64,000 nucleotides of DNA from Halorubrum aethiopicum (GTDB taxonomy: Archaea; Halobacteriota; Halobacteria; Halobacteriales; Haloferacaceae). The position numbers and the translations under genes were made by a program. Positions 1 to 64,000 of the stretch are shown here, one piece after another; position 1 is the first letter of the stretch, and every line of letters begins with the position of its first letter. The notes under the pieces are model-generated. The model saw nothing but the letters and a program-made list of their open reading frames with translations, had not been told where the DNA came from and searched no databases. The stretch lies in NCBI RefSeq assembly GCF_001542905.1, contig NZ_LOAJ01000001.1, positions 806,001 to 870,000 on the forward strand. The letters run 5' to 3'.

Positions 1-457
1 CGAGCGGCGACGACCCCGCGAGCTTCGCGTCCACCACGTCCGCGACCGCCGGGAGCGGGTCGTGGGTCTCGACGTAGGTCGCGAGCGCGAAGTCCGCATC
101 GTCGCCGCCGACGAGCGCGGCCGCCTCGCTGCGGGCGATCCGGCCGTCGAGCCAGTCGCGGACGACCCCGCGACGGGTCGGCGCGAGCGGGCAGACGCCC
201 GCGACGCCACAGCGGTGAAGCGCCTTCGCGGCGGTCATGGGCGCGACCCCGGCGTCCGCGGCGGCGTCGCCGACGCTCCGGCCGGCCGTGTACGCGTCCA
301 CGAGCGTCGCGGTCGCCTCCGGCGTACACGGCAGGTCCTCGGCGTGCTCGCGCAGGCGATCGGCCAGCGGCGTCTCCGTGTCGTCGGCGACGGCGACCCC
401 CCGGTCGTGCTGGCTGGCGGTCACCTCGAGACCCGCCGCGATGTCCGACAGCGTCAT
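1..457 (-). CDS. Conserved haloarchaeal hypothetical protein, HTH-like (3' part outside window)
   Basis: Reading leftward from an ATG at 455-457, an open frame runs off the left end (152 codons visible). It begins MTLSDIAAGLEVT. The middle has alternating short helices with an Ala-rich GDAAADAGVAPMTAAKALH segment that resembles a helix-turn-helix. The family looks like a haloarchaea-restricted one (DUF7858 type) of unknown function; that name is from memory of the N-terminus and was not searched. It is divergent from the TFB gene, so the 160-base gap holds both promoters. A role in transcription is only a guess from the HTH-like segment and the neighbour. Confidence 0.75.
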   Translation of the reverse strand, partial: MTLSDIAAGLEVTASQHDRGVAVADDTETPLADRLREHAEDLPCTPEATATLVDAYTAGRSVGDAAADAGVAPMTAAKALHRCGVAGVCPLAPTRRGVVRDWLDGRIARSEAAALVGGDDADFALATYVETHDPLPAVADVVDAKLAGSSPL

Positions 458-582
458 GGCAACCGGTCTCGCGTTCGGGTAGATAAACCCACCTACTCCG
501 GCGGGGTCGACGCCGATCACCGACCGGTTACCGGTCGGTACGAGCGCGCCGATCCGGCCGTTCACCCCCCGATCCACCGGGG

Positions 583-590
583 TTTAAGTA
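583..590 (+). promoter_or_regulatory. TATA box of the TFB gene
   Basis: TTTAAGTA lies 28-35 bases before the ATG at 618. This is the spacing expected for a leaderless or near-leaderless haloarchaeal transcript. Confidence 0.55.
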
Positions 591-617
591 AGGGATCGGG
601 ACCGAGGTTCAGGTGTG

Positions 618-1640
618 ATGAGCAAGGCACCCTCGACTCGCGTCCGTTCGCGCCGTTCCCGGAACCCCCGCGCCGCCTCGACGTCCGCCCGCGTCGATCG
701 CGCCGACCGCACCGACCGCACCGACCGCACCGACCGCGTCGGCACCGCCGACGCCGCCGAGACGACCTCGACCGCGCCCGCCGTCCGCGACGAGGAGTGC
801 CCCGAGTGCGGGGGTCGCACCGAACTCGACAGCGCGGAGCGCGCCTGCGTCGACTGCGGGCTCGTCCTCGAGGCCGACCGGATCGACCACGGCCCCGAGT
901 GGCGCTCGTTCGCGGACGACGACACGGACCCCAAGCGCACGGGCGCGCCGCTGACGCGCTCGCGGCACGACCGCGGGCTCTCGACGGAGATCGGCCGCTC
1001 GACCCGGCTCAAGGGGCGCAAGCGCCGGCGGATGGCCCGGATGCGCACCCAGCACAACCGCGCGCGGATCTCCACGAAGCGCGACCGCAACAAGGTGTAC
1101 GCCTACACCGAGATCCGGCGGCTCACCGGCGCGCTGGAGCTGCCGACGAGCCTCCGGGACACCGCCTGCGCGCTCTTCGACTCCGCGCAGTCGGAGAGCC
1201 TGCTCCGGGGGCGCTCGCTCGAGGGGTTCGCGGCCGCCTGCGTCTACGTCGCCTGCCGCACCGCCGACGTCGCCCGGACCGTCGGCGAGGTGTGCGCGGA
1301 GGCGAAGGCGACCGAGGCGGAACACCGCGCGGCCTTCGACGCGATGAACCGCGAGCTCGGCCTCCCGATCGGTCCGGCCGCGCCCGCCGAGTACCTCCCG
1401 CGGTTCGCGAGCGAGCTCGAGGTCGACTCCGCCGTCGAGGCGCGCGCCCGCCACCTCGCCGACCGCGCCGTCGAGGAGGGGATCGCGAACGGCCGCAACC
1501 CCGTCGGCGTCGCCGCCGCCTGCCTGTACACCGCGGCGCGCCAGTGTGACGCCGACTACACCCAGCAGGAGGCCGCCGACGTCGCGGGCGTCACGCCCGT
1601 GACGGTCCGCCGGACGTACGTCGAACTGCGGGAGGAGTGA
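618..1640 (+). CDS. tfb: Transcription initiation factor IIB (TFB)
   Basis: General archaeal transcription factor that binds the TBP-TATA complex and recruits RNA polymerase. The 340-residue protein has an N-terminal basic, Asp/Arg/Thr-rich tail with DRT repeats (about residues 27-40), a zinc ribbon with C61, C64, C77 and C80, a B-finger-like linker, and two cyclin folds (about 125-225 and 230-335). A GTG at 615 directly precedes the ATG at 618; the ATG was chosen because it is preceded by a well-placed TATA box. Haloarchaea usually carry several TFB paralogues, and I cannot tell which one this is. The repetitive N-terminal tail is longer than usual for the family. Confidence 0.96.
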   Translation: MSKAPSTRVRSRRSRNPRAASTSARVDRADRTDRTDRTDRVGTADAAETTSTAPAVRDEECPECGGRTELDSAERACVDCGLVLEADRIDHGPEWRSFADDDTDPKRTGAPLTRSRHDRGLSTEIGRSTRLKGRKRRRMARMRTQHNRARISTKRDRNKVYAYTEIRRLTGALELPTSLRDTACALFDSAQSESLLRGRSLEGFAAACVYVACRTADVARTVGEVCAEAKATEAEHRAAFDAMNRELGLPIGPAAPAEYLPRFASELEVDSAVEARARHLADRAVEEGIANGRNPVGVAAACLYTAARQCDADYTQQEAADVAGVTPVTVRRTYVELREE

Positions 1641-2021
1641 TCCCGCCGCGCCCGTCGAGGCCGAGGAGGCGCGAGAGCGCTCCGTACCAGAAAAAACGAC
1701 GGGCGAACCGTCGTCCGTGACGCCCGCCGGGCGACCGCGACCGCGTCAGCGGGGACCGCGTCGGCGAGCGGGGAGGGCGGAGGGTGGGGGCGGGTGGAGG
1801 GCAGGGAGGGCGGGCGGATGCCGCGCCCGCCCGACGGGGCGTCACGCATCTACACCGACGCCCGGTCGACCGTTCTACGTTAGCCATCGACAGTCCGGAC
1901 GAACCGTACAGTCCGCACGACACGCGGGATCGCGACAGCGGGATCGTGACGGTTCGTCGATCCGTCTCCGAGAGATCCGCGACGGTTCGTGGCCCCGCCT
2001 CCGATCGAGCCGGCGACGGTC
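1641..2021. other. Intergenic gap with G-rich tract, no gene seen
   Basis: No convincing gene on either strand. The gap lies between the convergent TFB and HFX_2341-type genes. It holds a hairpin with a T-run (1691-1714) and an almost pure purine tract at about 1769-1817 made of successive G3-G5 runs, which could form a G-quadruplex in single-stranded DNA. Confidence 0.5.
1691..1714 (-). terminator. Hairpin plus T-run, likely terminator for the leftward gene
   Basis: A perfect 7-bp stem (1696-1702 with 1708-1714, 5-base loop) is followed, reading leftward, by six T residues. It lies about 300 bases past the stop of the leftward regulator gene and just past the convergent TFB gene. Termination in haloarchaea depends mainly on T-runs, so the function is inferred. 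Confidence 0.4.
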
Positions 2022-2867
2022 TCAGGACTCCTCGAGCTTGTGCTGGAACGCGAAGAAGACGCGCCGCCCGATCTCCGTGAGGCGGACCGTGTCCGACCGC
2101 CCGACGTCCTCCAGTTCGACGTAGCCGCGGTCGCGGAGCGGCGAGAGGACGTGCGTCTCCAGCGCGCGGTACTTCGCGGTCCGGCTCTCGCCGGCCTCGC
2201 GCAGGAACGAGAGGTCGCGCTCGCGGGCCCACTGGATCAGGTTCCACTTGTCCGTCGTCACGTTCCGGTCGGCCCGCTCGCGGAGCCGCCCGAGCACCGC
2301 GACCTGGTCCGTCGTCGGCGCGTCCATCGGATAGATCGGCAGGTCGACGGTCGCCGCGACGCCGGCGGTGAGCGGCGTCTCCGTCACGTCGTGGCGGTGG
2401 ACCTCGGGCTCGACGCTGTAGGGCCGCGCGCCGACGACCATACACGCGATGGCGACGCCGACCGCGGCGATCCGCGGGCCCGTCGAGACGTTGGCGAACA
2501 GCCGGTCGCCGTCGGGCTCGCCCGCGTCGTGGCGGGCGGCGACGGTGGTCGTCACGCCGAGCACGTCGTACACGTCCGCGAGCTCCACGGGCAACGCGCG
2601 GACCGCGGCGAACTCGGCGATCTCCGCCCACGCGTCGCGCTGGTAGTCGGTCAGCCGGTCCACGTCGACGCGGCTCCCGTCCGGACCGGCGGCGGCGGCC
2701 TCGAAGTCGACGGTGCCGCGGTCGGCGTCGCGGTCGGGCGCGTCCGCGAGCAGGTACGCCACGTCCGCGCCGTGGCTGCGGAGGGGCTCGACGATCCGGT
2801 CGTGTTCGTGGCCGAGCGGCGCGACGTGGACGCGCCGTTCGGAAACCCGTGGGACCGTTGTGTCCAT
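2022..2867 (-). CDS. HFX_2341 family (DUF6293) transcriptional regulator
   Basis: The 281-residue protein has two parts. Residues 1-175 form an alpha/beta domain with RVHVAPLGHEHDRIVEPL at the start and a LFANVSTGPRIAAVGVAIA segment, which fits the Rossmann-like, CARF-like N-domain of the HFX_2341/Csa3-related family. Residues 180-281 form a winged helix (TTDQVAVLGRLRERAD... ending with the wing RDRGYVELEDVG). The family senses a small ligand and controls transcription; the ligand is unknown. A TATA-like GGTTTAACCC at 2890-2899 fits a leaderless start at 2867. No CRISPR array is visible here, so a CRISPR link is not supported. Confidence 0.8.
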   Translation of the reverse strand: MDTTVPRVSERRVHVAPLGHEHDRIVEPLRSHGADVAYLLADAPDRDADRGTVDFEAAAAGPDGSRVDVDRLTDYQRDAWAEIAEFAAVRALPVELADVYDVLGVTTTVAARHDAGEPDGDRLFANVSTGPRIAAVGVAIACMVVGARPYSVEPEVHRHDVTETPLTAGVAATVDLPIYPMDAPTTDQVAVLGRLRERADRNVTTDKWNLIQWARERDLSFLREAGESRTAKYRALETHVLSPLRDRGYVELEDVGRSDTVRLTEIGRRVFFAFQHKLEES

Positions 2868-3033
2868 GCCTCCCCTCCCCGCGGGGACGGGTTAAACCCC
2901 TGCGTACGCCACCGTACGGTTCCGACCCGTCGCGAGCGGGTCGTCCGGTCTCCGGAGCGCTCCGTACCGATCACGTGACGTGGGGACGGCTACCACGAAA
3001 ACCGTTAAGCCCGGCTGTCGCTTACGAACCTCC

Positions 3034-4689
3034 ATGAGCGCTGACCGGTCCGCGTTACGGCGGGCCATCGAGCGCGGCGAGCGCGACGGCGGGGCGATCG
3101 AGTTCAAGGAACGGCTCACTCGCGAGGTCCACCTGGCCGACGGCCGCATGGAATCGCTCGTGGCACAGCTCCGCCACCGGGTGCTCTCCGGCGACGGCGA
3201 GGCGACGTACGTCCTCGGCGTCACCGACGACGGCGGGCTCGCGGGGGTCCCGCCGGAGGCCTTCTCCGAGACGATGGACGTGCTCTCGCTGCTCGCCGAG
3301 GAGGCGGACGCCCACATCGCCGACGTGGAGACGTGGAGCGCCGGAGCCGACGGCGACGGCGACGCCGCGGGGCTCGTCGGGCTCGCGACCGTCCGCGAGG
3401 GCGGGATGTTCGAGGCCGACGACGACCACCTCGTGGTCGGGACGGCGGGCCACGTCGACCACGGGAAATCGACCCTCGTCGGAACGCTCGTCACCGGCCG
3501 GGCCGACGACGGCCAGGGCGGCACGCGCGGCTTCCTCGACGTCCAGCCCCACGAGGTCGAGCGCGGCCTCTCCGCGGACCTCTCGTACGCGGTGTACGGC
3601 TTCGCCGACGACGCGGACGACGCGGTCCGGATGGACAACCCCCACCGGAAGTCGGACCGCGCGCGGATCGTCGAGGAGGCGGACCGGCTGGTCTCGTTCG
3701 TCGACACCGTGGGCCACGAGCCGTGGCTCCACACGACGATCCGCGGACTGGTCGGCCAGAAGCTCGACTACGGCCTGCTCGTCGTCGCGGCCGACGACGG
3801 CCCGACGGCGACGACCCGCGAGCACCTCGGGATCCTGCTCGCGACCGAACTCCCGACGATCGTCGCGATCACGAAGGCGGACGCCGTGAGCGACGAGCGG
3901 CTCGCCGCGGTCGAACGCGAGGTGGAGTCGACGCTCCGGGACGCCGGCCAGACCCCGCTCTTGCTCGACCGTCACGGCGTCGACGTCGCGGTCGCGGAGG
4001 TGGGCGACGGGGTCGTCCCCGTGGTCCGGACCAGCGCGGTGACGAAGGAGGGCGTCGACACGCTCGACCGGCTGTTCGAGGCGCTACCGAAGCGCGCGAC
4101 GCCGGAACGCGGGACGTTCCGGATGTACGTCGACCGCAGCTACAAGGTGACGGGCGTCGGCGCGGTCGCCTCCGGAACGGTCAACTCCGGCACCGTCGAG
4201 GCGGGCGACGAGCTCCTCCTCGGCCCGATGGCGGACGGCTCCTTCCGCGAGGTGGAGGTCCGGTCGATCGAGATGCACTACCACCGCGTCGACAAGGCGA
4301 AGGCCGGCCGGATCGTCGGGATCGCGTTGAAGGGCGTCGACGAGGCGGAGATCGAACGCGGGATGGCCCTCGTGCCCCGCGACGCCGACCCCGAGCCGGT
4401 CCGCGAGTTCGACGCGGAGGTGATGGTGCTCAACCACCCGACGCGGATCCGCGAGGGGTACGAGCCGGTCGTCCACGTCGAGACCGTCTCGGAGGCGGCC
4501 GCGTTCGCGCCCGAGGAGGGACGGCTTCTGCCGGGCGACACCGGCCGAACTCGGGTGCGATTCAAGTTCCGCCCGTACCTGATCGAGGAGGGTCAGCGCT
4601 TCGTCTTCCGCGAGGGATCGAGCAAGGGTGTCGGAACCGTTCGCGACGTGAACCCGGAGGAGCCGTCGGGAGCTGATTCACAAGAATAA
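3034..4689 (+). CDS. GTPBP1-family GTP-binding protein
   Basis: Translational-type GTPase of 551 residues related to eukaryotic GTPBP1/GTPBP2. The N-terminal 120 residues (IEFKERLTREVH, then GDGEATYVLGVTDDGGLAGV) match the family's own N-domain. The G domain follows with G1 (GHVDHGKST), G3 (DTVGHEPW) and G4 (TKAD). Two beta-barrel domains resembling EF-Tu domains 2 and 3 finish the protein. The ATG at 3034 is preferred to an upstream ATG at 2980 because TATA-like sequence lies near 3001-3009, between the two. The likely role is ribosome rescue or mRNA quality control, inferred from eukaryotic relatives. Confidence 0.88.
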   Translation: MSADRSALRRAIERGERDGGAIEFKERLTREVHLADGRMESLVAQLRHRVLSGDGEATYVLGVTDDGGLAGVPPEAFSETMDVLSLLAEEADAHIADVETWSAGADGDGDAAGLVGLATVREGGMFEADDDHLVVGTAGHVDHGKSTLVGTLVTGRADDGQGGTRGFLDVQPHEVERGLSADLSYAVYGFADDADDAVRMDNPHRKSDRARIVEEADRLVSFVDTVGHEPWLHTTIRGLVGQKLDYGLLVVAADDGPTATTREHLGILLATELPTIVAITKADAVSDERLAAVEREVESTLRDAGQTPLLLDRHGVDVAVAEVGDGVVPVVRTSAVTKEGVDTLDRLFEALPKRATPERGTFRMYVDRSYKVTGVGAVASGTVNSGTVEAGDELLLGPMADGSFREVEVRSIEMHYHRVDKAKAGRIVGIALKGVDEAEIERGMALVPRDADPEPVREFDAEVMVLNHPTRIREGYEPVVHVETVSEAAAFAPEEGRLLPGDTGRTRVRFKFRPYLIEEGQRFVFREGSSKGVGTVRDVNPEEPSGADSQE

Positions 4690-4759
4690 TATCCAACGCC
4701 GACGTGATAATTGAGGATCCTCCCGTGAGCCCGGCGGATCCTTACGAAACGATCAACAA

Positions 4760-4769
4760 CATTTATGTT
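4760..4769 (+). promoter_or_regulatory. TATA box of the peptide-type ABC operon
   Basis: CATTTATGTT in an A+T-rich stretch lies 24-33 bases before the ATG at 4793. It implies a short or absent leader for the binding-protein gene and the five-gene operon behind it. Confidence 0.5.
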
Positions 4770-4792
4770 TTCCCTACTATGAGTTCGGTCGT

Positions 4793-6427
4793 ATGCCCCG
4801 CAACGATACACCACGACGAAATCTGAGCCGCAGACGGCTCCTCGCGAGCGGAACCGCCCTCTCGACGTCGGTCCTCCTCGCCGGCTGTGCCGGCGGTGGC
4901 GGCGGAGACGGAAGCGGTGACGGCGGAAGCGACGACGGAAGCGGTGGTGACGGCTCGACGCTGTATTTCGCGCAGGTGAAAGGTCCACTCGACATGGACC
5001 CGGTCGTGATGAACGACGTGCCCTCCGCCCAGATCACGGGCCAGATCTTCGACGGGATCTACGAGTACGGCGACGGCGTCGGCATTCAACCGAAGATCGC
5101 CGCCGAGATGCCGACCGTCGAGCGGGACGGCACGCGATTCATCGTCCCGATCCGTGAGGACGCCGAGTTCCAGAACGGCGACCCCGTCACCGCGGAGGAC
5201 GTCATCCACACGATGACGGCCCCCGTCGAGGAGCAGACGGAGAACGCCCCGGAGGTCAACATGATCGACAGCGCGGAGGCGATCGACGAACACACCGCGC
5301 AGTTCGACCTCTCGTACCCGTACGGCGCGTTCACCATCGCCATGGTCCGCAGCGTCGTCAACGCCTCCGTCCGTCAGGAGGACACCGAGGCGTACAACCA
5401 GGACCCCGTCGGCTCGGGGCCCTACCAGCTCGTCGAGTGGGAGCCGGAGAACTACGCGACCGTCGAGCGGTGGGACGACTACTGGGACGGCGACAACCTC
5501 CCGGAGATCGCGCGGATCGAGTTCGATCCGATCGAAGAGCAGACGACGCGGGTCACCGAACTGGAGACGGGCAACGTCGACATCATCGAGACGATCCCGC
5601 CGCAGCTGTACGAGACCGTCGAGAGCAACGAGAACGCAAGCATCACCCAGGAACCCGGGGTCGGCTACTTCTACCTCGCGTTCAACTGCGCCGACGGTCC
5701 GACGAGCGACCCCCTCGTCAGGGAGGCGGTCGACTACTGCTTCTCGATGGACCAGGCGATCGAGAACTTCGTCGAGCCGTCCGGGGTGCGACAGTACAGC
5801 CCCTACCCGTCGTCCATCTCCGAGGAGTGGGACTTCCCCGTCGACGAGTGGTCCGAGATCCCGCACGGACAGGACGTCGAGGAGGCGCAGGCGCTGTTCG
5901 AGGAGGCCGGCGTCCCGATGGACTACGACTGGCGGATCATCGTCCCGCCGGACGACATGCGCGAACAGATCGGCATCTCGATCGGCGACGGCCTCCAGAA
6001 CGCCGGTTTCGAGAACGTCCAGGTCCAGCGGCTCGACTGGGGAACGTTCACCGAGACCTACCAGAGCGACGACGGTCCCAATAGCGAGGACGACTACAAC
6101 ATGTACACGCTCGGGTGGTCCGGTGCCCCGGACCCGGACGCGTTCGCGTACAACCTCCTGAGCCAGGAGGCGGACGGCGTGACCAACGGGACCTTCCACG
6201 GCTACGACGAGGCCTCCGAGATGCTGACGCAGGCCCGCGAGTCCGCCGACCGCGAGGAGCGCCGGCAGCTCTACGTCGACGCGACGACGACGCTCCTCGA
6301 GGGGCGGGTCCACCTCCCGGCGTACAACCTGAACAACTCCTACGGCGTCCGCAGCGCCGTCGAGGGCTTCAGCGCACACCCCATCTCGAGCGAGATCCAG
6401 ATCGAGGGCGTCTCGGTCTCGCGGTGA
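4793..6427 (+). CDS. ABC transporter substrate-binding lipoprotein, peptide/nickel (SBP_bac_5) family
   Basis: Binding protein of a solute importer, 544 residues. The N-terminus has a twin-arginine motif (RNLSRRRLLASG) and a lipobox (LAGC, Cys at about residue 32), so it is exported folded by Tat and lipid-anchored outside the cell. A Gly/Ser/Asp-rich linker follows, then a family 5 binding fold with features such as DPVGSGPYQLVEW and the ending VHLPAYNLNNSYGV. It heads an operon with two permeases and two ATPases. Family members bind oligopeptides, dipeptides, nickel or sugars; the substrate cannot be read from the sequence. The 200-base gap to the permease may allow higher expression of the binding protein. 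Confidence 0.93.
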   Translation: MPRNDTPRRNLSRRRLLASGTALSTSVLLAGCAGGGGGDGSGDGGSDDGSGGDGSTLYFAQVKGPLDMDPVVMNDVPSAQITGQIFDGIYEYGDGVGIQPKIAAEMPTVERDGTRFIVPIREDAEFQNGDPVTAEDVIHTMTAPVEEQTENAPEVNMIDSAEAIDEHTAQFDLSYPYGAFTIAMVRSVVNASVRQEDTEAYNQDPVGSGPYQLVEWEPENYATVERWDDYWDGDNLPEIARIEFDPIEEQTTRVTELETGNVDIIETIPPQLYETVESNENASITQEPGVGYFYLAFNCADGPTSDPLVREAVDYCFSMDQAIENFVEPSGVRQYSPYPSSISEEWDFPVDEWSEIPHGQDVEEAQALFEEAGVPMDYDWRIIVPPDDMREQIGISIGDGLQNAGFENVQVQRLDWGTFTETYQSDDGPNSEDDYNMYTLGWSGAPDPDAFAYNLLSQEADGVTNGTFHGYDEASEMLTQARESADREERRQLYVDATTTLLEGRVHLPAYNLNNSYGVRSAVEGFSAHPISSEIQIEGVSVSR

Positions 6428-6629
6428 ACTGATCGGGCGAACGGCGGAGGCGTTCCGCCGGACCTTCGCGGGACGAACGCGATCGTCCGCGAAACGAGCG
6501 CGAACCTCCCGCGCGGTTCGCGGACGCGTTCGGACGCCCCCGCGATCGTCGGCGTAACCGCGTCGACTCGGGCGAAACGGACAAGCGACAGCGACAAACT
6601 GGATCGACCACAACGAGGAACCCACGACA

Positions 6630-7625
6630 GTGAGTCTACTTCGGTACACACTCTGGCGGCTCGCACAGGCGATACCCGTACTCATCGGTATCGTGACGAT
6701 CACGTTCTTTCTCGCGAACCAGATCCCCGGCGATCCGGTCGAGATCATGCTGGGCCCCACCCCGGCTCAAGAGCAGGTCGAGGCGATACGCGCCCGGTAC
6801 GGCCTCGACCGCCCGATCCACGAGCGGTACCTGACGTACCTCGCCGGCGTGGCCACGGGGGACCTCGGGCTCAGCATCTACTACGACCGGCCGGTGCTCG
6901 AGATGATCATGTTGCGGCTGCCGGTGACGCTTCTGCTCATGCTGTCGGCGTTCGCGTTCGCGATCGTCACGGCGATCCCGCTCGGCGTGATCTCGGCGAA
7001 GCGGCGGAACGAGCCGGCGGACCACGTCTCCCGGTTCGTCTCGCTGATCGGCGTCTCGACCCCGTCGTTCTGGATCGGGCTCGTGTTGATCATCGTCTTC
7101 GCGTTCCACCTCGGCTGGTTCCCCGCGCGCGGACTCGTCCTCCCGTGGGCGAACCCGGCCGACGTTCGGGGTGCCTCGACCCAGTGGGAGGTGATACGCC
7201 AGGCGGCCCATCACCTCTTCCTGCCGATGATCTCGCTGGGAACGCTCCAGATGGCGCAGATCACGCGGATCGAGCGCTCCTCGATGGTCGACTCCCTTCA
7301 GGGCGAGTACGTCACGCTCGCGCGGGCGTACGGCGTCCCCGAGTCGACCATCGTGCGCAAACACGCCTTTCAGGTCGCACAGCTCCCCGTGATCACGATA
7401 ATCGGCCTCGGGCTGTCGACGGCGCTCGGCGGGGCCGTCCTCACGGAGACCGTCTTCGAGATACAGGGGATGGGCCGGCTGATCATCACGGCGATCAACA
7501 ATCAGGACTACGAACTGATCATGGGGACGACGCTCGTGTTCGGGTTCGTGTACGTGATCGGCGTGATCATCACGGACGTCACGTACAGCTACCTCGACCC
7601 GCGGGTCACCTACGGTGAAGACTGA
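6630..7625 (+). CDS. ABC transporter permease, DppB/OppB type
   Basis: Integral membrane subunit of 331 residues starting at GTG. It has six predicted membrane segments and the family N-terminus (RYTLWRLAQAIPVLIGI). The EAA-type loop that docks the ATPase is seen around EYVTLARAYGVPESTIVRKH. The stop codon overlaps the next start by one base (TGATG), so the two permeases are probably translationally coupled. It forms a heterodimeric channel with the next gene product. Confidence 0.93.
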   Translation: MSLLRYTLWRLAQAIPVLIGIVTITFFLANQIPGDPVEIMLGPTPAQEQVEAIRARYGLDRPIHERYLTYLAGVATGDLGLSIYYDRPVLEMIMLRLPVTLLLMLSAFAFAIVTAIPLGVISAKRRNEPADHVSRFVSLIGVSTPSFWIGLVLIIVFAFHLGWFPARGLVLPWANPADVRGASTQWEVIRQAAHHLFLPMISLGTLQMAQITRIERSSMVDSLQGEYVTLARAYGVPESTIVRKHAFQVAQLPVITIIGLGLSTALGGAVLTETVFEIQGMGRLIITAINNQDYELIMGTTLVFGFVYVIGVIITDVTYSYLDPRVTYGED

Positions 7626-8611
7626 TGTCGATCAACAGCGCAACTTCGGACGACGACGTACCGGACGGCGACGGGGACGGGGACGGCGGTGAGGGGGTCG
7701 AGACCCGCGTCGGGCTCCGGTACACGCTGAGGGAGGTGCGGCGCGACACGACCGCGCGCATCGGGATCTACATCGTCGGCTTCATGACGTTCGTCGCGGC
7801 CTTCGCCGCGGTCGACTACTACCTGCTCGACTACGCGGTCGCCGAGGCGGTGTTGTACAACCCCGAGACCGACCCGGAGCGGGTAGAGCGCCTGCTGCCG
7901 CCGGTCGGCATGGAGAACCAGTTCGGTCAGGGGGTACTCGAGCACCCGCTCGGCACCGACCACCGCGGCCGGGACCTGCTCGCGCGCGTGATCTACGGGA
8001 CCCGCGTCGCGATGACCGTCGGGTTCATGGCGACCGCGATCGGGCTCTCCGGCGGCACGCTCGTCGGCGCGGTCTCCGGCTACTACGGCGGCTGGATCGA
8101 CGACGTGCTTCAGCGGGTCACGGAGACGATCTACGCGATCCCGTTTCTCGTGTTGGTCATCGCGTTCATGACCGCCTTCGGGCGTGACCTCACGTTCGCG
8201 ATGATCGGCGTCGGGATCACGGCGATCCCCGTGTTCAACCGGCTGATCCGGTCGCGGGTCGTCTCGATCCGCGAGGAGGACTACATCGAGGCCGCCCGCG
8301 CGGCGGGGGTGAAAGACCGGAACATCATCCTCAGACACGTCATTCCCAACAGCTTCGCGCCGGTGCTCGTTCAGGCGACGCTCCAGGTCGGAGTGAGCAT
8401 CCTCATCGTCGCCGGGCTCTCGTTCCTCGGGTTCGGCGCGCAGCCGCCGACCCCCTCGTGGGGCCAGATGCTCTCGGCCTCGCGCGGCTACATGCTTCCG
8501 GCACCGACGTTCAGCCTCTGGCCCGGCATCGCCATCCTGGTGACCGTCGTCGGGTTCAACATTCTGGGTGACGGGCTCCAGGACGCACTCGATCCGCGGA
8601 TCAACAACTGA
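7625..8611 (+). CDS. ABC transporter permease, DppC/OppC type
   Basis: Second membrane subunit, 328 residues. It has an acidic cytoplasmic N-terminal tail (DDDVPDGDGDGDGG), an early membrane segment, a long extracytoplasmic loop with the family signature HPLGTDHRGRDLLARVIYG, then five more helices and the EAA loop (EDYIEAARAAGVKDRNIILRH). It pairs with the DppB-type subunit. Seven bases separate it from the first ATPase. Confidence 0.93.
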   Translation: MSINSATSDDDVPDGDGDGDGGEGVETRVGLRYTLREVRRDTTARIGIYIVGFMTFVAAFAAVDYYLLDYAVAEAVLYNPETDPERVERLLPPVGMENQFGQGVLEHPLGTDHRGRDLLARVIYGTRVAMTVGFMATAIGLSGGTLVGAVSGYYGGWIDDVLQRVTETIYAIPFLVLVIAFMTAFGRDLTFAMIGVGITAIPVFNRLIRSRVVSIREEDYIEAARAAGVKDRNIILRHVIPNSFAPVLVQATLQVGVSILIVAGLSFLGFGAQPPTPSWGQMLSASRGYMLPAPTFSLWPGIAILVTVVGFNILGDGLQDALDPRINN

Positions 8612-8618
8612 TATCCAC

Positions 8619-9737
8619 ATGAGCGAACCACTACTCAGCGTCGAGAACCTCAAGACGCAGTTCTTCACCGAAGACGGAACCGTTCGGGCGGTCGACGGGA
8701 TCTCCTTTGACGTCCACGAGGGCGAGATCGTCGGCCTCGTCGGCGAGTCCGGGGCCGGCAAGTCGGTCGCGACCTCGAGTCTCCTCCGGCTCGTCGAGAG
8801 CCCGGGCGAGATCGTCGACGGCGAGATCACCTTCAAGGGGCGGACCCTCTTCGGCCTCGAGGAGGACGGAAACGGCGAGCTCCGTCCCCGAGACGACATG
8901 CTCACCGAGGAGGAGATGCGTCGGGAGATCCGCGGGCGGGAGATCGCGATCATCTTTCAGGACCCGATGGAGTCTCTCAACCCCGTCTTCACCGTCGGCG
9001 GCCAGCTCCGGGAGTTCATCGAACTCAACCGGGACCTCTCGGAGGAGGAGGCGAAAGCGGAGGCGATAGACATGCTCCGGGAGGTCGGGATCCCCGCGCC
9101 GGAGTCGCGCTACGACGAGTACCCCCACCAGTTCTCCGGCGGCATGCGCCAGCGCGTCCTCATCGCGATGGCGCTCGCGTGTCAGCCGGACCTGATAATC
9201 GCCGACGAGCCGACGACCGCCCTCGACGTCACCGTCGAGGGGCAGATCCTCGAGATGGTGAAGGAGCTCCAGGAGAAGTACGACACCTCGTTCATCTGGG
9301 TCACACACGACATGAGCGTCGTCGCGGAGATCTGCGACCGCGTGAACGTCATGTACCTCGGGGAGATCATCGAACACGCGACCGTCGACGACCTGTTTTA
9401 CGACACGAAACACCCGTACACGAAGGCGCTTCTCGACTCGATGCCGCGGCCGGACGAGACGGTCCACGAGCTGGACCCGATCGAGGGGGTGATGCCCGAG
9501 GCGATCGACCCGCCCTCCGGCTGTCGGTTCCACTCCCGGTGTCCCGACGCGCGGGAGGTGTGTCGCGAGGTCCACCCCGAGCCGCGCGACCTCGCCGAGG
9601 AGGGCGAGCCAATGCACTCCGCGGCGTGCGTGAAGTACGACGCGTTCGACGTGGGGTACGGTGAGAGCCGACCGATCGAGACCGACACGGCCGGCGGGTT
9701 CGACGCCGGACTCACCGAGACGGGGGGTGAGAAATGA
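8619..9737 (+). CDS. ABC transporter ATP-binding protein, DppD/OppD type
   Basis: Nucleotide-binding subunit of 372 residues. Visible motifs are Walker A ([11 protein letters not shown]), Q-loop ([11 protein letters not shown]), ABC signature (FSGGMRQRV), Walker B ([12 protein letters not shown]) and the switch His (WVTHDMSVV). The C-terminus has the oligopeptide-transporter tail with CRFHSRCP and a later Cys, the cluster typical of this family. The ATG at 8619 was chosen over an in-frame ATG at 8568 that lies inside the permease gene. It overlaps the second ATPase by ATGA. Confidence 0.93.
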
Positions 9738-11101
9738 GCGGACTCGACGAGGGCGGCGACGACCCGCTCCTCGAGGTTCGGGACCTGTGTAAGTACTTCT
9801 CCGAGGAGGGCGGCATGCTCGGGGGCGTGACCTTCGACCGCGAGTTCCCCTTCGTGAAACGACGGCGCGGGGACGTTCGCGCCGTCGAGTCGGTCAGTTT
9901 CGACATCAAGAAGGGGGAGACGCTCGGGCTCGTCGGCGAGTCCGGCTGCGGGAAGTCGACGCTCGCTCGGACGGTGCTCCGCCTGCTCGAACCCACCTCG
10001 GGGAGCGTCTACTTCAAGGGAGAGGACCTGGCGACGCTCTCCGGCGAGCCGCTCCGCCGGAAGCGCAAGGACATGCAGATGATCTTCCAGGACCCGCAGT
10101 CCTCGCTCGACCCGCGGATGAAGGTCGGTCCCATCGTCGAGGAGCCGATGAAGGCGCACGGCATGCTCGACGAGGAGGGCCGCGAGGAACGCGCCAAGGA
10201 GCTGTTGGAGAAGGTCGGTCTCGACCCGCAACACTACAACCGCTACCCCCACGCGTTCTCGGGCGGTCAGCGCCAGCGGGTGAACCTCGCGCGCGCGCTG
10301 TCGGTGAACCCCGACTTCATCGTCTGTGACGAGCCGGTGTCCGCGCTCGACGTCTCCATTCAGGCGCAGGTGCTCAACACGATGCGGGAGCTCCAGGAGG
10401 AGTTCGACCTCACCTACCTGTTCATCGCACACGACCTGAGCGTGATCCGGCACATCTCCGACCGCGTCGCGGTCATGTACCTCGGTCAGCTGGTCGAGAT
10501 CGCGGACAAAGAGGAGCTGTTCGAGAACCCGAAACACCCGTACACGCGGGCGCTGCTCGACGCGATCCCGGTTCCGGACCCCCGAAGCGAGGGACGGACC
10601 GCGCTGCTCACGGGCGACGTTCCCTCGCCGATCGATCCGCCCTCCGGCTGTCGGTTCCGGACGCGGTGTCCCTCGCTGATACGGCCCGAGGAGTACGAGA
10701 TGAGCGACCGCGAGTGGCGGCGCGTCGTCGAGTTCCAGCGCGCGGTGAAACGGCGGTCCTTCGAGACGACGGACCGCGCGGAGATCCGTCGGCGCTACTT
10801 CGACGACGCGGAGCCCGACGGGGAGGCCGGCACCCTCGTCGACGAGGCGATCGGCCACGTCGACGCCGGGGAGTGGGCGGAGGCGGAGCGGCTGCTGACC
10901 GAGTCGTTCGCCGATCGCAGCGTCTGTGCGACCGAGGAGCCCGCCTACGAGGTGCCGCCGGAACACGGCGAGGGGCGCCACTACACCGCCTGTCACCTCG
11001 CCCGCGACGAGGCGGTCGCGGCCGGCGAGGAGACGGAGCTCGAGTCGTCCGCCGGCGCGGCGGTCTCCGGGAGCGTCGGCGTCGGCGAGGCCGACGACTG
11101 A
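9734..11101 (+). CDS. ABC transporter ATP-binding protein, DppF/OppF type, with long C-terminal insertion
   Basis: Second ATPase of the importer, 455 residues, longer than the usual 320-350. Walker A ([12 protein letters not shown]), signature ([15 protein letters not shown]) and Walker B ([12 protein letters not shown]) are intact. After CRFRTRCP near residue 305 the usual short tail is interrupted by about 100 charged residues before the closing CHLA segment. Near the N-terminus there is also an insertion ([21 protein letters not shown]) ahead of the Walker A. Such extensions are seen in other haloarchaeal DppF proteins; their role is unknown. Confidence 0.9.
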
Positions 11102-11134
11102 ACGCGCCGCCGGGTCGAACGCGATCCTCCCGTC

Positions 11135-11632
11135 TCACCGGATCCGTATCCGCGTCGAGTCCTCGTGGTGCGGCTCAGGGTCCGCGACGGCGAGGAACGC
11201 GGAGATCGTGTGTTCGCCCCGGTCGGCAGGGACCGACCGGTCGAGTCCCGTCCCGCCTTCGCGCCTGAAGCGGCCGTTCCACGTGGCCGTCGCGACTCTC
11301 GTCTCGCCCGCGCGGAACCCGACGGTCCCCGAGTCCGCCCTGACGTAGCGTCTCTCGTCCGTCGCCTCGAGGACGCCGTCGACGCGCCACCCCCACTGCC
11401 GACGGGTGGTCGTCTCGAGTTCGACCGGCACCGGCAGCCGGTTCCGAAGCCGGACGGTGATCTCGACCGGGTCGCCGCGCGCGTACTCCGTCCGGTCGGT
11501 CTCGACCGCGAGTGTGACCGCGCGGCGGGCGAGCCGGTCGGGAACGACCCGCCCGAGCGCGTCGCTGAGGTAGTTCTTCGTGTCGTCGAAACCCGTCCTG
11601 TCGGTCGAGTCGTCGTGGCGTCGTTGGACCAT
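11135..11632 (-). CDS. Haloarchaeal hypothetical protein with Ig-like (BsuPI/DUF7974-type) fold
   Basis: A 165-residue protein starting MVQRRHDDSTDR. From about residue 38 it shows a beta-sandwich pattern typical of small inhibitor or carrier domains: AVTLAVETDRTEYARGD, then VEITVRLRNRLPVPVELET, and an ending GEHTISAFLAVADPE. I see no signal peptide or catalytic motif. It reads in the same direction as the downstream end of the second ABC operon, 204 bases after its last permease, so co-transcription is possible. The longer open frame in this phase is a shadow of the permease; the ATG at 630-632 of this kilobase (11630-11632) is the sensible start. Confidence 0.7.
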   Translation of the reverse strand: MVQRRHDDSTDRTGFDDTKNYLSDALGRVVPDRLARRAVTLAVETDRTEYARGDPVEITVRLRNRLPVPVELETTTRRQWGWRVDGVLEATDERRYVRADSGTVGFRAGETRVATATWNGRFRREGGTGLDRSVPADRGEHTISAFLAVADPEPHHEDSTRIRIR

Positions 11633-11835
11633 CTCTCTGTTCGCGGCGATCGGCGTCAGTCCCCGGCCGAGGCCCGTTCCTCGGCCGGTCGTCGACTCCG
11701 CTCCGTTCGTCTCCCTCTCACGCTCCGGGGCGCTAAACCGTTTCGGGCGGTCGTCGTCGGTCGCCGTCGAACGCGCTCGACCGGAGGCGATCCGGTTCGG
11801 CCGAGACGGAAAAGAGACCGCGTGGAAACGGACGG

Positions 11836-12705
11836 CTAGACGTACTCGAGGATGTCCCGGAAGTTGATCGCGACGGCCAGCGCGGAGGCGACGACCACGA
11901 CGATCAGGGTCGCCATCGGGTCCATCGCCTCCGTCCCCTGCGAGTACACCACCATGCCGTACATCTCCTTGGTGAGCGCGTCCATGGTTCCGCCGACGAA
12001 GAAGACCCGGATGAAGTCCTCGAACGAGCGGAGCCAGGCGAACACGAAGCCCGCGGCGATCGCGGGCGAGATGATCGGGAGGGTGACGTCTTTCAGCACG
12101 CTCCGGCCGTCCGCGCCGAGGTCGCGCGCGCCCTCCTCGAGCTTGCGGTCGAACACGGCGAGCCTGGCGACCACGGGAAGCACGATGAACGGCAGCCCGT
12201 ACACCGAGTGAGCGAGCACCGTCCCGAAGAAGCCGGGCGAGAGCCCGATCACGCGGAACAGGATAAGAAGCGAGATCCCCATGATGATCCCGGGCATCAG
12301 GAGCGGGACGATGACGAGCCCCCTGAGCATCCCCCTGCCGCGGAACTCGTGGCGGGCGATGGCGAACCCGAGCGGGACGCCGATCACCGTCGCGACCAGG
12401 GCGGATACCGTCGCCACGAACGCGCTCTGTCTGGCCGCCGCCAGCAGCCCCTCGTTGGTGAACAGGCTGACGTAGTTGTCGAGGGTGACCCCCTCGAACG
12501 GGAACAGCACCGCCGAGTTCTCCATGAACGAGAGCGCGATTATCTGCGAGAGCGGGAGCCAGAGGAAGGCGATGATCCCGATCGTCAGCGCCCACATGCC
12601 GTAGTCGGCGACCGCGCTCACGACCCGGTCGACGGAGACGGTCCCCGTCAGTCCGGGCTCGCCGACGAGCCGCGACAGCCGACCGTGTCCTTCACTGTCC
12701 GCCAT
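11836..12705 (-). CDS. ABC transporter permease, PotC-like
   Basis: Membrane subunit of 289 residues with six predicted helices and the EAA docking loop (GARDLGADGRSVLKDVTLP). The family covers spermidine/putrescine, thiamine, iron(III) and 2-aminoethylphosphonate importers. The start is 3 bases after the stop of the partner permease, in the order binding protein, permease, permease. The ATPase is encoded divergently beyond the binding protein. Confidence 0.92.
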   Translation of the reverse strand: MADSEGHGRLSRLVGEPGLTGTVSVDRVVSAVADYGMWALTIGIIAFLWLPLSQIIALSFMENSAVLFPFEGVTLDNYVSLFTNEGLLAAARQSAFVATVSALVATVIGVPLGFAIARHEFRGRGMLRGLVIVPLLMPGIIMGISLLILFRVIGLSPGFFGTVLAHSVYGLPFIVLPVVARLAVFDRKLEEGARDLGADGRSVLKDVTLPIISPAIAAGFVFAWLRSFEDFIRVFFVGGTMDALTKEMYGMVVYSQGTEAMDPMATLIVVVVASALAVAINFRDILEYV

Positions 12706-12708
12706 GGG

Positions 12709-13614
12709 TCACCCCATCGCCTCCAGGCTGGTGGTACGCATCACGATCGCGAACGCGATCAGGGTCGGGATGATGAGGAACAGCGACCCCGCCGCACCGT
12801 AGTTGATGGCGTACAGCTCGTTGATTCTGGCCGTGAGCACCTCGGCGATCATGAGGAACTTCCCGCGCGCGAGGAACTGCGGCGTGATGAACGTCCCGAG
12901 CGCCGGGACGAACACGAAGACGCAGCCGGTGATCAGCCCCTGTGCCGACAGCGGGACCACGATGTCCTTCGCGATCTCCAGCCGCGTCGCCCCGAGGTCC
13001 CGCGACGCCTCGATGACGCCGTAGTCGATCCCCTCGAGACTCGAGTACAGCGTCAACAGCATGTACGGGAAGAAGGCGTGCGTGAGCGAGATGATCACCG
13101 CCACGATCCCGTACTCGAAGATCCCGAGCGGCTCGGAGACCAGCGGCGTCGCGAGCAGCGCCGAGTTGATCAGTCCCTGGCTGCCGAAAAGCGAGAGCCA
13201 GGAGTAGATGCGCACGATGAAGATGGTGAAGAAGGGCACCAGCACCGCGAACAACACGACCTTGAACCGCCGTCCCGAGAGCCGCGTGAGCAGGTACGCG
13301 ACCGGATACGCGAGGACGACCGTCAGGAACGTGGTGGCCCCGGCGATGCGCAGAGAGAGGAAAAAGGAGTCGACGAACGGCGTCTGGAGGAAGCCGCTCT
13401 CCCCGACGAAGAGCTCGCGATAGTTCGACACCGAGAATGACCACACGACGTCGTAGGAGCTGCTGACCTCCGCGAAGCTCACCATCACGAGGAACGCCGT
13501 CGGGACCAGTATCAGCGTGAGCAGCCATCCGACTCCCGGTCCCACCATGAGCGCGAGCTTCGCCCGCTTTCCCCGCCGTTCGAACGCGTCGCCGAGATCT
13601 TGGATGGTGCTCAT
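12709..13614 (-). CDS. ABC transporter permease, PotB-like
   Basis: Membrane subunit of 301 residues with six predicted helices and an EAA loop (IEASRDLGATRLEIAKDIVVP). It begins 7 bases after the stop of the binding-protein gene, so the three genes form one leftward operon. It pairs with the PotC-like protein to form the channel. Confidence 0.92.
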   Translation of the reverse strand: MSTIQDLGDAFERRGKRAKLALMVGPGVGWLLTLILVPTAFLVMVSFAEVSSSYDVVWSFSVSNYRELFVGESGFLQTPFVDSFFLSLRIAGATTFLTVVLAYPVAYLLTRLSGRRFKVVLFAVLVPFFTIFIVRIYSWLSLFGSQGLINSALLATPLVSEPLGIFEYGIVAVIISLTHAFFPYMLLTLYSSLEGIDYGVIEASRDLGATRLEIAKDIVVPLSAQGLITGCVFVFVPALGTFITPQFLARGKFLMIAEVLTARINELYAINYGAAGSLFLIIPTLIAFAIVMRTTSLEAMG

Positions 13615-13621
13615 CTCGTTC

Positions 13622-14710
13622 TCACGCGTTCTTGACCCGTTCGAACATCTCGATCCACGCGTCGTCCTGCTCTGCGGGCTTGAACGGGATCATTCCCTCC
13701 AGCACGCCCGGCTCGATCTGGAGCGCCTCCGCCTCGATGTTGTCCATCGCGGCCTGTGAGGTGTTCATGATGTTCCGGTTCTCCGAGAGCGCCGCGCCGG
13801 TCTCGGGGGAGATGTACTCGTTCAACACCCGGAAGGCGGCCTCCTTGTTCGAGGAGCCGGAGGTGACGACGGCCCCCTCGAACCAGGTGAGCTCCTCTTC
13901 TGCCGGCTGGGAGAACTCCACGCTGTCGACGTCGTTCATGATCCCCACGTGCGTGCTCCGGTTCGCGAACGAGACGATGATGTTCCCGTTCTGGTAGTCC
14001 TGCGTGAGCGTCTCCTCGTCGTGGATGAACCCGAGGAGGTTCGGCTTGAAGTCGATCAGCGTCTCCTCGATGTTCGTGAGCTGCTCGTCGGTGAACGACA
14101 CGGTGTCGCCCTCGAACGCGTCGGTGTAGCCGAGCGCGAGCCCCGTCGCCATGATCGACTTGTAGTAGCCGTCGTACAGCGTGATGGAACCGGTGAGGTC
14201 GACGCCCTCGACCTCCTCGCTGAAGAGCACGTCGTAGGAGTGGTCGTGGTCCTCGGGGAGCACCGAGCTGTCGTAGCCGTACGCGTACCACCCGAACTGG
14301 ACGGGGACCCCGTACATCTCTCCCCCGTCCGAGAACTGGCCCTCGGCCGCGCTCTGGAACGTGGGATACAGCGAGTCGAAGTTCGTCATCACGTCCGTGT
14401 TCACCGGCGCCGCGAGGTCCGCGTCGATGAACCGCGGGACGTACTCGTTGTTCGGGATGACGATGTCGTACTCCTCGCCGCCACCCGCGTTCACGGTGGA
14501 GAACATGTTCGCGGAGCCGTCCGCCACCGAGATCTCGAGTGACACGTCATCGAGCGTTTCTTCCACCTGGTCGTTGACCGCGTCGTATCCCGTCCACGTG
14601 AGGATCGACACCGTCGTTCCGCCGCCGCCGCCCATACACCCTGACAGGCCCGCCATACCCGTAACGCCGGTCGCGCCTGCCGCCTTGATGAATTGCCGTC
14701 TGTCTACCAT
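13622..14710 (-). CDS. ABC transporter substrate-binding lipoprotein, PotD-like
   Basis: Binding protein of the second importer, about 362 residues. The N-terminus MVDRRQFIKAAGATG is a Tat signal and LSGC is a lipobox, giving a lipid-anchored surface protein. The mature part (TVSILTWTGYDAVNDQVEETL, later IVIPNNEYVPRFIDA) matches the spermidine/putrescine-type binding fold. An in-frame ATG at 14734 would add eight residues before the Tat motif; the shorter form was chosen because haloarchaeal Tat signals usually place the arginines within the first few residues. The actual ligand is unknown. The neighbouring dehydrogenase and aminotransferase suggest an amino- or oxo-acid. Confidence 0.92.
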   Translation of the reverse strand: MVDRRQFIKAAGATGVTGMAGLSGCMGGGGGTTVSILTWTGYDAVNDQVEETLDDVSLEISVADGSANMFSTVNAGGGEEYDIVIPNNEYVPRFIDADLAAPVNTDVMTNFDSLYPTFQSAAEGQFSDGGEMYGVPVQFGWYAYGYDSSVLPEDHDHSYDVLFSEEVEGVDLTGSITLYDGYYKSIMATGLALGYTDAFEGDTVSFTDEQLTNIEETLIDFKPNLLGFIHDEETLTQDYQNGNIIVSFANRSTHVGIMNDVDSVEFSQPAEEELTWFEGAVVTSGSSNKEAAFRVLNEYISPETGAALSENRNIMNTSQAAMDNIEAEALQIEPGVLEGMIPFKPAEQDDAWIEMFERVKNA

Positions 14711-15016
14711 CGTCGTGAATCGACTGCTACTCATATGTAATAAATCTGCTCTACAAAAGACATGTTCATCGGGGAATCAGCCTTATATGATATCGATGTT
14801 TTCATATTTTCCCGAATACGGGTAACGATCGTGTTATTCTTGACTGGCTCCTCGGCTCCTCTCCGCACCGATCAGAGATGCGATGATCGTACAGAGTCTT
14901 TTGGAGCTATATTTTGTGGAATATCATATTTTATGTGATTAAGGTATATGTTCTCTCGAATATAATCGTCTTCACTGGACAAAAAGTTAAGTATCGCCCG
15001 CGTCTTCGGTCGCGAT
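14711..15016. promoter_or_regulatory. Divergent A+T-rich promoter region of the second ABC transporter
   Basis: A 306-base gap, far richer in A+T than its surroundings, holds two outward-facing TATA boxes. One, for the leftward binding-protein operon, is near 14781-14791 (CATATAAGG read leftward). The other, for the rightward ATPase, is AAGTTAAGTA at 14984-14993, 24 bases before its ATG. The space between suits a shared regulator binding site, which would keep ATPase and membrane parts in step. No clean operator palindrome stands out. Confidence 0.55.
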
Positions 15017-16084
15017 ATGACGACATCAATGACGGCGGTACAGCTCGACGGCGTCCGCAAGGAGTTCGGCGACACGACCGCGGTCGACGGGATCGACATC
15101 GACCTCCAGCGCGGCGAGTTCTTCTCGCTTCTCGGCCCGTCCGGCTGCGGGAAGACGACCACCCTGCGGATGATAAGCGGCTTCGAGACCCCGACCGACG
15201 GCTCGATCCGCATCGAGGGCGAGGACGTCGTTCACCGCCCGCCGAACAAGCGGAACACGAACCTCGTGTTCCAGAGCCTCTCGCTTTTCCCCCACATGAC
15301 GGTCGCGGAGAACGTGGGCTACGGATTGAAGAAGGACGGCGTCAACGCCGGCGAGCGCGAACGGCTCATCGAGAAGTACCTCGACATCGTGGACCTGTCG
15401 GGATACAAGGACCGCAAACCGCAGGACCTCTCGGGCGGACAACAACAGCGCGTGGCGATCGCGCGTGCGCTGGTGAACGAACCCGACATCCTCCTTCTCG
15501 ACGAGCCGCTCTCGAGTCTCGACCGGAAGCTGCGCCAACAGATGCAAGTCGAGCTCCAGGAGATCCACGACCGCGTCGAGAGCACGTTCTTCTACGTGAC
15601 ACACGACCAGGACGTGGCGATGAGCATGTCCGACCGCCTCGCCGTGATGAACGACGGCCGGATCGAACAGATCGGCACGCCGAAGGAGATCTACCGCGAG
15701 CCGGCGACCGCGTTCGTCGCCGACTTCATCGGCGACACGAACCTCCTCGAGGGCGTCGTCGAGAACACGACGCACCCGCCGCGGCTCCAGCTCGACGCCG
15801 AAACCGAGATGACGATCGATCTCGGGGACTCCGCCCTGAAAGGCGACGTGGTCGCGTCCATCCGGCCCGAGGAGGTCGACCTCGTGGAGTCGGGTGCCGG
15901 CACGATAGACGGCACGATCGTCAACCGCTTCTTCCACGGCGAGCGGACCAATCTGGTGATCGAGCCCGACGACGACTCGCTGCCCGACCTCGACGTCGCC
16001 GTCCAGGGTCGTTCGGACCTCCCCGACTCCGAGAAGGTCTCCGTCGATCTCAACGCCGACGCGATGAGCGTGTATGCGAAGTAG
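15017..16084 (+). CDS. ABC transporter ATP-binding protein, PotA/MalK type
   Basis: ATPase of 355 residues for the divergent importer. Motifs: Walker A (LLGPSGCGKTTT), Q-loop (LVFQSLSLFPHMTVAENV), signature (LSGGQQQRVAIARAL), Walker B (LLLDEPLSSLD) and switch His (YVTHDQD). The C-terminal 110 residues form the TOBE-type regulatory domain common to the Pot/Fbp group. A TATA box at 14984-14993 implies a leaderless message starting at this ATG. Confidence 0.93.
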   Translation: MTTSMTAVQLDGVRKEFGDTTAVDGIDIDLQRGEFFSLLGPSGCGKTTTLRMISGFETPTDGSIRIEGEDVVHRPPNKRNTNLVFQSLSLFPHMTVAENVGYGLKKDGVNAGERERLIEKYLDIVDLSGYKDRKPQDLSGGQQQRVAIARALVNEPDILLLDEPLSSLDRKLRQQMQVELQEIHDRVESTFFYVTHDQDVAMSMSDRLAVMNDGRIEQIGTPKEIYREPATAFVADFIGDTNLLEGVVENTTHPPRLQLDAETEMTIDLGDSALKGDVVASIRPEEVDLVESGAGTIDGTIVNRFFHGERTNLVIEPDDDSLPDLDVAVQGRSDLPDSEKVSVDLNADAMSVYAK

Positions 16085-16201
16085 CCTTCCCGACCGAGCG
16101 CCCGCGGTCGAGGGGTCGGCGGCGAACCCGATCGACCCGGCGGACCGCCTCGGGCCCGCGAACGGACGTATCGATCCCGAGCACCGACGTGCCGACCCCA
16201 C

Positions 16202-17203
16202 ATGAGAGGGAGCGTCGATTCGACGGCCGACGCCGCCGAAACGGACGTGCTGGTCCATCACAGCGTCCCGGCCGTCTTCGGCACCGATTTCGTCCGAGAA
16301 CTGCGCTCCCGGATCGACGCGGCGCTCCCGTCGACGGACCGGATCCGGACGGCGACGACCGCCGCGGAGTCCGGCGCGACGATCGGCGACGCGGACGTCG
16401 TCTTGACTGTCCGGCCGGTCGGCGATGACCTTCCCGAGGGGGCCGCGCCCGACTGGATCCAGACGCTCAACTCCGGGGTCGACTCCTACGACCTCGACGG
16501 GCTCGCGGACCGGGGGATCGCGGTGACGAACGCCGCGGGCGTCGCGGCGAACCCGATCGCTGAACAGGTGCTCGGCTACCTGCTCGTCTTCGAGCGCCGG
16601 ATCCACAGGGGGATCCGCCAACAGGAGCGCGACGGGATCTGGCGGCGCTACTCCGCGGGCGAGCTCCGCGGGAAGACCCTCGGGATCGTCGGCGTCGGCG
16701 CGATCGGCACGCGCGTCGCGGAGCTGGCGTCGGCGTTCGACGTGGAGGTGATCGGCACGAAACGGACCCCCGAGACCGCCCCGGATGTCGTCGACGAGGC
16801 GTATCCGCCCTCCGGGCTCCCGGACGTTCTCGCCCGCTCCGACTACGTCGTCCTCGCCTGCCCGCTTGTCGAGGCGACGCGCGGCCTGATCGGCGCCGAG
16901 GAGTTCATGTCGATGCGGTCGGACGCGGTCCTCGTGAACGTCGCGCGCGGCGAGGTGGTCGAGGAGTCCGCGCTCGAGACCGCGCTCCAACAGAACCGGA
17001 TCCGCGGGGCGGCACTCGACGTCTTCGAGGAGGAGCCGCTCCCGCCGGAGTCGCCGCTCTGGGACCTGCCGAACGCGGTGATCACGCCCCACATGGCGGG
17101 AACCACCCCGAAGTACGCGGACCGGATCGGCGAACTGTTCGAGGAGAACTACGAACGGTACGTCGATGGGGAGCTCGAGAACCTCCGGAACCGGGTCGTC
17201 TGA
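16202..17203 (+). CDS. D-2-hydroxyacid dehydrogenase (NAD-dependent)
   Basis: A 333-residue oxidoreductase that interconverts 2-oxoacids and D-2-hydroxyacids. The NAD-binding motif is GIVGVGAIG (about residue 162). Catalytic elements are the Arg in NVARGEVVEE, a Glu near EEEPLPPESP and the His in VITPHMAG. An unusually variable first 80 residues forms the substrate domain. It follows the ATPase gene by 117 bases on the same strand and faces a convergent aminotransferase. The pair could convert an imported amino acid to a 2-oxoacid and then to a hydroxyacid, or the reverse; this is inference from position. Confidence 0.9.
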   Translation: MRGSVDSTADAAETDVLVHHSVPAVFGTDFVRELRSRIDAALPSTDRIRTATTAAESGATIGDADVVLTVRPVGDDLPEGAAPDWIQTLNSGVDSYDLDGLADRGIAVTNAAGVAANPIAEQVLGYLLVFERRIHRGIRQQERDGIWRRYSAGELRGKTLGIVGVGAIGTRVAELASAFDVEVIGTKRTPETAPDVVDEAYPPSGLPDVLARSDYVVLACPLVEATRGLIGAEEFMSMRSDAVLVNVARGEVVEESALETALQQNRIRGAALDVFEEEPLPPESPLWDLPNAVITPHMAGTTPKYADRIGELFEENYERYVDGELENLRNRVV

Positions 17204-17245
17204 GGTCGTCCGCCCCCGCCTCCGGACGAGTCTCCTCCGGCCGGT

Positions 17246-18478
17246 TCAGTCGTCCGCCTCGATCGCCGACGTCTCCGCACGGACCGCGCTCGCGAGCGCC
17301 GCGATCCCCTCGTCTATCTCGGCGGGCGAGGCGTGGCTGAACGAGATCCGGGCGTTGCGCGTCCCCCCGTCGTCGGGGTAGAAGAACGAGCCCGGAAGGT
17401 ACGTCACGCCCGCGTCGATGGCGTCCGGAAGCATCGCCTCCGCGTCGACGCCCTCGGGGAACTCCACCCAGACGAAGAACCCTCCCTCGGGCTCGCTCCA
17501 CCACGTCCCCGGCGGCATCCGCTCCGCGAGGCTCTCGAGCATCCGGTCACGACGCTCGCTGTACCCGGCACACAGCTCCTCGATGGCTCGGTCGAGCCGG
17601 CCGTCCTCGGCGTAGCGGGCGATGAGCCCGCGGGTGTAGCTCGGCTCTCCGCCCGCGTTGACCCGATCGAACTGCTCGACGAACGACTCCTCCGCGATGA
17701 CCCAGCCGGTCCGGACGCCCGGCGCGATCGTCTTCGAGAACGTGTTGACCCGGACCGCCCGCCTGCTCTCGTCCAGCGCCCTGATCGGCGGCGGCTCCGC
17801 CCCGTCGTACCGGAGCTGGCCGTACGGGTCGTCCTCGAGAACCAGGAAGTCGTACGTCTCCGCCAGCTCGCAGAGTCGCTTCCGGCGGTCCGCGGACAGC
17901 GTCACCCCGGTCGGATTGTGGAAGTTGGGGATCGTGTACAGCAGCTTGGGGAGCGGCTCTCCGGCCGCCTCGCGGGCGGCGAGCTCCGCTTCGAGCGCCG
18001 CGACGTCGAGGCCCTCCGTGTCCATCTCACAGCCCTCGATGTCGACCCCGTAGTTGCGGAACAGCCGCAACGCCCCCATGAACGTGGGTGCCTCGACGAA
18101 CACCGTGTCGCCGGCGTCGAGGAAGGTCTGACACACCGTGTCGATCGCGTTCGTCGCGCCGTTCGTCACGTGGATCTGCGAGGTCGTACAGTCGATCCCG
18201 CGGTCGCGGGCCTGCTCGGCGATCACCTCCGGGAGCGCGTCGGCGTACTCGCCGCCGCCGTACTGGAGCGCGCAGTCGCCCTCGTACTCGAAGAGGGACT
18301 CGGCCGCCGAGACCAGCTCCCCGTTCGGGAACGAGTCGGGGTACGGAAAGCCGAAGCTCAGCGGGACGGCGTCCGCGTCCCGGATCGACCGCCACGCGCC
18401 GTAGACGGAGCCGTCCATGGTCTCCCGGACCGTCTCGCTGAACAGGTGATCGAGATCGTCCGATTCGGATCCGTTCAT
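17246..18478 (-). CDS. PLP-dependent aminotransferase, class I/II (2-aminoadipate/MocR-type fold)
   Basis: A 410-residue enzyme. The PLP lysine lies in VNTFSKTIAPGVRTGW. Other fold I markers are HVTNGATNAIDTVCQ, YTIPNFHNPTGVTLS and VLEDDPYGQLRY. The sequence resembles the branch that includes 2-aminoadipate and valine-pyruvate aminotransferases, without the N-terminal GntR domain of MocR regulators. It is convergent with the dehydrogenase. A striking inverted repeat lies upstream at 18540-18574, and a TATA-like GTTTATGATA is near 18508-18518, so it is probably regulated on its own. Confidence 0.9.
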   Translation of the reverse strand: MNGSESDDLDHLFSETVRETMDGSVYGAWRSIRDADAVPLSFGFPYPDSFPNGELVSAAESLFEYEGDCALQYGGGEYADALPEVIAEQARDRGIDCTTSQIHVTNGATNAIDTVCQTFLDAGDTVFVEAPTFMGALRLFRNYGVDIEGCEMDTEGLDVAALEAELAAREAAGEPLPKLLYTIPNFHNPTGVTLSADRRKRLCELAETYDFLVLEDDPYGQLRYDGAEPPPIRALDESRRAVRVNTFSKTIAPGVRTGWVIAEESFVEQFDRVNAGGEPSYTRGLIARYAEDGRLDRAIEELCAGYSERRDRMLESLAERMPPGTWWSEPEGGFFVWVEFPEGVDAEAMLPDAIDAGVTYLPGSFFYPDDGGTRNARISFSHASPAEIDEGIAALASAVRAETSAIEADD

Positions 18479-18539
18479 TCGGTATCGTCTACCGACTGAG
18501 GCTTCAATATCATAAACCTACTGTCCGGAAAACTCGAAT

Positions 18540-18574
18540 GATCAACCACATATTGACAATATAGTGTGTTGATC
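18540..18574. promoter_or_regulatory. Long inverted repeat, candidate operator of the aminotransferase gene
   Basis: Arms GATCAAC (18540-18546) and GTTGATC (18568-18574) are perfect, and the inner bases continue an imperfect dyad through a TATTG/CAATA core. The site lies upstream of the TATA-like sequence of the aminotransferase gene. This is a position from which an archaeal regulator could activate, for example an Lrp/AsnC-family protein. No regulator gene sits next to it. Confidence 0.5.
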
Positions 18575-18660
18575 GTTCGGGATACTGCGTTCCGTTCCGG
18601 ACGAACGCGAACGAGGTCACGGGGGAGCGTGTCCCCCGAGGGATCCGGACCGACCTCGGG

Positions 18661-19002
18661 TCACTCCCTCACCGAGGCCAGCTCCATGAGCGGGTAGCCG
18701 TCGACCATCTCCATCCGGGTGTCGACGACGACGCCCTCGTAGTCGATCCGCATCTCGACGTCCATGAGCGAGCCGGTCAGCTCGGTGTAGCCGTTCGCGT
18801 GGTCGATCGCGTCGGCGACGCGGTCGTCGTGGATCGTCACGTCCACCGACTCACAGAACGGCTGGTTCTCGATCGCCTCCGCCATGGCGGCCTCCAGGCT
18901 CCGCGTGCTCGCCGGGCTCACGGGCGTCCCCGCGAACTGGTGGTACAGCGAGCCGAACTTGATACCCGCCTCGAAACACGCCTGCTGGGCGTCGGTGGCC
19001 AT
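18661..19002 (-). CDS. mptD: Archaeal dihydroneopterin aldolase MptD
   Basis: A 113-residue protein of the DUF372/MptD family. It cleaves 7,8-dihydro-D-neopterin to 6-hydroxymethyl-7,8-dihydropterin in archaeal folate/methanopterin synthesis. The conserved core is GIKFGSLYHQFAGTPVS near the N-terminus. The ATG at 19000-19002 starts directly at the family N-terminus; longer upstream frames are Arg/Pro-rich shadow sequence. It is divergent from the MFS gene. Confidence 0.87.
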   Translation of the reverse strand: MATDAQQACFEAGIKFGSLYHQFAGTPVSPASTRSLEAAMAEAIENQPFCESVDVTIHDDRVADAIDHANGYTELTGSLMDVEMRIDYEGVVVDTRMEMVDGYPLMELASVRE

Positions 19003-19184
19003 GGTCGAAGGCGCGGTCCGTCGGCGTAAGAAGCTTCGGAGCCGCCGCGTCGTCGGGGGCGGTTCGGTGCGGGGGCTCGCGTCCCTCGCCGGCTTCGGTT
19101 CCCGCATCTCCCGCCGGCTTCGGTTCCCGCGTCCCCCGCCGCCTTCGATACGCTTTACCCACCGGCCGAGCGTCGTGGACGTGA

Positions 19185-20468
19185 ATGAACGAGAACGGCC
19201 GGTCGATCGTGGCGTTCACGATGGTGTCCCACGCGATCGTCCACACCTACGAGCTCTCGATCCCGATCCTCGTCGTGATCTGGCTCTCGGAGTTCTCCGT
19301 GACGACCGCGACGATCGGCACCATCGTCGCCGTCGGCTACGCGCTCTTCGGGATCGGGGCGCTCCCGAGCGGCATCCTCGCCGACCGCTACAGCACGAAG
19401 TCGATGGTGCTGATCGGGCTGGCGGGAATGGGCGCGTCCTTCCTCCTCCTGAGCGCCGCCCAGGGGACGGCGACCATCGCGCTCGCGCTCGCGCTGTGGG
19501 GCGTCTTCGCGAGCGTCCACCACCCGGCGTCACTCTCGCTGATCTCGACGGGCGTCTCCGAGAGCGGCACCGGCTTCGCCTACCACGGGATGGCCGGCAA
19601 CCTGGGGATCGCGTTCGGGCCGCTCGTCACCGCCTCGCTGCTCATCGTCTTCGACTGGCGGCTCGTCTCCGCGCTGCTCGTCGTGCCGGCCGTGCTCGCC
19701 GTCGCGTACGCGCTGACCGCCGAGTTCGACGAGATGGCCGCCGTCGACGTCGGCGGGAACGACGAGGGAAGCGGAGCCGACGGTGATGGGACCGCGGGCG
19801 ACGACCGGTCCGGCGGTCCCGACTCCCTGGCCGGGTTCCTCGCCGACAGCCGGGCGCTCTTCACCCTCGGGTTCACGCTGGCGATGGCGGTCGTCCTCAT
19901 GAACGGGGTGTTCTACCGCGGCGTGCTCACGTTCCTGCCGGACGTGCTCGGGGGGTACCTCCCGGACGTCTCGGGCATCGGGCTCTTCGCGCCCGACAGC
20001 CCGATGGCCGAGGAGTTCGATCTCGCCTCCTACCTCTACGCGGGGCTGTTGACGGTCGGGATCGCCGGCCAGTACGTCGGCGGGAAGCTCACCGACCGGA
20101 TCCCGGTGTCGGCGGGGTTGGCGGCGGTCTTCGGCGCGCTCGTCGTCCTCGCCGCGGCGTTCATCCCCGTCGCCGAGGCCGGGCTCTGGCCGCTCGTCGC
20201 GATCAGCGCCGTCTTCGGCTTCGTCCTCTTCGCGATCCAGCCGCTGTACCAGGCCGCCATCGCCGTCTACAGCCCGCCGGACGGCCGCGGGCTCTCGTAC
20301 GGCTACACCTACCTCGCCAACTTCGGCATCGGCGCGGCCGGCGCGGCGCTCGCCGGCATCCTCCTCGATCTCACCAGCGTCGCGCGGACGTTCCTGCTCC
20401 TGGCCCTGATCCCGGCGGCGGGCGCGGTCGTCGCCCTCGCGTTGTACTCGGTCGTCGACGCGGAGTAG
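19185..20468 (+). CDS. Major facilitator superfamily transporter
   Basis: A 427-residue carrier with about 12 predicted membrane helices. The loop between helices 2 and 3 has a degenerate MFS motif (LPSGILADRYSTKSM). The halves are joined by an acidic Gly/Asp-rich cytoplasmic linker (about residues 190-215). It resembles fosmidomycin-resistance/permease-type MFS proteins, but the substrate cannot be inferred. Confidence 0.88.
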   Translation: MNENGRSIVAFTMVSHAIVHTYELSIPILVVIWLSEFSVTTATIGTIVAVGYALFGIGALPSGILADRYSTKSMVLIGLAGMGASFLLLSAAQGTATIALALALWGVFASVHHPASLSLISTGVSESGTGFAYHGMAGNLGIAFGPLVTASLLIVFDWRLVSALLVVPAVLAVAYALTAEFDEMAAVDVGGNDEGSGADGDGTAGDDRSGGPDSLAGFLADSRALFTLGFTLAMAVVLMNGVFYRGVLTFLPDVLGGYLPDVSGIGLFAPDSPMAEEFDLASYLYAGLLTVGIAGQYVGGKLTDRIPVSAGLAAVFGALVVLAAAFIPVAEAGLWPLVAISAVFGFVLFAIQPLYQAAIAVYSPPDGRGLSYGYTYLANFGIGAAGAALAGILLDLTSVARTFLLLALIPAAGAVVALALYSVVDAE

Positions 20469-20540
20469 GCAGGGTTCGACGACGACCGAGCCTCGACGAC
20501 GAACGGAAGGGGTTAGGCCCGCGGCGCGGAACCGACCCGC

Positions 20541-21860
20541 ATGGACACGCTGTGTATCACGGGCGGACGGGTCCTCCACCCCGACGGTCGCGTGCGCGAG
20601 GGCGACGTCGTCGTCGACCGCGAGGCGGGGACGGTCCTCGCCGTCGGGGGAGACGAGACGGTCGCCGAACACGTCGACGACGACGCTGAGACCCTCGACG
20701 CGACGGACGGACTGGTGATCCCCGGACTGGTCAACGCGCACACCCACGTCTCGATGACGCTGCTGCGCGGCTACGCGGACGACAAGCCGCTCGACGCGTG
20801 GCTCCGCGAGGACGTCTGGCCCGCGGAGGCCGAACTCACCGACGACGACATCGAGGTCGGGGCCGAGTTAGGGGTCTTAGAGATGATCCGGTCCGGAACG
20901 ACCGCCTTCGCGGACATGTACTTCGCGACCGACCGCGTCGCCGACGTGGTCGACCGCGCTGGCGTGCGCGCACGCCTCGGCCACGGCGTCGTCACGGTCG
21001 GGAAGGGGGAGGAGGAAGCGGTCGCGGACGTCGAGGAGAGCCTCGCCGTCGCCGCCGACCTCGACGGCGCGGCGGACGGCCGGGTACGGACCGCGTTCAT
21101 GCCCCACTCGCTGACGACGGTCGGCGAGGAGTACCTCCGCGAGGGGATCGAACGCGCCGCCGATCGGGGAATCCCCGTCCACCTCCACGCCAACGAGACG
21201 CGCGAGGAGGTCGACCCCATCGTCGAGGAGCGCGGCGAGCGACCCCTCGCGTACGCCGACGACCTCGGCGCGCTCGGCGAGGGGAACTTCCTCGCCCACT
21301 GCGTCCACGTCGACGACGCGGAGATCGACCTGCTTGCGGAGACGGGGACCGCGGCCGTCCACTGTCCGGCCTCGAACATGAAGCTCGCGAGCGGGACCGC
21401 ACCGGTCCAGCGCCTGCGCGAGGCGGGCGTCACCGTCGCGCTCGGCACGGACGGGGCGGCCTCGAACAACGACCTCGACCTCTTCGACGAGATGCGCGAC
21501 GCCGCGATGGTGGGCAAACTCGCCGCGGACGACGCGAGCGCGGTGCCCGCCGAGGCCGTCGTGGAGATGGCGACCGCGGGCGGCGCGGACGCGCTCGGGC
21601 TTCCCGGCGGCCGGATCGCCGCGGGGGAGGCGGCCGACCTCGCCGTCGTCGACCTCGATCGGCCGCACCTGACGCCGGTTCACGACCCGGTCTCGCACCT
21701 CGCGTACGCGGTCCGCGGGAGCGACGTGCGCCACACCGTCTGTGACGGCCGCGTCCTCATGCGCGACCGGGAGGTCCTGACGCTCGACGCCGACGCGGTC
21801 CAGGCTCGCGCCGCCGCGGCCGCGAGCGACCTCGTCTCGCGGGTCGAGGACGGCTCGTGA
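20541..21860 (+). CDS. mtaD: 5-methylthioadenosine/S-adenosylhomocysteine deaminase family amidohydrolase
   Basis: A 439-residue metal-dependent deaminase of the amidohydrolase superfamily. Metal ligands are visible in NAHTHVSMTLLRGYADD (H67, H69), in a His in HLHANETREE, in LAHCVHVD, and in the Asp of LGTDGAASNNDLDLF. The ADDKPLDAWL stretch is typical of the MTA/SAH deaminase branch. It may deaminate SAH or MTA to inosine derivatives, complementing the adenosylhomocysteinase encoded at 39.2 kb. Related aminohydrolases with other purine-like substrates cannot be excluded. Confidence 0.85.
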   Translation: MDTLCITGGRVLHPDGRVREGDVVVDREAGTVLAVGGDETVAEHVDDDAETLDATDGLVIPGLVNAHTHVSMTLLRGYADDKPLDAWLREDVWPAEAELTDDDIEVGAELGVLEMIRSGTTAFADMYFATDRVADVVDRAGVRARLGHGVVTVGKGEEEAVADVEESLAVAADLDGAADGRVRTAFMPHSLTTVGEEYLREGIERAADRGIPVHLHANETREEVDPIVEERGERPLAYADDLGALGEGNFLAHCVHVDDAEIDLLAETGTAAVHCPASNMKLASGTAPVQRLREAGVTVALGTDGAASNNDLDLFDEMRDAAMVGKLAADDASAVPAEAVVEMATAGGADALGLPGGRIAAGEAADLAVVDLDRPHLTPVHDPVSHLAYAVRGSDVRHTVCDGRVLMRDREVLTLDADAVQARAAAAASDLVSRVEDGS

Positions 21861-21926
21861 GCCGCCGACGCGCCGCCACCGCCCCGTCGCCGACCGCTTA
21901 AGACGCATGCCGCGGCCAGACCGCGC

Positions 21927-22670
21927 ATGCCAGCACGCCTTCGCGTCCTCGCCGGCGACTGTCGGGTGACCGAACGCGGCGACCGGACCCGCACGCACCG
22001 CGGTCGCGTCGTCGTCCTGATCAAGCCCGACAACACCACGCTCGTCCACGACGCCGACGGCTACCAGCCCGTCGCCTGGCTCACCCGTCCGGAGTCGGTG
22101 GTCGTCGAGGGCGACGGGGCGGGCTTCACGGTCACGGCGCGGGACGGATCCCGGCGGCTCCGCGTCGTCGCCGAGGCCGCGACCGCCAGCCGGGCGCTCC
22201 CGGTCACCGAGGCCGGGATCCCGGTCGGGACCTGTCCCGACGACGGCGGGTCGCTCGTGCGCTCGCGCGGCGACGTGGTCTGTCTCGACTGCGAGCGCCG
22301 CTGGGGACTGCCCGCCGGGGCGAGCGTCACCGACGCGACCTGTGAGGCGTGCGGGCTGCCGAAGATCCGCGTCGAGCGCGGCGAGGCGTTCCACCTCTGT
22401 GTGGACCCGTCGTGTGACCCGCTGTTCGAGGCGGTCCGCGACCGGTTCGACCGCGTCTGGGAGTGTCCGGACTGCGAGGGCGACCTCCGGGTCCGGTACG
22501 CGCCCGGACGCGTCTACCTCGCCTGCGAGAACGATCCCGACTGCGAGACGACCCTCTCGATCCCGTCGGGCGTCGCCGTCGACGAGTGCGACTGCGGGCT
22601 GCCGACGTTCGAGACCGCCACTGGACGACGCTGTCTCGATGGGACCTGTCCGGTCGGTCGCGGGAGCTGA
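21927..22670 (+). CDS. NucS N-domain-like protein with topoisomerase-type C4 zinc ribbons
   Basis: A 247-residue protein. Residues 1-95 resemble the DNA-binding/dimerisation domain of NucS: VVVLIKPDNTTLVHDADGYQPVAW here aligns with the [20 protein letters not shown] stretch of the NucS encoded at 41.1 kb. No nuclease domain follows. Instead, residues 100-245 hold repeated Cys pairs (CPDDGGSL...CLDC, CEACGLPK, CVDPSCDP, CPDCEGDL, CENDPDCE, CDCGLP) typical of topoisomerase I C-terminal zinc fingers. It probably binds DNA structures or ends. TATA-like CGCTTAAG precedes it near 21895-21902. The function is unproven. Confidence 0.82.
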   Translation: MPARLRVLAGDCRVTERGDRTRTHRGRVVVLIKPDNTTLVHDADGYQPVAWLTRPESVVVEGDGAGFTVTARDGSRRLRVVAEAATASRALPVTEAGIPVGTCPDDGGSLVRSRGDVVCLDCERRWGLPAGASVTDATCEACGLPKIRVERGEAFHLCVDPSCDPLFEAVRDRFDRVWECPDCEGDLRVRYAPGRVYLACENDPDCETTLSIPSGVAVDECDCGLPTFETATGRRCLDGTCPVGRGS

Positions 22671-22709
22671 GTACGGGGGACTCGACGGCGGCCGCGGTCG
22701 TCGTCGCGG

Positions 22710-23696
22710 CTACTCGGCCAGCTGCTCGCGACCCGGGGCGACGAGCCGGTCGAGGTACGCCGCGAGCGCGCCCTTGGCGTCCGCCGGGTGGAGCTCGCCG
22801 GCCTCGAGGTCGGCCTCGAGGGCCTCGTACTCCGCGTACTCGAGGTCGCCGCCGTACTCCTCGGGGCGTTCGACGACGACCGTCTCGAACCGGGGGAAGA
22901 CGTGGTACTCGAACACCTGGAGGACGGGGTTCTCGCGCTCGACGCCCTCCTCGGTCGGCTCGGGGTCGGCCGTCGGCGGGCAGTACGCCTTGTTCACCTT
23001 CTCCTCTATCGCCTCGCGGGAGTCCTCCATCGAGATGGTGACGCCCGTACTGGAGGACATCTTCCCCTCGCCGGTGCCGAGGTCGGCGATGAGCGGCGTG
23101 TGGAGGCTCGTCGGCGGCTCGCGGTCGATGCTCGGGAGCACGTCCCGCGCGAGCATGTGGACCTTCCGCTGTTCCATCCCGCCGACCGCCAGGTCGACGC
23201 CGAGGTACGGGATGTCGAGCGCCTGCATCAGCGGGTAGACCGCCTGTGAGACCTTCACGGAGTCGCCGGACTTGATGTCGGCCATGGCGCGTTCGGCGCG
23301 CGCGAGCGTCGTCTCCAGTTCGAGCGCGTGGAGATCGAGCGTGTAGTCCTCGTCGAGCTGGAAGTCGGAGCCGAGCACGAACTGGGTGTTCGACTCGTCG
23401 AGCCCGTAGGCGATGAACTGGTCGCGCATCCGTTCCGCCGTGCTTCGGATCTCCGCGAACGACCCCTTGTCGTTGAGGTACGCGTGGACGTCCGCGAGCA
23501 GGACGGTGACCTCGAAGCCGGCCTCCTGGAGGTCGATCAGCTTGTTCGCCGTGAGCATGTGACCGATGTGGAGAACGCCGGAGGGCTCGTAGCCGACGTA
23601 CGCCCGCTTCCCGTCGGGGTCGTCGGCCAGCGTCTCGATCTCCTCCTCGGTGACCACCTCGGCCGTGTTCCGGGTGATCCGCTCGTGGGCGTCCAT
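22710..23696 (-). CDS. tyrS: Tyrosyl-tRNA synthetase, archaeal type
   Basis: Class I aminoacyl-tRNA synthetase of 328 residues. The HIGH motif is present as LHIGHML after YVGYEPSGV. The KMSKS loop appears as KMSSS in TGEGKMSSSTGV. There is no separate C-terminal anticodon S4 domain, as expected for the archaeal/eukaryotic form. The ATG at 23696 was chosen because it gives the family N-terminus and follows a TATA-like sequence near 23721-23730. The gene lies 62 bases downstream of the DUF460 gene on the same strand. Confidence 0.93.
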   Translation of the reverse strand: MDAHERITRNTAEVVTEEEIETLADDPDGKRAYVGYEPSGVLHIGHMLTANKLIDLQEAGFEVTVLLADVHAYLNDKGSFAEIRSTAERMRDQFIAYGLDESNTQFVLGSDFQLDEDYTLDLHALELETTLARAERAMADIKSGDSVKVSQAVYPLMQALDIPYLGVDLAVGGMEQRKVHMLARDVLPSIDREPPTSLHTPLIADLGTGEGKMSSSTGVTISMEDSREAIEEKVNKAYCPPTADPEPTEEGVERENPVLQVFEYHVFPRFETVVVERPEEYGGDLEYAEYEALEADLEAGELHPADAKGALAAYLDRLVAPGREQLAE

Positions 23697-23757
23697 GGCT
23701 ACGATACCGCGGCCGCTCGGCATATGACTTCTGGAAACGGCCCGTCCGCCCCGACGA

Positions 23758-25803
23758 TCACTCCTCCGTCTCGAGTCTCGTTCCCGCCCGGTGTTCGGAG
23801 ATGATCCGGTCGAGCCGCTCGGCCCGCTCGTCGCGTCGGCGACGCTCGGCGCGCGACTCCCAGTCGTCGACGGCGGCCTCCAGTGCCGCCTCCTCGGCGA
23901 CGGCGAGCTCGTCGACCTCGCGGACGGGAACGGCCGACGCGGGAACGACCGGGATCCCGTGATCGAAGAGCACGCGGTCCGCGACCTCGGAGAGGTTGCC
24001 GTCGCGGATCACCGCCCGCGGGTCGGTCTCGGCGAGCCGCTCCGCGGTCCGCCGGCCGGCTCCCGACGCGTCCCGGAGGTACACCACGTCGCCGGCGACG
24101 AGCCCGTACGCCTCGTCGGCCGCGTCGATCGCGTCGAGCGTGAACTGCTCGACGACCTTCACGCTGACGAGCCCCTGCCCCTCGGCGACGTCCTCGAAGT
24201 TGGAGTGGTCGAGCCGCCACAGCTCCTTCAGCGTCTCCACTTTCCCCTCCAGCTCCGCGACCGTCTCGCGGGCCTCGTCGCGCTCCCGCTCCAGCCGGTC
24301 GGTCTCGCGTTCGAGCCGCGAGACGATCCGGCGGCTCCGCGCCTCGATCCGCTCCTCGCGTTTCGCCTCCTCGAGTTCGGCCTCCAGCTCCGCGATCCGC
24401 TCGTCGCGCTCGGCGAGGTCCGCCTCCAGCGACTCGGCGTGTGACTCCAGCCGGTCGACCCGGTCACGGAGCCGCCGGATCGTCTCCTCCTCCTCGGTTC
24501 GCTCCGGCTCCGTGGGGTCCTCCTCGGCCGCCGGTCCGTCCGTCTCGCCGTCGCCGTCGCGGTCCGCCCGGAGGTCCTCGATAACGGCCTCGACCGACGC
24601 GCCGCCGGCGACGACGCCCGCGATCACCTCCTCGCGGTCGAGCCGCGGGGGCGTCTTCTCCGTGATCCGCTCGAACTGGTCGGCGTGGGCGTCGTAGGCG
24701 TACAGCGCGGCCGCCAGCGCGTCGCGCTCGTGGTCGTTCCCGTAGCTCGCCTCCCGCGTCCGGTGGAGCTTCTCGTCGACCGGGAGGTCGGTCGTGGGCC
24801 GCCAGCCGGCGGCGTCGAAGGAGCGGCGGAACTTCTCGACGGTCTCGGGCATCGGCTCCACGTCGGCGGCGACGATGATCGGCCGCCCCTGTTCGATCAC
24901 CCACTCGGTCACCTCCGCCGTGTCGGCCGTCCGCGAGGAGTAGAGCGCGTGGACGGTGCCGTCGAGGCCGACGACCGCGGCCGCAGTGGTCGTTCCGGGG
25001 TCGATGCCGACGATGACGCGGTCGCGGCGCTTCACGAGCGGCTCGTACTCGATCCCGTCGCGGCGCTCGCGCTCGACCTCCACGCGGACGTCGCCCGCCC
25101 GCGAGTTCGAGACGGGGATCTCCTCCGGGCGGGCCTCGACGGTGAAGACGGCGTTCGCGTAGCCGCCGTACTTCTCCGTCACCTCCCGGTCGAACTCGAG
25201 GTTCGCCTCCTCCAGTTTCGACTGGACCTGTCGCGTCCGCTTCCGGACGTTGCCGTGGATCCGGCGGGTGTACCGGTCCTGGCTCCACCCGCCCTTCCCG
25301 GTCGAGCGCCCGCGCGAGACCTTCACCGTGGTCTCGTCGGTGAAGGCGGTCACCTCGTGGCCGACGTTGGCGGCCGCGAGCCGGGCGGCCGCTTCCGCCT
25401 CCGCCATCGGCTTCTTCCCGTACGGGATCCCGTGTCTGGAGGCGACCCGCGAGAGCGGTTCCGGCCGCTCCGCGCCGGTCACCTGAACGAGCCGGGTGCC
25501 GTCCGGCAGCGACCGCAGAAGCCCCACGAGCGCGTTCTTGTCGGGTGCCAGCTCGTAGGCGTTGTCGGTGGCGACGTACAGCGGCTCGCGGTCGTCGATC
25601 AGCCGGCGGAGCTTCCGGAGCGAGACCACGTCGCGGGTGATCCGCGCGAGCGGCCCCTCCGCGTCGGGGGCGTCGGGGTCGTCGTCGTCGACCGGGTCCA
25701 GGATCACGAGCGCGTAGGAGGGGTCGTCGCCGCGAACGTCGCCGCTTTGCACGTCGACGCCGAACACCGGCCGGTCGCGGGCGCGGATGGTCCGGGATGT
25801 CAC
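23758..25803 (-). CDS. DUF460 domain protein, RNase H-like fold (RuvC/YqgF-related)
   Basis: A 681-residue protein. The N-terminus (FGVDVQSGD) and a middle segment (RVIVGIDPGTTTAAAVVGLDG) carry the Asp-bearing first strands of RNase H-like folds. ANNERS-like acidic sites follow, and YGNDHERDALAAALYAY contains the typical final Asp. A long coiled coil rich in Glu/Arg covers about residues 455-560. The C-terminal 100 residues are alpha/beta (VVYLRDASGAGRRTAERLAE). The family is a predicted nuclease or resolvase conserved in archaea. The GTG start at 25803 fits a TATA box near 25826-25836 and a leaderless message. Confidence 0.85.
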   Translation of the reverse strand: MTSRTIRARDRPVFGVDVQSGDVRGDDPSYALVILDPVDDDDPDAPDAEGPLARITRDVVSLRKLRRLIDDREPLYVATDNAYELAPDKNALVGLLRSLPDGTRLVQVTGAERPEPLSRVASRHGIPYGKKPMAEAEAAARLAAANVGHEVTAFTDETTVKVSRGRSTGKGGWSQDRYTRRIHGNVRKRTRQVQSKLEEANLEFDREVTEKYGGYANAVFTVEARPEEIPVSNSRAGDVRVEVERERRDGIEYEPLVKRRDRVIVGIDPGTTTAAAVVGLDGTVHALYSSRTADTAEVTEWVIEQGRPIIVAADVEPMPETVEKFRRSFDAAGWRPTTDLPVDEKLHRTREASYGNDHERDALAAALYAYDAHADQFERITEKTPPRLDREEVIAGVVAGGASVEAVIEDLRADRDGDGETDGPAAEEDPTEPERTEEEETIRRLRDRVDRLESHAESLEADLAERDERIAELEAELEEAKREERIEARSRRIVSRLERETDRLERERDEARETVAELEGKVETLKELWRLDHSNFEDVAEGQGLVSVKVVEQFTLDAIDAADEAYGLVAGDVVYLRDASGAGRRTAERLAETDPRAVIRDGNLSEVADRVLFDHGIPVVPASAVPVREVDELAVAEEAALEAAVDDWESRAERRRRDERAERLDRIISEHRAGTRLETEE

Positions 25804-25926
25804 GGAGACACATAGGCCGCTCGGCCGTATATACCCCACGCCGCGGGTGATCGCCTGCGTGACCCCCCGGGTCGACTCCGGGTCCGACCCGCCCGCTTAT
25901 ACGTCGCCCCGGCGAAGACCGGACGA

Positions 25927-26895
25927 ATGAGCGAGGAGTTCGTGCTGCTCGAGCCCGAGGACCAGCCCGGCGACGAGTGGGAGGAGCTGGACGTCTCGGA
26001 CACGGAGGCCGACCGGATCGCCCGGCGGCAGGACCGCGAGTTCGACGAGTTCCGCAAACGGATCAAAGACACCGAGCAGTTCAAACTCCAGGAGTCGGTC
26101 TTCGACGACGCGACGCTGGCGGCGGTGTACAAGCTGGTCCAGGACGGCTACGTCGACGCCTTCGGCGGGCCGGTGTCGACCGGCAAGGAGGCGAGCGTCT
26201 TCGAGGCGCTCGGCGGGAAGGCGGGCGAGCGGCCGGAGCCGGGATCCGCGGCCGCGGGCGGCGGTCCGGCGGGCGTCACGCCCGACCGCGAGGTCGCGGT
26301 GAAGGTGTACCGGATCAACTCCTCGAACTTCCGGCAGATGCGCGAGTACCTCGAGGGCGACCCGCGCTTCGAGGGCATCGCGAACGACAAGAAGGCGGTC
26401 GTGCTGGCGTGGACCCGCAAGGAGTTCGCGAACCTGAAACGCGCCCGGAAGGCGGGCGTTCGCGTCCCCGAACCGATCGCGGTCCAGCGGAACGTGCTCG
26501 TGATGGAGCTGGTCGGTCACGCCGAGGACCGCGCCCGGCGGCTGAGCGAGGTCGACGTCGAGAACCCCGAGACGGCCTACGAGGTCGTCCGCGAGTACAT
26601 GCGCCGGCTGTATCGCGCCGGGCTGATCCACGGCGACCTCTCGGAGTACAACATGATCATCCACGACGGCGAGCTGGTGGTCATCGACCTGGGACAGGCG
26701 GTGACGGTTCACCACCCGAACGCCGAGGAGTTCCTCGAGCGCGACTGCGAGAACGTCGCGACCTTCTTCACGCGACAGGGGATCGACGTCGACCCCGACG
26801 ACCTCCGCGCGTACGTGACCGAACCGGAGCCCGACCCGAGCGGCGAGCCGGGGGAGGAGCCGGGTTCCGATCCGACCGACGATCCGGAGGAGTGA
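25927..26895 (+). CDS. rio1: RIO1-type serine protein kinase
   Basis: A 322-residue atypical kinase needed for late maturation of the small ribosomal subunit. Seen are the flexible P-loop (GPVSTGKEASVFEAL), the catalytic loop IHGDLSEYNMII, and the metal-binding Asp in VVIDLGQAV. A Gly/Ala-rich insertion (about residues 100-115) interrupts the N-lobe. The tail is Asp/Glu/Pro-rich. A TATA-like CTTATAC near 25894-25900 precedes it. The Pno1-like KH gene downstream belongs to the same process. Confidence 0.93.
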   Translation: MSEEFVLLEPEDQPGDEWEELDVSDTEADRIARRQDREFDEFRKRIKDTEQFKLQESVFDDATLAAVYKLVQDGYVDAFGGPVSTGKEASVFEALGGKAGERPEPGSAAAGGGPAGVTPDREVAVKVYRINSSNFRQMREYLEGDPRFEGIANDKKAVVLAWTRKEFANLKRARKAGVRVPEPIAVQRNVLVMELVGHAEDRARRLSEVDVENPETAYEVVREYMRRLYRAGLIHGDLSEYNMIIHDGELVVIDLGQAVTVHHPNAEEFLERDCENVATFFTRQGIDVDPDDLRAYVTEPEPDPSGEPGEEPGSDPTDDPEE

Positions 26896-26955
26896 GTCCG
26901 GGCGAGCGAGTGTCCGAAGGGAAGTACTGATTTGCGTCCCGGTCGACGAGCCTCC

Positions 26956-27726
26956 ATGCCCTCCAGCAACGATGCCGCGGAGATCCCTCCCGAAGTCGCG
27001 TCGGCCGTCCGGAGATACCACCGCGTCGAGCGCGCGGTCAGCTGGCTCGTCGCCCTCCTCGTCGTCGCCGTCGCCGCCGCCGCGTTCCTGTCGCTCGACT
27101 CCCTCCCGGCCGTGCTGGTCGCGGTCGGCGTCGTCGCCCTCGTCCGCATCCCGCTCGTGTCCCGGAGCGGGCGAACGCGGCTGGTCGCCGACGCGGATCC
27201 CTCCGCGGTCGTCGCCGCGTTCCGGAGCGCCACCCCGCCGGTCCTCGCCTTCCAGTGGGCGATCGCGGACGAGATCAACCCGGACGGCGAGGATCGGGAC
27301 GGCGCGGGTGGCGGCGACGAGAGCGGCGAGCGACGAGGATCCGACGACGGCCCGGCGACCCGCGCGACCTACGAGCTCTCCTACCTGTTCGGACTGCGGT
27401 CGATCTCGATGGCTGTCGAGGTGCGGTCGCCGGGGATCGGCGCCGACGGGGCGGTCACGGACGACACCGGGGCGGTCACGTCCGGCGACGACGCGGTCGA
27501 AACCCTCGAGGTGAGCGCCACGGCCGGCGGGCGGCCGTGGGGCACCTACCACGTGTCGATACGTGAGGGCGACGCGGGGACGATCGCCGACATCGAGATG
27601 ACGACGGACCGCCGGTTCGACCTGCGGTCGGTCCCGCAGACGCTGGTCGCGGAGCGGTACGTCGGGGCGGTCCTCTCGGCGCAGGGGTACCGCGTCGTCG
27701 ACCGCTCGGTGTCGTGGTCGGCGTGA
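26956..27726 (+). CDS. Haloarchaeal membrane-anchored hypothetical protein
   Basis: A 256-residue protein starting MPSSNDAAEIPPEV. Two hydrophobic segments (about residues 28-48 and 50-66) form a hairpin in the membrane. The rest is a predicted soluble beta-rich domain with an acidic Gly/Asp-rich insertion around residue 110. The ending TLVAERYVGAVLSAQGYRVVDRSVSW is typical of a family found only in haloarchaea. No function is assigned. It sits between RIO1 and the KH protein, 60 bases after RIO1. Confidence 0.7.
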   Translation: MPSSNDAAEIPPEVASAVRRYHRVERAVSWLVALLVVAVAAAAFLSLDSLPAVLVAVGVVALVRIPLVSRSGRTRLVADADPSAVVAAFRSATPPVLAFQWAIADEINPDGEDRDGAGGGDESGERRGSDDGPATRATYELSYLFGLRSISMAVEVRSPGIGADGAVTDDTGAVTSGDDAVETLEVSATAGGRPWGTYHVSIREGDAGTIADIEMTTDRRFDLRSVPQTLVAERYVGAVLSAQGYRVVDRSVSWSA

Positions 27727-27842
27727 GCGTCCGCGGTCGGACGACGGAGAATCCACGGTAGCCGGCCGCACGCGCCCGGTATCCGGACACACACCGCGGC
27801 TCGCGGAACACGTTTAAAAGGCTCCGCCGGGTAGTTCGGTGT

Positions 27843-28385
27843 ATGCAACACGTGACGGTTCCGCAGGACCGGATCGGCGTCGTCATCGGTTCCGGGGGCG
27901 AGACGATGCGGGAGATCGAAGAGCGGGCGGGCGTCAGACTCGACATCGACTCGGAGTCCGGCAGCGTCGCCATCGAGGAGACGGACGACCCAGTCGCCGC
28001 GCTGGTCGCGCCGGACGTGATCAAGGCGATCGGGCGGGGGTTCAAACCCGAGACCGCGTTGTCGATCCTCGATCACGACCTCCGGACGCTGGAGCTGATC
28101 GACTTGACCGAGCACACCCGCAACGACAACGACCTCCAGCGCAAGAAGGGCCGGATCATCGGCGAGAACGGCCGGACCCGCGAGCTGATAGAGGAGCTGA
28201 CCGGCGCCAACGTCGTCGTCTACGGCACCACGGTCGGGGCCGTCGGCGGCCCCGAGGAGCTTCAGGTCGTCCGGCGGGCGGTGGGGATGTTGCTCGACGG
28301 CGCGCCCCACGGCGCGGTGTACTCGTATCTCGAGCGCAAGTCCAACGAGCTGAACGACGACGTGAGCTTCAACGCGCCGCGGTAG
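27843..28385 (+). CDS. KH-domain RNA-binding protein, Pno1/Dim2-like
   Basis: A 180-residue protein with two KH domains. The first has the loop [15 protein letters not shown] (about residues 14-28). The second has [20 protein letters not shown], carrying a full GxxG. Archaeal Pno1/Dim2 homologues work with RIO kinases and the Nob1 nuclease in maturing the 16S rRNA 3' end. A TATA-like GTTTAAAAGG near 27811-27820 and the ATG at 27843 fit a leaderless message. Confidence 0.9.
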
Positions 28386-28535
28386 GATTCCACACGGGAC
28401 GCGAGAGTTCCGCTCGCCCGCCTCCGATCCCGGGATTCCTCGATCGATCGTTCCATATAAAGGGTCGTGATAACGAGCCACATGCGTCCCTGCTAACCCC
28501 CTCCGTGTTGCGGTTCCGCACAATCCGAACGAAGG

Positions 28536-28565
28536 ATTTATATAGAATCACAAACAATCGGAGGT
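28536..28565 (+). promoter_or_regulatory. Strong promoter and Shine-Dalgarno of the thermosome gene
   Basis: A near-consensus TATA (GATTTATATAG, about 28536-28546) is followed by a GGAGGT Shine-Dalgarno motif at 28560-28565, six bases from the ATG. A strong SD is unusual in this window, where most genes look leaderless. Confidence 0.6.
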
Positions 28566-28570
28566 TGATT

Positions 28571-30256
<1,686 letters not shown>

Positions 30257-30335
30257 AGTTCGGGAACGACCACATCCACCCAGCCACCCCGACCGTCGCA
30301 CCGACTGCCAACCGTCTGACCTAACCACCCATGGC

Positions 30336-30351
30336 CGGCCCGAACGGGCCG
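30336..30351 (+). terminator. Hairpin after the thermosome gene
   Basis: A perfect 6-bp G/C stem (CGGCCC/GGGCCG, 4-base loop) lies 80 bases after the thermosome stop, with a TTTT run at about 30364. It could be the 3' end signal of the thermosome transcript. Confidence 0.35.
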
Positions 30352-30434
30352 TCCACGAACGCGCTTTTATGCGACCACTGACGCCGTAGCGTAGCCCGTC
30401 TCTTAGGGTTCGATGTCCGATCCGTTCGCTACAG

Positions 30435-30829
30435 GCGAAGGAGCGATCGATCGCCGGGGCGGTGGCGCGCCGGTGAGTGCCCGAAGGGCACGAACCCGAT
30501 CGCGAGGGACGCGGCGACTGAAAGGAGCAGCGAGGCTGGGGAGGCGTGAGGAGCGGGGCGGTACGGTTGGGTGGGACTCAAAGGGGCAGCCGGCTCCGGG
30601 AAGACGGCCGACGCAAGCAGCGTGGCGCTACGCGCCACGGGCAGCCGGCGGCTCCGCCGCCGGCGACACCGCAGCGAACGAAGTGAGCGAGGAGCACAGC
30701 GAGGCCCTCGACCGGAGCCGGCTGGGGCTTTGGCGGTGTTCACCACGCCAGCAACGATCGCGTTTCTATCAGAGTAAGACCACTTGTAACACCCGTTCTA
30801 TAAGCACTCAAAATCTAACGACCGTTTCA
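30435..30829 (+). repeat. Structured intergenic repeat, copy A (full length)
   Basis: One of five related elements. In order it shows a 5' box GGTGGCGCGCC, a closing stem with a GGT/ACC base (30471-30495 region), the box GAGGCTGGGGAGGCGTGAGG, the box GTGGGACTCAAAGGGGCAG, variable hairpins, and the box CTGGGGCTTTGGCGG leading to the end GCCAGCAACGA near 30757. Bases 30587-30599 pair perfectly (13 bp) with 30712-30724. A tail with ATAAGCACTC and TAACGACCGTTTCA (to 30829) is shared with copy E. It contains no convincing gene. It fills the gap between the thermosome and tRNA-Lys. Confidence 0.85.
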
Positions 30830-30898
30830 GTAGGAAAACGTTCGAATCCCTCTCTCATCACGGTACCGCCGCTCGCGACGTTGCTCGCGACGGAACAG

Positions 30899-30972
30899 CG
30901 GGCCGGGAGGGATTCGAACCCCCGACCGTCCGGTTAAAAGCCGGACGCTCTCCCTAACTGAGCTACCGGCCC
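30899..30972 (-). tRNA. tRNA-Lys (anticodon TTT)
   Basis: A 74-base cloverleaf read leftward. The acceptor stem is GGGCCGG/CCGGCCC, the D-arm TAGCTCAGTTAGGGAGAGC, and the anticodon stem CCGGC/... encloses loop CTTTTAA with anticodon TTT. The T-arm GGGGGTTCGAATCCC gives a standard T-loop. No intron is seen. A TATA-like sequence lies near 30996-31004. Confidence 0.97.
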
Positions 30973-31031
30973 GCGTCACTCGCTACGGCCAGACCACGGA
31001 TAAACGTTTAGAAACGGTAGGGGACGCGGGG

Positions 31032-31703
31032 TCACTCCTCGCCCGGCGACGACGTGAAGTGGTCCTCGAGCGCGGTCGCGACGATCGCGCCCGGCTCGAC
31101 GTTCCGCATCGCCGCCCGCCGGCGGAGTTCGACGTACGTCTCGGTCGGGAGGTCGAGGCCGATCCGGCCGAGATCGACGCCGACCTCGCGGACCGCGTCG
31201 TCCACCTCGTCGCCGTCGTTGACGGCCGAGGCCACGGATCGGACCTCCCGGACGGTCATGTCGCCGTCGATGGCGGCCCACGCGAGGAGGTACCGGTCGG
31301 TCCCGCCGAGGCGCGCGACGTGTTTGGCCGCGCTCGGCGTGACGTGCCCGCGGGCGACCTGCCGACGGATCGCCTGCGGGAGGTCGTGAACCCGCGCCCA
31401 CTTGCGAATGAACGCGACGGTGACCCCGTCGCCGGCGCGGGCCGCGGCCTCCTTGTAGGAGCCGACGCCGCGGACCAACGCCGCGCAGGCGGCGGCCCCG
31501 CGGAGCATCAACACGTGGTCGTCGTCGCCGACGTCGCCCGACGCGAAGCGGCGGACCGTCTCCGCGGCCTCGGCGACGCTCTCGGGATCGTCGGGGTCGA
31601 ACCCCACCGCCTCGGCCGCGCGCTCGCCGGTGACCGCCGGGTCCGAGCGAACGACGGGTTCGCCGACCGGTGACCGGCGGTCGGCGCGTGACTGCTCGTC
31701 CAT
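31032..31703 (-). CDS. ParB-HTH-like haloarchaeal protein (DUF7119 type)
   Basis: A 223-residue protein. The middle (about residues 75-160) resembles the KorB/ParB DNA-binding helix bundle: VAFIRKWARVHDLPQAIRRQVA, then RGHVTPSAAKHVARL and MTVREVRSVASAV. The C-terminus (about 175-215: IGLDLPTETYVELRRRAAM...) looks like a ribbon-helix-helix or CopG-type segment. No nuclease or CTPase box typical of true ParB is seen. It may be a DNA-binding regulator; there is no partner ATPase nearby. Confidence 0.72.
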   Translation of the reverse strand: MDEQSRADRRSPVGEPVVRSDPAVTGERAAEAVGFDPDDPESVAEAAETVRRFASGDVGDDDHVLMLRGAAACAALVRGVGSYKEAAARAGDGVTVAFIRKWARVHDLPQAIRRQVARGHVTPSAAKHVARLGGTDRYLLAWAAIDGDMTVREVRSVASAVNDGDEVDDAVREVGVDLGRIGLDLPTETYVELRRRAAMRNVEPGAIVATALEDHFTSSPGEE

Positions 31704-31783
31704 ACGCCCCCTTCGGGCCCCAGCACATAAGGGGTCGGCACCGTGGCAGGTATCGCAGCCGACGCGGAGACGAGGACCCGGAT

Positions 31784-32254
31784 CTACTCGCCGGGATCGG
31801 CCGCGTCGTCGCCCGTCGGGGCGGCGGTCGCGTCGTCGGTCGTTTCGCCGTCGGACGTCTCGTCGTCGGCCGCGTCCTCGTCGCCCGCGGCGTCCCCCTC
31901 CCCGCCGCCGGCCGGCCCGCCAGCGACCAGCTCCTCGGCGAGGAGCGTCGCGGTCACGAGCGCCGGGTCGACCGCGAGGTCGGCGACGCCGGCGACGAAC
32001 TCCGGCAGCGAGCGGTCCGCGTACGTCACGACCGTCACCGACGGGTTCAGCTCCTTCGCGACCGGGATGCCGGTCGCCTCGTCGGCGTCGGTCAACACGA
32101 GGTAGTCGGCCTCCGTGATCCCCGCCGTCTTCAGGGCGTCCGCCGAGACGACCCCCTCAACCCGCGACACCGTCGCGTCGAGCGCCGTCAACTCCTCACC
32201 GACGCCGTGCTCGTCGGGTCCCGCGACGACCGCAGTCCGCGCGTTCCCCGCCAT
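31784..32254 (-). CDS. DUF7126-type Rossmann-like protein with acidic tail
   Basis: A 156-residue protein. Residues 5-110 form an alpha/beta TrkA-N-like fold (TAVVAGPDEHGVGEEL, ADYLVLTDADEATGIPVA, VTVVTYADRS). The last 45 residues are almost all Asp, Glu, Gly, Ala and Thr. Its ATG overlaps the stop of the GMP synthase gene, which suggests translational coupling in the pyrG-guaAb-this gene operon. The function is unknown; a nucleotide-sensing or regulatory role is a guess from the operon. Confidence 0.75.
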   Translation of the reverse strand: MAGNARTAVVAGPDEHGVGEELTALDATVSRVEGVVSADALKTAGITEADYLVLTDADEATGIPVAKELNPSVTVVTYADRSLPEFVAGVADLAVDPALVTATLLAEELVAGGPAGGGEGDAAGDEDAADDETSDGETTDDATAAPTGDDAADPGE

Positions 32255-33171
32255 CACTCGTACTCGATGGTCGCCGGCGGCTTGTGGGTCACGTCGTAGA
32301 CGACACGGGCGACGTTCTCGTTCTCGCCCGTGATCCGGCTCTGGATGCGCTGGAGCGTGCTCCAGTCGATCTCCTGGGCGCGGGCGGTCATCCCGTCGCG
32401 GCTCTCGACCGAGCGCACGGCGACCACCCAGCCGTGGACCCGGTTGTCGCCTTTCACGCCGGTCGCCTTCCCGATCACGGCCCCGAACGCCTGCCAGGGG
32501 TCGTACTCCTCGAGCTCCTCCTCGACGACGTGACACGCCTCGCGGGCGACCTCGGCCTTCTCGGGGGTGACCTCGCCGACGACCCGGACGGCGAGTCCGG
32601 GGCCGGGAAACGGCATCCGCTCGGAGATGATCTCCTCGAGGTCGAGCGCGCGGGCGACCTCGCGGACCTCGTCCTTGTAGAGGTCGCGCACCGGCTCGAC
32701 GATCCCCTCGAAGTCGACGACCTCGGGGAGCCCGCCCACGTTGTGGTGGGACTTGATGTTCCCCTCGGACTCGATGCGGTCGGGGTAGATCGTCCCCTGG
32801 ACGAGGTAGTCGGCGTCGACGTCGCGGGCGACCGTCTCGAACTCGTCGATGAACCCCTCGCCGATGACGTGGCGTTTCTCCTCGGGGTCGGTGACGCCCT
32901 CCAGCCGGTCGAAGAAGCGCTCTTGCGCCTCGATCACCCGCAGCGACTCCATGAAGGAGAACGTCTCGCGGATCTCGTCCGTCTCCCCCTTCCGCATCAG
33001 TCCCGTGTCGACGTACACCGGGGTGAGCCGGTCGCCGATCGCCTCGTACGCCAGCGTCGCCGCGACCGAGGAGTCGACCCCGCCCGATAAGGCGATCACG
33101 GCGTTCGCGTCGCCGACCGCCTCGCGGATCTCCGCCACCGCCTCCTCGATGAACGCGTCCGTCTCGACCAT
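32254..33171 (-). CDS. guaAb: GMP synthase, ATP-pyrophosphatase subunit (subunit B)
   Basis: A 305-residue enzyme that adenylates XMP and transfers ammonia to form GMP. The PP-loop is seen as [17 protein letters not shown] (about residues 25-41). The dimerisation domain ends with [11 protein letters not shown], the family C-terminus. As usual in archaea, the glutaminase is a separate protein, not encoded in this window. It follows CTP synthase without a gap. Confidence 0.94.
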
Positions 33172-34827
33172 CTATAGCCTCACGTCCGCGTTCCGCTCGG
33201 TTGTGTCCGTCGATCCGAGCGCCGCCTCGACGAGGGCGACGAACGGCGGGCTCGCCCGGTCCGGCCGCGACCGGAACTCGGGGTGCGCCTGCGTCCCGAA
33301 GAAGAACGGGTGATCGGCGCGTTCGAGGATCTCCATCCGGTTGTCCGCGCGCCCGGAGAAGACGAGCCCGTCGGTCTCCAGCTGGTCGATGTACTCGGGG
33401 TTCACCTCGTAACGGTGGCGGTGCCGCTCGGTACAGGAGTCCGCGCCGTACACCCGCGCCGCCAGCGTGTCCGGCTCGATGTCGGTCTCGTGTGCGCCGA
33501 GCCGCATCGTCCCGCCCATCTCCTCCGTCTCGTACTGCTCGGGGAGGAGATCGATGACCGGGTGGGGCGTGTCGGCGTCGATCTCCGCGGAGTGGGCGTC
33601 CTCGAGCCCGAGCACGTTGCGCGCGTGCTCGACGACGGCCATCTGGAAGCCGAGACAGAGCCCGAGGAAGGGGACGTCGTTCTCGCGGGCGTACCGGATC
33701 GCCGCCACCTTCCCGTCGGTGCCGCGGGAGCCGAACCCGCCGGGGACGACGACCGCGTCCGCGCTCGCGAGTCGCTTTTCGTGTTCCTCGCGCGTCTCGT
33801 CGGCGTCGACCCACAGCACGTTCACCTCCGTCTCCGTCTGGATCCCGGCGTGTTTCAGCGCCTCGTGGATCGACATGTACGCGTCCTCCAGCGCGTACTT
33901 GCCGACGAGCGCCACGTCGATCTCGTCCTCGCGGTCGCGCGTGACGAGGTCGCGCCACTCCGTCGAGCGCTCGGCCTTCGGGAGCGCCTCGTCGGCGATC
34001 CCGAGCCGCTCCATCACGTACTCGTCTAACCCCTCGTCTTCCACCACCAGCGGGACGTGGTAGATGTCCTCGACGTCGGGGTTCGAGAAGACGGCGTCCG
34101 TGGGCACGTCACAGAACAGGGCGATCTTCTCTTTCGTCTCCGGATCCAGCCGGTCCTCACAGCGCCCGACGAGCACGTCCGGCTGGAGCCCGATGGAGCG
34201 CAGCTCCTTCACCGAATGCTGGGTCGGCTTCGTCTTCTGCTCGCCGTTCTTCGAGTAGGGAACCAGGGTGACGTGGGCGAAGAGGATGTCCTCGTCGTCC
34301 TCCTCGTGGGCGAACTGCCGGAGCGCCTCGAGGAACGGCATCGACTCGATGTCGCCGACGGTCCCGCCGATCTCGATCAGACAGACGTCGCTCCCCTCGG
34401 CGGCCTCGCGGATGCGCCGCTTGATGTCGTCGGTGACGTGGGGAATGATCTGGACGGTCTTGCCGAGGTAGTCGCCGGCGCGCTCGCGCTCGATGACGTG
34501 CTGGTAGGTCTTCCCCGTGGTGACGTTGTGGTCGAACGTCATGTCGGTCCCGAGGAAGCGCTCGTAGTTGCCCAGGTCCAGGTCGACCTCGCCGCCGTCC
34601 TTGAGGACGTACACCTCGCCGTGTTCGTACGGGTTCATCGTCCCGGCGTCGACGTTGAGGTAGGGGTCCACCTTCACCGCGGTCACGTCGAAGCCGGCGT
34701 TCGAGAGGAGTCGGCCGGTGCTGGCGGCGGTGATTCCCTTGCCCAGCCCGGACATGACCCCGCCCGTGACGAACACGAACTTCCGACCCAGCGACGGGTC
34801 GTATCCCGTGTCAGGATCCGTTGGCAT
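33172..34827 (-). CDS. pyrG: CTP synthase
   Basis: A 551-residue amidotransferase that makes CTP from UTP, ATP and glutamine. The synthase half begins [21 protein letters not shown] with the P-loop and has the [10 protein letters not shown] motif. The glutaminase half has the nucleophile Cys in [16 protein letters not shown] and the His-Glu pair in GTQAHPEF near the end. It is the first gene of a tight three-gene operon with guaAb and the DUF7126 gene. Confidence 0.96.
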
Positions 34828-35024
34828 ATCGACCGTCCGTCAGGGCCCGGCAAAACCGTTTCGGAGGGGTTCCGAACCCGAACGAAAGCACACGGTCGTC
34901 CGTGAGGATCGGGATCGAAGCGATCGTTCGTCGAACGAGAACGGTTCGCACGCGGGATCGCGAAGAGAGGGAGGCGTGGCCGTGCTATCGCCTGTCGTCG
35001 ACGGCCGTCCCCGGCTGCCGCCGA

Positions 35025-35225
35025 TCAGGGCGCGAGCAGCGGCTCCGGTCGGCGGCGCTCCTCGACCGTCGCGTCACAGGCCGGACACGTGTGGGTGGTC
35101 CGTCCGGGACCCTCGTCGACGATCCAGTCGCCGGGGAGGCCGCTCTCGTGGCCGCAGTCGGGGCAGAACAGCACCGCCTTCGGGCGCGGGTCCGCGTCGT
35201 CGGTGGAGGTGTGATGAGTGGACAC
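35025..35225 (-). CDS. Small zinc-ribbon protein
   Basis: A 66-residue protein with two CxxC knuckles (FCPDCGHES and HTCPACDAT) separated by about 24 residues, consistent with one zinc ribbon. The GTG start at 35223-35225 gives VSTHHTSTDDADPRPK; a longer upstream frame has no support. Haloarchaea carry many such small zinc proteins, mostly of unknown function, some acting as regulators. Confidence 0.72.
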   Translation of the reverse strand: MSTHHTSTDDADPRPKAVLFCPDCGHESGLPGDWIVDEGPGRTTHTCPACDATVEERRRPEPLLAP

Positions 35226-35387
35226 TGTGTGTGGAAACCGTAGGCGTTCGGCGGGAATAACGCTGTTGGCGGGGATCGATCGGGAAGGATCCGACTCGAT
35301 TCGCTCTCGTTTTCCGGATGTGAGCACCGCCGACGCGCCGATCGTCCGACTGTACGGGGTGTAATATCGGAATGCGGCGAACGGTTT

Positions 35388-35726
35388 CAAAACCCCAGCC
35401 GTTCGGGTCTACGTCGTTGCCGGCGCGGTGAGCATCTCCAAAGCCCCAGTCGCGAGGACTCGCACGGCTCGTTGTGCTCCTCGCTCAGTCGCTCCCGCTC
35501 CTTCGCTGCGGTGCTTACGCCGCCGGGCTTCGTCCTTCCGAGAGACTCCGTCTCTCGACTTCCCGCTCGCTTACGCTCGCGGGAATCGCGACTGCCCCTT
35601 TGAGTCCCACCCAACCGTACCGCCCCGCACCTCACGCCTCCCCAGCCTCGCCACTCGCTTCGCTCGTGGCATCCCTCGCGGGCTCCTCGTACCCCCCCGG
35701 GGCACTCGGAGGCGCGCCACCGCCCC
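35388..35726 (-). repeat. Structured intergenic repeat, copy B (leftward)
   Basis: Read leftward, it starts with GGTGGCGCGCC at its right end and continues with CTCC/GGAG-closed arms, the box GAGGCTGGGGAGGCGTGAGG, the box GTGGGACTCAAAGGGGCAG (about 35589-35610), variable hairpins and CTGGGGCTTTGGAG. The central stem is 9 perfect pairs (35447-35455 with 35586-35594). A second, degenerate GGCTGGGGTTTTG motif follows at about 35388-35400. The element's right end is within 50 bases of the rightward promoter of the 35.8 kb dehydrogenase gene. Confidence 0.83.
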
Positions 35727-35803
35727 GTTTCTCGTGTACGAGTCGACATCCTCGTCGGCTTCGAGTCGAGGTATTATGGCCCGTCGGCGGATCCGTGGAG
35801 ACG

Positions 35804-36829
35804 ATGACCGAGACAACTCCGTCAACCGGGGACGACGACCGACCCCGAGTCGTGATCAGCGACACGAAACTCACCAGCCTCGCGACCGAGCGCGAGGTCT
35901 TCGGCGACGAGGTCGTCCTGACGCAGGACCCCCTCCGCTCGCCGGAGGCGGTGATCGAGGCCGACCCGGACGCGATAGTCATCGACGCGGGAACGCCGAT
36001 GACCGCCGCGGTCCTCGAAGGCTGTTCTCGCCTCCGGGCGGTCGTCCGCGCCGGCGTCGGCGTCGACAACGTCGACCTCGCGGCGGCCGACGCCAACGGC
36101 GTGGCCGTCTCGAACGTCCCGGACTACGGGACCGACGAGGTGTCCGCGCACGCGATCGGGCTCTGTGCGTCGCTCGTCCGCGGGATCCCCGCCGCGAGCG
36201 CCGACACCGCGGCCGGCGGCTGGGACTGGCAGGTCAGCGCGCCGCTCTCGCGACCCGAGGAACTGACCGTCGGCGTCGTCGGCTGCGGGCGGATCGGGAG
36301 CCGAACGGTGCGGAAGGCGGCCCCGCAGTTCGGAAGCGTCGTCGTCCACGACCCGTACGTGCCCGACGCGGCGATCCGGGACCTCGGTGCCGAACCCGCG
36401 GGCTTCGAGGACCTCCTCCGCGAGAGCGACGTGATATCCGTCCACACCCCGCTGACGCCGGAGACGCGGGGGATGTTCGACGCGGACGCCTTCGACACGA
36501 TGCGCGAGCGCGACGACGCCGAGCCGGGAACGATCCTCGTGAACACGGCACGCGGCGAGGTCGTCGACGCGGACGCGCTCGTCGACGCCTTGGAGGACGG
36601 GACGGTCCGGAGCGCCGGGCTGGACGTCCTCCCGGCCGAGCCGCCGGCGGACGACCGGCTGGTCGGCCGCGACGACGTCGTCGTCACCCCGCACATCGCG
36701 TGGTACTCCGAGGAGTCGAAACGCGAGGTGCGGCGCAAGGCGGCCGAGGAGGTCCGGCGATACCTCCGCGGCGCGGAGCCGGCGTACCGAGTCGACCCCG
36801 AGACGTACGGGAGCCCGGACGCGTACTGA
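35804..36829 (+). CDS. D-2-hydroxyacid dehydrogenase, C-terminal-binding-protein-like
   Basis: A 341-residue NAD-dependent dehydrogenase. NAD-binding motif VGVVGCGRIGSRTV; catalytic Arg in VNTARGEVVDAD; His in VVTPHIAWYSEES. The last motif is characteristic of the CtBP-like branch. The ATG at 35804 was chosen because a TATA-like GTATTATGG lies at 35771-35779, giving a leaderless message; the long upstream open frame is within repeat copy B. It is a distant paralogue of the dehydrogenase at 16.2 kb. The substrate is unknown. Confidence 0.88.
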   Translation: MTETTPSTGDDDRPRVVISDTKLTSLATEREVFGDEVVLTQDPLRSPEAVIEADPDAIVIDAGTPMTAAVLEGCSRLRAVVRAGVGVDNVDLAAADANGVAVSNVPDYGTDEVSAHAIGLCASLVRGIPAASADTAAGGWDWQVSAPLSRPEELTVGVVGCGRIGSRTVRKAAPQFGSVVVHDPYVPDAAIRDLGAEPAGFEDLLRESDVISVHTPLTPETRGMFDADAFDTMRERDDAEPGTILVNTARGEVVDADALVDALEDGTVRSAGLDVLPAEPPADDRLVGRDDVVVTPHIAWYSEESKREVRRKAAEEVRRYLRGAEPAYRVDPETYGSPDAY

Positions 36830-36911
36830 CACCCGACCCCGGGACGTAGCCGGATCCTCCGAGACCCGCCCGACCGCAACGTTCAACACGCCACCGGATC
36901 GGGATCGGCGC

Positions 36912-37358
36912 ATGAATCGAGCCCTCCTCCCCCCTGCGGTCGCGGCCGTCGTCGCGGCCGCGATCGGCGTGGCACGCCGGCTCCCCCCGATCCTGATCGA
37001 ACTGTCTCTCGAGATCCCGTCTCCCTCCGCCCTCTCCATCTACATCGCCGGCAGTCGGTTCGTCTCGTTCGTGCTCGTCTACGGGCTGCTCCTCGGCGTC
37101 GCCTACTGGGTCGGCCGGGGGAGAGAGGGCGACCGCGGCGACGGGACGCTCGTGCTCGCGACCGGGGGCGTCGCCGCGGTCGCGTACCTCGTCGTGACCG
37201 CCGGGGTACTCCTCTGGCTCGGCCCCGAGCAGCGGGCGATCACGGCGGTCAGGGTCGCCGGATCGACCGTCAGCGTCGGCGTCCAGCTGGCGGTCGTGGC
37301 GTTCGCGGGACTGGCGCTGGGCCGGTCCCGACGCCCGGCGACCGCCGCGGACGCGTGA
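36912..37358 (+). CDS. Hypothetical membrane protein, four helices
   Basis: A 148-residue protein with four predicted membrane helices (about residues 5-25, 52-72, 85-108, 118-140) and short loops. It has no recognisable family motif. Codon and base use match its neighbours. It stands alone between the dehydrogenase and the secreted repeat protein. Confidence 0.65.
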   Translation: MNRALLPPAVAAVVAAAIGVARRLPPILIELSLEIPSPSALSIYIAGSRFVSFVLVYGLLLGVAYWVGRGREGDRGDGTLVLATGGVAAVAYLVVTAGVLLWLGPEQRAITAVRVAGSTVSVGVQLAVVAFAGLALGRSRRPATAADA

Positions 37359-37547
37359 CCGCGGCCACGCCCGTCCGACCGGACGGGTCGAGCCGAGCCG
37401 GACCGCGGGCGAGCCGAGCCAGACCGCGGACGAATCGCGGGCAAGTCGCGGGCGAGTCGCGGACGAGCCGCGATCGGGGGGAGATCCTCCCGACGCTCCG
37501 CTCGAACCGCCCGCGATCGCCCTCGATCCGCGAACGCCTCAGAGAGC
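37359..37547. other. Intergenic region with imperfect short tandem repeats
   Basis: Bases about 37380-37470 consist of imperfect repeats of a GCGGGCGAGTCGCGGACGA-like unit. No gene is seen. Confidence 0.45.
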
Positions 37548-37606
37548 CGGGTTAACCCGACTACAATCCGGGTTAATCGGGCTTAACGGAGTTCCCCGCT
37601 TAAGGG
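37548..37606 (+). promoter_or_regulatory. Palindrome cluster and TATA box upstream of the secreted repeat protein
   Basis: A perfect 12-base palindrome CGGGTTAACCCG (37548-37559) is followed by two related sites, CCGGGTTAATCGGG (37568-37581) and GGCTTAACGG (about 37580-37589). A TATA-like GCTTAAGG lies at 37599-37606, 27 bases before the ATG. Three similar sites just ahead of the TATA box suggest cooperative binding by a regulator. Confidence 0.5.
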
Positions 37607-37632
37607 AAGTCAGCGTCACGACCCGACCGGAC

Positions 37633-39126
37633 ATGAGCCAACGCACGATAGGTCTGCTGTTGATCGCGGTCGTCGCGGTCGGCGCGGTGACCGGCGTCGC
37701 GGCCGCCGAGGAGTCCCTCGGCGTGACGGTCGAGGACGTCGACGGCGAACCGACGGTCACGGTGACCGAGAACGACACCGCGGTCGAGAACGCGACGGTG
37801 ATCGTGAGCGTCGCGGACGACGAGGCGAACGCCTCGTACGCGGGGACGGGTGAGTACGCGACCGACGAGAACGGGACGGTCTCGCTCCCCGCTCCCGAGG
37901 AGGACGTGGGGATCGAGGTGACCGCCACCGACGGCAACGCGACCGGGTCGACGCTCGCTCACCTCGACGCGCCCGACGGGCTCGAGGTGGAGGTCGACGA
38001 CTCCGACGCGGAGCCGCTGGTGACGGTGACCGACGACGACACGGCGGTCGAGAACGCCTCGGTGAACGTCACGGCCGTGGACGGGGAGAACGCCACCTAC
38101 GTCGGCGAGGGGAACTACTCGACCGACGCGAACGGGACGGTCGAGCTACCCGCCGCCGAGGAGGACGTCACGGTGAACGTGACCGCGACGTTCGAGAACG
38201 AGACGGTCTCGACGACCGTCGACCTCGACGCGCCGGACGGGCTCGAGATCGACGTGAGCGAAACCGACGACGAGCCGGTCGTCACGGTGACCGAGAACGA
38301 CACGGCGGTCGAGAACGCCTCCGTGAACGTCACGACCGTGGACGAGGAGAACGCGACGAACGAAACCGAGGACGACACCAACGCGACCTACGTCGGCGAC
38401 GGGAACTACACCACCGACGAGAACGGGACGGTGGAGCTGCCCGCTCCCGAGGAGAACGTCACCGTCGAGGTGACCGCGACGTTCGAGAACGAGACGGCCA
38501 CGACGACCGTGGACCTGACCGCCGACGACGAGGCCGACGAGCGGCCGTTCGGCCAGCTGGTCCGCGAGTTCATCTCGAACCTCGAGGACCGTGACGGCGG
38601 CATCGGCGGCGCAGTCTCCGACTTCGTGACGGAGAACAACCCCGGCAACGCGCCCGACCACGCGGGCGGCCCCGAGGACCCGGACGAGGCGGACGATGAC
38701 GACGGAAACGAGAGCGACGCCCCCGGCAACGCGCCGGACCACGCCGGCGGGGACGAGGACGGAGAGCGCGGTCCGCCGGCACACGCCGGTCCCGATGACG
38801 ACGCGGACGACGACGAGTCGGGGGAGGAATCCGAAGAGGACGCGGACGATGACGAGTCGGAAGACGACGAGACCGAGGAAGACGACGCCGAAGAGGACGA
38901 AGAGGACGATGCCGAAGAGGACGAGGAGGACGACGAGTCGGAAGACGACGAGACCGAAGAGGACGATGCGGACGACGATGAAACCGAGGAAGAGGACGAC
39001 GAGTCGGAAGACGACGCAGACGACGGTGAAGAGGACGACACCGAGGAGAACGAGGACGACGCCGACCCCGGAAACGGCAACGGACCGGGGAACGCTCCCG
39101 GCAACGGGAACGGGAACCAGCCGTAG
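37633..39126 (+). CDS. Secreted hyperacidic protein with three beta repeats and many N-glycosylation sequons
   Basis: A 497-residue protein. A Sec signal peptide (MSQRTIGLLLIAVVAVGAVTGVAA) is followed by three homologous repeats of about 85-100 residues (approximately 27-118, 119-205, 206-305). Each contains TVTENDTAVENA-like and DENGTVELPAPEE-like segments, probably Ig-like sandwiches. They hold over a dozen NxS/NxT sequons for AglB glycosylation. A short GNAPDHAGG repeat region leads to about 110 residues of almost only Asp, Glu, Ser and Thr, then an Asn/Gly/Pro tail. No membrane anchor is seen. The role is unknown; a surface or matrix protein is likely. Confidence 0.78.
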   Translation: MSQRTIGLLLIAVVAVGAVTGVAAAEESLGVTVEDVDGEPTVTVTENDTAVENATVIVSVADDEANASYAGTGEYATDENGTVSLPAPEEDVGIEVTATDGNATGSTLAHLDAPDGLEVEVDDSDAEPLVTVTDDDTAVENASVNVTAVDGENATYVGEGNYSTDANGTVELPAAEEDVTVNVTATFENETVSTTVDLDAPDGLEIDVSETDDEPVVTVTENDTAVENASVNVTTVDEENATNETEDDTNATYVGDGNYTTDENGTVELPAPEENVTVEVTATFENETATTTVDLTADDEADERPFGQLVREFISNLEDRDGGIGGAVSDFVTENNPGNAPDHAGGPEDPDEADDDDGNESDAPGNAPDHAGGDEDGERGPPAHAGPDDDADDDESGEESEEDADDDESEDDETEEDDAEEDEEDDAEEDEEDDESEDDETEEDDADDDETEEEDDESEDDADDGEEDDTEENEDDADPGNGNGPGNAPGNGNGNQP

Positions 39127-39218
39127 TTGAGGATCGATCGGCGACCGAAGGCGATCACTTTTCTCGACCGCGACCCGGTGTCGGCATCGTTTAGTGTGCG
39201 GTGAGCGAAGCGAATCTC

Positions 39219-40508
39219 ATGAGCGAGCAGACGTATCCGCCGGTCACGGAGCACCTTTCGGACCCCGAGACGGCCCGCGAGGAGGGGCGTCGCAAGATGG
39301 ACTGGGCGCTCCAGCACATGCCGATCCTGAACGCGCTCCGCGAGGAGTTCGAGACGGAGCGTCCCCTGGAGGGCGAGACGGTCGCGATGGCGATGCACGT
39401 CGAGGCGAAGACGGCGAACCTCGTCGAGCTGCTTGCCGACGGCGGCGCGGAGGTCGCCATCACCGGCTGTAACCCGCTGTCGACGCACGACGACGTCTCC
39501 GCGGCGCTGAACGACCACGAGGCGATCACCTCCTACGCGGTCCGCGGCGTCGACGACGAGGGGTACTACGACGCGATGCACGCGTGTCTCGCCCACGAGC
39601 CCACCATCACCGTCGACGACGGGATGGACATGGTGAAGCTCGTCCACGAGGAGTACCCCGACCTGATCGACTCCATCCTCGGCGGCGCGGAGGAGACGAC
39701 GACCGGGGTCCACCGCCTGCGCGCGATGGACGACGACGGCGAGCTCCACTACCCCGTCTTCGCCGTGAACGACACGCCGATGAAGCGGCTCTTCGACAAC
39801 GTCCACGGCACCGGCGAGTCCTCGCTCGCGACCATCGCGATGACGACGAACCTCTCGTTTGCCGGCAAGGACGTCGTCGTCGGCGGGTTCGGCTACTGCG
39901 GCAAGGGCGTCGCGAAGAAGGCCGCCGGTCAGAACGCCAACGTGATCGTCTGCGAGGTCGACCCGCGCAAGGCGCTGGAGGCACACATGGAGGGGTACGA
40001 CGTGATGCCGATGGCGGAGGCCGCGAAGACGGGCGACGTGTTCGTCACGACCACCGGCAACCGCGACGTGATCACCCGCGAGCACTTCGAGGTCATGAAC
40101 GACGGCGTCCTGCTGGCGAACGCCGGCCACTTCGACGTGGAGATCAACCTCGAGGAGCTCGACGACCTCGCGGTCGACCGCTTCGAGGCCCGCGACGGCG
40201 TCGAGGGGTACGAGCTTCCCGACGGCCGCGTGCTCAACGTGCTCGCCGAGGGGCGGCTCGTCAACCTCGCCGCCCCCATCGCCCTGGGCCACCCGGTCGA
40301 GGTCATGGACCAGAGCTTCGGCGTTCAGGCCGTGGTCGTCCGCGAACTCGCCGAAAACGCCGACGACTACGAGGCCGGCGTCCACGACGTCCCCGACGAC
40401 CTCGACCGCGAGGTCGCCGAGATCAAGCTCGCGGCGGAGGGCGTCGACCACGACTCGCTCTCCGCGGAGCAGCGCGAGTACATGGGGAGCTGGGAGCACG
40501 GGACGTAA
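39219..40508 (+). CDS. ahcY: Adenosylhomocysteinase
   Basis: A 429-residue NAD-dependent enzyme that splits S-adenosylhomocysteine into adenosine and homocysteine, keeping methyl transfer going. Seen are MAMHVEAKTANLVELLADGGAEV, ITGCNPLSTHDDV, the NAD-binding GFGYCGKGVAKKAAG, and TTTGNRDVITREHF. The ATG at 39219 is preferred to the GTG at 39201: a TATA-like GTTTAGTG at 39189-39196 fits a leaderless start at the ATG. Confidence 0.95.
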   Translation: MSEQTYPPVTEHLSDPETAREEGRRKMDWALQHMPILNALREEFETERPLEGETVAMAMHVEAKTANLVELLADGGAEVAITGCNPLSTHDDVSAALNDHEAITSYAVRGVDDEGYYDAMHACLAHEPTITVDDGMDMVKLVHEEYPDLIDSILGGAEETTTGVHRLRAMDDDGELHYPVFAVNDTPMKRLFDNVHGTGESSLATIAMTTNLSFAGKDVVVGGFGYCGKGVAKKAAGQNANVIVCEVDPRKALEAHMEGYDVMPMAEAAKTGDVFVTTTGNRDVITREHFEVMNDGVLLANAGHFDVEINLEELDDLAVDRFEARDGVEGYELPDGRVLNVLAEGRLVNLAAPIALGHPVEVMDQSFGVQAVVVRELAENADDYEAGVHDVPDDLDREVAEIKLAAEGVDHDSLSAEQREYMGSWEHGT

Positions 40509-40563
40509 GCCGTCTCTCGGACGCTTTGGGCGATGTTACCGTGCGTGGCGTTTTATAAGATAG

Positions 40564-40959
40564 ACGCGGTGGCGCGCCTCCGAGCGGCCGCCACGGGCGG
40601 CCGTGAGGAGCCCGCGAGGGAGTCAGTCGCCGGAGCGAAGCGGAGGCGACTGACGAGGCTGGGGAGGCGTGAGGTGCGGTGCTGTGCGGGGTGGGACTCA
40701 AAGGGGCAGCCGTGAGGGCGAAGCATGACGACGCAAGCACCGCAACGAGGGAGAGCAGCGACCGAGTGAGGAGCACAGCGAGTCGTGCGAGTCCCGCGAG
40801 CGTGAGCGAGCGGGACCACGAAAGTCGCAGCCTGCGCAGCGAAGCGAGCAGGAACGTCTTTCGGAGGTCCTCACGGCTGGGGCTTTGGCCGTGTTCACCG
40901 CGCCAGCAACGACTTATGGCCGAGCGACTGGGGCTTTGGCGGTCCCGTCTCTAACGACC
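40564..40959 (+). repeat. Structured intergenic repeat, copy C (full length)
   Basis: It starts GGTGGCGCGCC at 40568, has a CTCC...GGAG closed arm (about 40577-40607), an arm with CAGTCGCC/GGCGACTG, then GAGGCTGGGGAGGCGTGAGG and GTGGGACTCAAAGGGGCAG. The central stem is 11 perfect pairs (40707-40717 with 40869-40879). The closing box CTGGGGCTTTGG leads to CGCCAGCAACGA at 40903-40914, and a second CTGGGGCTTTGGCGG copy lies at about 40928-40942. A promoter-like TTTTATAAG lies just ahead at 40551-40559. The element occupies the gap between ahcY and nucS. Confidence 0.85.
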
Positions 40960-41060
40960 ATCCCTTCGGATTCTCATCCGGATCTCGCTTCACAAACACT
41001 CTCGCCGGGATCCACGTCGTCCTCGCGCCCTTTTTGAGCCACGATCCCGTACACCTCGTA

Positions 41061-41834
41061 GTGACAGTCACGAGCCTCCACGACCCGAGCCACCGCGAGG
41101 CGCTCTGGGAGCTCGAAAACGCCTTCGAGCGCGGCGACCTGGTGAGCCTCTTCGGCCGCTGTACGGTCTCCTACGAGGGCCGCGCCGCCTCCGACCTCGC
41201 TGCCGGCGACCGGCTCCTCCTCTTGAAACCCGACGGGGCCGCCCTGGTCCACACCGACGAGGGCCGCCAGCCGGTCAACTGGCAGCCGCCGGGCTCCGAA
41301 CACCGCGCCGCGGTCCGGGAGGGACGGCTCCGCGTGGTCTCCACCCGAACCAACCCCGCCGAGACCCTCACCGTTCGCTTCTCCGATGTCCACCAACTGT
41401 CGGCGATGCCGGTCACCGGCGGCCGGGACCTCGATCTCCACGGCAGCGAGGAGGACCTCCGCACCCGGATCCTCGAACGCCCGGACCTGATCGAGGCGGG
41501 CTTCGAACCGCGGGAGACGGAGCGCCCCTCCAGCGCCGGCCCGATGGACGTGTTCGGCGTCGACGCCGACGGAAATCCGGTCGTCGTGGAGCTGAAACGC
41601 CGGCGGGTCGGCCCCGACGCGGTCGGGCAGCTCGCCCGGTACGTGCGGGCGCTCCGCGAGGAGTTGGGGGTCGACGGGGACTCCCTCGACGCCGATGCCG
41701 ATGCCGATGCCGACGCCGCCGAACCCGAAGTCCGCGGCGTGCTCGTCGCGCCCTCGGTCACCGACCGGGCCGCGGAGCGGCTCGCGGACCGCGGGTTCGA
41801 GCACGTCGCGCTCGAGCCGACGCCGGAGCGGTGA
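41061..41834 (+). CDS. nucS: Endonuclease NucS (EndoMS, mismatch-specific)
   Basis: A 257-residue nuclease that cuts both strands at mismatches; it replaces MutS/MutL repair in many archaea and actinobacteria. The N-domain (about 10-110) binds DNA and dimerises. The RecB-like catalytic domain shows [25 protein letters not shown], with the Asp and the ExK pair. An Asp/Ala insertion ([10 protein letters not shown]) precedes the last strands. The GTG at 41061 gives the family N-terminus ([15 protein letters not shown]). Confidence 0.92.
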
Positions 41835-41835
41835 G

Positions 41836-41910
41836 GACGCCCTCGGTCGGCTCCGATGCGGACGCCCTCGGTCGGCTTCGATGCGGACGCCCCCGGTCGG
41901 CTCCGGCGAG
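41836..41910. repeat. Three tandem copies of a 25-base unit
   Basis: Units at 41836-41860, 41861-41885 and 41886-41910 begin GACGCCCTCGGTCGGCT; the first two differ at one base and the third has diverged more. The array starts 2 bases after the nucS stop codon and lies before the L10e promoter. Confidence 0.7.
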
Positions 41911-42022
41911 AACGACCTCGATGAGGACGACTCCGAGCCCTCACGCACGCGACTCCCCGCCGGCTCCGCCACGGTATCGAAGGCTTTATCGACGCAGCGG
42001 GGGCTACATCGGACAAGTAACC

Positions 42023-42553
42023 ATGTCCGACAAACCCGCCTCTATGTACCGGACGATAGACAAACCGTCCTACACCCGACGCGAGTACATCACGGGCATC
42101 CCCGGCTCGAAGATCGCCCAGCACAACATGGGCGACCTCTCCTCGGAGCCCGAGGACTACCCCGTCGAGATCAGCCTCCGCGTCGAGGAGGAGCTCCAGA
42201 TCCGCCACGGCTCGCTCGAGAGCGCGCGCCTGTCGGCGAACCGCCACCTGATCAAGGAGCTCGGCGAGGGCACCTACAAGATGACGCTCCGGAAGTTCCC
42301 CCACCAGGTCATCCGCGAGAACAAGCAGGCGACCGGCGCGGGCGCGGACCGCGTCTCCGACGGGATGCGCCAGGCGTTCGGCAAGCCCGTCGGCACCGCC
42401 GCGCGACTGAACAAGGACGACGTGGTCTTCACGGCCTACTGCGACGTCGACCAGGCCCCCGCCGTGAAGGAGGCGTTCCGCCGCGCGTACAACAAGCTCT
42501 CGCCGCCGTGCCGGATCACGGTCGAGCGCGGCGAGGAGCTGCTCGTCGCGTAG
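42023..42553 (+). CDS. rpl10e: 50S ribosomal protein L10e (uL16)
   Basis: A 176-residue ribosomal protein of the large subunit near the A-site. It has the family core [41 protein letters not shown] and [16 protein letters not shown]-like GGCTTTATC at 41979-41987 precedes the start. It stands alone, as in other haloarchaea. Confidence 0.96.
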
Positions 42554-42712
42554 ACGACGCGCCCGGCGTCGACACCCCCGTTTCGACACCTCCGTTCCCC
42601 GCGAGTCCGTTCGGTTCCTCCCTTCTCCGCGTCCGTCCCGCCTCGACTCCGCCCCTGAGCGGCGGCCGCCGAGACGAACCGCTGAAATACCCGCCGCGCC
42701 TACCCGTCGGCA

Positions 42713-44767
42713 GTGTCAAAGCAGTTGGCCGAGGTCGAGACGCTGTTCCTCCACGAGGCGCGGAGCGACTACACCGTGGTCGCGAACCGGGACGGCAGCC
42801 GGGTGCTTCGCGGTCGCCTGGAGCTGAAGGAGACGTCCGCGGGCCCGCGTCCCGGAAAGTTCCGCGTCCTCCGGGACGGCGAGGACCACCCCCGCTCCCC
42901 CGACGAGTTCGTCGACCTCGCCCGCGCGGCCTCCCGCATCCGGATCTCGGAGCAGACCTCCCCCGAGCGCCGCGAGCGGCTCCGCGAGATGCTCGACGGC
43001 TACCAGCTGGAGGCGATGACGGTTCGGACCTGCCGGCGCTGTGCGAACGACGGCCGCTACGGCCCGATCACGGAAGACACCGCGATCGAACACAACGGCG
43101 AGCACATCTGTCGGGACTGCGCCCGCCGGGAACTCGAGCGTGAGCTGTCGTACAAAGGCGAGTTCACCGGCGCGGCGGAGGAGCGGCTCGAGGAGCTGCT
43201 GTACGACTCGAAGGACCTCGACCGGATCGTCAACCTGCTTCAGGGCGGGCTTGACCCCGACCTCACGAAGTACGACGAGGTGTCCGCGACCGTCGAGGAC
43301 GTCTCGCCGGTGCGGACCGACGAGCTCGACCTCCATCCGGCACTGGCCGACCACGTTCAGGGTCGCTTCGAGGAGCTGTTGCCCGTCCAGAGCCTCTCCG
43401 TGCGGAACGGGCTCCTCGACGGCGACGACCAGCTCGTCGTGAGCGCGACCGCGACGGGCAAGACGCTCGTCGGCGAGCTGGCCGGGATCGACCGGGCGCT
43501 GAAGGGCGACGGGAAGCTCCTCTTTTTGGTCCCGCTCGTCGCGCTCGCCAATCAGAAACACGAGGACTTCGAGGACCGCTACGGCGACGTGCTGGACGTC
43601 TCGATCCGCGTCGGATCCTCGCGGATCGCCGACGACGGCAACCGCTTCGACCCGAACGCCGACGTGATCGTCGGCACCTACGAGGGGATCGACCACGCGC
43701 TCCGGACCGGGAAGGACCTCGGCGACGTGGGGACCGTCGTCATCGACGAGGTCCACACCCTGAAGGAGGGCGAGCGCGGCCACCGGCTCGACGGGCTGAT
43801 CTCCCGGCTCAAGTACTACAGCGAGGACCGCATGGAGCGTCACGAGGGGTACGACGGCACCCAGTTCGTCTACCTCTCCGCGACCGTCGGCAACCCCGAG
43901 TGGCTCGCCGAGCGGCTGCGGGCGACGCTGATCGAGTTCGAGGAGCGACCCGTGCCGATCGAGCGCCACGTCACCTTCGCGGACGGCCGCGAGAAGGCCG
44001 ACATCGCCGACAAGCTGGTGAAACGCGAGTTCGACACGAAGTCCTCGAAGGGATACCGCGGGCAGACGATCATCTTCACGAACTCCCGGCGGCGCTGTCA
44101 CGAGATCAGCCGGAAGCTGCGGTACGACTCCGCGCCGTACCACGCCGGGCTCGACTACGGCCGCCGCAAGAAGGTCGAGCGCATGTTCGGGAACCAGGAG
44201 CTGTCGGCGGTCGTCACCACCGCGGCGCTCGCGGCCGGGGTCGACTTCCCCGCCTCGCAGGTGATCTTCGACACGCTCGCGATGGGGATCGAGTGGCTCT
44301 CGGTCCAGGAGTTCTCCCAGATGCTCGGGCGCGCGGGGCGGCCCGATTACCACGACCGCGGTCGGGTGTACCTCCTCGTCGAGCCGGACGCCGTCTACCA
44401 CAACTCGATGGACCGGACCGAGGACGAGGTCGCCTTTACTCTGCTCAAAGGCGAGATGGAGGACGTGGCGACCCACTACGACGAGACGGCCGCCGTCGAG
44501 GAGACGCTCGCGAACGTCGTCGTCGCGGGCAGGAAGGCCAAGCGGCTCAACGACCGGATGATCGGCGACGTGCCGACGAAACACGCGGTCGGGAAGCTCT
44601 TAGAGTGGGAGTTCATCGACGGCTTCTCGCCGACCCCGCTCGGCCGGGCGATCTGTCGGCACTTCCTCGCGCCGGACGAGGCGTTCCGGATCCTCGACGC
44701 GGTCCGGAAGGGGACCGATCCCTACGACCTCGTCGCCGACCTCGAACTGTACGACGACGAGGAGTGA
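42713..44767 (+). CDS. DEAD/DEAH-box helicase with DUF5814 N-domain
   Basis: A 684-residue superfamily 2 helicase starting at GTG. The first 230 residues form a haloarchaeal N-domain with a four-Cys zinc site (CRRC...CRDC, about residues 104-142). Helicase motifs: I SATATGKTL, II VIDEVHTL, III YLSATVGNP, IV-VI IIFTNSRRRCHEIS, TTAALAAGVDFP and QMLGRAGRPDYH. The arrangement resembles Hel308/Ski2-like enzymes. It probably acts on DNA or RNA in repair or processing; the specific role is unknown. Confidence 0.9.
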   Translation: MSKQLAEVETLFLHEARSDYTVVANRDGSRVLRGRLELKETSAGPRPGKFRVLRDGEDHPRSPDEFVDLARAASRIRISEQTSPERRERLREMLDGYQLEAMTVRTCRRCANDGRYGPITEDTAIEHNGEHICRDCARRELERELSYKGEFTGAAEERLEELLYDSKDLDRIVNLLQGGLDPDLTKYDEVSATVEDVSPVRTDELDLHPALADHVQGRFEELLPVQSLSVRNGLLDGDDQLVVSATATGKTLVGELAGIDRALKGDGKLLFLVPLVALANQKHEDFEDRYGDVLDVSIRVGSSRIADDGNRFDPNADVIVGTYEGIDHALRTGKDLGDVGTVVIDEVHTLKEGERGHRLDGLISRLKYYSEDRMERHEGYDGTQFVYLSATVGNPEWLAERLRATLIEFEERPVPIERHVTFADGREKADIADKLVKREFDTKSSKGYRGQTIIFTNSRRRCHEISRKLRYDSAPYHAGLDYGRRKKVERMFGNQELSAVVTTAALAAGVDFPASQVIFDTLAMGIEWLSVQEFSQMLGRAGRPDYHDRGRVYLLVEPDAVYHNSMDRTEDEVAFTLLKGEMEDVATHYDETAAVEETLANVVVAGRKAKRLNDRMIGDVPTKHAVGKLLEWEFIDGFSPTPLGRAICRHFLAPDEAFRILDAVRKGTDPYDLVADLELYDDEE

Positions 44768-44863
44768 GTCGCCCGCGACGAGCGAGCCGAACACGACGAC
44801 CGGGCCGCCCGGGACGGACGGGCCGACCTCAACCTTTTCGCCGTTCGGTCTCGTGACTCCGCC

Positions 44864-46741
44864 ATGACCGCGCTCGGGGCGTTACGGGTCGGATCGGGCC
44901 CCCTCTCCGTATCGGCTCTTCCGCCGTTGACCCCGGACATCCTCCTCGTCTTCGCGATCGTCGCCGTCGCGCTCGTCCTCTTCGTCACGGCCCCGGTACC
45001 GATAGACGTCACCGCGATCGGCGTGATGGTCGCGCTCGTCGCCCTCGAGCCGTGGACCCGGGTCGATCCCGCGACCGGCGTCGCGGGCTTTTCCAGCTCC
45101 GCGACGGTGACCGTCCTCGCGATGTTCGTCCTCAGCGAGGGGATCCGGCAGTCCGGGCTCGTCAACGGGATCGGGGCGTGGATCGCCGACCGCTTCGGCG
45201 ACAGCCCCGGCGGACAGCTGCTCGCGGTGCTCGGGCTCGCCGGCGGGACGGCGGGGTTCATCAACAACACGCCGGTCGTCGCCATCATGATCCCGATGGT
45301 GAACGCCATCTCCGAGCGGACGGGCGTGTCGCCCTCGAAGCTGCTCATGCCCGTCTCGTTCATGGCGATGCTCGGCGGGATGTTGACGCTCATCGGGACC
45401 TCGACGAACGTCCTCGCCTCGGACGTCTCGGCGCGGCTGCTCGGGCACCCGTTCTCGATGTTCGAGTTCACCAAGCTCGGCGTCGTCGTGTTGCTCACGG
45501 GCGGCGTCTACCTCGCGACGGTCGGGCCGTACCTGCTCCCCGAGCGGATCCGGACCGACGACGCGCTGATGGACGAGTTCGGGATGACGGAGTACCTGAC
45601 CGAGGTGGTCGTCCGCGGCGACTCGCCGCTCGTCGGTCGGACGGTGAACCAGGGTCTCGAACCCCTCGATATCGACGCCGACATCGTCCAGCTCGTCCGC
45701 GACGACCGGGCGTTCACGGAGCCGCTCGGGCCGAAGGAGCTCCGCGAGGGCGACGTGTTGGTGTTGCGGACGGACCGCGAGAGCCTCATGACGCTGCTCG
45801 ACGCCGACGGGCTCGACCTCGCGCCCGACGCCGAGGTGGAGGAGGCACGGCTCACGACCGAGGCCGAGGCGATCGAGCCGGCGACCGAACAGAGCCTCGT
45901 CGAGCTGGTCGTCTCCGCGGAGGCGCGCCTGGTCGGCGAGACGCTGGAGACGCTGAACTTCCGCGACCGGTACGACGCGACCGTCCTCGCGATCCGGCGG
46001 GGCGGGCGGGTCATCCACGCGCGGATGGACGAGCGCCGCCTCCGGCCCGGCGACACCCTCCTCGTCCAGGCGACGGAGGAGACGATCCGGCGGTTCGACA
46101 GCGACCGGAACTTCGTCGTCGGCGGTCGGCTCACGCGGCCGGACTTCCGGACGGAGAAGATCCCGGTCGCGCTCGGGATCGTCGCCGCCGTCGTCGCGCT
46201 CGCCGCGCTGGACGTCCTCCCCATCTTCGTGAGCGCGCTCGGCGGGATCGTCGCGATGGTCGCGACCGGCTGCGTGAAGCCGAACGAGGTGTACTCCTCG
46301 GTCGACTGGAGCGTGATCTTCCTCCTCGCGGGGCTCATCCCGCTCGGCGTCGCCATGGAGCGGACGGGAGCCGCCGCGTGGCTCGCGGCGGTCGTCGTCA
46401 CCGCCTCCGGCGGGCTCGATCCCGTGGTCGTCCTCGGACTGTTCTACCTGTTCACGGCGCTCGTCACCAACGTGATAAGCAACAACGCGAGCGTCGTGTT
46501 GATGATCCCGGTCGCGGTCGACACCGCGACGGCGATCGGGGCCGACCCGTTCTCGTTCGTGCTCGCGGTGACGTTCGCGGCGTCGACGGCGATGCTCACG
46601 CCGATCGGCTACCAGACGAACCTGATGGTGTACGGGCCCGGCGGCTACGCGTTCACGGACTACTTCCGGCTCGGCGCGCCCCTCCAGATACTGTTGACCG
46701 TCGTGACGACGCTCGGGATCGCGTTCTTCTGGGGCGTGTAG
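44864..46741 (+). CDS. SLC13-family permease with two RCK_C (TrkA-C) domains
   Basis: A 625-residue ion or dicarboxylate carrier. Two membrane halves (about residues 25-225 and 425-625) flank a cytoplasmic part with two RCK_C-type domains (about 230-320 and 335-420; LVGRTVNQGLEPLDIDADIVQLVRD is typical). The membrane halves carry the paired INNTPVVAIMIP and SNNASVVLMIPVA motifs of the family. It resembles the citrate/sulfate/arsenite group; the substrate is unknown, and control by a bound nucleotide or ligand is likely from the RCK_C domains. Confidence 0.9.
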   Translation: MTALGALRVGSGPLSVSALPPLTPDILLVFAIVAVALVLFVTAPVPIDVTAIGVMVALVALEPWTRVDPATGVAGFSSSATVTVLAMFVLSEGIRQSGLVNGIGAWIADRFGDSPGGQLLAVLGLAGGTAGFINNTPVVAIMIPMVNAISERTGVSPSKLLMPVSFMAMLGGMLTLIGTSTNVLASDVSARLLGHPFSMFEFTKLGVVVLLTGGVYLATVGPYLLPERIRTDDALMDEFGMTEYLTEVVVRGDSPLVGRTVNQGLEPLDIDADIVQLVRDDRAFTEPLGPKELREGDVLVLRTDRESLMTLLDADGLDLAPDAEVEEARLTTEAEAIEPATEQSLVELVVSAEARLVGETLETLNFRDRYDATVLAIRRGGRVIHARMDERRLRPGDTLLVQATEETIRRFDSDRNFVVGGRLTRPDFRTEKIPVALGIVAAVVALAALDVLPIFVSALGGIVAMVATGCVKPNEVYSSVDWSVIFLLAGLIPLGVAMERTGAAAWLAAVVVTASGGLDPVVVLGLFYLFTALVTNVISNNASVVLMIPVAVDTATAIGADPFSFVLAVTFAASTAMLTPIGYQTNLMVYGPGGYAFTDYFRLGAPLQILLTVVTTLGIAFFWGV

Positions 46742-46812
46742 GCGGTCGCCGCCGCGGAAGCCCGCCCGCCGAACGAAACGCTTTAGCGGCTCATGCCGGT
46801 AGTGAGAGGCGA

Positions 46813-46885
46813 GGGACCGTGGGTTAGCCTGGTATACTTCGGGCCTTGGGTGCCCGTGACCCCGGTTCGAATCCGGGCGGTCCCA
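46813..46885 (+). tRNA. tRNA-Pro (anticodon TGG)
   Basis: A 73-base cloverleaf. Acceptor stem GGGACCG/CGGTCCC with discriminator A; D-arm GGGTTAGCCTGGTATACTTC; anticodon arm CGGGC-CTTGGGT-GCCCG with anticodon TGG; T-arm CCCCGGTTCGAATCCGGG. The 3' CCA is not encoded. TATA-like sequence lies near 46780. Confidence 0.97.
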
Positions 46886-47294
46886 TCCTCCTCCCGTCGT
46901 GGACTGGCGAGCGTCGCTGCCGCGTTCGAGACGCCTCCTACCGCCGATTTCGCTTCAACTCGCGCATCCCCGCGTATCCGCGGAAGGTGTCCGCGACCCA
47001 CCGCCCTGCGGCGACGACCGCCTCGATCGGCCGCCGCCACCACGGCCCGGGCTCCTCCTCGGCGTCATCGGTCCCGTTCGGTGCCATCGTTCCGATCGGT
47101 TCGGTACCGAGACACATAGTTGTTCGTCCGACCGCCGGCTCCGTCGCGTTTCGGTGCCGACGAAACCGGTATCGACGCGGAATGCCGTCGTCACCCTCGG
47201 ATCGGGTCCGTGTCGTGCCGTCGCGGTCCCGTCCCGGAGCGACCGCCGTCTTTCGAAATCCTTTTGTCTCGATTCGGCCTTGGTCGAGACGCGA
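46886..47294. other. Gap between tRNA-Pro and tRNA-Phe
   Basis: A 409-base gap. Apart from one candidate small leftward gene (46938-47087), I see no gene and no strong repeat. Confidence 0.4.
46938..47087 (-). CDS. Candidate small protein of 49 residues
   Basis: A short leftward frame, ATG at 47085-47087 and TAG at 46938-46940. The product starts MAPNGTDDAEEEPGPWW, has an amphipathic helical middle (RRPIEAVVAAGRWVADTF) and ends basic (MRELKRNRR). The acidic start plus helix plus basic end, and the ordinary haloarchaeal codon use, make it plausible. The frame is too short to be certain. Confidence 0.4.
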   Translation of the reverse strand: MAPNGTDDAEEEPGPWWRRPIEAVVAAGRWVADTFRGYAGMRELKRNRR

Positions 47295-47368
47295 GCCGCC
47301 TTAGCTCAGACTGGGAGAGCACTCGACTGAAGATCGAGCTGTCCCCCGTTCAAATCGGGGAGGCGGCA
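47295..47368 (+). tRNA. tRNA-Phe (anticodon GAA), integration target
   Basis: A 74-base cloverleaf. Acceptor stem GCCGCCT/AGGCGGC, D-arm TAGCTCAGACTGGGAGAGC, anticodon arm CTCGA-CTGAAGA-TCGAG with anticodon GAA, T-arm CCCCGTTCAAATCGGGG, discriminator A. The gene is intact; its last 33 bases are the left boundary of the integrated element. Confidence 0.97.
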
Positions 47369-47369
47369 T
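47336..47369 (+). repeat. attL: left 34-base direct repeat within tRNA-Phe
   Basis: It covers the tRNA from the 3' side of the anticodon stem to the discriminator base plus one T, and is identical to 57207-57240. This is the classic mark of integrase-mediated insertion into a tRNA 3' end. Confidence 0.93.
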
Positions 47370-47724
47370 CCCGATTCTACTCGGTTTTCATTCGCACGCA
47401 GGCAACGCCTTACGGCGATTTTACCGCCGAATTCCCGATTAGATTTGACCATGCTTCCACTCGCGCCCCGACGCCTTCTGGCGCTTCATCCTCATTTGAC
47501 CGGGAAGGCCCTTGTAGTTACTCGTGCCCCTGTACACACCACACAACCTCTGAAATACTGAAATTCTCCATAGGAATGCGTCGGGGCAATCCATAGCTCT
47601 CGAAGGATATTCTAAAGCCGCTGACGAGTCTATAGAGCGAGTCTATGAGAGAAGCAGCAGAAAGACTCTGCTCGCTATTATCTTGGCTCATATTCCAGTC
47701 TACGCGCTCTCACGAGATCGGCCA
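47370..47724. other. Left arm of the element, no clear gene
   Basis: No convincing gene on either strand. The base composition drops from G+C-rich to mixed here. A 13-base tandem repeat (CGAGTCTATAGAG at 47625-47637, then CGAGTCTATGAGA at 47638-47650) is present. Confidence 0.45.
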
Positions 47725-48639
47725 CTACACGCTGTCGAAGTCGTGCATCTCGCGATGTTTTTGGAGATATTTCGGAAGAGGCCAATGATCCTCACTCGAA
47801 GGGAGAATCAACTGATTGCCTTCCAGAGATGCGAACTCTTCAGACTCGTCCCGACCATCTTCTTGCCTGACAAGGATCTCGAAGTCATCCGTTGCTGAAA
47901 TCCAGCCGGAGTCAAAGGCCCAATGATGGAGCCTGCAAAGTGCAAGCCCGTTCCGATAGTGGTCCCGTCCATTTTCTCTTCGTGGGTAGATATGAGCCGC
48001 TTCAATCTCCGAATTACCTTCAGGTGTCTTCCGATTCGACCCACAGATGGCGCAGGTCTCATCGTAGTACCGCTTTACTCGCCGGCGGAAGAGGGCCGAT
48101 CTTGTTTTCCGAGATCCCGTCTCTTCGGTTTCATCTGTATCTTCCTCTAGCGGAGGATCATCATTTTCCTTAACTACTGCCTTCTCGACCTCCTCGTAAT
48201 CATCTGAAGAGGGTATTCCCAACTTTTCGAGGAGGAATCGGTTAATCATCCGAGTCCCATCAGAGATATACTCATGATCGACAACGTCGACTAGCCCCTC
48301 ATACTCCCAATCCTCTCCCTTACTCTCTCGACTGAAGAAGTAGATCGGAACAGACAACTCGTCGCACTGGGCAATCAGCCGACCGTTTCGACCAGATGTA
48401 GGCTGATCCCCATCTCCATGATCTTGACCGATATATCGGACCCGATCGCCTCGTAGGTGGTCCGAGTAATGACTATCTCCACTTGAAGTGAGGACAATGT
48501 ACTCTACGTCTCCGTGCTCGTCCTTCCGGGGGTTGATGCCGGCCATGAAGCCCCCACTATCGAATATGCCCTTGATATCATCCATGTGATACTCAGATCC
48601 AATATCAAGCCGATGTTCATCAACTGACGGGTCGCGCAT
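47725..48639 (-). CDS. HNH endonuclease with SRA/YDG-like N-domain (McrA-like)
   Basis: A 304-residue protein. Residues 18-125 (IKGIFDSGGFMAGINPRKDE, then VPIYFFSRESKGEDWEYEGL) resemble the DNA-reading domain seen in front of HNH nucleases that cut modified DNA. A Glu/Asp-rich linker follows. The HNH domain is at about 190-245, with C196/C199, H216 in EAAHIYPR, N230, and C235/H238/H239 in LCRLHHWAF. It is probably a type IV-like restriction enzyme that the element uses against competitors; substrate recognition is inferred. Base composition is lower in G+C than the chromosome. Confidence 0.75.
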   Translation of the reverse strand: MRDPSVDEHRLDIGSEYHMDDIKGIFDSGGFMAGINPRKDEHGDVEYIVLTSSGDSHYSDHLRGDRVRYIGQDHGDGDQPTSGRNGRLIAQCDELSVPIYFFSRESKGEDWEYEGLVDVVDHEYISDGTRMINRFLLEKLGIPSSDDYEEVEKAVVKENDDPPLEEDTDETEETGSRKTRSALFRRRVKRYYDETCAICGSNRKTPEGNSEIEAAHIYPRRENGRDHYRNGLALCRLHHWAFDSGWISATDDFEILVRQEDGRDESEEFASLEGNQLILPSSEDHWPLPKYLQKHREMHDFDSV

Positions 48640-48826
48640 ATTTCACATTCTGCAACTTGATACTGTAATATCCATCGACCGACAATAGGATGGAATCAAG
48701 GTCCGCACAAGACTTTCCAGTCAGGTGGCTGAAGACAGTACGAATAATTGTCTCCCGAAATTGTCCGTCCCCTACTCCCTTCGATATTATCCCAAATGAG
48801 CGATTGACCGATTTGGACGGCCTCAC
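48620..48826 (-). CDS. Possible small protein upstream of the HNH gene
   Basis: A 68-residue frame starting MRPSKSVNRSFGIISKG that overlaps the HNH start by 20 bases. Residues 24-60 (RETIIRTVFSHLTGKSC...) look helical and protein-like. It could be a small partner or antidote of the nuclease, or a chance frame. No motif is recognised. Confidence 0.33.
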   Translation of the reverse strand: MRPSKSVNRSFGIISKGVGDGQFRETIIRTVFSHLTGKSCADLDSILLSVDGYYSIKLQNVKYARPVS

Positions 48827-48871
48827 CCCTTAGCCGCAGGATACTTTCGGAGAGGAGACGATATTCCTACC

Positions 48872-49087
48872 ATGGCCGACGCGGTCGAGAGAATAGTATC
48901 GGGCGTTGTCCTGAGCATTCTCGGAGTACTCTCGATATACATCCTCAACGCTTTCGCCATGACACCGGCACTTCAGACCGAACAGGGAGTAACGATCCTA
49001 CGGACTGCGGCGGATTCGATAGTCCTGCTGATCGTAGTCGGTTTGCCGGGGGGACTGCTGATCGCAAAGTTACTTGCGAAGATGTGA
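48872..49087 (+). CDS. Small two-helix membrane protein
   Basis: A 71-residue protein with two hydrophobic helices (about residues 9-30 and 47-69), starting MADAVERIVSGVVLSILG. A GAGGAG motif precedes the start by about 16 bases. It is divergent from the HNH gene. The function is unknown. Confidence 0.5.
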   Translation: MADAVERIVSGVVLSILGVLSIYILNAFAMTPALQTEQGVTILRTAADSIVLLIVVGLPGGLLIAKLLAKM

Positions 49088-49106
49088 TTTGAACGGCCCA
49101 CAGCGG

Positions 49107-50090
49107 CTACTCATAGTCTTCATCGCCAAACTCGGACTCGTAACTCCGGATAAGGAAAGTCAGATAGGCCGACACCTGATGGAGCAGGAGGGTGCAGTAT
49201 TCCCGATCCATCTCTTTATGACGATTCTTACGCTCTGCACCGGCCTTCTGAAACGCCTTCTCCATTGACTCCGTCAGGTCAACCAATTCGGCGTGCATGA
49301 TGTTGTTCGGCTCAAAGAGTCCCTCCTCACGCATTCGATTGAGATAGACCGATAGGTTCTGTTCACGATTATCTTCCCATCCTTCCAAGTCTACGCAAAT
49401 CGTGCGGGCAAGTTCCTCAATACTATTATAAAGCTTCTCAGGAATTTCGTTGCCATATTTTCTGTCAGCGTATAAGTTGTGAGCAGTGTTATATGGTGAA
49501 GATACGGACTGCCATCTTTTCGATTGAGCAATGGCGATGAAGTTCTCAACAGCGTCTTCCATCATCTCTGATCCGACTGGTCGGAAGTTGAACTCGGTAT
49601 TCTCAACTTCTAATTTCCACAGAATACACTCTGTCTCCAGTACAGTATTGATTTTTTGAGCGGTTTCGGGTAGTCTTTGAACTACAAACTCATGTTTGTT
49701 CTGTAGAGGTGTCTGTGTGAGAGGTACATCCTCCCACTCATTAGGCGATTTTTTGAAAGTGACTGCTTCAAACAGATTCTCTATCACCGTTAATACGGTA
49801 TCCGTCTCGGCAGTCATAATTAGATTCTGTAGCTCAGCAAATGGTGTACGCATTTCGTGTCGGTACTCTTGGATTTTGGAATAGCCTACATCCTGCGAAG
49901 AGGCATTCAAAGCCTGATTAATAATGGAATCCGGAATGCCGTTGCTCAATTTGGTCAGCGGAACACTAGCCGGATTTGAAACAATCGGGAAGAGTCGGTC
50001 ACGTGCATTTTCAGTCAACTCACGATGAACTCGTGGTTTTCCTGCCTTTTGTCGATCTGCGATGGAGTTGTATTCATCCTCGTCACTCAT
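49107..50090 (-). CDS. Hypothetical protein, all-helical, possible Abi/HEPN-like C-domain
   Basis: A 327-residue soluble protein, second gene of a two-gene operon. The first 180 residues are unlike anything I recognise. The C-terminal half (about 195-320) is a helical bundle with LYNSIEELARTICVDLEGW and, near the end, RKNRHKEMDREYCTLLLHQ. Its spacing and the late Arg/His cluster recall AbiJ-type HEPN tails. A true HEPN RNase motif (R-x4-6-H) is not cleanly present, so this is a weak suggestion. No signal peptide. Confidence 0.6.
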   Translation of the reverse strand: MSDEDEYNSIADRQKAGKPRVHRELTENARDRLFPIVSNPASVPLTKLSNGIPDSIINQALNASSQDVGYSKIQEYRHEMRTPFAELQNLIMTAETDTVLTVIENLFEAVTFKKSPNEWEDVPLTQTPLQNKHEFVVQRLPETAQKINTVLETECILWKLEVENTEFNFRPVGSEMMEDAVENFIAIAQSKRWQSVSSPYNTAHNLYADRKYGNEIPEKLYNSIEELARTICVDLEGWEDNREQNLSVYLNRMREEGLFEPNNIMHAELVDLTESMEKAFQKAGAERKNRHKEMDREYCTLLLHQVSAYLTFLIRSYESEFGDEDYE

Positions 50091-50148
50091 TTGATCACCA
50101 GGATATCGGGAACTCTAGCAGTATCAAACCTCGTTCAGTCAGCCGAAA

Positions 50149-50952
50149 TCAGTCGCTATCTTCTTCGTGAGCCAGTCCATCGGTAACGGAAGAAAGAACA
50201 TCACGGACACGTTCGCCTTCTTGATCAAGATCAATGTCAGCAGGGTGACTGATTGTGTAGCGGCCACTTTGATATGCCTCATTAATTTGACCCTCAGCGT
50301 TCTTCATCCGAAGGTAATCCACTTCTGAGAGACGTGCGAATCCGTCAACGATAGGCGGACCTTGGAGATTATTGTCTTGCTGACCTGTGCTAAATTCCGC
50401 TCGAACTACGCTTTCGCCGGCTCGATCCACATGGCCTGCCACATCAGAATCGATGGAGGTATTTTCCTCATCTCTGTCTCCGATTTCATCTAACTTCAGG
50501 CCTCGAACGCGGAATGCGCCCTCATAGAACTCTTTCATCTGCTCGCGCGTAAATCGATTATATCGATTACATTGGAAATCGATCTCAAACGAATCATCTC
50601 CGATCAAATACTCCAGAGCATTATCATCATACACTCCAGACGTTGACTCGTACGCGTATGATCCGTCTTGCGTCAGCAGGAACCGCATGATTCGGGCGAT
50701 ATTTCCTTCACCGATGACGACTTCGCCCTCATCAATCTCTTTTCGTTCCTCGGTGACCTCGTGAACGTATCGCAGATAGATGTAATCATCTCCGATGGTG
50801 TACTCCTCTCCTTCAGACTCCATCGAAACACCTCTCCGATTGCCTGTCGTGCCAAATATACCATTTCTCTCAACTTCTTCAGCTAAAGTTTCAAGTGGAG
50901 GGATCGACTCGTCGGCTTGCGCTTCACCGAACCTCAGTTTGATTTTTGGCAT
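50149..50952 (-). CDS. Hypothetical protein, first gene of the two-gene operon
   Basis: A 267-residue protein starting MPKIKLRFGEAQADES. A beta-rich first half (EEYTIGDDYIYLRYVHEVTEE; DNALEYLIGDDSFEIDFQ) is followed by an acidic second half ending in a charged tail. I do not recognise the family. A clear TATA box lies 18-29 bases upstream and the next gene starts 58 bases after its stop, so the pair is a self-contained expression unit within the element. Confidence 0.6.
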   Translation of the reverse strand: MPKIKLRFGEAQADESIPPLETLAEEVERNGIFGTTGNRRGVSMESEGEEYTIGDDYIYLRYVHEVTEERKEIDEGEVVIGEGNIARIMRFLLTQDGSYAYESTSGVYDDNALEYLIGDDSFEIDFQCNRYNRFTREQMKEFYEGAFRVRGLKLDEIGDRDEENTSIDSDVAGHVDRAGESVVRAEFSTGQQDNNLQGPPIVDGFARLSEVDYLRMKNAEGQINEAYQSGRYTISHPADIDLDQEGERVRDVLSSVTDGLAHEEDSD

Positions 50953-50969
50953 GCCTCATCTGTCGTTGC

Positions 50970-50981
50970 GTTGGCAAATAT
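50970..50981 (-). promoter_or_regulatory. TATA box of the two-gene operon
   Basis: Read leftward, AGGTATATTTGCC lies 18-29 bases before the ATG at 50950-50952, giving a leaderless or near-leaderless message. Confidence 0.55.
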
Positions 50982-51040
50982 ACCTTATCCTGCATGTGAA
51001 AGTAAACTCCATACGACGGTACACCGGATATTTGATACTC

Positions 51041-51582
51041 TCAAACGGCCTGCAGATGATATTCCAATTGAAACGGAATCTTATACTGTAGAGTAATTGG
51101 AGCATCAATAGGAAGTCCCGAAAACTCACCTAGGCACACCCCATCCCCAATCCAGTTTACACCACTCTGCTCTGTTGAATCCGATGACGGCACAGAGAAC
51201 ACGATCTCTGAAGATGTGATTATCTCGCTCTTTGTCGTCAAGGAGGTGAATCGATCTAACCAGTGATCTTGATCCTCTACATCCCTGCCGAGACTGCATT
51301 TTAGAATTCCCTCGACAGAGTTCCTGAGGAGACTATAGAGTAATCCGATCCCAACGCCTCCTGCGGATTCAACAGAGCACACCACTCCGTTTCGATTTCT
51401 AAGTTCTCATTCAACCTACGGTGCTGGTGAGTCTTATCGCTGGACAGTCTCACGTGATGGTAGAGACTACTAGGATCATCAATATCGACTCTATTACGGC
51501 CATCTGTTGGGCACCGATATACGTCCGGATCGTAGTCTGATCTATGGTTGCCCTGCCGGGCCTTCCAGATTTGTTCGAGCTT
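51041..51582 (-). pseudogene. Degraded or start-less reading frame after the primase gene
   Basis: Two protein-like pieces lie here, read leftward. The first (51301-51582) continues in exactly the same frame after the TAA of the primase gene. It gives 93 codons (KLEQIWKARQGNHRSDY..., ...DPDVYRCPTDGRNRVDI) with no ATG. The second (51041-51385, starting MVCSVESAGGVGIGLLY) overlaps its end in another frame. Together they look like one gene broken by a frameshift and lacking its start. Alternatively, the TAA is a nonsense change that cut a longer primase protein. The family is not recognised. Confidence 0.4.
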
Positions 51583-53034
51583 TTAATTGCTCTCGGGTTT
51601 AGCCGAAATAGTACCTCTATCAGTCATTACCTCCTGATTCCATTCCTCCCTCTGTGACTCTGGTTCAGGATCACGCTTCTTCCCCTCAACTTTCACGTAG
51701 CAGGCGTCTGCGGGGTCTGGATAGGTCGCTGGATAATACACGTACGTACTTGACCCAATTCGCGCCATCTTTGCCCCGCCTTTTTGTCGAATATTTCGGA
51801 GAATATTCTCATACGACCCTTCCGACAGTTCGTACTCTTTCCGCGCTCTCTCAACAATCTCGCCCATCGTCGGATATGGATTCTCACTCGATGACCCGCC
51901 ACCAGATTCTTGCGATTCTGGGGTCATATTAATAGACAGGGTGGGGGGGTTAGAAGAGAGAGAATATGCTACGGTGAGTTCGTAGAGTGCGTCCATGGCG
52001 ATCTCATAGGCGTGTTCGGAGTAGTCGTTCGTCTTTCGATTACCGCTCTGTCGCCAGAGGTTCCATATCTCGAATTCGAAGTTCTCTATCGCGTAGTCAA
52101 GAGTGTTCTGTCGGTAGTTCCGCTGGCAGTCAGCGCTCCCTGCTACCCATTTTCGTCTCTCTCCGCTCCGTTTCGTGTATGGATTTTCGGTCGCCGCATG
52201 GGTAAAGTAGTGATATGTCAGACTGCGGGCCTGCTGTCGGTCAGCGCCTCCATCGAGGAAGATTCCGTATAGGAAAGAGCAGAGTGTAGTCTCAGCCCCA
52301 CTCCGATCATTCTTGAATCCACGCTTGGCGTATCGCCCGTTAAGCAGGTCGTTATAGTATTTTCGTGCGCGTGGCCCTGTCTCCTGACCATAGAGAAAGT
52401 CACGAATGTATCCTCGGGCTTCTTCAATTATCTTCTCGCCTCCGTCATCTGCGGGGAGTTCAGCGCGATCTCGTTCGTTTCTGGTGGATTTCTTGGGCAG
52501 GTGTTGTTCACAAATGGATATCAACTCTTCTCGCCGGTCTTTGATAGTCTTAGGCGTCGATTCAAGATGTTCTCCGCTGAAGGTGAAGTATTGCTTCGAG
52601 TCGTACACCTCAATGTTTTCTATGTTAGTGTAACCCGACGGCTTCTCTCCTTGGATGAGAGTGTGAATTCCTGTCCCTGATGGAGATACCTCTGAGTAAG
52701 AGTTGAGTCGTTTGATTATTCCCTCAATTTTCTCATCAACATCTCCTGTCGAGGGCTCGCGTATATCGTCAAAATCAACTCCAGCAAATGGGTCCTCGTC
52801 TGTCAGGACGAACCCGATACCATCGTAATTCCCCCGACGATAGGAATCAAGCGCAGTCTCAAGGTCTGACCAAGTTTCAGTATTGATGGGATTACGTTTG
52901 CAGTTTGTTTCAGGATCGAAGGGAGGCTTCTTTCCCTCTTCGTGGCGCCAACAAATCCACTGATTGTGCTCTCTGAGCGTCTTAGGTACGCTCTCGGCGG
53001 AAATGTTATGTCTTTTGATTGGATATTTTTTCAT
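51583..53034 (-). CDS. NrS-1-like primase-polymerase (archaeo-eukaryotic primase fold)
   Basis: A 483-residue replication protein. The N-terminal 200 residues match the phage NrS-1 polymerase/primase type: NQWICWRHEEGKKPPFDPET, NYDGIGFVLTDEDPFAGVDFDD (catalytic D87/D89) and SYSEVSPSGTGIHTLIQG (His124). No helicase domain follows; the C-terminal third is Ser/Glu-rich with a helix-turn-helix-like segment near 400-450 (GEIVERARKEYELSEGSYENIL). The ATG at 53034 was chosen over 53106, because the upstream residues are unlike the family. It probably starts replication of the excised element. Confidence 0.8.
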   Translation of the reverse strand: MKKYPIKRHNISAESVPKTLREHNQWICWRHEEGKKPPFDPETNCKRNPINTETWSDLETALDSYRRGNYDGIGFVLTDEDPFAGVDFDDIREPSTGDVDEKIEGIIKRLNSYSEVSPSGTGIHTLIQGEKPSGYTNIENIEVYDSKQYFTFSGEHLESTPKTIKDRREELISICEQHLPKKSTRNERDRAELPADDGGEKIIEEARGYIRDFLYGQETGPRARKYYNDLLNGRYAKRGFKNDRSGAETTLCSFLYGIFLDGGADRQQARSLTYHYFTHAATENPYTKRSGERRKWVAGSADCQRNYRQNTLDYAIENFEFEIWNLWRQSGNRKTNDYSEHAYEIAMDALYELTVAYSLSSNPPTLSINMTPESQESGGGSSSENPYPTMGEIVERARKEYELSEGSYENILRNIRQKGGAKMARIGSSTYVYYPATYPDPADACYVKVEGKKRDPEPESQREEWNQEVMTDRGTISAKPESN

Positions 53035-53212
53035 GTCTAAGGCCTCCACCCTTAGGCAGGATGTCGTACAGGGGAGCCCGGATTGGTGCTTTCTCCCCCG
53101 TTTCATTCGCTTGACTCATTAGGTCGTCTAGTGTCTGCCAACTATACGGATTCAAGCCAAATAAATCCAAGAGTGCCTGTATAGGTTCCAAGAGTTCCAA
53201 TTTCACATCCAT
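53006..53212 (-). CDS. Small protein overlapping the primase start
   Basis: A 68-residue frame, MDVKLELLEPIQALLDLFGL..., overlapping the primase start by 29 bases. The helical first half (LEPIQALLDLFGLNPYSWQTLDD) looks like real protein. Its place just before the replication gene suggests a small accessory or copy-control protein, but nothing proves it. Confidence 0.42.
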   Translation of the reverse strand: MDVKLELLEPIQALLDLFGLNPYSWQTLDDLMSQANETGEKAPIRAPLYDILPKGGGLRHEKISNQKT

Positions 53213-53269
53213 ACTACTACTTTTGGAAGCGACGTATTTTCAATCTCAACTTCAAACTCAAAGACAATA

Positions 53270-53710
53270 ATGTCAGTAGAGCAAGAACCAGTATCGGGTG
53301 TCGGCGCTCCACTTGGGAACGATAATGCAGTTGAGAATTCTGGTGGTGGGGCCCCACTTGGAAACTCAAACGCTGTAGGAAATTCTGGTGGTGGGGCTCC
53401 AAAATGCAACACCAATAGGAAGAGCCATGGAGTCTACTGCTCCCTAGAAAACATAGATGAAAGAGCCGAGGGAGAAACTATCGAGGTAATTGACGAGATC
53501 GAAGAAACAATTCGGGAACGAACCACGGCAGAGCTCGACGAACTGCCACGGGAAATTCCACTCCGCTTAATTCGTCATGACCGGGCGGTTCGAGATATTC
53601 AGAATCGTGGAGTGATCTTGGATGACGGTAGCGTAAATCCGATGGTATCGAAATCACGCCGTATTTTAGATAATATTATTGATGACTTGTGTAAGATGGA
53701 AGTAATCTAA
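53270..53710 (+). CDS. GAPxGN-repeat protein (terminase-small-subunit-like N-terminus)
   Basis: A 146-residue protein. The N-terminus repeats GAPLGNxNA units: two exact-length 45-base DNA repeats (53309-53353 and 53354-53398), each coding 15 residues. These lead into KSHGVYCS, a pattern common at the start of phage terminase small subunits and related plasmid proteins. The remainder is helical and charged (ERTTAELDELPREIPLRLIRH). It is divergent from the primase unit. The function may be DNA binding during replication or packaging; no terminase large subunit is present. Confidence 0.65.
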   Translation: MSVEQEPVSGVGAPLGNDNAVENSGGGAPLGNSNAVGNSGGGAPKCNTNRKSHGVYCSLENIDERAEGETIEVIDEIEETIRERTTAELDELPREIPLRLIRHDRAVRDIQNRGVILDDGSVNPMVSKSRRILDNIIDDLCKMEVI

Positions 53711-54092
53711 AGAGCCTAGCTTCTGGGCATATTTCGTACCCATTCCGATCACTCGTGGATACTGGACTTCTTTATACAGACCGTACTGGTCTCTCTCAAG
53801 TCTGTTCTTCAATTCACTCACGGATTTCTTCGTTTTCCTCTGATTCGGTGTGTCTGAATAAGTTAGGATAGAGATTGTACTGTCCGTACTAAGGATTTCA
53901 ACAGAACTATTTTTCCACCATGTTCACGTCAATGGGACGTGACCGGGGTCTCTCTCGTGTCTGAGCATCTGATTCTGAGACCGAATTCCGTCTTACCTGT
54001 AGAGCCAAAATTTGACAATAGGACACTGCTCATTTTCTCAAGGGCGGAAGCCATTTGTCAAGTGAATTGAGACTGAAGGGTACAGATGTTTT
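53711..54092. other. Intergenic gap inside the element
   Basis: No convincing gene on either strand. A short inverted repeat (CACGTC, 5-base spacer, GACGTG) lies at about 53926-53942. It could be a regulatory or replication-related site. Confidence 0.4.
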
Positions 54093-55943
54093 CTAATCGA
54101 TTTCAAACATATCGCTATCTGTGTTATACTGTATGTGTACTTCCAAAATCTCAGCATTTGATCTTCCTTTTTTGAATCGTCTATTCCAATATTTCGTTCG
54201 GACATCTCCGCGTATTTTCTTGATTGTTTCTAAGAACTCATCAGAATGATTCTCCATTGAAAAAGGGATCCATGCCGTGTGACGCGGGAGACCTCTGAAT
54301 GATTCAAGTCCAAAAACATCATCAAAACTCGGGTTCTTCAGAATTCGATCAAAAGCAATCTCTAATGGAATGATTCCTCCTTCTCGAAGAACTATTGTTA
54401 AAGTCGGCATGCCTTCAAAATCCGATTTTTCACCCCGTCGAACTGCGGTATATCCAACGGTTTCGAGAAATCTTTGAGCAAGTAGTATGGCACTCGCTGT
54501 GGGTGGGTGATTAAATGAATACACTAACAGCTCTCGCCATGCTCCAGAAATATACATTGGAATGGTTCCTCCATCGTCGGGCCAGTCTACAGATTGGTAG
54601 TGCTGCGCAGTAATTGTCATCATGTGTATTCGTATATTAATAAGAATAGAAATAGTTGAATTACTGTGCTGTCGAGGATCGTAATTCGAATGAATGCTAT
54701 CTCGATCTCGACTACCTACCATCTCATGAATAGGGGGATCAATAGCTTCAATCTCTTTGGCGTTCTCTGAGACGGTCTTTTTGTACCACTCAACCTGTCG
54801 ATCGATCAGTTCTTTAATTGTGACATTATGGACGAGGTTTTTCTTAGGTGTAACTCCGTCAACCCATCTCATCATTTCGTACGCATGTGATGAACGGTCA
54901 AGAAAAAGGTCATAATCTCTATTTTCTATGAGATATCCCATTATATCGAGCGAATTTGTGATTGAAGTGTGTAACACCCGACTTTGACCTGATTCTTCTT
55001 CAAGAGGATCAGGAATCCCGAGCATCACATCATTGTATATTGATATAAGTGCGAGGTCAGAGATAGTGATATTGTTGTATTGTATGCCTTTCCCACCAAG
55101 ATCACCAATATGATTTACAGCATTTTGTGATAATTCAATATAATTCTCTTCGACCGAACTAAGTGCGATTCTAGGGAGGTACTCACTAAGAACTGGCGTA
55201 AATAGGAGGCCGATTCTTTCGCTTTCTTCGGATTGAGCATATTTGTCCTCATATTCATCGGGAATGACAATAGAATCAATACCATCTGCTGCTATCTGAC
55301 TTTCAATTACATCATTAGTGATCTGATGAATTGTTTCTTCGCCTTCAGAAGCGACCGCTAGTTCATCTTGCTGAATTGAAGTTCTCGTAAGATCATAAAT
55401 CGGCTGTAAAGGATGATCAGCTAATGAATTGTTTTTTCCAGCTTCTATTGACTGCTCTCGGTATGATTCTGGCGTTAACTGCGCATGATAGTGCCGTAAT
55501 AGATTTGTCGGCGTTGTTTGTTCAAGGAATTCTCCTATATAAATAACAACGCCTACTAAAACGGCTCCCGAGACCCCAATCATCCAAATGAATAGTGATT
55601 CCTTCGCATTCGTACCGAGAGCAGGAATCAAACCGAGGATAGTTAGTAATACAATAATGGATCCAATAGCTAGATAGAGTGCTTCTCGAAATAACGGTGA
55701 TCTAACGAATAGCTTGATAAACGCTGGTGAATATCTTGTACTCACTATCTGAGAAACAACAAAGGTAACAGAGAATACAATTGCTAATACGGATGCTTGT
55801 GCCATTACAAGCGTCTGTAATGTACTAGTAATGGTTTCAGAACTCGGTGAATATGCTTGAATACAATATCCTACAAAAACTCCAACAAACAATAGAAGGA
55901 GCGCAATTGAGCCAGCGAATAGTCGCCTCCGAACTGGGCTCAT
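54093..55943 (-). CDS. DUF2254-like membrane protein
   Basis: A 616-residue protein. Four predicted helices lie within the first 150 residues: 10-30, 45-68 with VLAIVFSVTFVVSQIVSTRYSP, 90-108 and 118-138. The VSQIVSTRYSP segment is characteristic of DUF2254. The remaining 460 residues are a soluble, mixed alpha/beta part. It is A+T-rich compared with chromosomal genes. Its role on the element is unknown; a membrane-associated immunity or abortive function would fit the cargo position but is not shown. Confidence 0.75.
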   Translation of the reverse strand: MSPVRRRLFAGSIALLLLFVGVFVGYCIQAYSPSSETITSTLQTLVMAQASVLAIVFSVTFVVSQIVSTRYSPAFIKLFVRSPLFREALYLAIGSIIVLLTILGLIPALGTNAKESLFIWMIGVSGAVLVGVVIYIGEFLEQTTPTNLLRHYHAQLTPESYREQSIEAGKNNSLADHPLQPIYDLTRTSIQQDELAVASEGEETIHQITNDVIESQIAADGIDSIVIPDEYEDKYAQSEESERIGLLFTPVLSEYLPRIALSSVEENYIELSQNAVNHIGDLGGKGIQYNNITISDLALISIYNDVMLGIPDPLEEESGQSRVLHTSITNSLDIMGYLIENRDYDLFLDRSSHAYEMMRWVDGVTPKKNLVHNVTIKELIDRQVEWYKKTVSENAKEIEAIDPPIHEMVGSRDRDSIHSNYDPRQHSNSTISILINIRIHMMTITAQHYQSVDWPDDGGTIPMYISGAWRELLVYSFNHPPTASAILLAQRFLETVGYTAVRRGEKSDFEGMPTLTIVLREGGIIPLEIAFDRILKNPSFDDVFGLESFRGLPRHTAWIPFSMENHSDEFLETIKKIRGDVRTKYWNRRFKKGRSNAEILEVHIQYNTDSDMFEID

Positions 55944-56120
55944 GAAGCTACATGATATGAGAGTATAGTTAATAGTTCCCTACTTGATGGACAAGCTAGA
56001 TTTCAGTAAAAGAGCTATGAACCGCATCTTTGAGCAACCTCAGATAAAATCGCTTTTTTGACGGTATCTTCTTCAGATGTGGGAATATAGGAAGATCCTC
56101 ATCTGAGAGTACTGGACGAA

Positions 56121-57146
56121 TTAGATCCCGCTAATATAGTTTCGGCGTTGTTCGACCTTCACTTCTTCATCCCGTTTGTCATAATGCTTATCCAAAACGT
56201 CTTGCCCGACATTCATTCTATCAGAGACGACCTTCTCAGGAACATCTTCGGTCAGAAAATGAGTTATTGAACCCCGACGGATATCGTGGGGGGAGACGTT
56301 GACCGGGCACTTGCTATAACCACTGTATTCACCTGCCTCACATTCATCGGGATCTCGACTCTTTGGACAATCGTCACCATAGTAACAGGGACGGGTGATT
56401 CGATAGATCGCATCTCGGATACTCGTATGATTCATACGGCCATTCCGACTCGTGAGAAGAGGCTCACGCCCATACTCGTCCTCCACGTCATGGCGGTTAT
56501 GGTCTCTCCAATCCTCTATTGAGCGGCAAACCTCGGCACTCAGGGCAACTATACGCTCTCCTTCTTTCCCATTCTTGAGTGGCGTATCCGTCTCTGGTCG
56601 ATGGCGGATCGTGAGCCGTTCAGCGTCTCCATCGTAGTCCTCAAGATCTAGAGAGCGAAGGGATCCAAGACGGATTCCCGTATGCCACAGGATTTCCATG
56701 ATAACGTGCGCACGAGATGCGTGCTCGAATTTCCGCTGGTATTCAAGCAGAGATTGCGCCTGGTCGATATCCAATATGCTCTCGCTCTGTTCGTCGGTCT
56801 TGTTGAGTTGAGGCATCAGTGCCTCAAATTTCTCGTGGAGGTCTTGTTCGACTGCGTCGATGGATCCACACCAACGGATGAAGATGCGGAGGGCGTCGAG
56901 TTGCCCCCGAAGCGTGATCGGCTTCAGATCGCCATCGTCTCTCCGCCATGTCTTGAATCGTTGAAGATCGCGCCCAGAGAGGTTGTTCAGATTCTCGATC
57001 GCCTCAACGTCCTCGCACCATCGGATGAAGTGCTTGAGCCGATAGTGGTAGCCGTCGAGAGTCGATTGCGATACCTCCTGCTTTCGCGCTTCGAGATACA
57101 TCTCTTTCGCCGCAGCCGGCGAAATGGGTTCGAGTTCTTCGCTCAT
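56121..57146 (-). CDS. Tyrosine recombinase/integrase
   Basis: A 341-residue integrase. An N-terminal SAM-like DNA-binding domain (about 12-110) is followed by the catalytic domain. Visible residues are Arg159 in HTGIRLGSLRSLD, the HxxR in SPHDIRRGSITH (H287, R290) and the nucleophile Tyr322 in DVLDKHYDKR. A Cys-rich insertion (CYYGDDC...CEAGEYSGYSKC, about 254-280) precedes the HxxR. The ATG at 57144-57146 gives the family start; a longer upstream frame runs through attR. It is the enzyme expected to have made the 34-base repeats. Confidence 0.9.
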   Translation of the reverse strand: MSEELEPISPAAAKEMYLEARKQEVSQSTLDGYHYRLKHFIRWCEDVEAIENLNNLSGRDLQRFKTWRRDDGDLKPITLRGQLDALRIFIRWCGSIDAVEQDLHEKFEALMPQLNKTDEQSESILDIDQAQSLLEYQRKFEHASRAHVIMEILWHTGIRLGSLRSLDLEDYDGDAERLTIRHRPETDTPLKNGKEGERIVALSAEVCRSIEDWRDHNRHDVEDEYGREPLLTSRNGRMNHTSIRDAIYRITRPCYYGDDCPKSRDPDECEAGEYSGYSKCPVNVSPHDIRRGSITHFLTEDVPEKVVSDRMNVGQDVLDKHYDKRDEEVKVEQRRNYISGI

Positions 57147-57206
57147 TGGTTGTTCTCTGAAGCGCAGAAAGCGACAGAGAGAGCGAGTGAAATGGCCGAT
57201 CTCGGA

Positions 57207-57240
57207 GAGCTGTCCCCCGTTCAAATCGGGGAGGCGGCAT
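57207..57240 (+). repeat. attR: right 34-base direct repeat
   Basis: An exact copy of the tRNA-Phe 3' part at 47336-47369. It marks the right end of the element. Confidence 0.93.
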
Positions 57241-57271
57241 ACCTTTTCGGCGCGATCCGCATTCGTCAGCT

Positions 57272-57440
57272 CCGACTGAAGAGCGAGCTGTCCCCCGTCC
57301 CCGCGAGCGAAGCGAGCGGGGAACAGTGAGACGACCGGAGGGAGTCTCACGCGTCTCAAATCGGGGAGGCGGCACACTCTGAACCCGTGAGCGGAGCGGT
57401 CGATCGTCTCGGCGAGTCAGATCGGGGAGAGGCGTCCTGA
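57272..57440 (+). repeat. Further broken copies of the tRNA-Phe 3' end
   Basis: Bases 57272-57298 match the tRNA from anticodon stem to T-arm with two differences, and 57356-57374 match the rest of the T-arm and acceptor. The two are split by a 57-base insertion at the T-loop that is made of two hairpins (CCCCGC/GCGGGG and GAGAC/GTCTC). A third, weaker remnant (CAGATCGGGGAGAGGCG) lies at about 57418-57434. These look like scars of earlier integrations at the same tRNA. Confidence 0.7.
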
Positions 57441-57454
57441 CGTCACGCGATCGA

Positions 57455-58300
57455 CTACGTCTTCTCGTCGTCCGCGTCCTCCTCGTCGGTCCCGATCGCG
57501 TTCTGGAGACGGTCGATGTCGGTGACCTTCTCCAGGTCGCCCATGGTGACGGGAGTCTGCTCGTCGGCGCGCTCGCCGCTCGCGACGCCGCTCGTGAGGA
57601 TGCTTCGGACGCCCTCCTCGATGGACATGTCCACGTCCATGACGCGGTCGCGGGGGACGTGCGTCAGGAAGCCGCCCGTGACGGGGTTCGGCGCGAGCGG
57701 GATGAACAGCGTGACCATCTCGTCGTGGCCGGCCGCCTCGGCGACCGTCTCCGGCGACGTGCTCGTCTCGAAGCCGATGACGTGGACGTCGTCGCCGAAA
57801 CACTGGACGAGCTTGATCTCCTGGAAGTTCTCGGCCTCGTTGTCGAGCATCACGTCGCCCATCCGCCGAAAGCTCTTGTAGACGGTCCCGATACCAGGGA
57901 TCGACGCGAGCGCGAGGTCGACGACGTCTATCGCCTGCTCGCCGTACCGGTGGCGACCGACGGACCCGACGACGACGACGATCCCCAGCAGGACGCCGAC
58001 GGCGATGATCTCCGTGAAGAAGTCGATGACGTAGCCGTAGACGTGTAACTCGATCAGCACGGAGACGAGGTCGGTCTCCCTGAACCACGCGATGACGCCG
58101 AACCACCTGAGCACCCGAATGAAGGGAGTCAGCGCGCTCGTGATGAAATCGAGGGCGATCGTCAGAACGTACAGCGAGATCACGAGGGGGACGATGATCG
58201 CGATCCCCGTCATCAGGACGTCGAGCGTCCCGCCGTAGAGCGATTCGACCGTGTCCCGCGCCGGCCGTGACGAGTCGTCGGAGGGGTCTGGAGTCGCCAT
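57455..58300 (-). CDS. DUF502 membrane protein
   Basis: A 281-residue protein. Two membrane segments (about residues 28-50 and 92-115) flank a short extracytoplasmic region; the soluble C-domain contains IPGIGTVYKSFRRMGDVML and FIPLAPNPVTGGFLTHVPRD, both typical of DUF502. The function is unknown. The ATG at 58300 starts at the normal family N-terminus. It is the first chromosomal gene right of the element. Confidence 0.87.
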   Translation of the reverse strand: MATPDPSDDSSRPARDTVESLYGGTLDVLMTGIAIIVPLVISLYVLTIALDFITSALTPFIRVLRWFGVIAWFRETDLVSVLIELHVYGYVIDFFTEIIAVGVLLGIVVVVGSVGRHRYGEQAIDVVDLALASIPGIGTVYKSFRRMGDVMLDNEAENFQEIKLVQCFGDDVHVIGFETSTSPETVAEAAGHDEMVTLFIPLAPNPVTGGFLTHVPRDRVMDVDMSIEEGVRSILTSGVASGERADEQTPVTMGDLEKVTDIDRLQNAIGTDEEDADDEKT

Positions 58301-58335
58301 CGTTCTTCTCACGAAAACCACCGTGAAAACAGTAT

Positions 58336-58633
58336 CGCCCCTTCGAGACGCTCGACCGCACCGTCCCGCACCTCACGCCTCCCCAGCCTCGTTGCCGGGG
58401 CTCCGCCGACGGCTGCCAGAGGCACGGAGCGCCTCGCTGCGACTCCCTGCTCGCGGCTTCGCCGCTCGCTTATCGGGGTACTCACTTCGTTCGTACCTCG
58501 CCACGCTCGCAGCGTCCCTCGCGGGCTCCTCGCGCCCTCCGGGGGCTCGGAGGCGCAGGGCGAGAGCTTCGCTCTCGCGTGACGCCGGTGCTACGTGCCG
58601 GCGACGCCACCGCACGGCGGAGTCGCTCGTCGT
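58336..58633 (-). repeat. Structured intergenic repeat, copy D (3' truncated)
   Basis: Read leftward, it has a variant 5' box (GGTGGCGTCGCC), an added hairpin, the CTCCGAG...GAGGAG arm, GCCCGCGAGGGACGC, several hairpins, and GAGGCTGGGGAGGCGTGAGG. It stops around a decayed CTCGAAGGGGCGA box at 58336-58350. The entire 3' half, including the central-stem partner and the CTGGGGCTTTGG box, is missing. Confidence 0.75.
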
Positions 58634-58675
58634 TTTGGCTGTACTGGCCGAACATGGCCGCTCCCTCTCCGCGAG

Positions 58676-59509
58676 CTATTTCCCGGTGACGCGTCGCGCG
58701 AACTCGCGAAGTTCCCGATCGAACCGCTCCGGGGCCTCGAGGAACGGCGAGTGCCCGACGCCCTCGTAGATCGAGACCTCGCCGTCGGGGACGAGGTCGG
58801 CGTGCCGTTCGGCGGCCTTCGGGAGGACGACTCGGTCGGCGTCTCCGTGAACGAACAGCGCTGGGACGTCCAGACCGCGCAGCGTCTCGGCGTTCGCGCC
58901 GGTCCGCGCCTGGAGCGCCTCCCGAACTCGGGGGGGACACCGCGCGTTGTACCCGAGCATGCGGTGGTACTCCCGCGGCGGGACCGGTTCGGCGGTACAG
59001 ATGTCGAGGAACGCTTCGAGGGCAGCCACGCTGGCCTCGGCGTCGCGGGTCTCGAGGTCGTCGAGCATCGCGGCGAACTCCTCGCCGGCGATCTCGCCGG
59101 CCGCGTCGGTTCCCTTCTCCGTGATCGCCCCGACGAAGACGGCCCCCGACACGTCCGCCGTCCCCTCGACGGCGAGGTAGTCGGCGACGACGAGTCCCCC
59201 GTACGACCACCCGACGAGGACCGGATCGTCGGTCGCCAGCTCCTCGATCACGGCGCGCAGATCCGCGGCCCACAGCTCCGGGTCGCGGTACGGGCCGTCG
59301 CCCGCGGGCTTTTCGGAGTCGCCGTGACCGCGCAGGTCGGGCGCGAGCAGACGGAACTCCTCGGTCAGTCCCCCGTCGAACTGTTCGTACCAGCAGAGCC
59401 GCGACTGCGAGTAGCCGTGAACGAGCAGGACCGTCGGCGCGTCCGGCGGTCCCGCGGCGTCGACGCGTAGCTCCGTCCCCTCGCCGCCGCCGACCGTGTG
59501 TGACTCCAT
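58676..59509 (-). CDS. Alpha/beta hydrolase
   Basis: A 277-residue hydrolase. The oxyanion region is VLLVHGYSQSRLCW. The RGHGDSEKPAGDGPY stretch, the nucleophile elbow VGWSYGGLV, a late Asp in FVHGDADRVV and the His in GVGHSPFLEAP complete the triad. It is related to haloperoxidase/esterase-type enzymes. The substrate is not predictable. It lies alone between repeat copy D and a small membrane protein. Confidence 0.9.
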   Translation of the reverse strand: MESHTVGGGEGTELRVDAAGPPDAPTVLLVHGYSQSRLCWYEQFDGGLTEEFRLLAPDLRGHGDSEKPAGDGPYRDPELWAADLRAVIEELATDDPVLVGWSYGGLVVADYLAVEGTADVSGAVFVGAITEKGTDAAGEIAGEEFAAMLDDLETRDAEASVAALEAFLDICTAEPVPPREYHRMLGYNARCPPRVREALQARTGANAETLRGLDVPALFVHGDADRVVLPKAAERHADLVPDGEVSIYEGVGHSPFLEAPERFDRELREFARRVTGK

Positions 59510-59614
59510 GCCGAGGGATGTGCGTGCGGCGGTATATACGTTGGCGGCCGGCGGTCGATCGTGGGCTGCCGATGGTCGATCGTGGGCTGCCGGCGGACGC
59601 TGGCGACCGGTCCG

Positions 59615-60064
59615 CTACCCCCGCCGAGAGGCGTGACCGAACAGCAGCGGCGCGACGAGGAGGGTCACCGGGACGGCGATCCACACCTGTCCCGCGAGCA
59701 CGTCGTACTGTCCGAGCGTCACCGAGACGGGCGTCCCCTCGACGTACCCGACGAGGAACTCGAATCCGACGGTCAGGACGGTCCAGCAGACGCCCACGGC
59801 CGCCAGCTCGGTCCGGCGGTAGTCGACCGACGTCGACCGGAAGAAGCCGTACGCGACGAGGAGGATCGCGGCGACGAGCAGGGCGGTACTGAGGAGGTGC
59901 GCGACGCGATGGCCGAGCCGCGACACGAGAACGACCTCCCTGAACCCGCCGTTGAGGACGGCGAGGACCGCCATGAGCGCCCAGACGGCGAGCGGCCGAC
60001 GGAGCGCCCGGAGCCGTACGCCGCCCGGTCGCTCCTCGGTTCCTTGCGGGGTTCGCGAACGCAT
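59615..60064 (-). CDS. Small membrane protein, four helices
   Basis: A 149-residue protein with a basic N-terminus (MRSRTPQGTEERPGGVRLR) and four predicted helices (about 25-45, 58-78, 90-110, 122-142). The ATG at 60062-60064 was chosen because the sequence upstream is Arg-rich shadow. The family is not recognised. Confidence 0.65.
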   Translation of the reverse strand: MRSRTPQGTEERPGGVRLRALRRPLAVWALMAVLAVLNGGFREVVLVSRLGHRVAHLLSTALLVAAILLVAYGFFRSTSVDYRRTELAAVGVCWTVLTVGFEFLVGYVEGTPVSVTLGQYDVLAGQVWIAVPVTLLVAPLLFGHASRRG

Positions 60065-60149
60065 TCGGCTCCGTCTCTCCGCGCGATGAAAAAAGCGTGT
60101 CGGGAACGCCCGCCGGTACACGAGCAGAGAGACCGGGGACTCGCCCGCG

Positions 60150-60623
60150 TCAGGCCGCTTCGACGGCCTCGAGCAGCGCGTCGTAGTCGGGTTCGTTCGT
60201 CGGGTCGTCCGCGACCCACGCGTACGTCACGGTGCCCTCGTCGTCGAGGACGTACACCGCGCGGTTGGCGACGCCGTAGAGCCCGAGATCGGCGAGATCC
60301 ATCGAGAGCCCGTACGCCTCGATCGTATCGCCGTCCATGTCGCTCACGAGGTCGAACGCGAGGTCGTACTCGTCGGCGAAGGCACCGAGCGAGAACGCGG
60401 AGTCGGCGCTGACTCCCAACAGGGTCGCGCCGGCCGCCTCGAAGTCGTCGTACCGCTCCTGGAGCGCCACCATCTCGTTGCTACACGGCGGCGTGAACGC
60501 GCCGGGGAAGAAGGCGAGGACGACCGGGCCGTCGCCGAGGTGTTCCTCGAGATCGAACGTCTCGTGGTCGGATCCCTTGTACGTCGCGGTGAACGTCGGT
60601 GCGGTGTCGCCGGTCGAGACCAT
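60150..60623 (-). CDS. Peroxiredoxin, AhpC/TSA type
   Basis: A 157-residue thiol peroxidase. The active-site loop FFPGAFTPPCSNEM contains the peroxidatic Cys (about residue 47) and the preceding Pro/Thr of the family. No obvious resolving Cys is seen elsewhere, so it may be a 1-Cys type. It reduces peroxides in the cytoplasm. The ATG at 60621-60623 starts at the family N-terminus (MVSTGDTAPTFTATY). Confidence 0.9.
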   Translation of the reverse strand: MVSTGDTAPTFTATYKGSDHETFDLEEHLGDGPVVLAFFPGAFTPPCSNEMVALQERYDDFEAAGATLLGVSADSAFSLGAFADEYDLAFDLVSDMDGDTIEAYGLSMDLADLGLYGVANRAVYVLDDEGTVTYAWVADDPTNEPDYDALLEAVEAA

Positions 60624-60701
60624 ACACGCGAAGGGAGGTCCGTGGCGTCCTAAAACCTGTCGTGGTCCCGTCGGCTCATCGGTTCTCCATCGTCTCTCGA
60701 G

Positions 60702-61120
60702 TGAAACGGTCGTTATACTCCGAGTGCTTATTCGACGGGTATCTCGTGAGAGACTGGGTTGATAAGAACGAGATCGTTGCTGGCGCGGTGAACTCCTCCA
60801 AAGCCCCAGTCGCGAGGAGGCCGTACGCTCGCTGTGCTCCTCGGTCACTCGTTTCACTCGCTCCCTGCGGTGCTTGCGTCGCCTACGGCCTCCTCGCGAC
60901 TGCCCCTTTGAGTCCCACCCCGCACAGCCCCGCGACGCACCTCACGCCTCCCCAGCCTCGTCGCCGGCGGCTTCGCCGCCGGCTGCTAGAGGCGCGTAGC
61001 GCCTCGCTGCGGCTCCCTCCGCTTCGCTCCGCTCGCCGCGTCCCTCGCGGGCGGTTCGCGGGTGCTGTCGCACCCGCTCACCGGCGCGCCACCGCACCGC
61101 AGAATCGGTCGCTCCTTCGT
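60702..61120 (-). repeat. Structured intergenic repeat, copy E (full length)
   Basis: Read leftward from 61120: ACGAAGGAGCGACCGAT, GGTGGCGCGCC, hairpins, GAGGCTGGGGAGGCGTGAGG, GTGGGACTCAAAGGGGCAG, more hairpins, CTGGGGCTTTGGAGG and CGCCAGCAACGA, then a tail with ATAAGCACTC and TAACGACCGTTTCA ending at 60702. The central stem is the longest of the family: 19 perfect pairs (60807-60825 with 60884-60902). Both ends align with copy A, which defines the full unit of about 400 bases. Confidence 0.85.
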
Positions 61121-61213
61121 CTCTATTGACCGAAGTGAGGACGGAACGCTCACGGATTCGTGATCCCGACCAAACCGGCGCGGCGGGTTCGGCCTGGCGG
61201 TCGATCGCCCGAC

Positions 61214-62902
61214 TCAGGCGGTCGAACAGTCGCGTTCGATCACGATCTGCCGGCCGGGGTCGTCGTACTCGCCGTCGATCGGACTCTCCTGGTACACCCG
61301 GTAGACGGTCACCCGATCGACGGGCTCCTCGTGGATCTCCTGGGCTCGTTCACACACCCAGTCGGCGTAGCTCTCCGCGATGATCCCGTCCGGGCCGGCG
61401 CTGTTGACCGCCGACATGAACTTCCGGTGGCGGAAGTTCGGGTACTCGGCGGCCGGGTCCGGCGGCCGGTCGAAGGTGAGCTCCCCGCCGCCGAACGCGT
61501 TCCCCATGGAGCCGTTCGCGAAGTACGCCCGCGAGGAGTACCAGCTGTACGACTCCGTCGGATCGGGCGCGTACAGTCCCCACTTCTGTTGGTCGAGGTG
61601 CTCGTAATCGATCTGCTCCGGCACGTCGTACCCGCCGACGCTGATCGCGCTGAACACCAGGATCCACACCAGGACGAGAAGGCCCAGCACGGTCAGAAGC
61701 GACTTGGCGTACGCGACCGCGTAGTCGGACGCCTCCCCGTACCAGCCCTCCCGGTCGGGGTCGAGGACCCGCCGCTCGATCGGGGGTCGCCCGAGCGGCC
61801 CGAGCATCCCGAGCGCCGCCTCCTCGCTCGGGAGCCGTTCCCGCCACGAGGACGGCACGCGGCGGGCGAGCTCGTCCCAGAAGAGTCCCGGGAGGAACGG
61901 GAGCATGGCCGTCATCAATAACAGCGGGAACAGCCCGACCGCCATCGTCAACAGCATCCCGACGAACGCGCTGGTGTAGACGAAGGCGGCGACCATCCGG
62001 GCGCGGTCGACGGTCCCCAGGAGGAACAGCACGGACCCGGAGAGCAACACAACCCAGCCGTAGTTGAGCAGCGTCAGGAGCGCCGGGAAGTCGACGACGA
62101 CCTTGCCGAGCGCGGTCGTCATCACGTCGTTGTGTAAGGCGATCATGAGGCCGTCGCCGGCGTACCACTCCTGTCCGGCGTGTTTCAGGATCGCGTTCGA
62201 GGTGAACACGACCACCGGCTGGACGAGAAGCGCCGCGGTCCCGAAGCTCGCGACGGTCTCCCTCGCCGACCCGCGCCGGAGCGCGTCGATCGACCAGCGC
62301 TCGCCGAGCGGCGTCACGAGCGCGACGGCCAACAGCACGCGGAACAGCCGGTCGCCGCCGTTGAGGACGGCGGGGTTCCGCGCCTGAAGCGAGAACAGGA
62401 GCAACAGCGAGACGAAGCCGACCAGCCGCGTCCGGTAGCCGAGGAGGAACGCGACGGCGAAGACGCCCGCGACGACGAACAACGCCCCCTGGAACCAGAG
62501 GTCCCCCGAGAGCGCGTGGAGCGAGACGCCGGTGTACTGGCCGTAGGTGGCCTCGTAGGCCGCCACCGGGTAGACGCCCGCGTCGGTGTAAAACAGCGCG
62601 AGGTCCTGCGACCGGTGGAGGAGGTCGACCAGGATCACGAGCGCGAGCGCGATCCGGACGGCCGCGAGCGACCGGGCGTCGACCTCGAACCGCCTGCGCA
62701 CGCGGTCGCGAACCGATGACAGCCGTTCCCACGCTCGCGCGAGCGGGCTCCCGGCCGGAGCGGGCGTCTCGTCGCGGTCGGCCGACTCCTGGTGGCTGTC
62801 TACCGAGTCGTCGGGGTCGTTCGGGGACGGGGTGTCTCGTGACGGCATTCGGTCTCGACGGGGGTCGCCGCCGGCCTCCGGCGGGGACCCGTCCGATCGC
62901 AT
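61214..62902 (-). CDS. HTTM-domain membrane protein (vitamin K-dependent carboxylase-like)
   Basis: A 562-residue membrane protein. A 70-residue Asp/Ser/Arg-rich cytoplasmic tail precedes RSLAAVRIALALVILVDLLHRS, the start of the HTTM (horizontally transferred transmembrane) domain. About ten helices follow to residue 420, and the last 130 residues are a soluble external part. Motifs such as LLFSLQARNPAVLNGGD and HAGQEWYAGDG match the family. Carboxylase activity is not implied. A TATA box near 62920-62930 fits a leaderless start. Confidence 0.85.
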   Translation of the reverse strand: MRSDGSPPEAGGDPRRDRMPSRDTPSPNDPDDSVDSHQESADRDETPAPAGSPLARAWERLSSVRDRVRRRFEVDARSLAAVRIALALVILVDLLHRSQDLALFYTDAGVYPVAAYEATYGQYTGVSLHALSGDLWFQGALFVVAGVFAVAFLLGYRTRLVGFVSLLLLFSLQARNPAVLNGGDRLFRVLLAVALVTPLGERWSIDALRRGSARETVASFGTAALLVQPVVVFTSNAILKHAGQEWYAGDGLMIALHNDVMTTALGKVVVDFPALLTLLNYGWVVLLSGSVLFLLGTVDRARMVAAFVYTSAFVGMLLTMAVGLFPLLLMTAMLPFLPGLFWDELARRVPSSWRERLPSEEAALGMLGPLGRPPIERRVLDPDREGWYGEASDYAVAYAKSLLTVLGLLVLVWILVFSAISVGGYDVPEQIDYEHLDQQKWGLYAPDPTESYSWYSSRAYFANGSMGNAFGGGELTFDRPPDPAAEYPNFRHRKFMSAVNSAGPDGIIAESYADWVCERAQEIHEEPVDRVTVYRVYQESPIDGEYDDPGRQIVIERDCSTA

Positions 62903-63041
62903 AATGCCTCGCGTAGACCGTATGTATATCTGTTGGGCCGCCGTCGCCGTCCCTCGGGACCGTCGTCAGCGGGTTTTCGGGCCGCTCGCACCGCTTCGCC
63001 GCGTCCGAACCCTTTTTGACCGGTCTTCGCCATCCGTTGGC

Positions 63042-64000
63042 ATGGAACTCGATACGGTGACCGACGCGGTCGAGGACCGGCGCGAGGAGCTCACGGCGCT
63101 CGCCCGCGACATCTGGGAGCACCCGCAGACGGCCTTCGAGGAGACGTACGCGGCCGACCGACTGATCAGCGTCCTCGCGGAGCGCGGCTTCGACGTCGAG
63201 GTCGGCGTCGGCGACGTCGAGACCGCCTTCGTCGCCCGGTACGGCGAGGGGGACCCGGTCGTCGGCACGATGGGCGAGTTCGACGCGCTCCCCGGCCTCT
63301 CACAGCGCGTGAGCGCGACGAAGGAGCCGATCGAGGCGGGCGGAAACGGCCACGGCTGCGGCCACAACCTCTTCGGGGTCGGCTCGCTCGGGGCCGCGCT
63401 CGCGGTCGCCGACGCGATCGACGAGGGCCTCGAGGGCTCTGTCGTCTACGTCGGAACGCCCGCCGAGGAGGCCGGCGCGGGGAAGGTGTACATGGCTCGC
63501 GCGGGCGCGTTCGACGACATCGACGCGGTGGTCTCCTGGCATCCGGGCTGGTACAACGCGCCCACGAAGGGGTCGTGTCTGGCGGTCGACGGCTTCGAGG
63601 TGACCGTCCACGGCGAGTCCTCCCACGCCGCCGCCTCGCCCGAGGCCGGCCGGAGCGCGCTCGACGGTCTCCAGCTCCTCAACACGGCCGTCGAGTACAT
63701 GCGCGAGCACGTCCCCGACCCGGTCCGGCTCCACTACGTGATCACCGAGGGCGGCGACGCGGCAAACGTCGTCCCGCCGGAGGCGACGGGCGAGTACCTC
63801 GTGCGCGCGCCGAGCCGCGACCTCGTCGACGAGGTCTCCGCGTGGTTCCGCAGGGCGGCGGAGGGCGCGGCGCTGATGGGCGACGTCGACGTCGAAGTCA
63901 CCAAGATCAGCGGGATCTACGGCGTCCGACCGAACGAGACGCTCGGCGACGCCATCCGCGAGACGATGGGCGAGATCGGCGCGTTCTCCGTCGACGACCC
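63042..64000 (+). CDS. M20-family amidohydrolase (AbgB-like), 3' end outside window
   Basis: 319 codons are visible before the right edge. Zinc-peptidase features: GTMGEFDALPGLSQ (metal Asp), GNGHGCGHNLFG (His ligands), and GTPAEEAGAGKVYM (catalytic Glu pair). The order and spacing match AbgB-type p-aminobenzoyl-glutamate or aminoacyl-amide hydrolases. It is divergent from the HTTM gene. A TATA-like CCTTTTTGAC near 63011-63020 precedes the ATG. Confidence 0.9.
   Translation, partial: MELDTVTDAVEDRREELTALARDIWEHPQTAFEETYAADRLISVLAERGFDVEVGVGDVETAFVARYGEGDPVVGTMGEFDALPGLSQRVSATKEPIEAGGNGHGCGHNLFGVGSLGAALAVADAIDEGLEGSVVYVGTPAEEAGAGKVYMARAGAFDDIDAVVSWHPGWYNAPTKGSCLAVDGFEVTVHGESSHAAASPEAGRSALDGLQLLNTAVEYMREHVPDPVRLHYVITEGGDAANVVPPEATGEYLVRAPSRDLVDEVSAWFRRAAEGAALMGDVDVEVTKISGIYGVRPNETLGDAIRETMGEIGAFSVDD

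Follow-up and report, generated by a model that had tools for sequence, protein, structure and literature searches.

Two neighbouring genes on a haloarchaeal chromosome raise the question of whether they form one defence system or are two separate genes that happen to lie side by side. The window, i.e., the whole stretch of 64,000 nucleotides that was analysed (chromosome positions 806001-870000), contains both as open reading frames on the minus strand, referred to here as gene A and gene B (Table 1), with a gap of 58 bp between them. An earlier note had described them as a self-contained two-gene operon, a candidate cargo or defence module; the two reading frames are present with the sizes and the 58-base spacing that it gave, and the TATA box that it reported, TATATTT, is found upstream of gene A. 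The best explanation, considered reasonably probable, is that the locus consists of two tandem candidate antivirus genes, each standing alone, which are carried as cargo by an element integrated at a tRNA-Phe gene.

Table 1. Features of the locus (window coordinates) and of the four-TM genes that adjoin relatives of gene A (locus coordinates).
Feature	Position	Strand	Basis or description
tRNA-Phe (GAA), integration target	47295..47368	+	ARAGORN
Left att, tRNA-Phe 3′ end	47336..47370	+	direct repeat; empty site in relative G204
HNH endonuclease, element gene	47725..48639	-	PF13391, E 4.5e-13
Gene B	50090-49107	-	327 aa; AbiJ_NTD4-like N half and predicted HEPN-fold C half
HEPN-fold helical bundle (predicted), B residues 190-321	49128..49523	-	VIA-align structural matches
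RKNRH, B residues R287-H291, conserved but short HEPN-type motif	49218..49232	-	20 homologues
AbiJ_NTD4-like region, B residues 19-164	49599..50036	-	Pfam PF18863
Gene A	50952-50149	-	267 aa; predicted RdgC/RexA/Iml3-fold protein
TATA box of gene A, TATATTT (as read on +)	50976-50982	-	sequence
ACTTTCAC box, just upstream of TATA box, common to A homologues	50996-51003	-	sequence comparison
Primase/helicase-like replication gene, element gene	51583..53106	-	PHROG 13901, E 1.4e-44
Tyrosine integrase	56121..57146	-	PHROG 1 integrase, E 1.6e-33; beside right att
Right att, copy of tRNA-Phe 3′ end	57207..57241	+	direct repeat; empty site in G204
Four-TM protein, L047	73-582		
Four-TM protein, L048	8848-9381		
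Four-TM protein, L050	8897-9448		

Both A and B are real genes, because full-length homologues of each are found across haloarchaea, with identities of up to 67% for A and up to 51% for B. The last base of the TATA box lies 24 bp ahead of the ATG of gene A, and the ACTTTCAC box is found 51-60 nt before the start codon in six A homologues, i.e., gene A and five others, one of the six being counted after correction of its start (0.013 cases expected; Poisson P about 8e-15). Elsewhere, ACTTTCAC(T) is located at positions 8272 and 9921 of locus L052, 8632 of L053, 7659 of L054, 7661 of L055 and 8567 of L121, and in L052 there is a second context for it, 72 nt before the CBASS cyclase. As judged from these comparisons of sequence, the predicted promoter of gene A is more than a chance resemblance, and it is gene A's own, of a type typical of the family. 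It is possible that ACTTTCAC is a regulatory site shared by A homologues and the CBASS cyclase and recognised by a common regulator. In viral contigs, the pattern of ACTTTCAC with a TATA box gave three matches, all inside bacterial phage genes and apparently due to chance. Gene B may be co-transcribed from the promoter of gene A, or could have a weak promoter within the 58-bp gap. Two other features of the surrounding DNA are a perfect 16-bp inverted repeat (TGCTCTGTTGAATCCG), whose arms (51168-51183 and 51364-51379) are separated by 180 bp and lie in the interval from gene A to the primase gene, and a 71-amino-acid open reading frame (48872-49087) convergent with gene B, which has two predicted TM helices and is without a family match.

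A block of low GC content (40-57%, vs about 70%) extends from about 47.4 to 57 kb and includes both genes. The 3′ end of tRNA-Phe is present as two direct repeats (Table 1), the right one beside a tyrosine integrase, and in the close relative G204 the site is empty: there, the window flanks 46913-47373 and 57417-58344 are contiguous, with an att overlap of about 24 bp. The att repeat, the integrase and the empty site therefore mark out an element of about 9.9 kb that has integrated here. These observations support the proposal of the earlier note that the A and B locus is cargo of an integrative element. Past the right att are additional tRNA-Phe fragments (57273-57298 and 57356-57377, within the region 57207-57377), as if from earlier integrations. 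The element also encodes a short protein with GAPLGN repeats (53270-53710), which has weak matches to small terminase subunits; no other virion genes are visible on the element, and the short protein is a possible satellite trait. In the part of the element with the lowest GC content is a gene for a membrane protein of 616 amino acids (54093-55943), in which DUF2254 is recognised at the N-terminus only.

The identity of gene A had not been foreseen by the earlier note. Its AlphaFold model, made for the monomer (pLDDT 81, pTM 0.79), matches Escherichia coli RdgC (Foldseek E 1.6e-5; VIA Z 10.8 with 2owl, 223 residues at 5.0 Å), Iml3 (VIA Z 9.8, 173 residues at 3.8 Å) and RexA of phage lambda (Foldseek E 1.3e-3; VIA Z 8.7 with 8twq). 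These matches are mutually consistent, because RexA, RdgC and Iml3 are known to have a common scaffold (PMC11077077). The N half also matches TBP in structural comparison, and among viral models the matches are phage proteins, some annotated as RdgC and others uncharacterised (E down to 1e-9 for the latter). Thus, gene A is predicted to have the two-module RdgC/RexA/Iml3 fold, its model displaying both the fold of the RdgC monomer and the two-domain fold of RexA. No link to RexA or RdgC was found at the level of sequence: searches of Pfam, NCBIfam, PADLOC and PHROG gave no family match for gene A, which is thus without a match to the RexA profile PF15969; hhalign with four RexA proteins gave a probability of 0.1%; and the genome as a whole contained nothing that matched the RdgC profile PF04381 at E <= 10. 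The positions conserved in the family are mostly glycines or structural residues (G9, P18, G97, A100, S103, S188, G190, L196, G230), with no conserved catalytic residues or enzyme-like constellation. Very acidic proteins are usual in halophiles, and the pI of 4.3 of gene A, itself very acidic, neither shows nor excludes the predicted non-specific DNA binding as a dimer in such an organism. Judged from its model, gene A may work like RexA and RdgC, but it is not a member of either family by sequence.

The neighbours of A homologues include several defence systems, as read from a plain listing of neighbouring genes, which is the form of comparison used for A and B alike. In L051, the KwaA and KwaB genes of Kiwa are divergent from the A homologue; in L052, a CBASS cyclase and a 2TM effector directly upstream of the A homologue, the A homologue itself and a IIG restriction enzyme are consecutive on one strand; a type I restriction enzyme (L046), a IIG methylase (L043) and, in one further locus, a Shedu protein are also found near A homologues. 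Adjoining the A homologue of L045 is a gene of unusual architecture (5662-7206), in which an Mrr-type restriction endonuclease domain is fused to a PQQ beta-propeller.

Membrane proteins beside A homologues were considered one by one as possible counterparts of RexB. Those in L051 and L052 were rejected, as they are KwaA of Kiwa and the CBASS 2TM effector, respectively, and that in L046 was set aside because it resembles an ordinary gene of the chromosome. What is left is the cluster of L047, L048 and L050, from three genera: in each, the A homologue is divergent, at a distance of 42-56 bp, from a gene for a protein of 169-183 amino acids, which is similar to RexB in size and contains roughly four TM segments and a central loop. 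The four-TM protein is almost absent away from A homologues, and when 243 genomes were searched independently, the one strong match to it was the copy adjoining A. The arrangement recalls RexA-RexB and Sbash gp30/31 (PMC6426596), and some A relatives may pass on their output via the four-TM protein, as RexA does via RexB. In overall fold, and in being cargo of a mobile element, gene A is similar to lambda RexA and the RexAB-like systems (Sbash gp30/31, CarolAnn gp44/43; PMC11077077, PMC6426596). It differs from RexA in having no sequence similarity to it; the four-TM genes of its relatives are without a RexB Pfam match and are divergent rather than co-directional. No RexB-like four-TM partner adjoins gene A in the window, where the nearest TM reading frame is the two-TM one of 71 amino acids, beyond gene B.

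In Halobacteria and Bacillus, histone operons have been reported to encode an RdgC-like protein together with a TM protein (PMC11390915), so RdgC-like proteins in haloarchaea are not new in themselves. Gene A likewise has an RdgC-like fold, is haloarchaeal and is sometimes (in its relatives) accompanied by a TM protein, but it is shorter, lacks an adjoining histone gene and usually stands alone. None of the histone Pfam matches of the genome is within the window, and a search via histones for the RdgC-like protein of the histone operons did not find it in the genomes examined. What does seem to be new is the gene A family, in which there is no histone gene. With Iml3/CENP-L and CENP-N of the kinetochore, gene A has only the scaffold in common and no functional link.

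A role without defence, in which A is an RdgC-like protein of recombination or replication that serves the mobile element and B alone is a defence gene, is the alternative that survives best, and is nevertheless unlikely. RdgC is the best match for the fold, integrases often adjoin A (Phage_integrase matches in 6 of 41 neighbours of A homologues), and in the window gene A adjoins the primase gene of the element. Against this are the A homologues found next to genes of CBASS, Kiwa, Shedu and restriction systems, and those of one genus in which divergent A-like genes (L124, L126-L130) share a single fixed position on the chromosome that has no integrase, and near which neither a mobile nor a defence gene is recognised. 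The latter would suit a housekeeping role in that lineage, a point against the preferred reading too, and suggest a form that is vertically kept and possibly domesticated. Under the preferred reading of two stand-alone antivirus genes, gene A, like RexA and RdgC, would most likely engage DNA, as a sensor or modulator whose target is invader DNA or recombination.

Gene B looks like a protein of the AbiJ type. Its N half matches Pfam PF18863 (AbiJ_NTD4) with E 9.8e-5, at 23.3 bits below the cut-off of 34, and PF18863 matches are present in 3 of the 19 members of the gene B family; the match to NCBIfam NF046078 (STM4504/CBY_0614; E 1.1e-3) is also sub-threshold, at 18.3 bits vs a cut-off of 150, and PADLOC PDC-S32 is matched with E 2.7e-4. 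These three weak matches point to one lineage, CBY_0614 being the representative protein of AbiJ-NTD4 (PMC3710099). The structure model of gene B (pLDDT 80, pTM 0.62) terminates in a helical bundle. A Foldseek search with the whole model gave no significant match, and HEPN appears only in the second structural alignment, by VIA-align, where the eight top matches of the bundle are all chains with HEPN domains (2hsb, Z 10.6; 4nqf, 10.4; 2q00, 10.2; AbiA, 9.0; HepT-type, 8.7 and 8.0; Csm6, 7.3; HI0074, 7.2), with about 111-122 residues aligned and unrelated chains from Z 6.4 down, a Z near 10 being within the range of chance for helical bundles. The C-terminal domain is thus predicted to have the HEPN fold, which agrees with the likeness to AbiJ/HEPN tails that the earlier note had seen in it.

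Every one of the 20 homologues of gene B has LYNxxE in the second helix and R[KH]x(1-2)H in the stretch that joins the last two. The spacing of R to H is Rx2-3H, whereas the catalytic motif of HEPN is defined as Rx4-6H (PMC3710099); the remark that the RNase motif was not clear was thus apt, in that R and H are conserved but closely spaced. Because of this spacing, gene B is kept out of the canonical AbiJ group, although it may work like one, and it could be inactive or act differently; the predicted RNase activity is plausible, not assured. To sum the comparison with AbiJ-NTD4 (PMC3710099), the N-domain (tentatively, by its three weak but concordant matches), the predicted C-terminal HEPN fold and the defence and mobile contexts of the homologues are similar, whereas the sub-threshold scores, the motif and the host differ: gene B is haloarchaeal, and the survey of 2013 listed AbiJ in bacteria only. 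Homologues of gene B have no fixed partner gene; among their neighbours are type I and GmrSD restriction genes, SNF2/PLD-helicase defence genes and integrases. The defence flavour suggested for the locus is supported. Gene B would be an abortive-infection protein: on detecting infection, its AbiJ_NTD4-like N-domain would free the C-terminal HEPN domain, and the latter would act as a dimeric, metal-independent RNase that stops translation.

How the two genes are distributed bears directly on whether they belong together. In the same 391 genomes of the class, A is found in 16 and B in 20, and both are found in two genomes, vs 0.8 expected (P=0.19), which is not above chance. Among these genomes, searched with each protein, the window locus is the only adjacent A-B pair; profile searches of the order detected A in 24 of 392 genomes and B in 14 of 293, with no second adjacent pair in the neighbourhoods read. 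These distributions led to rejection of the pair as a conserved module, and the self-contained system of the earlier note is not supported. That note had itself named the genes never occurring together elsewhere as a refutation, and the outcome goes against its reading: the only other genome with both is that of Haloarcula marismortui ATCC 43049 (G153), where they are not adjacent but on different contigs (A homologue L054, B homologue L071, the replicon of the latter matching NC_006393). Among 237 genomes sampled from the phylum, none outside haloarchaea had A; A was not found in plasmids either, and neither A nor B was found in IMG/VR viral contigs or phage records; a plasmid of H. marismortui, in two records, was the only one with B. 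The tree of A mixes haloarchaeal families, as would be expected of horizontal transfer.

A linked A-B system is possible but not favoured. In one form of it, A and B would be a true two-component defence operon, in which a DNA sensor with the RexA fold triggers a HEPN RNase rather than a channel of the RexB type. The shared strand, the 58-bp gap and a clear promoter for A only are consistent with this, and because A relatives take another partner in a fixed arrangement (the four-TM protein, in three genera), an exchange of effectors is conceivable. The absence of a second pair from the genomes searched, the co-occurrence at chance level, and the fact that B homologues bring their own N-domain and stand alone make it decidedly unlikely. 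A toxin-antitoxin pair, in which B is a HEPN toxin and A its antitoxin, would suit adjacent, co-directional genes, but is very improbable, as toxin and antitoxin must travel together, B is found without A in 18 of 20 genomes, and the fold of A is that of RdgC/RexA, not that of the HEPN partner MNT. The preferred reading is thus that of two stand-alone genes, which chance has probably placed side by side in a cargo slot.

Decades of work on RexAB have not led to a settled mechanism. A haloarchaeal family with the same predicted fold, in defence neighbourhoods and sometimes with a four-TM protein, provides independent relatives for testing what the RexA/RdgC scaffold senses. That haloarchaea have in it their own RexA-fold defence sensor which exchanges its effector, using a divergent four-TM protein in certain lineages and a HEPN RNase on this element, is a long shot; to our knowledge, a RexA-type sensor coupled to an RNase is known in no phage. 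If true, it would mean that sensing of the RexA kind extends beyond bacterial phages; the paper on the structure of RexA does not mention archaea (PMC11077077). Gene B would extend HEPN proteins of the AbiJ type into haloarchaea, with an unusual but invariant candidate active-site motif that is directly testable, and natural copies of both A and B are available in H. marismortui ATCC 43049.
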